Shown here: positions 1 through 64,000 of the stretch, piece by piece
Numbering within the stretch: position 1 is the stretch's first letter
Layout: each line of letters starts with the position of its first letter
Source of the DNA: Eudorina sp. 2006-703-Eu-15
Taxonomy: Eukaryota; Chlorophyta; Chlorophyceae; Chlamydomonadales; Volvocaceae
Reading direction: 5' to 3'
Assembly: GCA_003117195.1 (NCBI GenBank)
Contig: BDSI01000026.1
Coordinates: 186,001 to 250,000, forward strand
Length of the DNA: 64,000 bases
Translations under genes and position numbers: made by a program
The notes under the pieces: model-generated
The model's database searches: none
Told to the model about the DNA's origin: nothing
What the model saw: the letters and a program-made list of their open reading frames with translations, nothing else

Positions 1-32
1 GAGCAACAGCAACAACAGTATGAGCAGCATGA

Positions 33-64
<32 letters not shown>

Positions 65-192
65 GGCCCACAGACTTGCGCATTGGAGTCACTGCTGTCA
101 CTGCTGCTGCAGCGGGGGGACCTTTTGCGCCGCCGGGGGCAGGGGAAGGGGCGATTCAGATGCCGGTGCCTTGGCAGGCTTGGGCAACCTAG
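1..192 (+). CDS. C-terminal end of a glutamine-rich protein (5' truncated by window edge)
   Basis: Frame 1 is open from the first base to a TAG at 190-192, giving 63 residues. They begin with a Gln-rich run (QQQQQ, EQQQ, RQQQQQQR) and pass into a non-repetitive tail that includes RPTDLRIGVTAV and ends IQMPVPWQAWAT. I read it as the last exon of a gene entering from the left, because the tail is compositionally normal protein while the other two frames give Ser or Arg/Leu-rich filler. The style resembles the Gln-rich exon of the regA-like gene at 9.8-13.1 kb, so a transcription-factor-like protein is possible. That is inference from composition only; no domain is visible. No TGTAA polyadenylation signal was seen in the next kilobase, so the 3' end is undefined. 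Confidence 0.45.
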
Positions 193-1699
193 TATTCTGC
201 AGGCGGCCAAGGTTCGTTATCAGTTGGCGGTGGGCGGTTTGCCGGCAGTAGTCGACTGCTCGTGCACGGCTGCACGCCGCATGGCCCGCTTGCAAGGCTG
301 GACAGCGAGCTTCTTGCGTTGAACCCCAGAACTTGTGTTTTTTAGTTGCCGAGTTATCAGTACTTGGAGCTTGTTTGATGTCTGGTATGGCCGGTTGATA
401 GATTGACGTGTTGCACGACAGTTGGCGGTTGGTAAGCCGCGCCGACGTCGAGCGAGCGACTGCAGAAGGCGGCGCAGGTCAACTCGCAGGTTAATATATG
501 ATATGTGTATTGCTGTATCGCATAGGTCTAGCAGGGGGGCGTGGCTCTTAAGCTACAAACGGATCGGTACGGCAGGTTGCGTACGACAGGGTGGTCGTTC
601 GTAGCAGTTGGGACCGCAACAGTGATATACACCCCGAGCCCGAGATTATTCCAGTCCGGGCTTAGCTCGAAGGTGATACCGTAGCTGTCCAGACTAATAA
701 CGTGGCTGTCATCCTAATACGATATGCCTGCTGAGACGTCGTGCTTTCAAGATTTTAGGACGGGAAACAGGCCAGCGGAACAGACCAGCGGAGCTTAGCT
801 TAAGGCATTGACGACAAAGAGGCTCTGGACGCGCAATTGTTTGGTGTAGGGCCGGCGGCAGGTTTGGGCGTTGCAAGTTGCGTTGGGCCGGTCGCCGTGA
901 CTGACTATCACTCCCCGGCGGGTTTGTGTGTGGGGATGCTTCCGAGGCGTAAGGAGAGGCAGAGTCGGACCGGCCAGTCAGGTTTGCGGCATGTGATGAC
1001 GTTGCCCACTGTCCCCGAGCTGAAGCGACCGGGCCGTGTGTAGATGACTTTTCAGGGAGCGAGGGGGAGCAACGCTAGGATGGTTTATTTCGCATTCGCG
1101 ACAGTCGCAGCTGCTTCATGGTTGGTTGCTTTGAGCGCTAGGTGATGAGGAGGACTTTTCCTGGGTGTTGCACGCGCAGGCAACGAACGGCATTGCGGGT
1201 CGAAGCAGGGTTGGGGTGGTAGCGCAAGACGCGCCGATAGACGTGCCGGGACTTAGTTGAAGGGCAAACGGACGTGGGCTGCTACGAGGACCTGAGCTCG
1301 AAGCGTGCGAAGCGTGTGTTAATTGTCGCGCGGGGGACCCGCTTGCGCGGGGGACCCGCTTTCTTGTTGCGCGGCGGACCCGCTGCCGCCGCATAATTTG
1401 TCATCGTGTTACGGATGTTTCTGTTGCGTGTTGCAGTACAGGAATGTAGTTACAGCGCGGCGGTTGTAGTACAGCTTGTTTGGGTGCAGACGGGTCAGAC
1501 AAGGGGCTCGGGGCGGCGTTGGACAGCTGATGTCGCAATGGCGCGTTGCCAGCCCTGGCAGCCTCCCGGCAGCCTAGAACGTGCGTGAGATGTATGCCTG
1601 TTGGCCGTAAGGGTCGTTATTCGTTAGGTTGTTGCAGGACAGGGGGCAGACGCGCTCGGAGGTCTGGGACCCACAGAAGCCACCAGCGCAAGACGGAGA

Positions 1700-1752
1700 G
1701 CGGGGTAGGTCGGTAGGTAGGTCGGTAGGTAGGTCGGTAGGTAGGTAGGTCG
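1700..1752. repeat. GGTAGGTC-type short tandem repeat
   Basis: A run of GGTAGGTC / GGTAGGTA units, about six and a half copies with small variations. A related GGTAGGTAGGTA run occurs at about 29544-29572 inside an intron of the armadillo gene. Simple satellite, no coding reading. Confidence 0.8.
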
Positions 1753-3750
1753 GCAGCCCGGTAGTTAGGCTTGGATTGAGACGGCGTTCTTCGGCGCAGG
1801 CCCCGGCGCCCCCGTACCGCCCCACGGGTCGTCACCAGACGGGGCCGATGTATGGCCGGGTGCGAGCAGCCGCAGCAGCAGCCGCAGCAGCAGCCGCGGC
1901 AGCAGCCGCGGCAGAAGCAATTCATCCGCTTTTGGTCAGGCAGGTTCTCACGACCGGCGCCAAATGAGGTTCTGACCCCAAAGGATCGTTGTGCCGCTCC
2001 TCCCGCGACCAACCCTGTGTTAATGCCATTGGCCATGTACGGGATTCCGTTATTAGTTGCGCCGCAGAAGGCAGGGTCGATCGGCCTGTCGGTCCCATGG
2101 GATCGATGAGTGGTCCCTTCGATTGGCCGTCGAACGCCTGTTTGGCCACTGAACGGCCCGCCGACCCCGTTGATTTCCCACGGCTGTTTGGTTGGGCCTT
2201 GCAAGCTGACGTACTGTGCGGCACGCGGCTTGCATTATCTGCTTACGTAAGGCCCAGCAGGATGTTGGATTTCATGCATGCCTTTCATACGTAATAGATG
2301 CCTCATCTGGGGTTTGGCGAGTGCCGTACAGGAATGTGGGTACTTGCGCGCTGTCGTACCGCTTCCTGGTGGCGCGCGGCGCCGGCGGCAGAGCTGGCGG
2401 GTGTACGTACGTACGTGAGTTGGTTTCGGCCCCATCGAGCACCAGGCCAGGTGCGTTTTGAGGCGCGCGCGCGATAAGCTCGCTCGAGGTTTGAAAATCT
2501 GGATTCATATGTACGAACGGCAGGTGTACAGCACTAATACTGCGCATGGCAAGGCGGTGTGCGCCTGGCGGGCCATCTCGACTGTGAATCCTCTCCTCAG
2601 TCAGCGGTGCACCCGGGACCCTACCCTCCCCACCCTCACCCCATGTCGTACTTTGCATCCTCCTGACCTCCTCGCGAATCCGTGTGTTTTGTCGGGGAGG
2701 AAGATGGACTGCAGCTGTGCGGCGTGGCACAGTGGGTGGGTCGGATGGGTCTGTCGGTTTCGCCGACGGCCGAGCGAGTAATGCCTCATGCCTGCCTGCC
2801 GGCATGCGCAGGAGAGGCTGTCTGCTGGCTGCATGCGACCAGCCGTTGAGCGCAATCACAGCCGGGGGTAAGTATTTGTGCTGCATTTATTAAATATGTT
2901 CGTTGGCGGGCGTATGTCCCGCCGGTGAGGTGGTTCGTTGCTGCTTGCGGGAGTGGTGATCTATCTCGCCCGGACGGACCGGATGCAAGTGTTGGATCTT
3001 GTCTAGGATGTTTTGGGACGGCGGTCTACAGGGATGACGTTCGCTGGCTGGCGGGGACGATGTATCTAGTAAGGAAGAGCGGGACGGATTCCTCCCTCGA
3101 GCTTTCCACGCGGCTGGCATGTTACGAGGGACCGAGCACGCACGGCGCAACCGTACACGCCGTACAGGCGGTGGGCGCATAGGTGCGTGCGTCCGTACGT
3201 GCCCTCTGCTCGTGAACACGGTGACGGTGTGCATGTGTTTATTGAGAAGCCCACCCATAACGGTGCACATGTGTGTGCTTGAAAGGAGATGCCCGTGAAG
3301 GCCGTAGCGCGCTGACGATCCATGGCTATGCGCGCCTGTATTGAGCCCCGTGGTTCTGCTTTTTGTACATCGCACACGGGGTATTTGCGACGAGGAATCC
3401 AGCCCAAATCATGTCAGTCAGTCGTGCGGATCGTCGTTGGCCATGCAGCAGCGCGGGATGGAGTGCATGTCTGTCGTTTATGCAAACACTCAAGGGGTGT
3501 ACGGATGTACGGAGCCTCGCCCGGAGATGCCTGATGCGTAACAACCAACTGCGATGCCCCTGCTTGCCCCTACAGCCCTAGAGCAACATGGGTGCGTGGC
3601 AAGGGCTTCGAAGACAGCTGACAAGCGAGTACCAATTTGATACCCCATTACCCGTACATCCTTACTCGGGGGCAAGTCGTGCAGAAACGTGACCTTAAAC
3701 CACACATGTATGCACCCCACACGCTTGCTGTGAACACAACGTGGCGCGCG

Positions 3751-3781
<31 letters not shown>
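3751..3781. repeat. (GACA)n microsatellite
   Basis: Uninterrupted GACA tetranucleotide repeat, nearly eight copies. The same motif recurs as a longer array at 18.29-18.36 kb. Confidence 0.9.
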
Positions 3782-5779
3782 TGTCATACCGACGGTCAGG
3801 CAGACACATGGAAATATGGACGGTCCCGATCGGACCGCCAAAAACTCACCATCACCTCACTGCCGTACCCTGCTGTACTTATTTCTCTCGCAACACGAAC
3901 TTCCAAAGCACTTCCCCGCAACCTCCAAGCAACGAATGAACTGACCCGGCATCGCGGGGCAATCCCGCGCCTAATCGGCCACCACACCTCGCAGTAACAC
4001 CCACAGGGCGCTAGCTGCGAGCCCATGCACACACACGCCGCCTTGCGCATCCCGGCATCCGCCCCCGCTCGTGAGCCGCCACGTACATCGTCAAGTGAGC
4101 CCCGAGTGTGCACCTGCACCGACGGAGACGGCCCCCCATAACCCAACATAGCATCGCCCCCGCGGTATCTGGACACCATAACCATGACCACAGCGGATTC
4201 AGACGGCAACACGCTTCTTCTAAGGGATAGATCACACGCCAGGTCATACATCAACTGAGCGGCGATGCACTTTTCAACCAGGTAACTACCTAACTGGCTA
4301 ACCAACCATCCATCTTCCGTACCTACCTACGAAACAACTGTGGTGACAGCCTACCACACATACATCGACTTTCCTAGTTGAAACACATGGCCTCATCCTC
4401 CGCACCTCCGGGCTTCCATTCCTCGTGCAGGCTAAGACTGGCCACGCTCGCTCCCACACCTGTGGCGTCAACGAGACGTACGTGGGACCGAAGGACAGAT
4501 CGCACGTGCTGCCACGCGAAGGTTTGGCCCGCGGCTTTGACAGCCCGTGAGCGGGGCGACACTGTACACGTGCAGTATGTATGTACCGTTGTACGACGAC
4601 CATGCTTCGACGCAAACGCGCTGTATCCGCTGCCGTACACACATATGTCACAAGGTGCCGCCGCGCATCGTCATCTAGACGAAGCACAGGCCCTCCTCTG
4701 CAATGCCTTGACATGCACAATCATATCTTTCAGCTGCTGGCAGAGGCCTCCTTCCCTATCCGCTGTCACCCGCGTGAGTGCGAGCAGCTCATCACCGCCA
4801 AGCCATCAGACGATGCCGGCCCGCACACACCACACCCTGACACTCTGCACACGCCCTTGCTGCACAGACACGGTCGAGCCCTGCCTGCTCGATGCACGCC
4901 GCAACGGCAGATGCTCGCAGATGCAAAGGCCACCCGCCCGGCGGTGATGATAGATTCAATTTCATTATGCCACAGACCTCAATGGCGACACGTGTCCCCA
5001 TGTCAGGAACAGCCCGTGTCACGGCGCCATGCTAACCTACCCAACCTGGCCACATTCAGAGCACATGATAACCCGCTGAGACTCTATCACCATTGGCGGC
5101 AGCAGCAGCAGCAGCAGTTGCAATACCACAGCCACCAACAAGCAGCCAAAACTTCTCCACGTCCATGCCCATGCCATGCCTGGCGCCCCTCCCCCCCACG
5201 GCCCTTCGTCGACGCGCCGACCTGGTGCGCGCCACTCGCACCTGCACCACCTAGTGGCACTCCTCGCTGGCAACAAACCCAGTGCCGGCCTCGCCATGCT
5301 CTCGCCGTACATTCTCCGTACTTCCATGTGTACTGCACCCCCACGAACCCTGTTTGTCTTGTGCCGTACTTGTCTACCTTGAACCGCGAGAGGTTATTCG
5401 GGCCCAGTGCAGGCAGAGCGGCGCCCGACGGCCTCCGTGTACCGTACCAGCATGTGCTAAAAGAAGGGATTCCCCGAAAACCATAATCGCCCTTTGCCAC
5501 TCCCTCCCCAGCACTGGCCCCGAACCCCAGCTGCCGTTAATCCGCAAACAAAACCGCACGGTTCAGGACAGCATGGTGGTGGTGGGTCACAGCGTACGGT
5601 AGTCTGCATGCGGCATGTCGTTAAGTTCTCCGACATTGCGTGGTACGGGTGGAGCGAGCGCCCTCCACAAGTCCGCCATGCCGCCGGCGGGCAGCCACCG
5701 GCGACGTGCCCGGGCAACATGACGCAGCTAACTCGACAGTTCTGGCGGCCGGCGGCGCGGTGCCCGATGGCCGTCTTCC

Positions 5780-5912
5780 CGCGGGCGTTGGAGCACAAAC
5801 CACTAACCGTCCCTCGTAACCGCCGGGCGTTGGGGCATCCACCACCAACCGTCCGTACAACCTCCATCCGGGCGCTGGGGCACAAACCATCAGCCGTCCC
5901 TCCGACCAGCTC
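5780..5912. repeat. Degenerate ~45-bp tandem repeat, about three copies
   Basis: Three consecutive imperfect copies begin with CGGGCGTTGG or CGGGCGCTGG, continue with GCACAAACCA or GCATCCACCA, and contain AACCGTCC or AGCCGTCC. On the minus strand they translate as repeated GLCPSAR / GGCPNAR / GLCSNAR peptides, which probably explains the long open frame at 5457-6308. Confidence 0.65.
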
Positions 5913-7764
5913 AGCCTCCAGGGACGACGCCCTGGCGCCCCGACGGATGAATACAAGTAGGCCCTGCCTGGTGAACATTGCCCCGGTCGCCGACAGGGGC
6001 CGGTCAGCCGCTGTCAGGTGCCCCGGATCCGTCTCCTCGGGTGCCACGCACGTGCCTTGTGATGCCCACCGGGATGGGGCCGGAGAGCGGGCCCGCCTGC
6101 CCGCCTGCCCACCAACGGGGCTGCATGTCCTCATCTCATGCAGCCCCGGCAGCGGGCAGCAGGCACGATGAGACGATGACGCTATTAAGCCCGCATGTTC
6201 CCCCGCGCCTACGTGCGACGGAGGCCTCGGTGCGACCAGCGCAGTGCAATGTATCTTCACCCGCAAGTGTGTGTGTGTATGCATCCATGCAAGCAGCAGT
6301 GGCCACACGGCGTCCCTACTACTCCCCTAACCCGCACCCCTGTCCCTGTGCCCGCAGACATCGATTCACGCTTTCGAGCTGAAATCCATGTAACCATTAT
6401 ATATTCGTCTCCACCTAAATCCATGCATTCATCCTCCGTCAACCCAGTCAGACGCTCACTTAAACTTCGCCGGCTCAGTCCTGCTGCACGATGCGGCAAA
6501 GCCGTAACACTGATATGCCACGCAGGCCGCAAAGCAGAGCGCGTTCCCCTCCGAACGTGAACCAACGTGAGCCCACGCGCCCAAGGCGGGCGGCCCAAAC
6601 TGGCACCCATCTAGCGCCCCAGCAAGCGGGACGCCATCGTAACTCGGCGCCGCGCACAGCGACGCCGCAGACAGCGACAGCACAACGTCGCCTCGCATAA
6701 GGCCCAAGCGTTGACCCATGGGCGAAAGCCGCCATCCATCAACTCAAGCACCAGCGGTCAAACCTCGGTGTTAAGGTCATGGTCAACGTCAACGCCGGGG
6801 CCCCGCAGCAATAAACACCACGCACCCGCAGCCGTTCAGCGCATGCGGCAAACCCGCCTATGGAAGCTGCGGGAAGGTACGTCAAACCCACAATGAAAAA
6901 CGTGACAGCGGGGCCACAGAGGCTCCCTAGCGGCCGTCATGGCCTCCAGGACCGACCCCGTGTAATGCTTCCCAAGTGAAACCACGGGAGACAACTAACA
7001 CGACGAACATATGTGCGCCGGGAGCACCGGCGCAGACATCTTCCCTTCGATAAATAATAGAGCGACGGCCGGGCTGGCGAATGATGGACATATCACGAGC
7101 GCGGACCGTGTACGGCGTCAAAAGTACGACAGTCTGTACAGCATCAAACGAGACGGGCAAGACCTATCACGAACACACGAGAACGGTTGCGTGCCCGCCG
7201 CGCGCGCGCGGAAAAAACGTTGGACAGTGTGTATATGTATGTACTTGCCGTGTGCATGTGTGTGACCGTGACATACGCCATTCGCGATCGTGTGCCGGTA
7301 CGGCAAGGTACGGCACGTGCCGAAACGAAAGATCCGAGCGCATTCGGGCGGACATCGGCCTCCCTCCCGAATAAAAACGCGCTGAGCCTGGCCAAGCCAC
7401 GACCACCACGCGGGCGCCCACAGAGCAGCCCCCGCTCATGCCCCAGGCCCCTGTGCTCGGCCCCCTACTCGTTGGACACCAACCTCGCGCCGCGAGGAGG
7501 CGAGCCGCGAAGGCGAGGTACGATGCCTGGACACGGCGCCGGACTGCAACACATGCACGCGCGCCACATCTGGCGACGGGAGGCAATAACTACTACGTAA
7601 GCACGAAGGTCGCGATGGAAGATGCAGTTCATATGCCTCACACACACAGACAGAGGCCCCTTACGCCCCTTTCCCCCGAATCCGGGGGAGAGTGCTTCGG
7701 CGGTCTCCCGTATGGGGCGGGTTAGCGCCCCCGGCCAGCGTCGGCCCGGCAGATGTGTAACGAT

Positions 7765-7775
7765 TCACACACACA

Positions 7776-7815
<40 letters not shown>
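7765..7815. repeat. (AC)n microsatellite
   Basis: Near-perfect AC dinucleotide run followed by further broken AC stretches up to about 7872. CA runs also occur at 8495-8523 and 9160-9245, so this side of the regA-like gene is unusually CA-rich. Confidence 0.9.
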
Positions 7816-7817
<2 letters not shown>

Positions 7818-8033
7818 CGGCTCAGCTTTTCTCCTTGATAGCACACATACACACACACAATAACACACACAGCAGCAGGTCGCGTCACGTTACGTCAATG
7901 GACAAGCTCTTCGCCGGACGGACGACGTCCCGGATCAGCACGCTCCTGTTTGGTGGCGACGGGGCATGATGGTGCACAAGGCCAGGGTCAGGCGGGTCAG
8001 GCGCCCGCCGCAGCACGCCAGGCGTCCGACGAG

Positions 8034-8280
8034 GACGGTCCCGTGGGACGGTCCCGTGGGACGGTCCCCGTGGGACGGTCCCGTGGGACGGTCCCCCTGG
8101 GACGGTCCCGTGGGACGGTCCCGTGGGACGGTCCCCGTGGGACGGTCCCGTGGGACGGTCCCCGTGGGACGGTCCCGTGGGACGGTCCCCGTGGGACGGT
8201 CCCCGTGGGACGGTCCCGTGGGACGGTCCCCGTGGGACGGTCCCGTGGGACGGTCCCCGTGGGACGGTCCCCGTGGGACG
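8034..8280. repeat. 13/14-bp minisatellite GACGGTCCC(C)GTGG
   Basis: About 18 head-to-tail copies of GACGGTCCCGTGG alternating with a one-base-longer GACGGTCCCCGTGG. Each unit contains a near-dyad, GTCCCGTGGGAC. The 13/14-nt alternation keeps several frames open on both strands (peptides such as GPSHGTVPR), so the long open frames here are repeat translations and not genes. Confidence 0.9.
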
Positions 8281-9164
8281 CGACCGCGGCGGGGCGCGGG
8301 GCAGGCAATGCACAATGTCGGGCGGCTGCGCTGCTGATTGCTGAAAGAGCAACCACTCCTCCATCATAGCAGGTCTCTCTCGCAGCCCCGGCCCTGACCC
8401 TGGCCCCGACCCTGGCCCCGACCCGCGCTCATTGCCACATCGGGGACGTCCGCCGGCGTGTCGACGTGCCCGGCTGGTCCACACTGTCAATCTAAACACA
8501 CACACTCACTCACACACACACACTTACGCATCCGGGAGGGTGTCTCGCTGAAGACACCCACATCCGGAGCGCGGGCGCAGACACGCCTGCTATGCATGAC
8601 ACGTATGGCCTGCCACCAGAGCACACAGACACGAGGGGGGTCTTCGCTAAGCACAAAGGGCATACACGCACACAGACGCTTACACACGCCTACACGCGCC
8701 AGCCCGCCCTCCCGCCCGATCTTGTTTCTTCGTTGTTCTATTGACCCTAGAATCAATCGGTCCGATGACGTACAAGCGCCGTACAATCCCGCAGCAGTGT
8801 GTACAATGATTCGTGTGGCTTACGGTTGGATCCAGCCAACAGACGCGCGGCGCGCGCCTTGGGCGCGCGGCTCGCTCCGGAACCGCGAGCCCCCGCTCCC
8901 TGGCCGCCCACACTCTGCTCCCTGGCACCTGGAAGCAAGCAGCAGGGCCGCCAGCGGGGTGCAGCCGCCATGTGCGGACACAACGCGCGCGCCCCGACGT
9001 GTTGACTTGCATTGGCTTTCCCCTGAACCCAGGTAATGGTTGCCGACAGTGGACCAGTGAAGCCGCAGTGACGGAAACAACGGGCCCCTCCGCCCATGCC
9101 CCTTGCATGGCACTCAGTGTGGCCTTGACACCGACAATTAAACACGCACATCGGTGTTATCCAT

Positions 9165-9262
9165 CAACACACACACATGGCTAAGTTGTCCCTCATAACA
9201 CACACACACACACGGCTAAGTTGTCCCTCATAATACACACACACGGCTAAGTTGTCCCTCAT
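9165..9262. repeat. Three copies of a CA-rich unit with GGCTAAGTTGTCCCTCAT
   Basis: The block GGCTAAGTTGTCCCTCATA appears three times, separated by CA runs of shrinking length. It lies beyond the probable polyadenylation site of the regA-like gene, whose transcription runs toward lower coordinates. Confidence 0.8.
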
Positions 9263-9296
9263 AGATAAGAGTCCCTCGGGCGAGTCTCTTATCTAT
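9261..9296. repeat. 11-bp perfect inverted repeat (hairpin)
   Basis: ATAGATAAGAG at 9261-9271 is the exact reverse complement of 9286-9296, with a 14-nt loop. It directly follows the CA-rich tandem unit and lies about 100 nt beyond the TGTAA signal of the minus-strand regA-like gene. A role in 3'-end formation is possible but not shown. Confidence 0.7.
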
Positions 9297-9398
9297 ACAC
9301 AAGCGACCACGCGCGCGCACCCTGCCCCTGGCCCCCCGCCGCGCGGCCCCCCCCCCCGATACTAACATGCGCGTTCCGAGCGCCGCGTGCTTCCGGGC

Positions 9399-9403
9399 TT
9401 ACA
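9399..9403 (-). terminator. Polyadenylation signal TGTAA of the regA-like gene
   Basis: Minus-strand TGTAA about 370 nt after the stop codon at 9770. TGTAA is the usual volvocalean polyadenylation signal, and this is the first copy I found downstream of that stop. Confidence 0.4.
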
Positions 9404-9560
9404 ACCGACCCGACCCGACCCGGCACTGCGCCGCTCACGGAGCGAGCGGGGTCAGACACGGCGCACGTCCTCCTCCTCGTCCCTCGATGTCGCCCACCAA
9501 CGGAGCTCCTCAGACCTGCTGCCCGCTTCAGGGACCCGAGCGCACATTGCCGCCGCCGCC

Positions 9561-9596
<36 letters not shown>

Positions 9597-9769
9597 CGCA
9601 TCGCTCACCGCCGCCCGAACGCGTTCTGGGGCAGCCCGCCCGGGTGCCCGCCCGGCCGCACCCCGCAGTCCGGACTCCTGTACCGCAAGCTGCCTGGTCC
9701 ACTCCTTCTTGGGGTTCCTTGCTGGTGGGGGCATCGGGGGCTGCGGCCCCGAAGCTGCAGCTCCTGCTG

Positions 9770-12700
9770 CTATAGCTGTTGGTGAAGTTCCTGTTGTTGC
9801 TGCATTTGCTGCTGTTGCTGCATTTGCTGCTGCTGCTGCATTTGTTGCTGCTGCTGCATTTGTTGCTGCTGCTGCATTTGTTGCTGCTGCTGCATTTGTT
9901 GCTGCTGCTGCTGCATTTGTTGCTGCTGCTGCATTTGCTGTGGGTGGTGCAGCGGTCCACACATAGGCCCCACAGATCGCTCCGGAACTCTGTCGTACTG
10001 TACGGGTGGGACCTCCCAGTCAGCCACTGTGGGCGGCAGTGCCTGTTGCTGTTGCTGCTGATGTTGATACGCATTATGCTGCAGCTGCTGCGGCTGATGG
10101 GGGTGGTGGTACGGACGTGGACGGTACGGAACCTGGTGCTGCGTTGGCGGCACGGATGGCGGTGACGCCTGTAGCTTAGCCCTCTCGTCCAGTTGTCGCA
10201 TGTAGGGGTGGTAGCGACTGCCCGCCGTGGACAGCTGCCGCTGCTGCAAGGTGTGAGGGGAGGAGCAGGCATAGGGTAGGTGGTGGTGGTGGTGGTGCCT
10301 GAGTGGAGAAAACGTCGGCGGCGGGCGGGCGCCGTTAAGCAGCAGCTGCTGTTCCGCCTGCTGCGGCGACGGGATCGGGAGCTGCTGCAGCTGCTGCTCC
10401 TGTTGGTGCAACAGCAACGACGGCTGTAGCAGTTGCTGGTGGTACGGATGGAAGGGATGGTGAGTGCGGACATGAGGGTCCCGCGTGTGGTATTGGGGTG
10501 GGCGCTGCGGCGGGGAGGTGTACTGCGGCGGCCAGTGACGTGGGCTGTAGCCAGGCCGGTAGCTGCATCCCGGCTGTAGCAGAGGCGACAAGGGCCGAAG
10601 CGCCGGCAGGGAGCGAGGCTGATGTAGCAACTGCTGAGAGGCCCGTGGAGAATATAAGGACAGCGGCAGCGACGGCGCTGCGGGGTTTCGTGGCTGTAGC
10701 AGCTGCTGCGGCTGCTGCTGCGGCGGCTGTGTCTGCGGCCCGGGTGGCTGGGCTGGCTGTAGTTGCTGCTGTGGTTGCTGAGGCTGTAGCTGTTGTGTCC
10801 TTAGATGCCCCAGGGGCGGCGGCTGCCCCTGCTGCTGCGGTGGCGGCGACTGGAGTTGAGCCTCCGGTTGGTACGGCAGGTGCCATGGCCAAGATACCTG
10901 CGACTGCGGCGGCTGCGACTGCGGCGCTGGCAGAGGCGCAGGCTGCCGCTCAACATCAGCATCCAGATGCCGAGACCCTAGGCCCTCCGCCCCTGTCGAG
11001 CACGTGGGTGGGGCCGCTACGGCAGCAGCTATAGCAGCGGCGGCTGCAGCCGCCGGTGCGGGGGTGCTGCTACTGCCCGTGGACGCCGCCCGCGCACGTT
11101 CTCCATCCGCCACTTGCCCGCGGGTGCAGCACCCCACCAGGATGCTCCTCCCGGGTGCGAGAGGGACAAGCCTCTGTAGCTGCTGCTGCGGTGGCGGCTG
11201 TGCCTGCTGCTGCAGTGGTGGCTGCGGCTGCTGCTGCGGTGGTGGCTGCTGCTGCTGCGGTGGCGGCTGCTGACCTTCGTGAGGTGCACAGACTGAGGTC
11301 ATCGGTGTTACGGCAGAATGTGTCCTCGGCCGGTCACTGGGGCAGCAGCTGGGGGCCGCGACCCGGCTGCCGTTGTACGATCCCATTGTGGGAGCAACCG
11401 TGTCGTCGTCGCCGCGGGAGGCGCTGACCCATGGGTCGCCGAGAGCCAGCTGGGAGCAGGCGGCGTGTGCCGCGAAGGGGCTCTGGAGGCTGGGCTGACG
11501 TGCCGGCACGTCCTGCACGGATGGCGACGGCTGCGGCGGCACCTGCCCGCCGGGATAAACGTTGCCGAGACCAGGGAAAGCAGGCCGCATCGACAAAGCA
11601 CTCGCCGTGGCGCCGGCGCCGGCGTCTGCAGAGGTTGTGTGCGTGCCGTACATTGCCGACGCCACGCCCCAAGGCCATCCGCCGCCGCCGTCAACGTCAT
11701 GGGACGCAAGCCCTTCGGCGCCGTCGGTCGCGGCGGCGGCGCCGGACGTGGGTGCGGCGGCGCGGATGCCCAGGCCGCCGTCACTGGCTGCGGCGGCCGG
11801 GCTGTTGACGGAGGCGCCGCCGCCGAGGAGCGGTACGGCAGCCGCCGGCTTGGCGATGCCACTCCCCGACTGAGAGCGCCAGCTGCCACCGGGCAAGCCA
11901 CCGAGCCCTCCATTCGCCCCAGTGGCAGCACCAGCAATAGCCGCTGTCGCAGCTGAAGCAGTAGCCGCAGCAATGGCAGTAGCAGCCGCAGCAGGAACCG
12001 ACAATGTAGTGAAATCCTCCGATGGCGGGTACAAGTCGCTCGGCGTAGACACGGGTGCCGACAGGGTGTCGCGGAGCCGTCCGCTGCTGCCGCTACTGCC
12101 GCCACCGACAGCAGCAGCAGCAGCAGCACTACCGACGCTCGCGAACCGGTCAAGGCGCTCGCTGCCCGGCCCAACCGGCGATGGCACGGCGGCATCGGCA
12201 GCGGTGGTACGGGGCCCGCCTCCACCGTCAACTGCGCCGCCGTCGCCACGGCGGCAACCGACCCATGGGACGCTGTCCGGCTCCTCCTGCTTCGGGATCA
12301 CCCCGAGTACCCCGCCACGGCCGTTCTGCACACATCCCCGATCGTCTCCAACAGTGAACATGCTACCTGCAGCCGTCGGCAGCGGCGGCGGCGACGGCGG
12401 GGACAGTACGGATGGCGGCGGCGCCCCAGCGTCCGAAGATGATGCTGAGAGACCCGTGGGTCGCTTCCCAGTGCCGTAAATGTCATCCAGGATGCCCGAA
12501 GTCTCCAGGAGCTCCAGCAGCGGCGCGTCAAGCGCCTCCGCTGATGGGGTGACAGCAGCGGCAGCAGCAGCGGCAGCGGCGGCGGCGTCCGGGGCGTCGG
12601 GGCCGGGAATGTACGACACTGCTCTCTGACCACCACTGGCCCGAGTGGGGAGCGCCGCTGCTGCGGGGGCGAAGACGCTGCCGGGGCCATCTGTACGACA

Positions 12701-15700
12701 GTCGGGTAGGGACTGGAAAGCTGCGGCCGCGGGAAGGGTCTCCAGCACAGCATGGCGGTTCAGGGCCGGTGGGAGACTGTCGGGCTGCCGCAATTCTGGT
12801 CCGTCGGCGACTTCACCGACCTCCATGGCGTCGACGGCGGCATCGTCTTCGTGTGCGGCAGCGCCAACCTCAGCATCGCCGTCGCCGTCTTCGTCGCCGT
12901 CATCGGTGGCTCGTCGCCTGCGGGGGCGGCCCTGGGACGCGACGGGAGCACGGGCCACACCGGTAGCAAGGCACAGCGTCGGAGGATGTACCGTGAGGAG
13001 AGTGCGGCAACGGCGAAACGGGATGACAAGCTCAATCGACACCGTGGCCACGGCGATTTCCTCTTGTGCACCGTCGGCCTCGTCGCCATAGGAAGTCACA
13101 CTCTCCCCGAAGCCGTCGGCACATTTCCCGTTTAATTAATCAGCCTTGTTACATTCAGGAATTAACCTAATATGTTTGACACAGTGAAACCATGATAGTT
13201 ATCATCAGCTGTCAGGAGCTGAGTTCATAACAAATGACACACCTCTGCATTTAAAACTTAAAACCCAGCTGGTCCAGCGAACTGGCAACCCGATATGGCA
13301 TCAATCATAAAATTCAACAATACTGGTAACCAGTAGATGATTAGTCCAGCATGGCGACTGCGAAAAAAGACACAGTATGTATATGCAACGAGCGTATTTC
13401 CACTCGGGATGAAGTCAGTGGAGTTGATCCCCGACTCCTAAATTAGATACCTGGTAGGGACCGGGCACCAAATTTCATTTTGACGATTATATCAGTTATA
13501 ACATAAGAGGGCTACAGAAAAGTTTCTAATCCCGCGTAATCCGTCTGTTCTAAGACCGGGCTGCAATCCACCTTCTGAATCAAGTGGAAATTGGAAGAGT
13601 TCGTTTCAACGGGCAAAGTCCTACTGCGCGGTTCACAACAATGTTCAAGCCGGATGAACATGACAAGACTAATAAAATGCATCCCCTACGAAGATCCTTT
13701 ATAGAATTTCGGCATGGTACGGTACATGGGACCGCATGGGACACATACGGTCTACCTCGAAACCGTACCAGACGTTTAGGGCTTGGCAATAACCTAGTCA
13801 AGAGCTAGGCCCTAGTTTCCTGCCCAGATACCCAACGTTCGCTTACCTTCACCCGCCCTTCCCCGTCCCACCCGCCCTCCCCTGTCATCCCTCATCACCC
13901 GCCCTGCCCACGTCACGGCACAGGGGATAGGGCCCAGCCAGCCACCCACCTGCAGTATGGGCAGGCCGTGTTGCTGCAGCCACCTGCCCAGCGTGACCCC
14001 CGAGGGGAGCACCTTGATGCTGACGTGCCACTTGGCCGTGGCGGTGCCGGCCAGCCGCTCAAATCTGTACGGCACGCGGCACAGAACACGACGTCACGAA
14101 GCAGCGGCGCAGCAGCACATATCAACAAACCTACAAACATATGTACATGAATATTGTAGACGGTCATTGACTGTACGTCAGGACCTGTACGGCAATCCAC
14201 ATTCAGCGTATTTACATATCAGAAAGGTCATCGATTGTACGGCAGGACCTGCCAAAATAACAGATGCCCCCACAGCCGCACGAACTTCCCTGCTGCCTCA
14301 ACAAAGTCAAGCACCCAGTGTCGCACACTGTCGTACCTGCCGCGACTCATCATCTCCGAGCCGCACTGGATGCAGTCGCCGCCCGTCAGATACAGCCGCG
14401 GGTGAAACACACCCACAGCTCCTCTGGTGATCCGGGTACGAGCCGCGGAGGTCGAGGTCCGGTCACCACCCCGCCGACATCGTGACGCCACTTGCACTTG
14501 CACCGGCGGGGGCAGTAACGGCTGCTGCTGCGGCGGCGGCGGCGGCAGCGGCGGCGGCGGCCGCCGTGCGCGTAGCGACGGTGCCGCGGCTGAGAGCTCA
14601 TTCCTGCTCGCGACAGTGGCAGCAGCAGCCCCTGCAGCAGTTGCACCATTAACAACCGTTCCGTTGCCTTGGCTGCGCTGCCGGTCGGACAAAACACGTA
14701 CTCAACATTGCTACGGAATCACAGTCCATTTCTTCTGCCGGCCACTCACCGTACGACAGATGACTGCCAGCGGACGCGGGTCCCGCCGCCGCAGCAAAGC
14801 CGCACGCAGCAGCTGCAGCAGCGGACTGCGCACGCAGAGGGCCGTACGGGCCAGCGGCGCGGCCGCAGCTGGCGGCGGCGACGGCCGAGGCCTGCTCCGT
14901 GTCCGGCCAAACATCGGTCGTCGTGGCATTCCACGCGACAGCTCCAGGGAGCTGCACACTGGATGACGTAATGCGTGGCGGCAGCGACATCGATGTTTCC
15001 AGACCGCTCCATCGGGTGGTCAGGCCTCCATTGCCAGCGGCGGCGGTGGCCGCGGCGGGAGGGGCGTTGCTCGTGGGGACATGTGCCGCTACCTCCGATA
15101 CCGCCATAGCGATTTCCTGGCTGGTGCCGATGCCGTCGCCGCCGCTACTGACGGCGGCGGGCAGGGGCACAGCTCCGGCAGGTGCCTCCATGAGCTCGTC
15201 GATAGGGCGCTGCAGCAGCCCGCATGTTGAGATGCTCCGGCCGTACGGCATGTACTGCGACAGGCCGTCGTCAACGTTGCCGCCGCTGCCGCCGTCGCCG
15301 ACGGCGCCGCATGACATGGAGCGCTGACTGCTGTCGTGCTGAGTGGGCAGGGGTGGGAGCGGCGGCAGCGGCGGCAGCGGCAGGCAGCTGGGTGCTGTGA
15401 GTGGCCTGCAGTACGGCAGTTGTGTGCCGTGTACGGCGGCCTGTTCATGCCGCAGCGTAACGAAGGACGGCTGTTCGGACAGCTCTCGAGCGAGAGGTCC
15501 CCGCTGAGGAGGTGGAGGAGGTGCAAGATCTGGATGTGTTTTCGGTGTCCGGATGGGAAGGGCAGCGGGATCGGCGAGTGTTCCAGTGTTGACAGTTGGT
15601 GGTGGCTGTGAAGACAACGGCTCGGCGGGCGCACTGGACGGTGTCAATGCGCAGGTGGATTGACCTTCCAGTGGCTTTGCAGGGCCAAGCGCGACGCTAG

Positions 15701-16067
15701 ACGTGCGAGCTGCTGGGGCTGAGCCCTGCAGCATTGACATCATCGTCAACGTAACTGGGCCACAAGGAAAGGGCGCATCGGCATCCCGTCCTCCAGCGCG
15801 TTGTTGGCAACACGACGTCATTAAGAAACTGCTGCTTATTTGCTGCTGCTGGTAGTCGCCGGCCCAACCCAGCGCTGAGTTCCGGCCACCATTCGCGGGC
15901 TGTGAAGGAAGTTCGGGGTAGCGCTGGGGAGCAGCAGCGTCGGGGGAAGCAATCTGCAGCCGGTATGTAGCACTATTTGCACTGGAACAGCTGTGGGTGA
16001 AGTTGATTGTATTGTTGACTGCACCCCGTAAGGTCGTTTGCGCGGCAACATGACGGCCAGGTTGCAT
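9770..16067 (-). CDS. regA-like (RLS) VARL/SAND-domain regulatory protein, multi-exon
   Basis: A putative transcriptional regulator of the volvocine regA-like family, whose founder regA represses reproductive functions in Volvox somatic cells. Exon 1 (from ATG 16067 to about 14748, donor G|GTGAGTGG) encodes a low-complexity Ala/Pro/Ser N-terminus. The joins between 14.75 and 14.43 kb are unresolved; several acceptors are possible and no phase choice is clean. The DNA-binding core comes from an exon ending 14337 and an exon 14064-13950 (see separate entry). A long C-terminal exon, about 13102-9770, carries RPRRRR followed by an acidic run, then Ala, Gln and Pro-rich stretches, and ends in (QQQQQM)n. 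An AT-richer intron (13949-13103) precedes it, and its acceptor is weak. The C-terminal frame could instead start at an internal ATG near 12829 as a separate gene. Family assignment is strong; exact exon structure is not. Confidence 0.65.
9783..9955 (-). repeat. CAG/CAA repeat coding (QQQQQM)n
   Basis: An imperfect 15-18 bp unit (on the plus strand GCTGCTGCTGCATTTGTT) repeated about nine times at the 3' end of the RLS coding exon. It encodes glutamine runs of 4-6 broken by single methionines. Purity of units is high, so length variation between strains is likely. Another CAG run (about 12 triplets) lies at 9557-9595, downstream of the stop. Confidence 0.85.
13103..13949 (-). other. AT-richer intron of the RLS gene (tentative)
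   Basis: The stretch between the VARL exon donor and the Gln-rich exon is visibly lower in GC than the flanking exons, with many AT runs. I find no exon inside it that continues the frame. In Volvox regA, introns hold cis-regulatory elements (established knowledge), so an intronic control region is a reasonable guess. If the Gln-rich exon is a separate gene, this is its promoter. Confidence 0.4.
13950..14440 (-). CDS. VARL/SAND core-encoding exons of the RLS gene
   Basis: The upstream exon (to 14337) gives FHPRLYLTGGDCIQCGSEMM and ends in codon phase 2 at a GGCAG|GTACGA donor. The next exon starts at 14064 after a TGCCGTACAG acceptor, also phase 2, and runs to 13950 (CTGCAG|GTGGGT), encoding RFERLAGTATA then KWHVSIKVLPSGVTLGRWL and QQHGLPILQ. 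Joined, it follows the SAND pattern CI...G.W....FE.LAG...KWH.SIKV.PSG.TLGRWL.QHGLP. The KW...SI(K/R)V block is the DNA-contact region in SAND proteins. The 272-nt intron splits the domain just before FERLAG. Reading straight through that intron adds an unrelated segment and soon meets a stop, which supports splicing. Confidence 0.75.
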
Positions 16068-18288
16068 TTCTGACAGCCAAGCCGCCAGGGCACCTGCCAG
16101 AAAGAATCATTCATACAAGGCAATTCACCATAATTGAAGAGGTGCGGCAGCATGGCAAATACGCCTGGCCTACGGTTGGTCGAAAGGACCTGCTGGTATC
16201 GTATGACTTTCAAAACACCGGCACGATAGCTAATATGCATATGGATGTTTTTTCCGCCTAGCATTTCCTCGGCAAAATACGCAACGCAACCATATTAATC
16301 TCACCGTTAGACTACTTGACAATCAGGATTCGAATCATGCAGTTTCTTTAAAACACGCGCAAACATATGCAATACTTACCAGACGTCCCGTCACTTTCCC
16401 GCTAGAGGGGGTGCGACCACGTAACTAGAGCTAGAGGGTCCACATGTGGTACGCCTGTGCGACTGATGCCTTTAGATGAAAGGAGAGAAAAATATTGTTC
16501 AGCTGGAAGATGCTCTTGTATTCGAGATATGTTGAGGCTGCTTGGTGCCACCGCGTAATCCTTGACGCTGCGGTGTTCTTGATGAGTCGGAGCGCTGAGG
16601 GCGCAAATTGGCAGACATGGGATTATATTTGGACATAAGGCCAAGAGCTAATCAATTGTTTGTGTAATCCTACTTTAATACGACGGCTCACCCCTTCACG
16701 AGTTCGTCCTTCGTTGCAATTCGTTGCAGATCGCGGATCAAACCAGCCAAGCTAGGTCTCTCCTGCAGGCAGCGCTACCTGAAAGAACGTCACATACTGC
16801 AAGATAATATATAGAAAGAGCAAACACGGGCTGGACGAGCGGGGCCGGGCGGGGCCTCGCAAGCAAGGATGTCGCACCCCCCATTTCGCACCTGCACTTC
16901 ACAACCCCACTAGCATTTGCCATGATAAACACATATAATATTGCCATAAACCATAATGTATGTTTAACCCGTGATTTGAGACGGCACCGGCAGTGATACC
17001 AAACGCGGTCTGATCGCAAGCGGATGCATCCGTTTATGTTTATAATGCGCCTTCAGATATCACAGAAATTTTTACTGTATTATATACGCCGTCTGCGGGG
17101 AACGATGGCGTATGCCAAGCCAAGGCGTACTGCCTCGTCGTGCCCTGGTCGTGTGGCGACGTTGAAGCACCGTACCTTGCCGAAATGTGACGGTACACGA
17201 TCCGTTAAGGCGCCCTCAGCCACAGTAACGGATGAAGGTGGAGAACCAAAGCTGAAAGGATGGCAAGTTCCTTCGCATCCAGTGTTGGCGCAGTTCTTCT
17301 CACCTAAGCTCACTTTCCCACTCGTTCTACCTGAGGTCTGCCATGCTTCGGATGCCGCCCACAATAATTATTCCGCTATTTTCATGCATTATTTTTTTGT
17401 CGATCCTAGAGATCGTTTGGGGAAACCTTGGCAAAACCCTGGCAAGCCCTGTGTTAGCCCGCGACCTGTTGTGTTAGGCCGCACGTATCCTGCTGCCTCA
17501 CATCAATTCCAAACGAGTTGGCCTCGTAAGCCCCCCCCCCCAGTTTTTAACCCATGCAACCAGGTGCAACCTCGCGCCTGTGCTGCCTTGCAGCCGTTTT
17601 TTCACAGTCTGTACTTCGCAGTACATCCGTGTACATCGCCAGGACACTCCTTTCCCCCTACCTAACGCCACCGTTAATTCGGTTCCCCACCCCCGGCCGC
17701 GGGCTTTCATGGGCTTTCAGCGGTGCGTCTCTCTCGCTTCGTTGTCGAAGCTGTCGCTGGCCGCGGGGGAGGTGGCGAGGCGCGGCTGCCGAGCTCGCTC
17801 TTTTCTTGTGCGACCGCGTAGACAAGGCATCCCACCGGATATCCGGATGTGTTTCACGTCGTACTTTCAATCATTCCTCAGGAAGTGCCCATGCTGCAGC
17901 CACTCTGGCCATTCCATCAGACCAAACGTCGCGGCAGATTCAACACCGATGAAAGTGAGCCCAGCAGTCCTGTGCAGCCCAGCACCGGGCGAGCCCAGCA
18001 AACGGCAGCCTAGACCGGGTAAACCAGCAAGGCGCCCCGGATCCGCCTGGACGATCTGCGTCCCGTAACGCAACAGCATGCGCCAGGGGAAGCCCCGCGT
18101 TTCCCAAAATTTTAATCGTAGCAGCGGAAAGAAAGGCGGCTGGGTGGCGAACGCAAGCCCATGTCGCGCGGCACGCGTGTCCACAACCGCATCCAATCCA
18201 CCAACGGTCCCGGCACCCGTTCCAATGACTCGTCTAAACTGTAAAGGCTACTTGGGAAAAGCACGCGCTTCGTTAGCAGGGACACACA

Positions 18289-18290
<2 letters not shown>
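16068..18290. other. Unassigned tract between the RLS and armadillo genes
   Basis: 16.07-17.1 kb is AT-rich and should hold the RLS 5' UTR and promoter; an upstream RLS exon is possible because a TTCTTTCTGGCAG acceptor-like site sits about 40 nt before the ATG. A 213-residue plus-strand frame (17024-17665) and a minus-strand frame (17867-18196) are open but show no family features. I would not call either a gene. Confidence 0.4.

Positions 18291-18362
<72 letters not shown>
18288..18362. repeat. (GACA)n microsatellite, ~18 copies
   Basis: Uninterrupted GACA array about 260 nt downstream of the armadillo gene stop codon, probably within or just past its 3' UTR. Confidence 0.9.
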
Positions 18363-18363
<1 letters not shown>

Positions 18364-18620
18364 CACGTCTCGATCCTTGGGTCGCTCTGCCGGGGGCCAA
18401 CCGTAGGCTCTTCCTCCTCGCTCCTCCCTCCTCGACCGCTGGCCATCGTCCGCCCCATCCATCGCACCCCCCAAGGGCAACCCCAACACAACGACCACAA
18501 CGGCAACCAGCAGAGCACGCTGCACATACGGACGCGCAGCACGACAACAAACCCAGACACCCAAAACACAACATCCCCCCAAAACTCCTGCTCGCATGGA
18601 GACACAGCGGAGGACGCCCC

Positions 18621-21600
18621 TCAGCGGCGCCCAGCCGGCCCCCATCGCAGCGGCGACGCAGTGGCGGGGCTGCCTCCGCTGCCTCCGCTGCCTCCGCTCC
18701 CAAACCCAAAACCCAGCCCGTGGCCACCGGCGCGGCCAGAGCCGCTCCCGTCGCCGGCGGCAGCGGCGGCGGCGATGGCGCCGGCTGGCGTAGCCCCGCC
18801 CCGCCCGAGCGCGTTCGTGGTGTTTGCCAGCAACGCCACCTCTTGCTGTATCATAGCCATCTCCTCGTCGTCGCTCAAAACGGAGCTCCCGCCGGTACTG
18901 ATCTGCGCGTGTAGCGCCCGCGGCCCCGCCGGCGGCGGCGCCGCCCCCGCTGGCGCACTGACGTCAGCGCCGTACATTTCCGGCCGGCCGGGGCTCGCGC
19001 TCCGTGACAGGTGACTTGCGGCGGCGACAGTGAGGCTGGTTCGCGGGGGCGTGCTGGCGCTGACGGCGCCGACAGCAGTGCTGACAGGCGCTAGCGCCGG
19101 CGCGCTGCCGCTGGCCGTACGACTGAGCCGAGTGAAGCGCAGTCCCGACGCCGCGTCGGCGTCGGCACCGCCGGCCGCGTCGTCTATCCCCGGACCCAAA
19201 TACGGCTCCCGCGGCGTCGACGGCATTGATGTCGAAGTCGCGGGCTGCGGCGACGGCGCCGCTGCGGCGCCGTACATTCTCCCGTACAGCAGCCCCGCGA
19301 TACCCGACCCGGCGCTCCCTGGGCGGACTGCCGCGGCTGCCGCCGGAGGGGTTGCCGCGATGCCTGATGCCGTGGATGCGGGTCGGAGGGGCGGCCGGGG
19401 ATGTGGCGGCAAGGGCGGCGTGTGGGGCTGCTGGGACGTGCCATGAGACTGTTGAGGCCGATTATACGGCAGCTGCCCGGGTTCCACATCCAGGTTTGCA
19501 TGATACGGCGGTGGCGGCGGCGACAGCGATGGTGGTTGCTGCTGCCATTGATGGCGGAGAGGCGAGCCGTCAGGTGGCGGTGGCGGTGGCGGCGGCGGCG
19601 GCGGCGGCGCACCCGGCCGCGACGGCGGCGGCGGCGGTGGCGGCGGCGGCGGCGCGTATGGACGCGAGGTCGGGGCCCCCAGTGGCGATGACGACCTGAC
19701 GATTACGGGGCTCACCTCCTGGGTGGGTTTGGGCGATGAGGAGGGGGTCAGTGACGCCGTGTCACGACCCAAACACAGCGACGGGCATCACAGACCGACG
19801 GACGGACGGGCAGACGGACGACAAACGGACGGACGGACGGCAAACACATCCTTACAGCATTCAAACCCATGGTTCATACCCTGACCGCCTCCGGATGGAT
19901 GCCGGAGGCGAAAGTGAAAGCGGGTACATGGCAAGGAACTGGTCGTCGACACTGACCTACGGGTCGCCGATGACCCGCCCGGCCGCCCGGCCCGCCCTCA
20001 CCTCCACTGCGCCCGTGCTCACGGGCAAACGGCCCATCTGAGAGCTAGCGCTCTCCATCACGAGGGCGGATGACGCGCCCCTGGAGTGGGGCCCCATGGC
20101 CGCCGCGCCGCCGGCGGGCGCTGGTACGGCAGCTGGGTCACCTGGCGGCGCGGCGGCGGACTCCAGTTGGGCCCTGCGGCGGCGGCATAGTACTACTTGC
20201 AACGGTACGGCACTTCCACAAGCTTACATGGATGCAACCCTTGTATGGAGCGCGCGGTGATGTACGAATGCCGGTGGGTACAAAACTGGGCCAGGCTGGC
20301 ATCGGCTCGAGCGCATGGGGGGTTTCCAGCGCGGAGGCGGCCCGGCGCGTGAATCCGCAAAACCAAAGACCGGTGATCCTTTAAGCGGTACATGATTGGG
20401 CGGTGGTACACAGGAGAGATCGACACAGGGAAGGCCCCGCGAGGGTACGACAATAGTTCGGCCCCTGAAAACAAAAGCGCAAAGCCGGGCGATTTTTTCG
20501 CGAAACACACATAACCCGACAAACGCCCCGAGACCCGGAACCCGACCCAAGTGTGCGGCGATGCACTGCAGGAGGGAGTATCGTGAGCGTCCTCACCAAC
20601 CGGGTCACAGCCGCGTGCTGCTGGCGGCGGCGGCGAGGTTCTGGGTGCACCGTAGTGGGTACCCCATCTGTGGGGTTTATAGCACAGCCCGTCGTGCCGT
20701 ACACAAAACAATTCGTACACACTTGTGCCGTGTACGACACACACACCCCTGCAGGCCTCCGACAGCGCTCTTCCGACACCGCAGCCTTCTATTCATTATA
20801 TGGGTAGGGCAATGGGTATATTATGTACGCATACGGGCAAACGTTTGGGCGCCACTCGGCCCCTCGCATATCCCGCACTCCTGTTCTGCCTGCTTAAATA
20901 ACACACACCTGCAGGCCTCCGCGTTCGCGAGCTGCTGCGCCAGAGGACTCAATGACGCGCGCACCAGCCACCGCATCCGCGCCCTGCATCAGGCGATGTG
21001 ATGACGAAGCAGACGCGCGGAATGCGGGGCAGGCGGGTCGGTGAGGTAGGTAAGGGTCCCAGTGCGGAAGCGCTATCAACCCCCAAAACAACCAGCCCGG
21101 CGACAAATAGGCTAGCCACACCCCGCGGCCGACGCACCTGTTCTCTGGTGACTTGGCGGCCAAGAGGAACAGCATCCAGGCCACCTGCCGCCGCCGCTCC
21201 TCCGCCGCCGCAGCTGAGGCCGACGGCGCCGCTGCCGCCGTCGCGGCTGCCGCGGCGGCGGCGCCAGCCGCCGCCGACCCCACAGACGCCGGCCCGGGCC
21301 CCGCGGCTCCGTTCGTACCGCCCCGCAACGCGCCATTCGCGATTCGCTGGAAGGCGGGCGCTGCTGTGCCTGCTAGTTCCGCCCACCACGCCTGGCTACC
21401 TTGCCCGCTGGCGGCGGCGACGGCGGCGGCGCCTCCGGCGGCGGCCGCGGCGTCGGCGGCCGTCGACGGTCCCACCAGCAAGTCACTGACCATGAGGCCC
21501 GTGTTCGGATCGGCGCTGATGGTTTCAAGGCGGGACGTCTTCAGAGTCGGCAATGACCCATGGGTCACAGCGTTCTGCATTGCCGTACAGCATAACACAG

Positions 21601-24600
21601 GACATGTGCACAGACCACAGACAGGGTTCAGGGATTTGTCAGTGGCGCCTCCGCCGCGCAATGCCAGACGTTGCCCAAGCGGTCGGTCGGGTTCGAAGCG
21701 CGGTCTGATGGGATGAAGCTCTTGATGCTTCCGTGTTGGCAAGCTACGGTACGGATGCTGAAGTGCCGACGCAGCAGCCCCCAACACACGACCTGATTGG
21801 GCTTGTGCCCGTCATACACACCGCCGTACACTTTCTCGAGACCACACGGTCCTGCCGGTTCCCTTCGCGACGCTGCCAGACAGCCATGGATGACCTTGTC
21901 GTACCTTGCCGGCCGAATGGACGGAGCCTTGCTGCTGCTGCTGTGAGCCTGGCGGCGGCGGCGATGGCTGCCGCCGCTGCTGCTGCAGTTGCGCACCCAG
22001 TGTGTCGGCGGTGTCCGCCACCGCCGCCAGCACCGCCGCCGCGTCCCGCACCGCCGCTGCCGTCAGGACTTCCGCCGGCATCAGGGCTCGTACGACAACG
22101 TACCACGGCCCGCGCATTTGCTGCCGCTGCCATTGCTGCCGCAACCAGCATGCAAAGCCGCTGTCGCCGTTCGCAGTCGCATCTCCAGCAGCAGCGCGGC
22201 CGCCTTGCGCCGCCGCGGCCGCCGCCTCCGAAGACGGCGGCGCGAGCGGCAGCGGCGCGTACGGCACGTACAGCGTCAGCGCGAGGACGTCGACGAGGTT
22301 GAGTTCGAAGGCCGCGCGCGAGGGGGCGTCGAGCTTCACGCGGCTCCGTACGACAAGCCATTCGATGGCGAAGGCCGCGGCGAGCGAAGTGGCGGCATCT
22401 ACGGTTCGAGAGTCATCACAGTCGAAAGTCATCAAAGTCGTACATCAGACCGGAAAATAGATTTTTTTGGCGCCATGTGTTGAGTGGCCGCCGTACGACG
22501 CAACCATTGGCAACGGCGTCAGGACCGAACAGACGGCACAATAGAACGACATGTGCCTAGACGGATAGACAGACAGACAGTCAGATCGACCCGGATGTGC
22601 CAGTATGACCCATGGGTCAGTGGCGTCGGAGCGGCGGAGAACGATGCCGACATGTCCACCTGACGAGGCAGGCTGGGGTTGCGATACATAATGAGATAAT
22701 GTGACCCTCGAAAACACTGCCGATAGGCAACACGAACAAGCAAAAGCGATAGACCGTCGAACAGAGATGGAATGCTTGACTGTACGGCAGCACGGCGCAG
22801 GCCGCACCTGTCGCGACGAGGAGCTTGAAAAGCGCCACCGCAAGGCCCGATTGCTCCTGGACGGCCATGTGCAAGGCAGGTGAGACAGAATGAGACAGGA
22901 ATTCAAAATCCAAGGGAGAAACACTCCTGGGCTGGCAGGGCATCAGCGGCTGTTACGCATACGGGGGTACTGGGCATTTTTCGGACGCCGCGCTACGCCG
23001 ATTGCATGTCACCAGCAATCCTGTCTTACCAACAAAAACGCACGCCATCACACGCACACGCACATCCACTCGATAAACCGAAACATCGCGCGCCCCAAGG
23101 TTTCGGTTTAACGACGCAGTGCACGCTGTACCGTAGTGTCAGACATGGGCCGCTTTACGAGTCCGGTTACTGGGCAGTACAACCCTTTTTGTCGTTACCC
23201 CGGACAGTGCAACACTACACTTGTCATAGCTCCGGAACAGTACAGCAGTACACGTCGAGGGTTCAGATCAGTACATCAGTACAACACGCAGTAGCTCCAG
23301 GCCAGTACAGTGCCGCGCATCACGAGGGCGGCAAAGTACAAGTCACACTTTCGGGTTGTTGTGCCTCCATAACTCACCAGTTACGACTGTTACCGAATGT
23401 TTCCTAGGGTTACGCGGAGTTACGAAAGAAACATTGGCGCGCTTCCGCGTTGCAAATTCCCTCTGGTAGGGTCTCCACCTTTTGCGTACGGTACTTTTTT
23501 CAGACAAGGTTTGGTTTTTCTCGTTTCAGACCCCTGCCCGCATCCCCACGTTAATGTACGTTTTTAGCTCAACTTTCTGTATTCATATTTGTCTCTGCAA
23601 AACGGCTTTAATAGCTCTCGGTCCGCCCGCGCTTGCGTTGGCATCGCTAGGGTCTCGCTTTCCGCGCTTCTCACACTACCGTATCATGTGAAAGTTATTT
23701 TTATTTCCATGTCCGCTCCTCTACCTCTTCCTCTGCACCTTTCGCGATTGGCCCGCTTCTCGAATGCATCGCAGTAATTTGTCCAGCCAGCGTCCACATA
23801 CACGGAATCCCCATCAGCTTTTCGCTTCGGGCTTTCGCCCCGCGGCTCATGGGATGATGTGGTAAAATCCCAATCCCAAACCGCATGTAGTCGAAGCTTC
23901 CAACCGTTAGAACACCATGGGACGACAGCAACCAAACCGGTCATCTCTTATCATCCTCGATGTGGTTTCCGCCGGGCCCGTCGCCCCGAGCTCGGCCCTA
24001 AGCCCCACGAACATCTCAACTCCGACATCAACTTCCGACAACGCGCTTACCTCCAGTCGGGCGAGGTTGGCGCTGCTCTCCTTGGTCACGGCCACCAACG
24101 CCGTACAAGCTGCCGCCACCGCCGGCGACGCCGCCGCGCGCGACGCCGCCACCGCGTCCCGCAACCGCCCCAGCGTCGACGGCGCCGGCAGGCCACCCGC
24201 TGGGTCCCGCCCCAGCCCGTCGGCGCTGAGCCGCTGCTGCTGGTGCTGCTCCTTCCGCAGGCGGCGGCGGCTGCGCTGGTTGTACGGCAGCCAGCCCAGC
24301 GGCGGCGGCGCCGTCAGCGCCTCCGCCAGTGTCAGCAGCACCTGCCCCAGCAGCGTCACGCCACCCAACTCGCGGAGGTACGACTTGTTGCCGCCGTTGA
24401 GCTCCACGCAGGCGGAAACGAGCCCGAACAACGCGCGGAGCAGCTTCGACAGCGACGACGCCGTCGCGGCGTCCGCCTCCGCCTCCGTCGCGGTGTACGA
24501 CACAGCCACCACCGCCGCCGCCGCCGGCGGCTCGCCTTGCGGCCCGGCGCCGCCGCCGCCGCCATCTTCACTCCCCGTGACGTCGCCGCCGCTGTGGCCG

Positions 24601-27600
24601 TCGCTGCCGTCCAAGTGCGCATCCAGATCTGGATCCAGATCTGAAGCGGCGGCGGCGGCGCCGCCGTCGCCGCTGCCGGTACCCTGGATCGCCTTCAGCG
24701 GCAGCTCCGCAAAGGCGTCTCGTAACAGCTCCACGGCGACCTCAATCCCTCCCTGGACCGCAACGGCCTCCTGGTTGGCGTGGTTACCCGCCGCCAGCTC
24801 CGCCAGCGCCGCAGCCGCGGCCGTGGCGCCGGCGCGCTGGGCGAGGCCGCATTGCCGTACAGCTTCAACGAGCGCCGCCGGCAGTCCCGCGCCGCGCGCC
24901 GTGTTCTTCGCAAACGTGTTGGAACGGAGCATGGCGGAGACCAGCTGCAGCGCCGCCGGCGCGGCGGCGCCGCCGGACCGTACGATGTCCGCCGCCGCCG
25001 CCAGGCCGCCCTGCGATACGAGCTCATTCTGGAGGTCCGTGTCGCCGTCGATCAACACGGCAAGCGCGCTAGCGGCAAGGCCGGTCACGCCGCCGCCATT
25101 GCCGTTGCCCCCAACACTTCCGCTGGCTTCTGCGCTAACGGCCGCCGCCGCCGCCAGGACTTTGCTGCGGAGCAGTTGCAACAGGATCCCTGGAGCGCCT
25201 GCGGAGACCACAGCCGACTTGACGCGCGGGTTGCCGCCGCACAGCAGCGCCCGAAGGAGCGCCGCCAGCGCCGCCGCAGTCTCCGACAGCTCGCCCAAGC
25301 TTGTTGGCAACGGCGCCACCGCCGCCACCGCCGCCGCCACAGCGGCGGCGCTGCCGGGGCCTCCGGTGATAGCGGGCGGCGCAACGGTGGCGGCCGCATC
25401 CTGGCAACATCGCTCCAACCACGCCACCGCCGCCGGCACCGCCCCAAGCGCCAGAGCCCCCGTCTGACCCGCGGGATATTTGTCAACGACCGCCGTCAGG
25501 GTTCGTACGGCACGTGTACGGACCTCCCCGTCGAGTCGCTCGTCCTTCAGTAGATCGCACACCGGGTGCAGCAGCCCCAGCGCGACCAACAGCTCCTGCG
25601 GGGACCAACGCGGCCGTCCGACCCATGGGACCAACGCGGCCGTCCGACCCATAGGACCAACGCGGCCGTCCGACCCATAGGACCAACGCGGCCGTCCGAC
25701 CCATGGGACCAACGCGGTCGTCCGACCCATGGGACCAACGCGGCCGCCTTACCCATGAAAATTTACCGCGATCCGTCCAGCAAGGAAAGAATATCTATGT
25801 AGCTCCGCTGTATCCCCATCGAGCACGCACGTCCCAAGCCCCCTGCATGCAAGCCGTACTCCGTACTTCGTACACGTCGTACCTGGGTGCCCGGGCTGTC
25901 CTGCGCCGCGGCCGCAAGCACCTCCAGTACCTCGCTGGTGAGGGGCCCGCTGTCGTCCACCACCACCATCTCGTCCGTGCTGCGATAGAAAGAGGGACCC
26001 CCGGACGCGGCAGAGATACCGGCATGCTTGACACCTTACATTTACATCTTTACGTTCACATCTTAAAACATTTGCATCTCATGTTTAGTGTAGTACGTCG
26101 GGTGTGGCCTACACCAGTGGAGCCCAAGCCCAGCCCAGCCCAGCCCGGCCCGGCCCGGCCCGGCCCGGCCCGGCCCAGCCCAGCCCAGCCCAGCCCAGCC
26201 CAGCCCAGCCCAGCCCAGCCCAGCCCACATTTCCGTCATCCACATGCCGCTGACTCCGATGGAGGGGGACGGCCCTCCGTAGCCCAGCACCACCACACCG
26301 ATGGCAGCCCAGGTGATGCTATGCCATGCTTTACACTTTGAGGTGCTACACCATGTCGTGTCATGTCATGTCATGCCAGGTCATGCTATGCTATGCTATG
26401 CTATGCTGTGCAATGCTGTGCTCACATGCGATGCACCGCCCGACATGGCCCCCACACGCAACCACGGAACCGCCCGACGAATCCCCCCAGCACGGTTTGG
26501 TTGTCCTTCTCGACCCCCGCCCGCCCGCCCGCCCCGCCGGGGCACTCACTTCTTCCGCTGCATCGTCAGCACCGTCAGGAGCGACACCAGCAGCGGCAGC
26601 AGGCCGTGCTCCCGGGCCGAGAGCTTGTTGGCCGCGTTGCCTGGCAGGTGGGTGGTGGCAGGTCGGGGGAGTGGCAGGTCGGGGAAGTGGGCAGGTCGGG
26701 GAAGGGGCAGGTCGGGGAAGTGGCAGGTCGGGGGAGTGGCAGGTCGGGGAAGTGGGCAGGTCGGGGAGTGGCAGGTCGGGGGAGTGGCAGGTCGGGGAAG
26801 TGGGCAGGTCGGGGAAGTGGCAGGTCGGGGAAGTGGCAGGTCGGGGGAAGTGGCAGGTCGGGGAAGTGGGCAGGTCGGGGGAAGTGGCAGGTCGGGGGAC
26901 GAGGGGTACCGGTGGGCGGACGCATCATGTTGGCGCTTATGATTCGTCCGGCCGGTCAGCTCCGAAACCCGAGGCACCCGACCGCACCCACGGATGCGCC
27001 CCTGCTGCGTCCACCCGGGGCTTATCGCACACACACACGGTTGGCCACGGTTCTGCTTATTCGCTGCTCAGCTTTTCTCTTTGCTAACACACATGCCACC
27101 CAAGTCCCGCCGCCCGCCCGTCCGCACCTGGACATCCATGAGGCTTTCGCCCGCCCGCTTGCCTGCTCCCCGGCGCCCTAACCCCGGCCCCGCCCGCGTC
27201 CCTCCATTCCATTCAAGACCCGCGCGCCGTGCGCGGACTCCCAGAGTTCGGCACCGTACCTTGCAACGCCAGCTTCAATGTACGGCAGGTGGCGACGCGC
27301 AGTTGGTACACGTCCATCACCCCGGGGCGCATGAGGCTCACCAGCAGGCTGGTCAGCACGCCCAGACCGCCCGTCAGACGAAGCTCGTCCTGCGGACCGT
27401 CGTACGGTATGCCGTACAGGAGAAGGTTTTGCGGGTAGATGATTGAACAAAGACGCCAGGGTGGACGGCTCTCGTGGGGAACGGCCGTGTGTTGCTGCTT
27501 GCGTTGGTGTCCAAACGGCGGGTCAAAGAGCGGGTGGATTCCGAGAGGAGGGAGTGCTATCTTGTGCTGTATCCGGCATCTCATTACACGCGGCGATCGA

Positions 27601-30600
27601 GTTTCATGAATTACACGTCCGACCGGAAACAACGACGGCAAAAACACACATGTTGGCGATCGTGCCGTGCCGTGTGGTACGGCACGGTTCGTGGAATCCC
27701 ACCTGCGCGCCCGGCACGTGGACGAGCAGTAGATCCAGCATCGTCAGCAACGACGCCGCCAGCTTTGAGTGGTGGACGCCCGCCGCCTCATGGTGCAATA
27801 GCAGTAGAATGCCGTACATTCCCCCGGCTGCGGCGAAGCGGCGGCATACCTCCGCCTCCTGCGCTGCCGCAGGTGGCGGCACCGCCGCCGCCGCCGCAAA
27901 CGCCGAGGCACCGGGCACCGCCACTGCCACCGCCGACTGCGTCGGCGTCGGCGCCGACGTCGACGACATCAGCCGCAACAGCACTTTGACCGCCGCCGAC
28001 GGCGTGCAGTAATCGCAGTACGACATGGCGTCGTGCGAGCCGTAGAAGCAGCTACTGCTCGTCGTGAAGTCGAGCGGCACGCGGCCGACCAAGTACACTC
28101 GATGAGGCCGCGCGCTCGCAGTGTTCGCAGTACGGCTGGGTCGTACATGCACGTCCGTCAGCGGCGGCGGCGCGGCGGCGACGCTGCCATGACTAAGCGA
28201 GGGCGCCGTCGCCAGCTGGGGGTGCGACGGGCGTGCGCGGCCTGCCGCCGCCGCCGCGGCCGCCGCCGGCGGGCCCGTCGCGCCCGCGGCGCCACCGGTG
28301 CCGTGCGCATTGCCACGGTGATGGGACGGGTGTTGGTCTCTCTGCGCCGCCGTGAGCGCGCTCTGCCGTACCTGGATCTGCTTCCGCAATGTCAGGCCGT
28401 GCAGCATATCCGCGCTCTCCTACGTGTTGAAGGCGGGGGTCGCAGCGGGGAGACATCGCGTGTAAGTGTACATGTACGGAAGATACACAGGGCCGTACAG
28501 TGTGGTACAGCAACACAGGAAGACGCCTGGCCTGACCAGAACAACCCACAGCCCGGTGCCAGACACCGCGCAGCCGGGGACAGACCACAGCCGCCGGCGT
28601 GGGGTCTGCTTGCCGCCACTGCCCGCCTGCATCCACCCCAGACCCGCACGCACGGGCTCGTCAGCTCCAGCTCGGCCGTTCGATAACCGTCCAGCAGACC
28701 GCGTTTCTGCTTGGACGCCCGGAACTGCGGAATGCGCGCAAGTTGGCACCAGTCGAGAGGCGATTACGCCACCCCGGCACTGCCCCCAAACCCGCCCCTT
28801 CCCGCCCCGGGCTGACCTCCAGCAAGTACGCCATCTCCTCCGCCGCCCCGGCCGCCACGAGCGCGGATCCGGTGGCGCCTCCGCTGAGGAACACCGCCGC
28901 CTCCGCCGCCTGCCAGGCCAGCCCCATATCCCCATGCGCCACCAGCTGCGGGACAGAAGCACGATAACGATCACGATTCGCCGTACTGGGAGGCGGTTAA
29001 CCCGTAGAGAGACACCCGCGGGGCAGAGCGGGGGTCAAACCGAGAGCCTGTGGACCGTGTCCGCGCACAGGTAAGGTGACAGGGATTGCATCGTCCGGAA
29101 CCCCGGCTGATGCAGACTCGGCAAACAAGGAGACCCATGTCAGGGGTGCGCGGGCCGAGCGGGCGGGTGGGCTCAGTGGCCGGGAGCGCGGAAGGATGGA
29201 GCGCCGCTCCTCCCAACGGCGCGGGTCCGCCCCGTTGAGAGGACGAGCGGCACACCATTCCGGTGCGGTGTGAGGCAGACAGCGAGACTGACGGAGGGGC
29301 GCATGGGCCGCTGCGGAATAGCGACGCACGGGCGGCTGCAGAGATACTGGCAGCCAGATACCCCAGCCACCCCCTGGCAGGGGTTCTGTCCAGGGGGCAC
29401 AGAGCCAGAGGCCGGGAGACCGCAGTGAAAGGCGCGGGCGTGGCTGCCGGGCCGCTGCCACCAACGACCCCAACGACCCGCTCGTGTCCCGACGGACCGA
29501 AGCGAACCCCGGAAGGTAGACAGTTAGGTAAGTAGCAATATATAGGTAGACAGGTAGGCAGGTAGGTAGGTACGCCCTTTTTGTGCTTGGATCAGCGGCC
29601 GTCCCTTCGCCCCATAGCACCCCCACCACTTTTTGACACATCCACGCCATTCCGCAGACCCAGCTACCTGCACCAACACCACGGGAAGACCCAGCTCCGA
29701 AACCTCCAGCTGATTCGCGTCGCAGTCGCACAGCAGCGTCTTGAGCGTCGCGAGGGCTTCTCGGAGCGGACACAGCCGCCGCCGCAGCAGCGCGCCGCCC
29801 ACCGCCGCCGCGGCGGCGCCGGCGCCGCCCAGCGGCGTCTCGTCCCCCGCGTCCACCAGGAGTGGCAGTAGCAGGCCGTAGCACACCAGCCGGGCGCCGT
29901 CTGCTACAGCCGCATCCGTGGTCGCCGTACCAGGACGGCCGCCCGGCTGTGCCTGCCCCTGAGGATGGGGCGCGTTGGCTCCCGCGCCGCCGCCATGTGA
30001 ATTCCCCTCCTCAATGCCTTCGTCTTTGAGCCACCGCTGAGTCTGCGCCGGCGACGAATGGCCCGGCACTGAGGAAGAGGTCCCGCGCAGCTCCGCCGAC
30101 TGACCCATGGGTTCCTCCGCTGACTGACCCATGGGTTCATCCGGCGCGTCCGACAGCTCAGATCGAATCGTGGAGATTGGTGACAGAGGCTCGGCGTCGC
30201 CGGCCCCTGATGGTCCCGCCGCCGCCGCCGCGCCGCCCGACCCACGGGACGCTCCCGCAACCGCCGAACTGGGACCCAGGACGCGTCGCCGTCGTACTGG
30301 GACGAGTCCCGGCACGAACCCAGACATCAGCAAGACCGCCATCAACCGCTGCCAGGGGGTCCATGGCCCCAGCGCGGTTGCCGTACTGCAAGTGTACGGC
30401 CCGTTCGCGGCGGCGCCGTTGGCAATCGCTTCGCCGTCCGCGTGTATGTCGCAGCCGACGTGGGGTGCCGGGCGCGTCGACCCCACAGCGAACGACCCAC
30501 GGGAAGCGGGCATCTGCCCGGGTGCCGTACCGGCGGCCTTATGCCCTCCTTGATGCCCTTGCTGAACGTCCTTCCCCTTCGCCAAGCTGACTGCAGCAAT

Positions 30601-33600
30601 CACATCGGCAGCGCCACCGCCGCGGCGTCGCGGCGTCTTGGCGGCAGCTTCCGCCGCCGCAATGTACGGCGCGCTATGGCGCCGTACATTCTCCACCAGC
30701 ACGGACAGCACGCCGGCGGCCCGCAGCGTGTCCTTACCCGCATCGTACCCGGCCGCGTGCACGTGGAGCGCCCTGCAGGTGTACGGCATTCACGTGGACA
30801 GCAGCACACTCGGCTAACCGAGGACCAGCCGGTTCTGCTATTTCCCCGCCTTCTCCGCTCTCCCAACAACCCAGGTTATATAGCGTCCCGAAATATCTCC
30901 CGTCAACCCGCGGGGTCCATTGTAACATGAAAAATCATGTTTGATCAGAAACAAGAAAAGATTGCCATGGGTGCTTAGCCCTTGGCGTGCCCACAGAGCC
31001 CTCCCGCACCGTCCCATCGCCACCGCCGCCGGCAACCCAGTCAGTCGGGAAGGCGCCGGTGAACGTTGTCACTGGCTTTTGCTGCACCGCGCCTCAGTAC
31101 AAACAAACATGACATGCAGACCCCGAACATGCACAGGCGATGTACGACGTTGAGTCATATGTACGACGCACGAAACACACGCACCGGATCGCCAGGGCCG
31201 CGATGTGTGCCACCTGCGAGTGCCACGGGGTGCCGTACAAGAACAGCAGCGGCACCAGCCGCTCCGAAATCTGCGGCTGGAACCCGTCCGCGGCCCCGGA
31301 TGACCCCAGCGCGCCCTCATCCGTCAGATAAACCAGCGTCCACAGAATTTCCTGGCGCAGTAGCAGCGCCGGGACCGGCAGAAGTGAAAGGATGGCGGCG
31401 AGGGCAGGGATGGCAGCCGCGGCAGTAGCCATGAAAAGAGGGCGGCGGGGGCAGGTGCGGCAGCAGCGGCAGTCGCAGTGAAAAGAGTGCGGCGGGGGCA
31501 GGTACGGCAGCAGCGGCAGCCGGAGGAAGTGGACACCTGGACAAATGCGACCCACAGGGGCGGCTTGCACACATGCTCGATACGGCATCCGTGCTACTCC
31601 GCGTGGTCTCGCGCCCGTCGTACACCGGGTAAGAAGTGTACCGGCGGATCCGGTGCTTTCGCAAAACATCAAACGGTTTTGGCAGCGCGGCTAGGGAGGC
31701 AGCAGCAGCAGCAGCAGGGATGGACGTAGCAAAGCGTCACAAACATCGCGCCACGCGGACCGCAGACCTCACTGCGTCATGCCATGGGCCCACCTGTACG
31801 GCCACCAGGTCGCACAGCACGTCCAGTCGGCGCAGCACGCGCAGCAGCACTTGCAGCGCGCCGGCTGCGAGCAGCTTGTCCCGGTGGACTGCTCTCCCCA
31901 GGGGGCCGGAGGGCAGGGCCGCAGGGCGGGGCCGGAGGGTATGGATTGGGGAACCGATACCGGGGGGCCGGAGGGCGGGAGCCGGCGCCGCGGGGCCGGG
32001 ACACGCACGCAGGCGCAAGGGGTCAGGAGTGAGTGTGCATGCCGCCCGGGGAATCAAAATACACGCCGTACAGGCGCTCACGGGGCTCATTTCAGGGCAG
32101 CGCCGCATCAGGTTTCAGCGCAAATCCAGCCTCTGAAGCTACCAGCCTCTGAAGCTGAACGAATCCGCAAATCGTACCCCAAGAACAAGAATCGACACGG
32201 CCAATGTGGTCGTCACTGCGGGTGAGCCGAGCGGATCGACGGCATTCCGGGACCCGTCCATTTGCCGCTCTGATTTCTGGTCCCATTTTTTCTCCCACAG
32301 TCCTGCACATTTGGACATTTCTGTTCCCTTCTTATTCACATACTCTTCTCTTACGGTTCTCTTACTAATCACTCATTGTTGTCTTATTGTTCTGTCACTG
32401 AATCTGCATTCACTTCTGCGGCCCCCGTCACCCCGGGGAACCACCCCACCCCACCTGTCCGCTGCGCCACGATGCAGTGCAGCACCGTCGCCACCGCCTG
32501 ACGCGCCGGACCGACAGTGAGGTCGCTCTCCAGCATGGACAGCAGCATCCGCAGCGCCTGAGGGCGGGGCGGGCGGGTTCCTTCTAAGACGAACAGATTC
32601 CCTTCACGGGGCGGCCGGTAACGGCCGCGTGTGTGCGCGTTTGCGTTGACCCTGGTAATTGCCTCCTGAAGGCGAGCCCTGCCTCAAGTCGAGCCCTCGA
32701 GCCGTGCCCGCAACCCCCGCAAGTCGAGCCGTGCCCCCACCCCCTCAAGTCGAGCCCTGGCCCCCTCCCCAGTCCCGGGCCACACACCTGCGGCTGCGCG
32801 GCCTCCGTTCCACCCTCGCAGTGCACCAGCGCCGCCAACAGCCCAGCCCCGGCGGTGGAGAGCGCCGGCCAGGCGGGGTGGTGCCTCGGCGCCTGACACA
32901 GGATGTCTGCGGGGTGGCGCCAGGGAGGGCGACGGAGGGAACCGACGGCGGGCGGTGGAGCCGCGGCGCGGCGGTGGTCAGCCGTAGGGCGTTGGGTTGC
33001 ATGTACGGGCGGGTGCGAGAGGAGCGAGCCAGCTTGAAGAACGGCCTTGGGCTTGGGGCGGCGTCCCAGGGAGTGCCTCGCACACACGGTTCAGGTTTTC
33101 CTCGCCAAACATGCACGGGTGGGTCGGATGCACGAGTCGGATGCAGGCGCCGTAACGCCGACGGAGAGGATGCCCGCAATCGAGGCGCGTTGCCCCAACG
33201 CAACCGTGTTCCAGTTGCGGTGCAGGGCAGTGCGCAGGGGAGGACGCGAGGCGAGCGGGGTGGGTGAAATCAAGACTGCCAGGCGCGAGGGGCGGATACT
33301 GCGGGTGAGGAGGGAAGCCTGCTGCGCAGGCGACGGGAACGGGGTCGCCCGGGGTGAGACATAACCGATGGACGACAGCGCCGATGACAGTGGCGACGAC
33401 GACGGACAACGGGCGGGCGGGGTCCGCTGCCGTCGGCCGCCCGGCAGTCAACGGCACTGCTGACGCACCTAGCACCACCCCTGTGGCTCCTGCGCTCGCC
33501 ATCTCGTAGGCCAGCAGGGGCCTTATGTCCAGGGTGAGACACGCGAGCTGCAGCAGCCGGGCGAGGGTGCTCCAGGCGCCATGGGCGAGTTGGAGGATCA

Positions 33601-33935
33601 GAACGTGGACGACGTCCGGAGTCTCCTGAGACGGGCGGCGGTGGTGCGGCGAGAAAACGGCGTGCTCAGGTCCTTGTGTGTATGTTGGGTCAGGTGGGAT
33701 GCACACGCGGAACCACACGTGTTGTGCGTGTGAGGCCGCAGCGCGGCGTTGCGCACGTGGGCGTTAGCGGACCGCTCCCAGCAGCGATGCCACACACGTT
33801 GGAGAGGGTCTCCTAAAACGGCTGCAAACACGCAATTGCCTGTACAACTTGAAGACTTACTTGCACGAAAGGGACGTCCAAATCTGAATGTTTTTTCGGC
33901 GGACGAGGAGGGAGCCAGTCCGGCTGGCAACCCAT
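18621..33935 (-). CDS. Giant armadillo-like repeat protein with proline-rich tail (~2,400 aa)
   Basis: Function unknown. Minus-strand exons whose phases mostly chain: 33935-33861, 33811-33797, 33625-~33469, 32892-32788, 32557-32455, 31891-31794, 31351-31185, 30772-29668, 28945-28817, 28706-28650, 28419-27703, 27389-27260, 27162-27128, 26640-~26551, 25979-25883, 25595-24051, 22856-22808, 22398-21905, 21574-21138, 20983-20909, 20173-20002, 19718-18621. Segments such as EILWTLVYLTDEG, AALAIRALHVHAAGYDAG, DVVHVLILQLAHGAW and ELLVALGLLHPVCDLL are typical Leu/Ala-rich ARM/HEAT helices, spread over roughly 2,000 residues with Ala/Gly-rich loops. The last exon is disordered, with polyproline runs and a short acidic segment (LSDDEEMAMIQQEVALL). 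Two joins are not phase-resolved (33469 to 32892 and 27128 to 26640), so small exons or alternative donors are missing there. It might be a scaffold or adaptor; no catalytic domain is seen. Confidence 0.7.
25602..25756. repeat. 26-bp minisatellite in an armadillo-gene intron
   Basis: Six near-identical copies of a 26-bp unit that begins GACCAACGCGGCCGTCCGAC and ends CCATGG or CCATAG. It abuts the acceptor of the exon starting at 25595. The spacer junction is a truncated GACCCATGGG palindrome that recurs across the window. Confidence 0.9.
26117..26226. repeat. Pentanucleotide (CAGCC / CGGCC)n array
   Basis: About 22 copies of CCAGC or CCGGC units in the intron between the exons at 26640 and 25979. 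On the minus strand it is a G-rich GGCTG/GGCCG array with regular GGG triplets. Confidence 0.85.
26338..26412. repeat. TCATG / CTATG short repeat tract
   Basis: Runs of TCATG followed by CTATG pentamers, in the same intron as the CAGCC array. Simple satellite DNA. Confidence 0.6.
26646..26900. repeat. ~16-bp minisatellite GGCAGGTCGGGGAAGT
   Basis: About 15 variable copies of GGCAGGTCGGGGAAGT or GGCAGGTCGGGGGAGT directly upstream, in minus-strand sense, of the exon at 26640. On the minus strand it forms a C/T-rich array of CTTCCCCGACCTGCCA, so it may serve as a long polypyrimidine tract for that acceptor. Any small exon missing between 27128 and 26640 would lie here or just beside it. Confidence 0.85.
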
Positions 33936-34252
33936 TTTCCGACACGTTTGTTGAAATTACGTTGTTAGTGCAGCGATCATAGTTCCCTATTGAGTACAGC
34001 TTCAACAGCTTGCTTGTGTGCATATAACATAGTTCAAGGTTTTGACAATCACATTTCTTGAACGACCCGCCATCAGCGTCGTACCCTACTTTCTTACATT
34101 GAAAACCCCACGCCAAACGCTACATTCTTTAGCCGGCTATATATCACGCTGCTGGAATTGCGGACGTCTTTCGCTTATATCAAAGGTCTTGGGTCAACAA
34201 CGTCAGTGTTCTTCTCATAGCAGTTGTTTTTGGACATACTCCCGAGGCAAGG
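33936..34252. promoter_or_regulatory. Divergent promoter between the armadillo and SR genes
   Basis: 317 nt separate the two start codons, which point away from each other. The spacer is AT-richer than both coding sides. A TATATAT motif at 34138-34144 sits about 110 nt before the SR start codon and could be its TATA box. A shared promoter is inferred from geometry only. Confidence 0.45.
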
Positions 34253-35887
34253 ATGCCGAAGACTTCTCGCTATGCTCTGATCGTTGACAACATTAGCAGC
34301 TCCACGCCAGTTCGAGACATCGAGTAAGATGCTGTTGACACGTCCTACACCGGGCCTGTCACTCACACCCTCCTGTCAACACTGCTGCAGGCGGGAGTTT
34401 GCCTACTATGGCCGTATCCGCGACTGCATTAAGGATGGCAAGCACAGGCTTGCGTTGATCGAGTTTGAGAAGTAAGCGGTTCGCGAAGATTCGGACTGCG
34501 GCCGCAGTCGCCGCTTACTGCAAGATTTGTTTATTTGTTATTGACATTCACACCAGAAGCATGATGTGTTTGCTGTATCGACAGCGTCGCGTGAGCTGCG
34601 TGGTGCGCACTTGCCCTGTCATCCAAACGTCGCCCCCGTTGTTCTGTTCTTGCCGCGCAACCTGCCGCTGTGCAGCTGCCAAAGTGAAGCTCTTGCTGTT
34701 CCACCATGACCAAGCTCAGAGCTGCACGAGCTTCTCTGAGCGGATAGGTCGGGCAGACGTTGGCAGGGCGATGCTCGGGAGTAAAGGCGCAGCCGGTTAT
34801 GCATACTCTGGGTATATGTGATGTGTACTGAGGGTCTTTCTGGAAAGCTGTATTGGTTTGAAGCAACGGGCGCCGTCGCTCAGGGGTGGGATGTGACGGG
34901 ACAATTTAATTGTCATTAACAAACTGCCTGTTACCTGGATCCCTTTACCCTACATGCAGGTCTCTGGATGCGCAAGCGGCATGGCGGAAGATGGGTGAGT
35001 ACCCAAAGCAACAGGCGTGTTGGGACTGCGACTTTGAGGTATTTTATGCGGCATGGGCCAGAGTTCGCGCAGCAGCTTTTCAAACCGGGAAGTAACATTA
35101 CATTACGGCGCGCATGCACGGGGACTCATACACTTGCGGCAGCCTTTGCGCTTGTCGGAAGGCTCCGCCCTCATTGCGCCCGCCTGACGGACCTCTCCCT
35201 CCCTGCCTCAGATGGGTTCCGTATGGACGGCCGCACCTGGAAGGTGGACTGGGCCACCCGGGATGACTTCCGCTTCTTTGGCTGGAAGTGGTTTGAGTAC
35301 TCGCCGTCACCCGTGAGGTGGGAGACCAGCGGTATTGCCGCCCTTGCAGCAGATTGGCGTGTGTCAACGGATACGTCTTGGATTAATGATGCGCATAAGA
35401 CACATTTCATAAGTCGGTCCTTGCCTACCTCGCTCTCCATCGCTCGTGCTTATTGCCGCGGTGCACGCTTGGCGCTCCCAATCCCCGAAGGAATCTGCCT
35501 ATTCCTTTGTATCATCACGAATGTACATTCTCGTAAGCGCCGGTCGCTCATCACGATAGCATGCCGAGGAGGATTATGTGCGCTATGCTCCTCGTGTTGG
35601 GCCCGTCTGAATATCTCACCCTCGGGTACCGTCTCCCGCCCCCCTCCGCATGTGGGTTTGGCAGGTCCCGGTCGCGGGGCCGCTCGCGGTCGCCCTCGCG
35701 GGGCCGGGGCCGCTCGCCGTCCCGCTCCCCGCGCCGCTCCCGCTCCCCGGACACACCGCACGGGAAGGACGACCGGCCGCGGGACGCCTCCAAGTCGACC
35801 TCGCCTCCACCCCGGCGGGAAAGCAACAAGGAGGAGGCGGAGCGCGGCGGCGGCCGGGGCAGGTCACCCTCCCCGGACCGAGATTGA
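34253..35887 (+). CDS. Small SR-type splicing factor (RRM + RS domain, 171 aa)
   Basis: Five exons join in phase: 34253-34323, 34391-34471, 34960-34994, 35212-35317, 35665-35887 (516 nt, all GT-AG). Residues 5-80 form one RRM: RNP2-like RYALIVDNIS, a helix ending DIEREFAYYGRI, RNP1-like HRLALIEFEKS, a helix DAQAAWRKMDG and a last strand RTWKVDWATRDDF. A short linker (FFGWKWFEYSPSP) leads into an RS domain with SRSRGRSRSPSR-like repeats and an acidic/Ser end, PSPDRD. The layout matches SR and SR-like factors that bind pre-mRNA through the RRM and recruit spliceosomal partners through phosphorylated RS repeats in the nucleus. A TGTAA lies 280 nt after the stop. It resembles the RRMs of plant RS-type proteins, but I cannot assign an orthologue. 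Confidence 0.85.
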
Positions 35888-36166
35888 AGGAGAAAAAAAT
35901 GGCGGGGCTGGAGGAGGGAGCATAATAAGCGCGGGGTTTGGTTTTATTTTTTCTTGCGAAGCCTTGGTCGGTGTTGGATATTGTTGGCTCCGTAACGCTG
36001 GCTCCGTAACGCCGATGCAGCACGTAGTGAATGAAATGAAGATAACAGAGCGTTTGGGATGGGGATGCACATGGGGGAGCGGGGAGGGGTGGAGGCATGC
36101 GGGGCCTGGGAGGTGGGTGCGTCCCGAAGGGGTTGTGGAATGTCCTTGACGTTCATGGAGTGCGTG

Positions 36167-36171
36167 TGTAA
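36167..36171 (+). terminator. Polyadenylation signal TGTAA of the SR gene
   Basis: TGTAA about 280 nt after the SR factor stop codon at 35887, a normal distance for this group of algae. Confidence 0.5.
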
Positions 36172-37074
36172 GCTGTTGCATCAATGATGATATATACGAG
36201 TGGTGGAAGGCGCAACAGTTGGTGTGGCAAACCGTGTGGTTCATTTTTGAGTACATAGATCACGGGGAGCCGGGGCTGGAGCGTATTTTCGGGACAAGGC
36301 ATTGTGGTGCCAGCGTAAAGAATTGAGGACGGCTTGATTTCGTGGGTCGTGGTAGTGTTGGGACGCCTGGGAAGCGTGCGCGACACAGGGATGCGGACAC
36401 CCACCATGGCAGCGCGCCCGGGATAAGTGGTATTTGATGCAGCGGCAGATACTCGGGAGGCGTCATCCGCACGGAAGGGCACCTGCAAGAACCGGCCATT
36501 GACGGGACACGGAGGGGGGCCCGGACGAGGTGGACGTGCGAGACATTTTGACTGATGAGGGAGAGGTGTTTACGGGGTTGCGGCCCAGCCGATTGTCACC
36601 ATGTTGGGCGTTGGATGGGCTGGAATTCCGAGGGCTGGTGTCGCCAATGCATGGTGGGTGCGTGAAGGGGGCGGGAATTTGCCCCATCCGGTTCTGGCTG
36701 GGGTGCACTGCACTGACTTTCGGGTGCAGTGTTGGGAAAGCACCTCTCGAAGCAAGGTTAGAGAGTGCGGCATTGCCGCCAGCGTTGCGGTGTGTTGCAC
36801 GGAGCGTTGCTGCTTTGGATGTCGTAGTTGCGCCAATGGCTTGGACACCCACATGGAGTGTTTTCGTTGACGGGATTTCATGATCAGATTGTGACCAGCG
36901 GACACGCGTGCAGCATCTGGTCTGTGATGTCGTAAGGCGCGCAGGTGGAGGTAGGTGAAGGGGGGCCAGTGAAGAGGCACCCTTGCTCCTAATGAGATCT
37001 GGAGCTCGCTGTAAGCGTTGCTTAAGTTATTATCCTGTCTGATCAGAATGCGGGGCTTCCCTGGACGCCACAAC

Positions 37075-37211
37075 CACTGATACGAAACTCGCAACAGAGG
37101 TTGTTACCCCCCGGGTTCTGTAAGCAGGGCTGGGTGTCCTGTGCTGCGACACCCAGCCCTGCTTACAGAACCCGGGGGGTAACAACCTCTGTTGCGAGTT
37201 TCGTATCAGTG
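37075..37211. repeat. 64-bp perfect inverted repeat with 9-nt loop
   Basis: 37075-37138 is the exact reverse complement of 37148-37211, with CTGTGCTGC between. The arms contain no mismatch by eye. Transcribed RNA would fold into a 64-bp perfect hairpin. Confidence 0.95.
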
Positions 37212-37416
37212 TAGCAGCACGAAGGCTCGCTCAAGATGTCTGGAACGGGGGGTGACGATTCAAGTCACCATCGACGATCGACAGCAGCAATTTGAATCGC
37301 GCGGTAGTCAGCTCGCCAAGGTCTTTCGAGGCAGCGAAGGTCTCGAGGGCCTTGCGTTCGTCGTCAATCAGCTCCGGCTTGATTTACTTGAAGGCAGCCT
37401 TGCGGAAGCAGACTTC

Positions 37417-37670
37417 CAACGTGCTCTTGGCGTGCTTCGAGGCACTCGTCAGCGCCAGGAGAATCTTGAACACCGCATCCCGAAGGGCAGGTCGGATGGG
37501 GCTGACACGGTGGGTGCTGCCGATGGCCTCGAAGTACACCAAGAGCACATTGGAAGTGGCCACTTTGAGGCCACCACCGTGTCAGCCCCATCCGGCCTGC
37601 CCTTCGGGATGCGGTGTTCAAGATTCTCCTGGCGCTGACGAGTGCCTCGAAGCACGCCAAGAGCACGTTG
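37417..37670. repeat. 97-bp near-perfect inverted repeat with 60-nt loop
   Basis: 37417-37513 and 37574-37670 are reverse complements with one difference (GGTCGG versus GGCCGG), which could pair as a G-U wobble in RNA. The loop contains further short complementary blocks (GGCCTCGAAG with CTTTGAGGCC) and a palindrome, AAGTGGCCACTT. Confidence 0.95.
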
Positions 37671-38281
37671 CTGATGAGAAATGACCCACCAAAGGGCTCC
37701 GCGCTTGCGCCTGCTGCGGCCCAGTCCTGCACAACCCGACATGGGCGGTGGACGCACATTGCTGACCCCACCCAGGCACCTACCTGCCTAGGCAGCGCAG
37801 GGGCGGCATCCAACTCCAACCGGCGACGGAGCACCCATGCAGATTGCGCAGACTACATGAGGCTGCAGTCACTACCACGAATCAATCCCTAAATTAACCC
37901 TGGTAGGCATCTACCAGCATCTACCAGTTGCGATGACTGATAGCGGACAACGCCGCTCCCCTCGGTCTAGCGCCTGCCTGAAGGGTACAAGGGTTCAGCG
38001 TACAAGAGGTAACAGAAGCGGGACAACCGCGACCGGCGCCAGTGCGCGGTAGCGTCCCATGAGCCGTCTTCACAGGGAGCCACTTGGGTAGAGGGGATGT
38101 TGCGTCTTGGGGTTACAGCAACCGCGCGTACGAAATCAGCTGCGTCGCAACCGTCGCAGCAGTTGCACGACCTTCAGCTGCAACCTCTTCAGGATCCTTA
38201 CACGTGTGCAAAGAACGTCTAAGCAAATATCGTGTTATTTGAAAATAAAAAACATCGCGCATCGCAGATGTAGCCAAAAAC

Positions 38282-41200
38282 ATGGAACGCTTCACCGGTT
38301 TCTTGTTGGCCGAACGACTGGTGTACCTCGCGGTGCGTCCAAATACACCTAATAAGTATATTGTGACTATATCTGAAGTGTAGTTTTGAATTTTGATGGA
38401 GATGCGATCTGGAGTTTCCGCCCTCCTCGCAGTTGGTCGCTGGGCTGCAGCTCAACGTGCTGCGCGAGGGCCACCGCTTCGCGCGCCAGGTCCAATCAGT
38501 CGTCTCGCTGCCGGGCCTGCGGGACGAGGGGACCGTCCTCGGACGCAACGACCTGTCGGACTACCAGTGGCGCAGCTTCCGGGATGCCGTACCGCTGCTG
38601 TCCGTCGCCCTGGTCGGCTTCCTGGCCCTCGCCCGCCTGGTGAGAGGTCTAAAAGGGTCAATGTCCCATCTTTGGGCATGATGTCTCGATCTCCTCCAAG
38701 CTGAGAGATTGGTTTGATTGGTTGATGCAACCACTGTTGTTGATGATGTAGGGGTGGGCGTTGATGCAAGGGAAGGAGACGGGGTGCGGATATGTAAATG
38801 ATGTCGCCCCGGAAGAAATTCCCGCGCGGAGCGAGATTAGTAGGTCCTGATGCCGGGGGCTGGTCTCGCGGATGGCCTTCGCCGTGAGGGCGCCCGCACC
38901 CTCCACCATGTGGCAAACCGACCGCTGCAAGCCCTCCTGAACCGCGGTCGAGGCGGCGCCGGGCACCTGCCTCACCAAACCGATGGGTGCCAGTGGCGAC
39001 CGCTGACTGGTTCGCGGTCCCAGAACCCCCGCGGCCACCTACAGACACGGTTCTGGGCGGGCTTATCATTTAACACACCCGTCCTCCCACCCCGCCACCC
39101 CTCGGCTCCCCTGACGCAGGCGCGGTGCTTCCCCGGCAGCAGGCAGGTCCTGATGGTCGCTCTGTCCCTGGCCTTCCTGGGTGAGGCCTCGGGCGCGTGT
39201 GGGCCCAGCCAGCAGCAATAGGGTCGTCCGGGGAACCTTCCCTGAAACCGTCAAACGGCGGCAGGCAGAGTCTGCGGCCGCGAGCCTCGCCTTCCCCTCG
39301 CCTTCCTTCCCCTCCCCTCGGTAGGACGTCGCGTGTCAGCTCCACCACCCGCCTCGTCCGGTGCCCCCTGACCCCTCCAATCCCCGACCCTACCCCACTC
39401 GACCTGCCCGCATCCTCTCCCCGCACCGCACCGCAGGGGCGCTGCATGGCGCCTGTGCCGTCTACGTCTTGGCCCTGACAACTGGCGCGTACGGCATCAG
39501 CCGCTTGCTGGCCGACAAGCCGTACGGGTGCGCTCCGGGACGCTCCAGGGGGGGACCCGCTTGTGTACGGCGATTGGTCGCGTGGATGCACAAGTCTCAG
39601 GTCACCTGTCTGGTGTCTTCGGCACCCACCAACGCCTGTCGTACCGTACTTCGCCAGGCAGCCAGCCAGGCAGTCAGCCAGGCAGCCAGCCAGGCCAAGG
39701 GTACGTAGAGGACGCCTCGCCGGCAGCAGGAAATCTCCCTCCAGAAGGTTCCTCTGCCAGGTGTTTTCTCTGCCACGCAGCCAAGCACGCCCTCCACCCC
39801 TTCCGCTCCCCTCGCCGCGCAACAGGATATTGGTCGTGTGGGGCTACTGTTGCGGGACGCTGCTGCTGGCGAGGCTGAGTGAGGGGCTGCCCTTCGCCTG
39901 GATCAGGTGAGGGGAGGGCAGGGGGGCCCGGTCACGTTCGGTGTGAGGTAGGCAACCGAGGGGCCTCGGAGGAGCGGAGCGGATGTGTGGGGCGAACCCA
40001 CCTCCAGGGGGCCGCTGGGTTTCTCTATCCGTCCATCTCCTTAACGTGCCCAAAGAGTGACTCCTTTTGGACCCCCCCTCCCCGGCCTCCCCCCTACCCC
40101 GGGGGGAACCCCGACCGCAGCCCCACCCTGGAGCCCCTGGACCGCCACCGGGGCCTCCTCCGCTGGCACATTCACTACAACCTGCTCGTGCTCAGATGCA
40201 TCTCCTTCGCGGCCGACCTGCGGTGGGCCCGGGACGGGAAGCGCCAGCAGCGGAACGATTCCAAAGACGGCGGCGGCGGCGACAGCGGAGGCGGCAGTGG
40301 GGGCACAAGCGCCGGTAGCCTGGATTTGGAGCTCGGGGCAAGTCGTACAATGCCGTACATTGTAGGGTGTGACGGCGGATGAACTGTAGGTGCTGCCGTG
40401 CAGGCGCTGGCGGAGCAGTCCCTACCGTTGCCGTACTACAGCCTAATGCCGTACCTGGAGTACGTGCTGTACCCGCCGCTGTACATCGCGGGGCCCACCA
40501 TCACCTTCAACAGCTTCGCGGCGCAGCGGATGCTCCGACGACAGCCGCTGCTGCGGCCGCGGCAGGTCGGAGTTTCAGGGCTTCGGGATTTCTGGGCTCC
40601 GGTTTCAGGGTTCCTTATATACATGTTACTGGCTTGCTGCATCATGCAGGTCGTACTGTACGGACTGCGACTGGCGCTGGTCTGGTCTTGCCTGGAGCTG
40701 CTGACGCACTTGCTGCCGTACAACAGCATCGCCAAGCACCGAGTGCTTGACTGGCTGGCGGCGGCGGCGCCGGCGGCGGGGAGCAGCGCCAGCGGCGGCG
40801 GCGGCGGCTGGCCGACCCCGCGGCCCCTTCACTACGCCATCACCGGCTTCTGGGTCCTCCTGTTCATGTGGCTCAAGGTACCGTACACGTGTGTACGACA
40901 TTTATTCGTGTTAATAAGCGAACCCCGTGCCTGCGCTCGCCCCGACCCTCCCTTGGCCCCCCCAGTTCACCGTCCTGTGGCGCTTCTTCCGGCTCGTCGC
41001 GATGGCGGATGGTGTCGTACCTCTGGAGAACATGACGAGATGCGTGTGCGACAACTACGACATCGAGGTACGGCGCTGTACGACCACTTCTTGGACAAAA
41101 GACATGGCTCCCAGCCAGAGCCTGACGAGCCTGGCAGCCTCCCTCCCTCCCTCCCTCCCTCCCCCCCCGTGTCGCCCCCCCACCTGTAACCGCTACGACG

Positions 41201-43837
41201 TCTTCGCCTCCCCGCCCCTCTCTCTCCCCCCCCGCGGCACCTCACCCCGCACCTCACGTACCCAACACAGCCCGCCCGACCGCCCTAGGCGCGCCACCAC
41301 GCGGCACCCCACATGCAGGGGCTGCCCCGCTACGACCGGGCACGGTGGGGAGCCATATCCCGAACGTGGCCCGCCACCCGGTCGTCCGTCCCCGTGTCCC
41401 TGCCCCATGCTTGCTCCCCCTGTCGTGCATGCCGTACATGTCGTACGGCCTCCCGTCCCCGTCCCATATCCCACTTCCCCTCGTCCGCCCCGTCCTCTTT
41501 CGCGCCGCGCTGCCGGCCCGCCATTCTCGCATACTGTCTTCTTTTCGATGTTTGCTTTTGTCGTTCCCTACAATCGTTGCCACCCTCGCTCACTCCGTTC
41601 CTCGGCTTCCCTCCCTGCATCGCCATGGCCCTGGACATCGCCCGCGGCGCGGCTACTCCGTCTACCACCACAGGTCGGTAACGTATCTGTCCTTTCCGGG
41701 TTGGGTTGGGTTCGCAGTTTGCTTGTTGTGGCACTCCGGCAGCGCGGCCGCGCCGCCACGCGCCCGCGCGCGGTCCCTATCTTTTCGTTTGCTCTGCAGG
41801 TACCGCACCCCGTAAGTATACTGCGTTCTGCTGGGTGTGCCCGGGTTCGTTCTGCGGGTTTATTTATTTTTCTCAATTTAACCCCGGTAACCAATCGCGA
41901 AGCCACAATTCAAGGAGCACTTTTCCAACGCGACATCGAAATTATAATCGGCTTTGAATGCATCAAAGGAGGCGCCTGTGATCACCTCGCTGGTCATGCG
42001 TGGTGACACTGATTGCCGTACTTCAGGCTGTGATCAGCTGTCCCGTGGGTCGGTGGGTGTGCACTTCTTCGGACGGGCGGGCAATGTCGTGATGCTACCG
42101 GGTACGCGGCGTCCCACAGGTCCCACAGCCACCTGTCACATCAAGGCCCTCTTGCCTCCCTCCCCCTGTCGCCTCCCCCCTGCTCTTGTTGTCATCATGG
42201 TCATCAAAGTCCCTCCTGCCCGGTCCGCCACCCGCTATCCAGGGTTTCTGGCGCAGCTGGCACGCGTCGTACAACCGGTGGTTGGTTCGTTACATGTACA
42301 TCCCCCTGGGCGGCAGACGATGGCGGGCGATCAACGTCTGGGTGATCTTCACGTTTGTGGCGCTGTGGCACGATCTGGAGTGGCGGCTGTTGGGATGGGC
42401 GTGGCTCATGGCGGGCGCCATCGCGCCGGAAATGGTACGGCTAAATGTATACGGCGTTATACGGGGGGGGGTGTACGGCGGCTGTGACAGCCCAGATCTC
42501 CGCGGGGTACTTTTTCAGAAGTCTGCACGTAGGTTTCAACGCACCAATAGCCATGCCGCGCCGTACTGTGCCGCGATGTGTCGTACGACGCCGTACTACC
42601 GTATGCCATTTGAATGAATGAATGAACGTTACAGCGGACCCCCAATGCCGTGCCGTTGCGTCGCATCTTGGTGGTTTCGCAGCTGGTCAAGGCGCTGGGC
42701 CGCTCCCCCGCCCTGCGGCGCTGGCGGGGGAGCGCCGCCTTCCGCCACGCCGCCGCCCTGGCCGCCGCCCTCAACATCCTGATGCTCATGGCCGCCAACC
42801 TGGTGGGCTTCGTGGTCGGGGTGGACGGCATACGGCCGCTGGCGATCAAGGTGCGGGTGCGGGTGTAGGTGCGGGTGCGGGTGCGGGTGCGGATGTAGGT
42901 GCGGGTGCGGGTGCGGGTGCGGGTGCGGGTGCGGGTGCGGGTGCGGGTGCGGGTGCGGGTGCGGGTGCGGGTGCCCACCCCCGGCGACCCCACAACACCG
43001 AATTGTTATTTTAGGCCTTGCCCAAAATGCGGTTTGTGGCGCAAGGTGAGACAGACGTGCTCGGGAGGGGCGGTTGTTTCGGTTGGCTGGTGCTCCTAGG
43101 CTCCTAGGCTAGGTAGGCTAGGTACGGCACTCGGCCGTGCGGGTGAGCCTCGCAGTCTGTTGGGCCTGTGCTGCTTATTAGTCGTCGTTTTCCGCCTTCG
43201 CAGACTAGTAAAATAGTAGTGGTATCACTTCTGGTACAGTAACGGGCCGCTGATTGGGCGCCGCCCAGCAACAGAGACAGCGGCCTGAGACAGCGGCCTG
43301 CAGACCCGCGAATGACACATTGGAAGCGGTATCGTCGTCCTGTAAAGACGCATCTTGAGTTCAAAAACGCCCCCCAGCACGAGGGCATCGAGCCTTCAGC
43401 CCCAATGGACTGTTTACACTTTAAAGGTCGCCATCCCCGCCCCTAACTCGTCCTCGTTCTCGTCCCCGCTCCTCCTTGTCCTCTTCCTCTTCCAACCCCA
43501 AACCCCTATGGCGTATGGCTGCCAATGTCCTACGAACCCCAACCCCCCCAATACCCAGGTCCTGGGCCAGCCGCGCTTCCTGGCCGTGGTGCTGTTGGCG
43601 CTGTTCAGTGCAGCGCAGCTCATGTTCTGGAAGCGGGAGTTCGAGGCAGGGGCCACCCGCGCAAGCACCCGCGCCGGTGCCGGTGTCGATGTCGGTGTCG
43701 GTACGAGCAGCGGCAGCGGTGGCGGTGGCGGGAGGCCTGCCTGCGATGGCGGCCCCGCCACCAGCAGTGCCGCCGACGGCACTTGTAGCGGAAGCGGTGG
43801 CGGTGGCGGTGGCGGAGGGCGAGCACTGACTCTGTGA
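38282..43837 (+). CDS. MBOAT-family membrane-bound O-acyltransferase, GUP1/HHAT-like (616 aa)
   Basis: Twelve exons chain in phase: 38282-38320, 38433-38639, 39120-39180, 39437-39527, 39826-39906, 40121-40361, 40404-40565, 40650-40877, 40966-41067, 42243-42434, 42683-42850, 43559-43837 (1851 nt). Family signatures: SDYQWRSFR, LRWHIHYNLLVLRCISF, YPPLYIAGPTITFNSF, WRFFRLVAMADGV with ENMTRCVCDNYDIE, then GFWRSWHASYNRWLVRYMYI and PLGG, and VALWHDLEW, whose His (about residue 447) is the family's catalytic histidine. Many hydrophobic spans fit a polytopic ER membrane protein. Yeast GUP1 remodels GPI-anchor lipids and animal HHAT palmitoylates Hedgehog; the substrate here is unknown. The first exon (13 codons) and the donor at 40361 (GTAGGG) are the weakest parts. 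The C-terminus has an unusual Ser/Gly-rich tail. Confidence 0.88.
42845..42976. repeat. (GGTGCG)n hexanucleotide array in an MBOAT intron
   Basis: About 20 copies of GTGCGG, two changed to GTGTAG. The array begins at the very donor of the intron (AAG|GTGCGG), so the first repeat unit doubles as the 5' splice site, and several later units could be cryptic donors. Confidence 0.85.
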
Positions 43838-44394
43838 TGAGGAGTTGCAGCTCTAGCCCCTTTTGACGTTTTGAGCATTCGCAGAGTGGGCCCGTTTCGA
43901 GTGTGTGACCGATGCGTGTGTGTGGGTGGGAGGGGGTGCGGCTCGGCAAGCAGTGGTGTTGGGCGGGTGGCGGTGGTGGAGTCGATCAGCCGCTGGACCT
44001 GGTGTCAGACATCCGGTGTGGTGTGTTGTCCCTGGTTCCCCTTCCCTGGCCGCCGCCGGATAGAGTGGATGGAGGGGCAGGGTGAGAGGGTGGAGGGTGA
44101 CCGGTATCGACACGCAACCTAAGCAGCAACTGGAAGCAACCAAGAGCTGCTCAGACCCGGGCTGCTCTTCCGCCGGCCGCCAGCGGCGACCGTTGTCTAC
44201 CGCGTTCGGTATGGTGTCGCTGCTGTCGACAAGCCACAGCCGCCAGCGCGCGGTTGACCAGGTATCCCTGCTGCCGGGCTTGCCTCTGCTGGGACGGATG
44301 CCCCGCTGCCGCTGTTCTCATGACAATATGCACCTGATGACTCGGGACCCAAACGCTATCCCATGACACGATATGAATGAATGAACGAACGAAA
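43838..44394. other. Convergent 3' spacer between MBOAT and AAA genes
   Basis: Tail-to-tail intergenic region. No TGTAA was found for the MBOAT gene on the plus strand. It carries a (GAAT)n-like run at 44374-44394 next to the AAA gene's polyadenylation signal. No coding content. Confidence 0.5.
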
Positions 44395-44399
44395 TTACA
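44395..44399 (-). terminator. Polyadenylation signal TGTAA of the AAA ATPase gene
   Basis: Minus-strand TGTAA 113 nt after the AAA gene stop at 44512. It lies in GGGGTCCGCTGTAA followed by an ATTC-like run, a combination repeated elsewhere in the window. Confidence 0.55.
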
Positions 44400-44511
44400 G
44401 CGGACCCCGAAAAGGGATCAACGGTGTATACCAGGGCAAGCCCCAACAGGCCCCACCGACAAGGCGGCAACGAAGACACCTCCACATGTGTCAACCTCCC
44501 AGTACGTGGGG

Positions 44512-47500
44512 CTACTGCTGCCCGCCAGTCAGCCAGGAGGGCAGCGACCTGCCGCCACCGGCCGCCCCCAACAATCGGTTAATGGCGCCCGCCGCTGATG
44601 CCTGCTGCTGTACACTCTGTACGGCAGTGGCGCGCTCGTCCGCTGACGCCAGGTACTCGGACAGGGGCGGCAGTTCGTCCTCCCGGACCTCCCCACGGAT
44701 AATCTGGATGGGGGATGGAGGTTTCGGGTTTCGGGTTTCGGGGAGGAGGCGGTCATCAGTTTGGTGTTCTCTTGTGGTTCCGCTGTCTTGATTGACGCAA
44801 CGGGGAGGCGGGGGGACCGGGGGAGCTAGGAAGGCGCGAATGAGCGCTGCACGAGGAACACGGCACGGGTCTGCACGGGCTCTTTATATCGCACCGTGAC
44901 GGCCCTACTTGAGACCAGATACGGTAGAGGATAGAGGGTCGACTCAACAGCGCCCAACTGGCCCCAAGTCCGGTACCTTCGCTTCGTCCCTCTCCTTGCA
45001 ACCTGGAGACCCTGCCCCGGCCCCCCTCATGCCCCCCTCATGGCCCCCTCGTGCCCTCCCATCTCATGTCTCCCCCCTCTCACTTTGGACGCCCAGCGCC
45101 TCTCCGTGTGCTCGCACACGTCCCGCAGGTCCCGGCCGCTCATACCCGGGGTACGGTCCGCCAACTGGCCCAGCTCGGGGTCGCTCAGCTGCTGCGCGTA
45201 CTGCCGCAGAATCAGCTTCCTGTGCGGGCACACGAGAGCGGGAGCCGGGAGGGCGGGTCGCAGGGCGCGGCTGTGTGCACACATGCATGCGTCGTGAGCT
45301 AATGACTGGCGGCCTATCTCAAGTCTGGGAGGTCGGACAACAAAGATACGGTATGGTGCACTTTGGGGTGGATCTCGTCGTCAGCGGGCGCCGCCGCAAC
45401 CGTTCATCCCTCAAGGCGCGTGAATCATCAGGCACACGCCGGTACAGCAAAGGGGTACATGCCGTACTTGCCGTACACTTAATGTCATACATGCCGTACA
45501 TGTTCTGTCGTACATCCGTACCTGCATGCCGCGTCCGGCAGCCCAAAGGTGAGCACGAGGTCGAACCTCGAGAGCAGCGCGGGATCTAGGTCCGTCTTGC
45601 GGTTGGTGGCGCCGATCACGACGGTGCGCTTCGTCTCGGCGTCGAAGCCCTCCATCTCCCGGAGCAGCACCGACAGCAACCGACGGCTCACCTCGTGCAA
45701 GCCGCCGGCCTGGCGGTTGACGGTTGGTCGTTGGATGATGGTTGAGGGATGTAGGTGAAGCCGTGGACCGTGTTGATTGTGCGTCCGTACATACAGCACA
45801 GATCCCGTGCCGAATGACGAACAAAAAACACGATGTCGTCCTTGCAGGTGCCGTACAACACGCATAGACAAGATGTCGTACCGGCTACTCGGGCCAACTG
45901 ATTGTTGCATCCACCGGAGTGCCCTAACCCCGCTAGGCCGGGTAGGTTGGTCACTCCCTGGCTCCCACCGTTTTTAACCCCGGCTGCCGTACCTCTCGGT
46001 TGCCCCCCAACGCGTCAAGCTCGTCCAGGAATATGATGGCGCCGCCCATCGCCTCCGCCGCTTTGAACACCGCCCCCAGCTGCTGCTCGCTCTGACCGTA
46101 CCATTTCGAGAGTACGGCCTCGAGGGGCAGGTAGATCAGCGGTACGGCAGCCTGGCTGCTGATGACACGTGCACTCGTGGTCTTGCCTGCGTACGGCAGC
46201 GTACAGCAGTGTTGCGAAGGGCAAAACACCTGAGCCTGTGGCCGGAGGACGAAACCCTGCTTCCGCTCCCCGCTCCCGCTCGCACTCGCTCATACCTCGC
46301 TTATACCTTGCTTATCATCATCGCGCTTAAACAACCTACTGGCAGCCAGCTTTAATCCCTACTGGTAGCGGTTTCTATTTTAAAACCCCAACCTACTGGG
46401 AACGATAGATTCTCTTGCCCAAGCGATCCAGGGCGCCCCGGCCCGGCGTGTCCACCCCAAATCCCAAAAGGATCACTCCAACGCGAAAATGTTCGGACTC
46501 CCGCGAGTTAGTTGTGGCCAGGACCAATCACCGGAGGTCCCGACCCATGGGTCCCGACCCGCGTTCCCCATAGGTCCCGATCCATGGGTCCCGCCCGACC
46601 CATGGGTCCTAGGTCCCGGGTCCCACACACCTGTGCCGGGCGGCCCCTCGAACAGCACCGCCCGCGGGCGGATGTTGGCGAAGGTCTTGCGGGTGGACCG
46701 AGCGAGCTTGGCGTACACGTCGGGGCGCAGGAGCGGCAGCAGCAGGCAGTCCTCGATGGTGCGCTTCTGTTCGTCGTACCCGGCGAGGACGCCCCAGTCC
46801 ATCTTGTCCTTGCTGCCCGGGGGAAACACCTGCATGCCGTACAGTGTACAAACACGTGGTGTACGGTACACAAAGCCACGTCGGGCAGCCACGTGGCAAC
46901 TCGCAAGCTCTCAAAAGAGGCGGGGACCCGGGAGTGAGTGCACAGGCAAGACGGGGCGCCGGGGCGCCTGAGGCGCCAGCTCCGAAACCGGGCAGTCCCA
47001 AAAAAGGCTGTCCAAAAAAGGCGCTTCATCGTAAACCCGTAAAACCACCCCGATGCTTCGAATGCCAGCCGACGGAGTTCATGGATATTTGTTAAGCTTT
47101 TCAGTGAGGCAGGTCAACGAACCAAAGGGGCCTGGGCCTTGGAGTGCTACGCACCGCGTCCCGCTGTACGGCATTCATGAAGCCGTATATCCTCCAGCAC
47201 TCCTATTGCGACCTGTTGTTGCGCGCTACCCGGTACGGAAGGCATCGACTCCCTCACCTGCGCGCCCATCGCCAGCAGCTGCTCCACAGCTCGCGCGGCC
47301 GCGGGGCTGCCCCAGTCGTGGCCCTGCGCGCTCGACCCGCCGTGACCCTTGGGTCGGTGCTGTAAGGACGGCGGCGCCGGGAGGCCCGGAAAGCCAACGC
47401 CGCCCTCGGGGCCTGCGACAAAGCCGCCGGACATTTGACGTATGGCACATACATCAGTTAAAGGGAGTACGACTCGTTCACAGTTGTGCCGTACCGTATG

Positions 47501-50500
47501 ACAACACCGATGGTAGAAGCCAGACACACACACTCTCTTGCTCAACCACCCCTGCCGCACTGTGCATGCTGATACCTTCTATCTTCTATCTGCCACACGT
47601 CCCTCACCTCCCACACGCCCAGTCCGCCCTCCCAGGTCTGGGGTCCCCCGTCGGGTCAGCTCACCGCCGAAGCCTCCTCCGCCGCCGCCGCCTCCGAAAC
47701 CCCCGAAGCCGCCGCCGCCGCCGAAGCCGCCGAAGGGCCCTGGAGGGCTGTCCTCGCCGTCATCCTGCGTGAGAGGACGTGCCCCCGGTGTTGCCACGGA
47801 CGGACTACAGCCAATATCACCAAGAGCGGTCGGCTCCCCCCGGTTGTCCCCCGGGTGTACCCCGATTGCCCCCCGGTTGCCCCCCGGTTGCCCAAAGACA
47901 ACCCGAACCCACATGGACCAACCCCCAACGGACAACACCACCACCGAGTGGGACCCGGAGTCCGCCACCAGGGGGTACACCACCGGGGAAACCACCACGC
48001 AATCAACAACCCGCGTCCCCTCCCATCCCGCGCCTCTCTCCCCCCTTGCTCGGGCACCGAGTCATCCCAAACGGCCCCAAGCCGCGCCGTACCGTACGGC
48101 ACCTACCCTCTGTTGCGAATACCCGCCGCCGATCCCCCGCTGCAGCTCCTCCAGGATGTGCTGCATTGGGCCCGCCATGAAGCCCCGCAGCGCGTCACGA
48201 GCGAACGACTCGAACAGCTCGTCCATCGCGCGCGCCTCGGCCTCCGCGTCCGTACCGCCGTGCAGGCCGTGACGCCTGACGGTCATAACAGATCACGGCA
48301 CACAAGAACCCGTGACGGATGGAACCGATTTGGTTGCGACCAGACCAACGCAGGCGACGATGATGGGTTCAACCGATGTGGTTGAGACCAGACCGAGGGC
48401 GATGATCGAGTGGGTTGAGCGGCGGACATTTAAATGGGCCTTGCGGCCGGACTTTCTCCGCGATGATCACATGACACATGTCCCTCCACGGGGTTCACTA
48501 CCTCCGTGTGGCCCCCCTGGAGGAAGTGCCCCCCCCAACCCCCGGACGTTTGCTCTGGCAGCAGCGCAGTTTAAGTATGTCTACCGCTTTCCTATACCCC
48601 ACCCCCGCGGCTGCCGCTGTGGGGCCATACACAACACCCCTCTCGCCTGGTCCGATCCAGGGTGATGTGGGTGGCAGGGATTGACTTGACCATGCGGTCG
48701 CGTCGTTCCAGCCCTCCCTCCCCCACCGCCCTCCTACAATATGTCTACCAATGTCCTATACCCCCAACTCCCTCCCCCACCTTCTTCCCTCCCATCCCCT
48801 TCCCTCCCCACCTGCCGCTGCTGCTCCTGGCCGGCGGGTCCAGACCGAAGGACACATTCGCGGCCCGCACCACCCGCCTCAGCGCCGCCAGCTCCTCCGG
48901 GCTGAAGGGGCTGCGCTTGGACACAACCACCTGGGGGGGGCGAGGACGGGAGGAGGGCGGTGGGCGGGGGCCGGTGTGAGGGGGAAGTGTGAGGGGGCGG
49001 AGAGGCGGTCCCTGGTGCTTGTGTGCTTGTGTGCTTGTGTGATTGTGTGCTTGCGTGCTTGTGTGCTTGCGTGCTTGCGTGCTTGTGTGCTTGCGTGCTT
49101 GTGTGCTTGTGTGCTTGTGTGCTTGTGTGCTTGCGTGCTTGTGTGATTGCGTGCTTGTGTGCTTGCGTGCTTGTGTGCTGGCGTGCTTGCATGCTTGCGT
49201 GCTGGTGCTAAGGATAGGACAGGGTTGGGTTTGGTAGAGGGTAGGGACAGGCGGCAGAGCTGCCAAAGCAGCAGGCGCCCCCGCATCGTTACAAAGTTTG
49301 TAACGGAGCACCCACCTGGGCCTGCTCGCTGCCCCCGGGTGGCGGAGCGAACATGAGGACACGCAGCACACCGCCGTCGGGATCCCGCACCTCCATGCGA
49401 ACGGTACGGGAGGCGCCGTACATTGACTCCTGCAGTACACGACGCGAGGCGCGACGCGGTGCAGCGCGGCGCGGCATGGTGTACGGCACGATTCGGGTGA
49501 GGCCTGCGGCGGCGGGGACGAGCCACGAACGGCCCCAGCCTCCACGAAGCCGATCCAATGCACTTCCCTTCCATATGAATGGTGGCCATGGTGGCGCCAG
49601 TCCCGTTTAGGCAGTGTATGGTGAGGAAGCGTCGGCGGTCGCCGTTGGCTGTCACCGATGACCCGCGGGGTCCGCTGTAACATCCTTAATAATAATGAAT
49701 GGTGTTGTCCCTTCTCACCTCCCGGTTTCCTCTTCATCACTCCAGATAACCGCAGTACCCCCCGCACGTGTATCCCCCGGGCCACCCCGCACCCCCCCAG
49801 CACTCACGCTGTAGGTGGTGCTGCTCCGCCCGCCCAGGCCCTGTCGCAGCTCCTGCAGTTGGGGAGCGCGGCAGTACGTCAGCGAGGCCGTACGGCCGCA
49901 GCAGAGGCAGAGACACAGCCAGAGAACACCACGCGGGCCCCCCCCCCGCTGGCCATCCCCAGAGTTGAATGGGAACCGTACGTTTTCTAAATACATCACG
50001 TTTGTTAGCCCCCCCAACCCCCGGCCCCCAGCCCCCCGGCAGCCATGCGGTTTTCCCCCTCTCACTCGGAGCACCGCCGAGGGATCTGCCCCCGGCCGGA
50101 TGGGCACCACCACCTCCACCGCCCCCTGGACCTCGCTGACCGTCGGCATGTCGCCCTGCGGAGCGGTCGAGCGGGGGGGGGGGGTAACGGGGGTTCCATT
50201 TGCGGACGGTTGGGGACGGTTGGGGGCGGTTCAGGTCGGTTGGGACGAACGGACACGTTTCAGAGTGATGCCGCTCTGTTGCTCTGTACTGCGCAGTCTG
50301 GTGACACGCAATATATTGCCTTCCGTTTTGTCGACTCCCTGGTGCCGGTTAGCAACAGCGACGGCACACTGTGCCGTACGTTGCAGTACAATACGGTGGT
50401 ACTACAGTGCCGTACCTTGAGGCTGGGCGTGTTGGCGGGCAGCCGCGCGTTGACCCGCGCAAACTCCTCCTCCACCTCGGCCCAGGCGGCGTTGAGCGCC

Positions 50501-50532
50501 AGCTGCGCCGCCGACCTCGCTTCTTCCAGCGA
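44512..50532 (-). CDS. AAA+ ATPase of a plant/algal organellar type (N-terminus unresolved)
   Basis: Exons in phase: 50532-50416, 50155-50066, 49852-49808, 49429-49316, 48930-48812, 48275-48107, 47764-47665, 47412-47258, 46829-46631, 46186-45993, 45709-45522, 45219-45084, 44703-44512 (about 604 aa). The ATPase module has Walker A GPPGTGKT (split by an intron inside the second Gly-Thr-Gly), pore-loop region LSKWYGQSEQQLG, Walker B IIFLDELDAL, sensor 1 VVIGATNRKTDLDPALLSRF and sensor 2 region TPGMSGRDLRDVCEHTERRW. Upstream is a conserved pre-AAA region (SKRSPFSPEELAALRRVV) and a Gly/Phe linker. The module resembles the plant AAA protein family that includes Arabidopsis At4g04180 (recalled, not checked). 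No Zn-protease motif is seen, so it is not FtsH. Substrate and compartment are unknown. Confidence 0.85.
49012..49206. repeat. Octanucleotide (GCTTGTGT / GCTTGCGT)n array in an AAA-gene intron
   Basis: About 24 units in the intron between exons 49429-49316 and 48930-48812. It yields long open frames on both strands (HTSTQAHK peptides on minus, VLVCLCACVL on plus), which are repeat artefacts. Confidence 0.9.
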
Positions 50533-50544
50533 CTGGAATGACAC

Positions 50545-50711
50545 AGGAGGAGGAGGAGGAGGAGGAGGAGGAGGAGGAGGAGGAGGAGGAGGAGGAAGAG
50601 GAGGAGGGGGAGGAGGAGGAGGGGGAGGAGGAGGAGGAGGAGGGGGAGGAGGAGGAGGAGGGGAGGAGGAGGGGGAGGAGGAGGAGGGGGAGGAGGAGGA
50701 GGAGGGGAGCA
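50545..50711. repeat. ~165-bp (GGA)n / (TCC)n purine-pyrimidine tract
   Basis: Nearly pure homopurine strand. Because the AAA gene is on the minus strand, its transcript carries this as a long C/U tract ending about 13 nt before the acceptor TCATTCCAG at 50533, an extreme polypyrimidine tract. Mirror symmetry makes triplex (H-DNA) formation possible. Confidence 0.9.
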
Positions 50712-51792
50712 GCAGCGGCGGAGAGGGAAGCGGTAAGCAGGAGAAGCAGTGCTCCAGGAACGGGCGCTGCCGCCCTCAAGACCTGTCCCTCACTGTCAGC
50801 AAACTTGCATGGGGGAACAGCGTAGCTGCAGCAACAGCAGCAGCGGCAGCACCAAGTGCAGGCTGCCCAAGGATCTGCCACATTCGCCCTTGGTGTACGG
50901 GACCGGCAACATAGCCCTAAAGTCTTTGAATCCAAATCAGGAAACCGGAAACCGGAAACCGGAAACCGCGACCCGCCTCGGCCGCGGGACTCTGGGTCCC
51001 CGGACAGCCGGCTGCGCCACCGGGTCGCTCCCACCCACACGGCCGATCGGCAGCTCTGATCCGCCTCCCGGGGGCGGAACGAAACAGGAGCCGTCCCCCT
51101 TGCCACTCCCGGCTGTTCCTACCCTGACGGATGCCGACACGGATTGACAACAACGCGGATCAGGGATTTGCCCACACGGACCCCGGACAGCCCCCCGGGC
51201 GGGAAGGTTACCCACCGGACTGGGCGCATCTGCCAGAGCCGCCGCGGCTAGACCCGCCGTCATGGCCGCGGCGGATGCCGCCGCCGCCGCCGCGGCGCTT
51301 CCCCGACAGCGCCCCGACGCCGAGCCCTGTCCGCCTGGCCCCGTTCCGGCGCCCGCACTCCATCGGCTCCAGCGCCATTTGCCGCCTCCGCCGCCTCCGC
51401 CGCCTCCGCCGCCTCCACCGGCAGAAGACGCGGAACCGCGAGCTGCACCTCGTCCGTTGGTCCCAGCCCCACTTAGGCCCGCGCTTGCCTCCCTACAGCT
51501 GCTGCTACTGCCGCGGCTGCTGCCGTTGCTGCTGCTACTGCTGCTGCCGGACTGGGCGGCGGCGGAGGCAGCGGCAGCGACGGTGGAACCGACGGGGGAA
51601 CCGACGGGCGGCCGATCCGACGGCCCGGCGACGGCTGCCGCCGCCGCTGCGGCCGCCTTCACCGCCGCCGCCCTGGATCGCTCCAGGAGCTGGCCGCATG
51701 CCGTCAGGCCGGGCGCCAGCAGGGGCCAACTGGAGGGGCCTGCGCGCCGAGTCGACCATGTGTGCAGACCGGGATGGCCGGCATGGCATCAT
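50712..51792 (-). other. Probable N-terminal exon(s) of the AAA gene, not resolved
   Basis: Upstream of the first phase-certain exon are long open minus frames. One starts at ATG 51792 (MMPCRPSRSAHMVDSARRP) and is Arg/Ser/Pro-rich with few acidic residues for about 85 codons, which would suit an organelle transit peptide. Another (to 50937) is Ala/Gly/Ser-rich. I cannot choose a splice path into 50532. Confidence 0.35.
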
Positions 51793-52607
51793 GATACATT
51801 TGATTGTGGTTGTGGTTGAAACACTTCTTCAGGCTGGACGCATGTGGGGGAGCCCTCGTCACGTCGTCAGGATTGCGTTGCCGTGGCCGCTGGGACCGAC
51901 GCAGACTACGACTGACGACTACTGTTGAAATGGGGTACTGTACGATACGGTGGTCGCAAAGGCGCTCACCTGACCCGGCCACTCGCCACACGTTTATGCC
52001 CTGCATGGGCGCCTCGCTGGCTGGTGAGGTGGCCCGCTAGGGCTTGTCGGTATAAATCACAGCGAACAAACGATGGTGCTGGATGGGATGGCGGACGTCC
52101 GCATGCCTTGCTGCAAACCACGTTTCGTTGTGAATACACAGTGCGCACGTACACAAGATAGTGTAATTGATTTCAATCTGTGCAGTGCGCACTGCAGACC
52201 GGTTCCCCTCACTTCTTTCGTGAAGGTTCGATACAAAACAGGCTTGTCCACAGCTTGTTTCGCCCTATGTGGATGTGTAACCTAACAATAAAAAAGTATC
52301 GAATGCGATGTATGTATACCCACACATCAAGGCAGGCATTTGTTTGCTTGCAGTTAGAAATGTCCGGCACATCTACACGGCGCATGCGCTCCGATCCTAA
52401 TCGCCGAAAGTTCTCTTATGTAGTGGGAAATATCTGGGCACTCGCTTAGTGAATGATGCAGCAAAAGATTATGTTCCAGTGAGGTACTGTCGTCCATCGG
52501 CTGTATTCTGCTTCCGTCTCCGTATCCACATAGCATGGGAACTCGCTAATTATCTTTGTGTTGCTACACTTGCTACGAAACATCGCACCGCGCAGTCGCG
52601 GCCGTGC
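51793..52607. promoter_or_regulatory. Intergenic region between the divergent AAA and CCA-enzyme genes
   Basis: Head-to-head spacer of up to 0.8 kb, AT-richer than its flanks from about 52.05 to 52.6 kb. It should contain the start of the CCA-enzyme transcript and possibly the AAA promoter. No specific TATA box was assigned. Confidence 0.4.
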
Positions 52608-55600
52608 ATGCTGACCGGCGTCGCGTCGGTGCTGCGCTCTGCTGCGCGCCTCCGCTGCGGATACATGGCCTTGTCGACAACGCTGAACGTCAACCTCGCT
52701 TCTGTCGGTGCAACCCGTCCCGCCCGGTTCCGGACCCGGCCCTGCCCTCGCTCCCTCTCGGCAGCCACCGCGCCGCACCCTCAACCCCCAACCGCCACTC
52801 GTCCCCAGCTCGCAGCAGCCTCGCCCTGCTCGCGCCCAGACTCCCTCCTCGCCCTCCCGCCTTCCCTGCATCCCGTTCGTCATCGTCTTTCCAGCCACCC
52901 AGGACTCCGTGTCTTCTCTTCCCCCCCGACCATGTCCGAAAACACCAGCGCCAGCGCCGCGGGGCCTCCCGCAGCCACAAGCACCACCGGCGCAGTCGAG
53001 GTGCGCGACACCATCGCCCTGCAGCCACGTGAGCAGGACATCTTCGACACCCTGCTCGCGGCCGTACGGCACGCCGGCGCCGCCACGTCGCTGCGCTGCG
53101 CGGGCGGGTGGGTGCGCGACAAGCTGCTGGGCCGGGGCAGCGACGACATCGACATCGCGCTGGACGACATGCTGGGGAGGGACTTCGCGGAGCTGGTCAA
53201 CGAGTACCTCAAGTCGCAGGTCGGTACGGTGTCGTACACATATACGACACCTGTGACCGCGTGGGACTGGCCCGGTCGTGGGGATTGGATGACCGCACGC
53301 GGGGGCGGGGGTCCATGGCGGGATGGTGTCGGGCGCGGGGTCGGGTCGGGGGAGGGTCGTGAGGAGGTTTGCCGAGGGGGCGACGCGCGGTGGGGGGCGG
53401 TGCTGCTGTCGGTCCGCCTCCGCCACACGCGTCGCCGCGGCGTGGGTGTTGACCCGGATCCGGACCCGGATCCGGACACCGACCGGCGTGGCCGCAGTCA
53501 ACGGACCGAGACCGCGGCGACACCCCACCTGTTATCCCTCTAACGCCCACACAACACAGCGCTCGAAGCCGCGGCGCGGTCCTCCAGTCCTCCGCGGCTC
53601 ACACCGTCATTCGGCAGGGGGCTAGGGGCCCGGGGCGAAACCTAATCCACCCAGACCTAGGCATTACACAGCATTCAACGGCCCAGCCCTTCTTGCCCGC
53701 CAGGCATCCCCATCGGGTTCGTTACGGGCCCTGGTTTGGGCGCGCCTCCAGGGGTGTGCTACCGCCACCACCTCACCCTCTCACCACCGCCACCGCCGGC
53801 CGCCACCACCACCACTACTACCCCCCTCAGGGCCGTGAGGCCAGGCACGCCGCCGTTATCCAGTCGAACCCCGACCAGTCGAAGCACCTGGAGACCGCGC
53901 GCATGAAGATCGGGGACGTGTGGATAGACCTGGTCAACCTGCGCTCCGAAACCTACGCCGCGGACTCCAGGATCCCCACCATGACCTTCGGAACACCGGA
54001 GCAGGTGCGGCAGCATCATCCTATGTGTGTGTGGATCGGGGCGTGTGGAGTGTGCGTGTGGATTGTTACCGTTGCTTTGCGGCGCCTGTGTGTGTGTTTA
54101 GAATTGCCTGTGTGTGTATACGTAGTTGTGTGTATAGCGAGGCGGAACCCCGCCCGAACCGACCCGCAAGCAGTCGTGCCTCATACGCACAGTTTGCACC
54201 CGAAGAACCTCAATTTTAGGTTGCCAGGAGGCGAAGCAAGGCACCTGTGTGCTGCTACGAGTTGTCCGGGGGGAGGGAGACTGCGGGAGGGGGACGGGGG
54301 CGCAGCGGGTTCGCCGAGCAGGATTGCGATGTCGAGCGGCAGCGCTGATCGGACCTCCATTGCGGTCCCAGGCGGTGGTCCAGGGTGTTGGTCCTAGGTG
54401 TTGGTCCTAGGCGGTGGTCTCCGGGGTATCAGTGGCAACCCCGATGCTCACCACGTCACCAGTGTGAATTGGGTGTTGCCTTTGTCGGTGGCACCTTACG
54501 GTAGTCTTGCACCTCACCCATATTGCCACATCCACCTGCGCTGTCCGCCGCCGTCCCGCGTCCGCCCCTCGCCTCCGCACTCGCCCCCTTCCCTCCCCCT
54601 CCGGCCAGGACGCCTACCGCCGCGACTTCACGATCAACGCGCTGTTCTACAACATCACGGCGGGCGGTGTGGTGGAGGACCTGACGGGTCGGGGGCTGCA
54701 GGTGCTGTCTAGGGAGCTCGGGGGAGGGAGGGAGGGAAGGGAGGAAGGCCCCACCCGGGAGGAGGCCGGGGCGGGCGAACGTAACGTTGCTGAAGTGATT
54801 TCAATGGGGCGACAGACACCCGGGGGCCCGAGGAGGGGTCGAGGTGGGGCGGTGGTGACGGGCTAACAGAGAAACCCGCCACACATTCGCTTTTCGCAGC
54901 GCAGCAGCGACGAATAGCAGTCAGCTGTCGAATGCACCCTCCCACACACCCACCTCGCCCCGCCCGCACACATCGCTCCTCCTCGTCGTCCTTCTCCTCC
55001 TCCCCCGTCTCCACAGGACCTGCGGGACGGCCTCATCCGCACCCCGCTACCCCCCCGGGAGACGTTTCTGGACGGTGAGGCGACAGAGGGCCGGCCGCGG
55101 CGTCCCGGCAGCATTCCGCCCCAACGGTGTTTACGGTACTCGTCCGTGTGGGCTCCTACCCCGCTGCTGGGTCACCTCCTTCCGGTCAAATCGTATGTCT
55201 AAAACATTGCGATACCGCCACCCCCTTCGGCACCGCCCCACAGACCCCCTGCGGGTGCTGCGCGCGGTCCGGTTCGGCACCCGCTTCGGCTTCCGCCTGC
55301 ACCCCGACATCCTGGAGGCAGCGGCGTCGGAGGAGGTGCGTGTCTGCCCCCGCGAGGGGGCAACTGCGGGGTGAGGGCACCGCGGTACGGGAAGGGGAGC
55401 GTGCAGGGTGTGTTTGCCGTGCCGTCACACACAGCGCCGTACCCTGGGGCAGGGGAGTTCCATGCTCGGTTGTGGCAAGGCCTCGCTGGTCGCCCGCTGG
55501 GGCCCATCCTGATGGGTTGGGATATCAGCATATCACAGCTGGGCAAGGGGCATCCGGGGTTCTTCCCGGCGGTGGGATAAGGTGGGATGGGGCAGGGTGG

Positions 55601-58600
55601 CGTAGGCCCTCGAGCGCGACGGCAGTCCTTGACTGCAACAGACCCCACCAAGCCCCTGCGCTTACTGCACGACAAAGACAAAGTAGGAACAGAGGCTAAC
55701 CGAACGCAAGGAAGACTTCGAAAAGAGCTGTACACAGTGATACTGAGGTGGTGTGTGCACGCGTCACGCTATGGACGCGAGACGGCCGCGATGCTGAAAG
55801 GGAGGGGGGTGCAGGCGGCCGTTCCGGGCGCTGTCGCACACACTTTGGGCACGTCCGCCAACGCCGAGCTGCCCTCCAGACGGGGACCGTCGACTCCCGG
55901 TCCTCTCCCGAAGCTGCCGTACACCTTCACGACACGAAAACGTGCCGTACAGGAACCCCACGGCAGGGCCACGCCGCCGTGCGCACCGTCCCAACTCAGC
56001 ACACACACGCCGTGAAAGAGTGCGCGCGTCCAGCGAGGAATACAACCAAACTTAAACACACATCCAGCAGCGCCGGCCCCAGGGGCATGTCGTACTGCCG
56101 TATTGAGAGAGGGGGCCACGGGGGCCCCGTCGGCTGCTGCGATCACCACCACCACCACCTTGGTCTGTGACGGACATCGGGGGCTGTGGCCCCCACGCAG
56201 ATCTGAAAGTCCCTGGTCTGTTGTCTGGTCCTATGGCACACACTATAAGACCCGCGTCTCCTCTGCTAGGTCTCTTGAAGCGGCCCGCCTGCCACTCGCT
56301 GGTTGTTGTTACAACCCTGCCCCTGTCGCTAAACACACCGCGCAACTGCCGCGCAGCTGCAGGCGCCACGGGATGTGTCCAGACGCATACCTGCCTCGCC
56401 TCGCAACTACCGCCCCCAGCAGCAACTACCGCCCCCAGCAACTACTGCATTCCAACGCTGCGCCTGTCCTAATAGCCACTTGTCCAAAGCAGCCGCACAC
56501 AACCGCATTCCATCACGCCTTATCCGCCTCCATAGCCGCCGGCGCCGCGCCCTCGGCAGCCGCCGGGGCCGCCGCCTCCGTCTTCTCTGCCTCCGTCTTC
56601 TCTGCTTCCGCCGTCGCCGCCTCTGGGATGTCGATCGTGATGGCCCGGTAGAGGAGGAGGTACGCCATGTGCCAGTCGCCCCCGCCGCTAAGCGCCAGCA
56701 CCTCCTCCTCCGCCTTCACCGTGAGCTTGTCGTCGTCGAAGCACACCCAGGTGCCATCCGACGGCTGCTTCACCCAGGCCACGTAATGCCCCGAGTCGGC
56801 GGTGCGGCCCTTGTGGGTCACGATACCCACCAGCTCGTACTTGCCTGTACGACATAGGAAAGTCGAAAACGCGCACATACACAATCACATATTGTTATAT
56901 TATGTGTCAAAATTATGAACAGCATGCGACAAAACGGTCCCAGCCCACATCTCCTAGATGCTGCCGGCCCCGGTCGGAACCAGAATCGGAACTAGAGTTG
57001 GAACCAGGGTCGGAACCAGCACGCGGTACTGCACCGCACCTGTCATGGCCTTCCTCATGGATCCTGACGCTGCGGCCGGGGCGCTCGTGCTCGGCTCCCC
57101 GGCGTCCTTCATGTCCACGTCCGTACCGCCCGAGCCGGCGGCCGCCCCCGCCGCCGGAGCCGCCGCTGGCTTGGCCTCAGCCGCGGGACCGGCGCCCTGT
57201 CGACGTTGGGCGGAAAGGGGCACGGCCTCCCTCAGTACACGCCGTTCGGTAATGATTCGTACCAAGGAGGTGTTCAGGCCCATGAAACAACCCAGCCCAG
57301 ACCCAGTAGTGAATCAGCCCAACCGGTTTACGGCGCCCCATGGAGGATCAGAGAGGTGGGCGTGGTGGTTGAGAAGTAAGGTCGAGATTCACCTCCACCC
57401 AGATCTTCGATCTGGGTCGAGATTCCGATCTGGGTCGAGGTGATCTCGTCTTCGGGGTGGATCCTGGCTTTTGTACGGCGTGGCAAGGTCGCGCCGTACC
57501 TTCTTGGCCAGCTTCTTGGCCTCAATCTCCCGGTCCTGCGCCTCCTTGTACGCGGCCCGCGGCGCCTCCAGCTCCTTCTTGAGCTGCTCGCTGCAGAACT
57601 CGTACGCGTCAAACTCCAGGGAGAACGGCACCTTCTTCAGGATCTTGGCCTTCTGGCTGTTGTCGCGCCTGTACACGCTCACCCGGACACCCCAACAACC
57701 CAAAGTCAGGAGGGGGTGGTACGTGTCTGTATGTGTCACGAAGGCACGGGACAGCGTGCATCGCAGTCGATTACTCCGCGCGCGTGTGCTGTCGTTCCCC
57801 ACGGAGCCCTCTTGACTGGGCGGCTTTCGGAATCCGCGTCCAGCATTTGCACCTGTGACGCTTGCAAGCTGTACCCGTTCCGTTACATCCTTTCCTTCGG
57901 GGCCCCCGCGGGACCCTCCAAAGTCCGAAGCAGCCACGGGAAGCCAATGAGGATTGGGTTGGCGGCGGCAGCGTTGGCGGCAGCGACAGCAGCAGCCGGG
58001 GCTGCGGGGCGCCGCACCTGAAGAAGAAGCGCATCATCTGCAGGGTGAGGTACGGCGGCAGCGCGGCGAGCGTCGTGGCCCCGCGGAACAGCACCGTGCG
58101 GCCCAGCTCCGCGCTGTTGCGCTCCCGCTCCTCCTTGAGGCCCAGAGCCACGCCCTCGCTCACGTGCGCGGTCTTCTCCTCGATGTTCACCTTGAGGGTG
58201 TACGACATGCCGTCCTCCTGGGTGCCGTACAGGGACGGGTGCCGTACAGGGTGTGTGAGCGAGATGTGGGGGTCCGGGTGAGGGCACGTACCCGCACCCG
58301 GGGGAGTCACCGTTCCGGCACGGTCGTCCGTTGAAACGTTGTTTAGGCGTTGGGTGCGGGAGGAAGGTTGGGATGCGGGCGGGAACGGGGACTGCGGATC
58401 GGGGACGGCGAGCAGAGCCGCCCTCATTCCGACCACTGCCCGTGGGCTTTGACATGACAACAAAAGAGGAGGTGGGCCAGCGAGGTGAGGCAGGGCTCAC
58501 CGTGAACTCCTCCGCGGACTCGTCGGCTTTGAGGGTGAGGCGAGTGCGGATGCCGAACAGTTTGTCGACCACGGGGGTCCCGTCGTCGTCCTGGTGGGGT

Positions 58601-61600
58601 GGGGAAGCAGGCACGCGGGAGGGAAGGACCCGCGCAGGCACAATCCATGAGGGTCCCCATCTGGGTTTCACGAGTTCGGGTCATCTCAGTTCAGCGCCAG
58701 ATCGTCCCCATTGATTCATCCCCACCAATTCGACGTTCACCAAGAAATGGCATTTCCGTAAAGAGGGATCGACGACCCATAGCCCGAAAAAGCACTGGGT
58801 CACGACACTACGACACTGTGACTTCCCCTCGGGCCGGCCTCAGGGCGGGTGGGGCAGCCCCAGAAATGGGAGTTGCGCGCGGACCTTGATCTTCTCGCGC
58901 ATGGCGTACATGACGTTCGTCCAGCACTCTTCAGCGTCCTGCTGCGCGAACACGCCCTGGACCTGCTGACCGAACTGCGGGAACTTGGCGCGCAGCGCCA
59001 GGAGGAAGGCGTAGGGCGGGAAGGGCGCGCCCCCCGTCTCCAGGTCCCGGAACAGCTCCGAGGTGGCTGCCACCAGGCGCCCCGTCGGGTCCGGCCCGGC
59101 GCTGGGCCCCTTGGCGTAGAGCGCCTCGCGCAGCGGCTGCACCGCGAACATGCACTGCACGGTGGAGTTCATGTAGCAGGTGTTGCCCAGGTTGTGCAAG
59201 CCCGCGCCGAAGCGCTTGGTTTCGAGGTGCTCCTGCTCCGACTCGGGCAGATCTTCGACAAACTTGGGGATGTTCTTTGGGGCCTCAACCGGGACCGCCT
59301 CGGCAGAGCCCATTAGCATGATTGTCATGCCGGCCTTTGGCGCAGCTTTGCCCCAGTCGTCGTCCTTGAGCAGCGCGCCCTTTATCATGACCTTCTGCCT
59401 ATCCGGCGGCACGCCCGTCAATGCGAAGAGCTGAGATTTGAAAACTAACGGTGATTGCGAAAGGTCGGCTTCGACATCGTTGTAAGTCTCCTTGCCCCAC
59501 TTCACGTTTAACTTGACTTGGGCCATTTCTTCAGCAGAACGCTTCCCGCAAGTTTGAGTCATTCAACCTAAGCAAACTCCTTGAGAACTATGAAATACAA
59601 TAAAATTTGATGCCAATGCACTGTGATCGGATTCAAAGTCGGACGACATTACGTAAGGCCACAATTCCAGCCACGCACTGTCGCACTTCGTGAATGCCTT
59701 TTGATGCACCCTGCCTCAATATGATCAGGATGGTTTTACAAATGCATGGTCAGGGGCCTTACGTTTGATTCGCACTGTTGCCTAGGTAGGGACTGCCAAC
59801 TGCTTGTAACTCCTTGTTGTACGGCCTCCCAGGTGCGCGTGGCGCTAGCTACCAAGATCAGCAAGGAGCGGGTCGGTACAGAGGTCGAAGGGATGTTCAA
59901 CGGTACGTTTGACCGCACATTTTCAACGTCACGGCAAATAGCCTACCTCGTGTTCACACCCTGGCACACGTCGGGAGTGTCACCACCCGGGGTGTAGTCA
60001 ACGACACGGCTGCCACAAACCGCTGTTTCTAACCGCAAGCTCCATCCGCATCGTTTCAGAGCACCCTCCAAGTCCTCCTGTCCTGCGCCCGTCCTGTTGC
60101 TCTGCAGGTCCTGCGCCGGTGGACGCGGTGCGGCTGCTACACCGGCTGGGCCTCTTCTCCTCCGTCTTCGCAGTGCCTGCCCCCTTGGAGTCGCGTCTGG
60201 GAACTGGGTACGGCGCCCTGTGCTGTATTACCATGGCGGCCGCCGACAGCACCGTACGGTCGCTGGATCTGCAGGTGTGTTTTCTGGCGTCAAAACGTCG
60301 GCTCCCGGTGTACGGCATTTTTCGGTTAGCTGGTTTCCCCGAGGTTCCGTGGCTAACAGTATTTGTGGTTCGGTCGTCGGTGAGCAGCCATCAATGAAGC
60401 GAATAACAGTGGACCCACGGGTCGATCATCTCTGGATGCAAATACAACTGGATCAAACAGTTCATCTTCCGCTCTGGTTCCCACGGGTCGGTGTACTCTG
60501 ACCAGTCGGTGCCTCAGCCCAACACCCATGGCCTTCCCAAGGCGCGGTGCGAACGCCTGCCTTCCTGCCGTACGGGCCGTCACCCGCCCCACTGTCTGCC
60601 TCTCGCCTGCCGCCGATGTCCCATGGATCGCAGCTGGACAAGGACGACCGGCGGTTTGTGCTGCTGGCGGCGCTGATGCTGCCCCTGCGCGGCCTCTCCG
60701 TGCCGGCCGCCAAGGGCAAGCCGGTGCCCGCCACCGCCGCCCTCATCCGGGACTCCCTCAAGTGGCGCGTCAAGGACATCGAGATGACCGCCGCGTTGCA
60801 CGAGACGGCGGCGGAGCTGGCGGCGGCACATGCCGTACTGCGCGGCGGCGACGGCGCCGCCGCAGCTGTGGCGGCGGCGACGCCCTCTGGCGGCGAGCAG
60901 GACGTGCGGGTGATGTTGGGCCAAGCGATTCGTAAGCTCAAACAGCATTGGAAATTGGGTAAGTGGGGTCAGTAGGTTACTATCGCCCTGTCGCAGATAC
61001 CGTAATAATGACAGTGGGCCACGGCTACATGCGCAATCCGCCCTAATAGCAAACGAAGTGAAAACGTACAGGGGTTGCGGTACGCGGATGTTGCTGGATA
61101 CCCATATCGCCTCTGCGGTTGGACGATTGCGCGGGTCCGCCCGTTTGCGGGCGGGTATCGTCGGACCCACGGGTCGGCTGGTGGCCTTTCCTATGCGTAT
61201 TCTTTGCGTTATTGCGTGTGTGTGCCGTACAGGCATCGTGCTGGCGCCGGTCGTCCTGATGCGCGCGGCGGCGCCGCTGGGGCAGACCGACTCGCCCTCC
61301 TCGTCGGGCGGCGGCTCGGGCTCCGGAACCGGCGACCAGGACGCGGAGGGGGCCCCCGGCGAGCTGGCGGACTCGGCGGCGGGCGCGCGGCTGGAAATGG
61401 CCAGGGAGCTGCTGGCGGCGGTGGAGGCGTACGGCCTGTCGGAGTGCTGGACCTGGAAGCCACTTATGGACGGGAAGAAGGTGAGCGCGATGAGGGCCAC
61501 GCGCGCCCGCCACTGATCGGACCACGTTGGTTCATTTTGATTAGGTTTCAATTATTGGCACATGTGTGTTTAATTTGCAACAATACAATTGCGTTAATGG

Positions 61601-61854
61601 TGAATCAATATCATGTTATCATTGACAGATGTTGTTGCCCCCCGCTCCCTGTGGGATGTGGCCACCGGCTGGCACGCAACCGGCGCGCACCCCCGCAGGT
61701 GATGTCGTTGCTCGGCTGGTCCAAGCCGGGTCCGGAGCTGGGCAAGGTCATGGCGGCGGTGATGGACTGGCAGCTCATGAACCCGGGCGGCACGCTGCAG
61801 CAGGCGGAGGCGATGGTACGGCAAAAGTACGGCGTGGGCCAGCCCGAGGTGTGA
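52608..61854 (+). CDS. CCA-adding tRNA nucleotidyltransferase (664 aa long form, 556 aa short form)
   Basis: Adds or repairs the 3' CCA of tRNAs. Ten exons chain in phase: 52608-53219, 53831-54004, 54609-54701, 55017-55074, 55244-55335, 59833-59902, 60108-60274, 60634-60958, 61233-61480, 61699-61854 (1995 nt). Class II features: RCAGGWVRDKLLG, the metal-binding DxD in SDDIDIALDD (about residues 180/182), IQSNPDQSKHLETARMKI, SETYAADSRIPTMTFGTPEQ, DAYRRDFTINALFYNI, the joined motif LDDPLRVLRAVRFG across exons 4/5, and KISKERVGTE. The first exon has two in-frame ATGs: 52608, followed by an Arg/Ala/Ser-rich presequence, and 52932, directly before the enzyme body. Intron 5 is 4.5 kb and contains a whole gene on the other strand. 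A 3' TGTAA lies at 62336. Confidence 0.92.
56309..56313 (-). terminator. Polyadenylation signal TGTAA of the nested UBP6-like gene
   Basis: Minus-strand TGTAA about 200 nt after the stop codon at 56513 and still inside CCA-enzyme intron 5. Confidence 0.5.
56513..59562 (-). CDS. Ubiquitin-specific protease, USP14/UBP6 type (541 aa), nested in an intron
   Basis: Proteasome-associated deubiquitinase. Six exons chain in phase: 59562-58885, 58590-58501, 58217-58018, 57668-57500, 57196-57040, 56844-56513 (1626 nt). Residues 15-85 form the N-terminal ubiquitin-like domain (VKLNVKWGKETYNDVEADL, PPDRQKVMIKGALLKDDDW). The USP Cys box GLHNLGNTCYMNSTVQCMF carries the catalytic Cys (about 129); the His box DSGHYVAWVKQ carries the catalytic His (about 451). 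QMMRFFFR, NSQKAKILKKVPFSLEFDAYE and the absence of a Zn-finger USP insert fit UBP6/USP14. The UBL would dock on the proteasome base. The C-terminus ends in an Ala/Glu-rich tail. A second Met (residue 13) could be the true start. The gene lies wholly within CCA-enzyme intron 5 (55336-59832). Confidence 0.92.
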
Positions 61855-63596
61855 GACGCGGCCTGGCCCGGCCCCGTGGACAGCGGAGCGCAGCGCGCCG
61901 CGGGCCCATGATGGTGGTGACGGGTCGGCGGCGGCCAGGTCGTCTAACAATGAGCATATTCAGCGGTCGGGAGGAGGCCGTGCGAGCCCGCGCACGTGAG
62001 GGGCAGCAATGTGCCGGGCCGTGATGTTTGGGGGGTCAACCTCTGGGATGCTGTTGCCATGTATGCGGCGAGGAGTGTTGCGGGTCGGGGACAGGTCGGA
62101 GCGGCTTAGATGCTGCGGGTCAGCAATTGATGGCAGCGACTGGGGCCTGAGCGCCGGACCCGCCTGACAGTGTGCGATGAAGGGCAGGAGAGCCCAGTGA
62201 AGATCCAGGTGGAGGCTAGGCAGGGTCAGTGACATACCAATGGTGCCCCCGGCACCGTGCTCTCACAGTCACAGCTCACGGCGACCGACGCCGTTGGCAG
62301 GGTGAAGCCACTGCCCCGGGAGCAGCGGAACACGCTGTAAAAACGCGACGTCGCACTCTTCCGGCGATGTGGCTGTGTTGAACGGCGCAGCCTCTCTTTT
62401 CGCCACGCGAGCAGCAGGGGCCGCCATCATCTCCGCGACTTCAAGTTTCTACAGCCCTGGAGGAACCGCTGCCTCAGGACGTCAGGAACCACGTGTGCGG
62501 TGTCGATGTGAAGGTGTAGGGGTACTAGATCCAGATCCAGCCGCACGCATAATATCGTGCGAACCTGAGGCCACTCTGCGTCGTCCTCATACGCCTGAGC
62601 TGGAAGCCCAAGACCAAGGCCCTTTTGGCTGCGGCCAAATTCAGGACTCCGCCAAAACGATATCTTTTGCCGTCACATGCCTTACGCCGTTCGCGGCGCC
62701 CACACCGCTTCATCACATGCCTGGGGGCCTGCAGATGTCTTCAGGTCGCGCAGTAATACCCCTTCACCGCCATCAAACTCGCACCAACCATGGTGCACTC
62801 GACGCTCCTGTGTCTGACGTGCAGGAGGACTACAGGAGACGCAGGGCCGTTCGTCCCAACCCATAGGGGCATATCCCCGCGACTGCAGGTGTCTGCAGCA
62901 CTAAGGCGCAAGTTGGCGCTATCGCCACCGCCGCGAATTCCGGCACTACACGGCGGACAGAATTGCACGACACGTCAGGCGCGCTAAGCTCTGCATGGCA
63001 TGCTTCTCGCGTTCATGCGCCTGGTCCCAGCGGCGGACGCTGACCCCCGGCAGGCAGAGCTGAAGGCGTCCGACTCGTCGCTCGCATCGCCACTGCCCAC
63101 GGTCGCGGTTGGCTTGGGCCGCGGTGGTGGCGACGCACTGATGCTTTGCTTTGCCATGCCCATACTCACATCAGTCCCCATACGATTGGCGCTCGGCACG
63201 TTGCAACGAAGTGCGAAGATGTGGCACAGTCTGTTCTTCGTCCCGTCGCACCTAACACCTTCACGCTACACTCCATGAATGACTCAGCACACGCACACAC
63301 ACAAACACACTGCCTGCCTAAATAATGTCACGCACTCCTGTTCTGCCTGCCTAAATAACACAAACACACGAGCTCCTTACCGAAGGCACACATGCGCAGG
63401 AATGCTGCGCCGACACACCCTTTCATTGCAGGTGTCCCCCAGGTCTCTCAGCTAAGCTAGCTCACCACGCGTGCTCCACACCTGCACGCGCACCCGGCCC
63501 ACGCCGCGTCCTGCGCGACACACCCCACGGCGCCCCTCCTTCCTTCTCCCCCCGCCGTCACTCGCGCCACAGTCCACGCGGGCCCCTACCGTCTCC
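61855..63596. other. Intergenic tract with no recognised gene
   Basis: Contains the CCA-enzyme 3' UTR and then about 1.2 kb without recognisable coding. Frames at 62369-62866 (+) and 63000-63278 (+) are open but lack ATG starts with good context, domains or splice chains. A short block at 63331-63365 is repeated at 20.88 kb. Confidence 0.45.
62336..62340 (+). terminator. Polyadenylation signal TGTAA of the CCA-enzyme gene
   Basis: First clear TGTAA after the stop at 61854, implying a 3' UTR near 500 nt. Confidence 0.5.
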
Positions 63597-63758
63597 TCAC
63601 GCCTTGGGCTGCTCGTTCCACAGCGCGAAGCGGGCGTCCCCCGTGAGCTGCGCGAGCTTGGTGTTGTAGGGCGCGTACAGCTCCGCCAGCAGCTGGCGCG
63701 CACGCGGCTGGATGGGCTCCTGGCCCGAGGTGAAGCTCTTCATGAAGCCGGCGCCGGC
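63597..63758 (-). CDS. Last exon of a sulfotransferase-like protein (gene runs off the right edge)
   Basis: The exon begins after a CCCCGCAG acceptor at 63759 in phase 0 and gives 53 residues to a TGA at 63599-63597, starting AGAGFMKSFTSGQEPIQPRA and containing LLAELYAPYNTKLAQLTGD then ARFALWNEQPKA. The block L..LYAPYN.KL..L.GD..F.W is the typical C-terminal end of Golgi sulfotransferases (heparan-type and related P-loop sulfotransferases), where it follows the catalytic fold. The PAPS-binding motifs would lie outside the window. The assignment rests on this short tail only. Confidence 0.5.
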   Translation of the reverse strand, partial: AGAGFMKSFTSGQEPIQPRARQLLAELYAPYNTKLAQLTGDARFALWNEQPKA

Positions 63759-64000
63759 CTGCGGGGCACGGTGGCCGGGCGGTTGCGAATTGCAATGTCA
63801 GGATACCACCGTATGAAGGTAAGCGCGCGTCAGGCGTGTGCGTTGCGTGAGAGGCATACATCAGGCGTGCCCACATGGAGCGTCAAAGCTGGCTGCATGA
63901 AGGCATGCGCTCAGGTGCGGACGATTTCGGGGCCTCGAAGAGCAAGGGGCGGCGCGGGACGGCATTGCCCTTGCGGCAGGATTTCGGGGTTTCCTTCCGC

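Follow-up and report, generated by a model that had tools for sequence, protein, structure and literature searches.

The locus raises two questions: whether the long gene on its minus strand, described in an earlier note as a regA-like (VARL/SAND) developmental regulator, is tied to regA, the switch that stops Volvox body cells from reproducing, and how the core of its product came to be almost identical to that of a neighbouring gene. The window, the whole stretch of DNA analysed, covers 64,000 nucleotides of contig C26 from C26:186001 onward, and positions below refer to it unless C26 is given. Gene A occupies 16067-9770 on the minus strand and was modelled as four exons with GT/AG introns and a single open frame of 1629 aa, the product being rich in Ala, Pro and Gln. 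The end coordinates named at the outset, 16067 (ATG) and 9770 (stop), agree with this model, and so does the expectation of a VARL gene whose product exceeds 1,500 aa and has long flanks of low complexity.

Exon 1, 14750-16067, minus strand: open frame with the ATG at 16067 and donor gtgagt at 14749; low-complexity N-terminal region with the motif PFPCGPVTLTMM.
Exon 2, 14337-14631, minus strand: in frame with exon 1 through the acceptor at 14631, donor gtacga at 14336; N-terminal extension PVQVQVASR and first half of the VARL core (VGVFHPRLYLTGGDCIQCGSEMMSRGR).
Exon 3, 13950-14064, minus strand: second half of the VARL core (FERLAGTATAKWHVSIKVLPSGVTLGRWLQQHGLPILQ), GT/AG borders.
Exon 4, 9770-12931, minus strand: acceptor placed by homology with gene B and other RlsJ/RlsK-type proteins, stop at 9770-9772; GRPRRR basic motif, LLELLETSGILDDI motif (12520-12479), long Ala/Gln/Pro/Ser-rich tail and terminal QMQQQ repeats.

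The exon model is supported, its joins having been placed by homology and open frame. Intron 1 is required because CGPVTLTM, in the exon 1 frame, and PVQVQVASRCRRGG, in the exon 2 frame, occur within one Pleodorina starrii protein (P0010); CGPVTLTM lies at residue 102 in gene A and residue 100 in P0010, and the acceptor may be 14631 or 14673, both in frame. The minus strand was found to encode the peptides quoted in the earlier note: CIQCGSEMM lies in the exon that ends at 14337, FERLAG...KWHVSIKVLPSGVTLGRWLQQHGLP in 14064-13950. The splice it proposed between 14337 and 14064 is borne out, since a complete VARL (SAND-type) core spans the join, and in 13 proteins of other volvocine algae (P0001-P0013) the core continues across it uninterrupted. 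The join from 13950 to 12931, left open in the earlier note, was set by homology with the paralogue B and annotated proteins (in 13 of the 15 proteins compared, LQ precedes G[RK]P[RK]), so that 13135-12932 of the large open reading frame would be intron.

Three features of exon 4 were observed besides. GRPRRR (12931-12914, minus strand) follows straight after the core, where G[RK]P[RK] stands in the same 13 of 15 proteins; we take it to be AT-hook-like. The LLELLETSGILDDI motif, residues 714-727 of gene A (12520-12479, minus strand), is also present in P0010 and P0011, forms two short helices in the P0010 model (pLDDT ~73) and may be a partner-binding motif. A repeat at 9775-9940 encodes the QMQQQ units at the C-terminal end.

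Membership of the VARL family was assessed by homology, profile and fold. Nine proteins matched the gene A region, covering 77-98% of it at 66-83% identity (E 1.0e-45 to 2.4e-39), which places the match beyond chance, and the foreseen similarity to RLS proteins was found at 83% identity for RlsJ and 73% for RlsK. Gene B as query added nothing new, its four matches having been found before; P0015 and P0016 were unused in comparisons. The profile search scored 7,985 candidates sharing most words, and 15 columns were invariant among 13 VARL cores. The pattern of the N-terminal extension, PVQVQVASR in gene A, was present in 13 of the 15 proteins compared and missing from the V. carteri RlsJ model and a partial V. 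africanus protein.

A match to Pfam SAND (PF01342), suggested earlier as a check, was obtained for gene A below the cut-off of 22 (14.1 bits), as it was for the named proteins V. carteri RlsJ (12.1), RlsK (11.4) and V. ferrisii RlsA (14.0). In the Pfam scan, which covered 9 of the 16 proteins found, the family proteins gave a sub-threshold SAND match in six cases and no match in three; the miss was therefore rejected as an argument against family membership, all nine falling short of the cut-off. Sequence likeness between the gene A core and SAND domains such as those of SP140 and GMEB1 is likewise below Pfam's cut-off. The gene A core was found to have the three-dimensional SAND fold. A PDB sequence search with the core gave no match at E 10, and Foldseek with the whole 486-residue model gave a single meaningless match (E 8.1). 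On sequence grounds, gene A is a true member, of rlsJ type, of the algal gene family to which regA belongs. Its product is a VARL protein, long and mostly of low complexity, whose single SAND-fold core probably binds DNA.

The neighbouring gene enters the window at its left edge.

Gene B, C26:179859-182062, 182305-182419 and 182716-186192, plus strand: three exons, 1931 residues.
Gene B 3' end, window 1-192, plus strand: part of the last exon, stop at 190-192.

Genes A and B are oriented tail to tail, their stop codons 9,577 bases apart. The intervening DNA contains a tandem array at 8033-8280 (about 18 copies of a 13-14 base unit, GGACGGTCCCGTG) and, about 500 bases downstream of the gene A stop, a 31-base unit present three times with ACACAC runs (9162-9263). 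The core intron is at an identical site in A and B; the other VARL loci of the genome are also split, at other sites.

Flank motifs were used to assign the two genes. PDSxASSS was found in three of 15 proteins, namely B, V. carteri RlsK and V. reticuliferus P0003, and is absent from A; by this motif B is rlsK-type. Gene A shares LLExxGIL with P0010 (Pleodorina) and P0011 (V. africanus) and CGPVTLTM with P0010, and by these motifs is rlsJ-type; a looser form of LLExxGIL also occurs in Tetrabaena and Gonium 11g146. The J assignment of A thus rests mostly on the Pleodorina and V. africanus proteins, whose J label was assigned in the present analysis. V. carteri RlsJ (P0004) resembles A in 59 of 67 core residues, in GRPRRRR after the core and in HPY[LM]R near the C-terminus, a motif found in these two alone among 15 proteins; it differs at 8 core residues, and its annotated model is without the N-terminal extension, CGPVTLTM and LLExxGIL. 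A DPW stretch of V. carteri RlsJ is also found in B and Gonium 5g127. V. carteri RlsK (P0005) resembles B in PDSxASSS and, by eye, in a similar glycine-rich linker before the core, whereas its other flanks are barely alignable with those of B. The scaffolds given for V. carteri RlsJ and RlsK are equal in length (5,981,844).

The cores do not follow this division. Within lineages, A and B differ at 1 of 67 core residues, V. carteri J and K at 0, and V. africanus J and V. reticuliferus K at 1. Between lineages the counts are higher: A shows 8 differences from V. carteri J and 9 from Pleodorina J. AU tests rejected the four J cores as one clade (p 0.0074) and also a K clade (p 0.011), tests that are weaker for the J/K groups having been named after the core differences were known. 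The near-identity of paired cores is not universal, since in Gonium the neighbours 11g146 and 11g147 have 15 differences in 67 residues and do not group in the tree, and the Edaphochlamys pair has 6 core differences (grouped at 85/91). Flanks are of low complexity and poorly alignable even between orthologues. Comparison at the DNA level was made in one genome, the other species being compared as proteins.

Between A and B, the likeness at the DNA level is confined to a sharply bounded block.

Putative gene-conversion tract with gene B, 13894-14416, minus strand: about 520 bp, counterpart in B at C26:181983-182475.

Identity of A and B was 96.2% (77/80) in the exon 2 part from 14416, 84.7% (182/215 aligned) in the core intron, 98.3% (113/115) in exon 3 and 91.1% (51/56) over the opening bases of the third intron. 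To the left of the block it was 47%, against a shuffled mean of 50%, and beyond the other end 45% (shuffled 44%) and then 50% (shuffled 46%). The block borders coincide with no exon border, the block starting inside exon 2 and ending inside the third intron. Of the core codons, 60 are the same in A and B, 4 differ synonymously and 1 is changed. Just outside the block the two proteins agree in PVQVQVASR and GRPRRR, yet 11 of these 15 codons differ synonymously; within the block 4 of 64 do (p 1.6e-7). Arginine, with its larger number of synonyms, is frequent among the 15 outer codons. A misassembled duplicate was considered as the source of the block and rejected, the copies differing by 2-15% inside it and completely outside.

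We propose that A and B are an old inverted pair, tail to tail, of one rlsJ-type and one rlsK-type gene, in which ectopic gene conversion between the inverted copies would have overwritten one core with the other while the flanks diverged freely. Taken as a whole, this explanation is likely, with conversion as the presumed cause of the shared core. The outcome would be two regulators that read the same DNA sites under different regulatory regions, leading to redundancy or competition. Shared binding sites of the two proteins, their action as nuclear repressors or activators and a role in development are likewise presumed, and "developmental regulator" is in this sense a presumptive label for gene A. 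The engrailed and invected homeobox genes of insects show concerted evolution; like A and B they are neighbouring regulators with the DNA-binding part in common and diverging flanks, but they concern an unrelated domain and unrelated organisms.

Independent and recent duplication of rlsJ/rlsK in each lineage, giving young copies with fast-diverging low-complexity flanks, would account for cores that group by species in V. carteri, the present genome and Edaphochlamys, and it agrees with the poor alignment of such flanks even between orthologues. It would not lead one to expect J- and K-type flank motifs common across species, nor a block that begins in an exon and ends in an intron with conserved residues beyond it differing at 11 of 15 codons. 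Gonium (11g146/11g147) and Edaphochlamys (011037/011039) also have pairs with close locus numbers, which again speaks against recent duplication, and we consider this account unlikely.

Some evidence weighs against conversion itself. In the second core exon even distantly related VARL genes show little synonymous change: when A is set beside each of the five regA-type genes described below, only 3-6 of 16 shared residues have different codons, and codon bias may lie behind part of the low divergence there. Purifying selection on core codons and on regulatory sequence in the core intron might produce the block without any conversion, and enhancers and a silencer are described for V. carteri regA introns in excerpts of PMC10137558. 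Selection leaves unexplained why the A and B cores are closer to each other than to their orthologues, and also the abrupt drops from 91% to chance in the third intron and from 96% to chance in exon 2; we regard it as distinctly improbable. The old converted pair is favoured over both accounts, since duplication does not account for the J- and K-type flank motifs common across species, nor selection by itself for the borders.

A search of the genome (181.2 Mb, 3033 contigs) gave at least 14 VARL matches, with further loci on contigs C122, C34, C78, C22, C5 and C31. On C78 (loci L015-L019), four VARL genes stand in a row on one strand with a fifth on the opposite strand, and their cores are of one type. 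The gene order given for the Eudorina group is rlsA, regA, rlsB, rlsC with rlsD nearby, and the FLQ motif is given for regA and rlsB (PMC10137558, in excerpt). The C78 genes fit this order and FLQ was found in the second and third of them, so that C78 is recognised by gene order and motif as the putative regA-type cluster of the genome. LALRP, the other regA motif named in these excerpts of PMC10137558, had no match in A, B or the examined stretches of the five C78 genes.

Gene A has in common with the regA cluster the VARL core, the N-terminal extension and Gln/Ala/Pro-rich flanks. It differs in a core identity of 44-49% to the cluster genes, in a core intron about four codons off theirs, in the absence of FLQ and in its location on C26, outside the cluster. 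In a tree of 24 rows, from which named regA was absent, the gene A core fell in the RlsJ/RlsK group, apart from the regA-type genes that this genome also carries (95/95). The incomplete C5 core entered the profile but not the tree, and the C22 core entered neither. Identifying gene A as this species' regA orthologue, or as a member of its regA cluster, is rejected as extremely unlikely, the common family and overall architecture being outweighed by the separate tree group, contig, intron position and missing FLQ. The earlier description therefore holds as far as the VARL family is concerned, including the placement of gene A inside a VARL tree, and a special link to regA is not supported.

A conversion-like pattern was also seen within the C78 cluster, where it is suggestive. 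Over ten gene pairs, identical and synonymous codons numbered 348:53 in the second half of the core and 73:92 in the first half (p<0.05 in 9 of 10 pairs, which are not independent), and around the second core exon the five genes share stretches of 123-204 bases at 89-98.5% DNA identity. The pattern loses weight because of the control comparison of A with C78, in which the few differing codons (3-6 of 16) indicate a contribution from codon bias. In Yamagishiella unicocca, regA, rlsB and rlsO are reported to be closer to each other than to homologues elsewhere, which excerpts of PMC10137558 explain as loss and re-duplication. This is a related kind of observation to the likeness of the A and B cores, and conversion would be another reading of it.

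More tentatively, the VARL core might be a recurrent target of gene conversion family-wide, in rlsJ/rlsK and in the regA cluster, with paralogues keeping one DNA-reading head and evolving through flanks and expression; this is possible, though we would not presume it. If true, regA would have become the germ-soma switch with its DNA binding unchanged, and trees of VARL cores would partly record conversion rather than descent. VARL orthology, and hence the origin of regA, is read partly from trees of the short core together with synteny, motifs and intron positions (PMC10137558, in excerpt). If neighbours exchange cores, core trees mislead and flanks and synteny must carry the weight; exchanged cores would also suggest that the two regulators of a pair have their binding sites in common but not their regulation. 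In V. carteri, 10 of 14 VARL genes, regA included, are overexpressed in somatic cells according to excerpts of PMC5704591, in which rlsJ and rlsK are not named.

Among the titles and beginnings of abstracts of the matches listed, nothing was found on gene conversion or concerted evolution in the VARL/regA family, and we do not claim the J/K likeness as unreported. Searches on conversion in transcription-factor paralogues gave nothing on the VARL family, and those on rlsJ or rlsK gave only unrelated papers among the matches listed. The main text of PMC10137558 has no mention of "conversion", "concerted", "rlsJ" or "rlsK".

Elsewhere in the window, Pfam gave no match for ten other open reading frames besides MBOAT (membrane-bound O-acyltransferase), which was matched by an open reading frame at 40383-41189 on the plus strand with 29 bits against a cut-off of 27.
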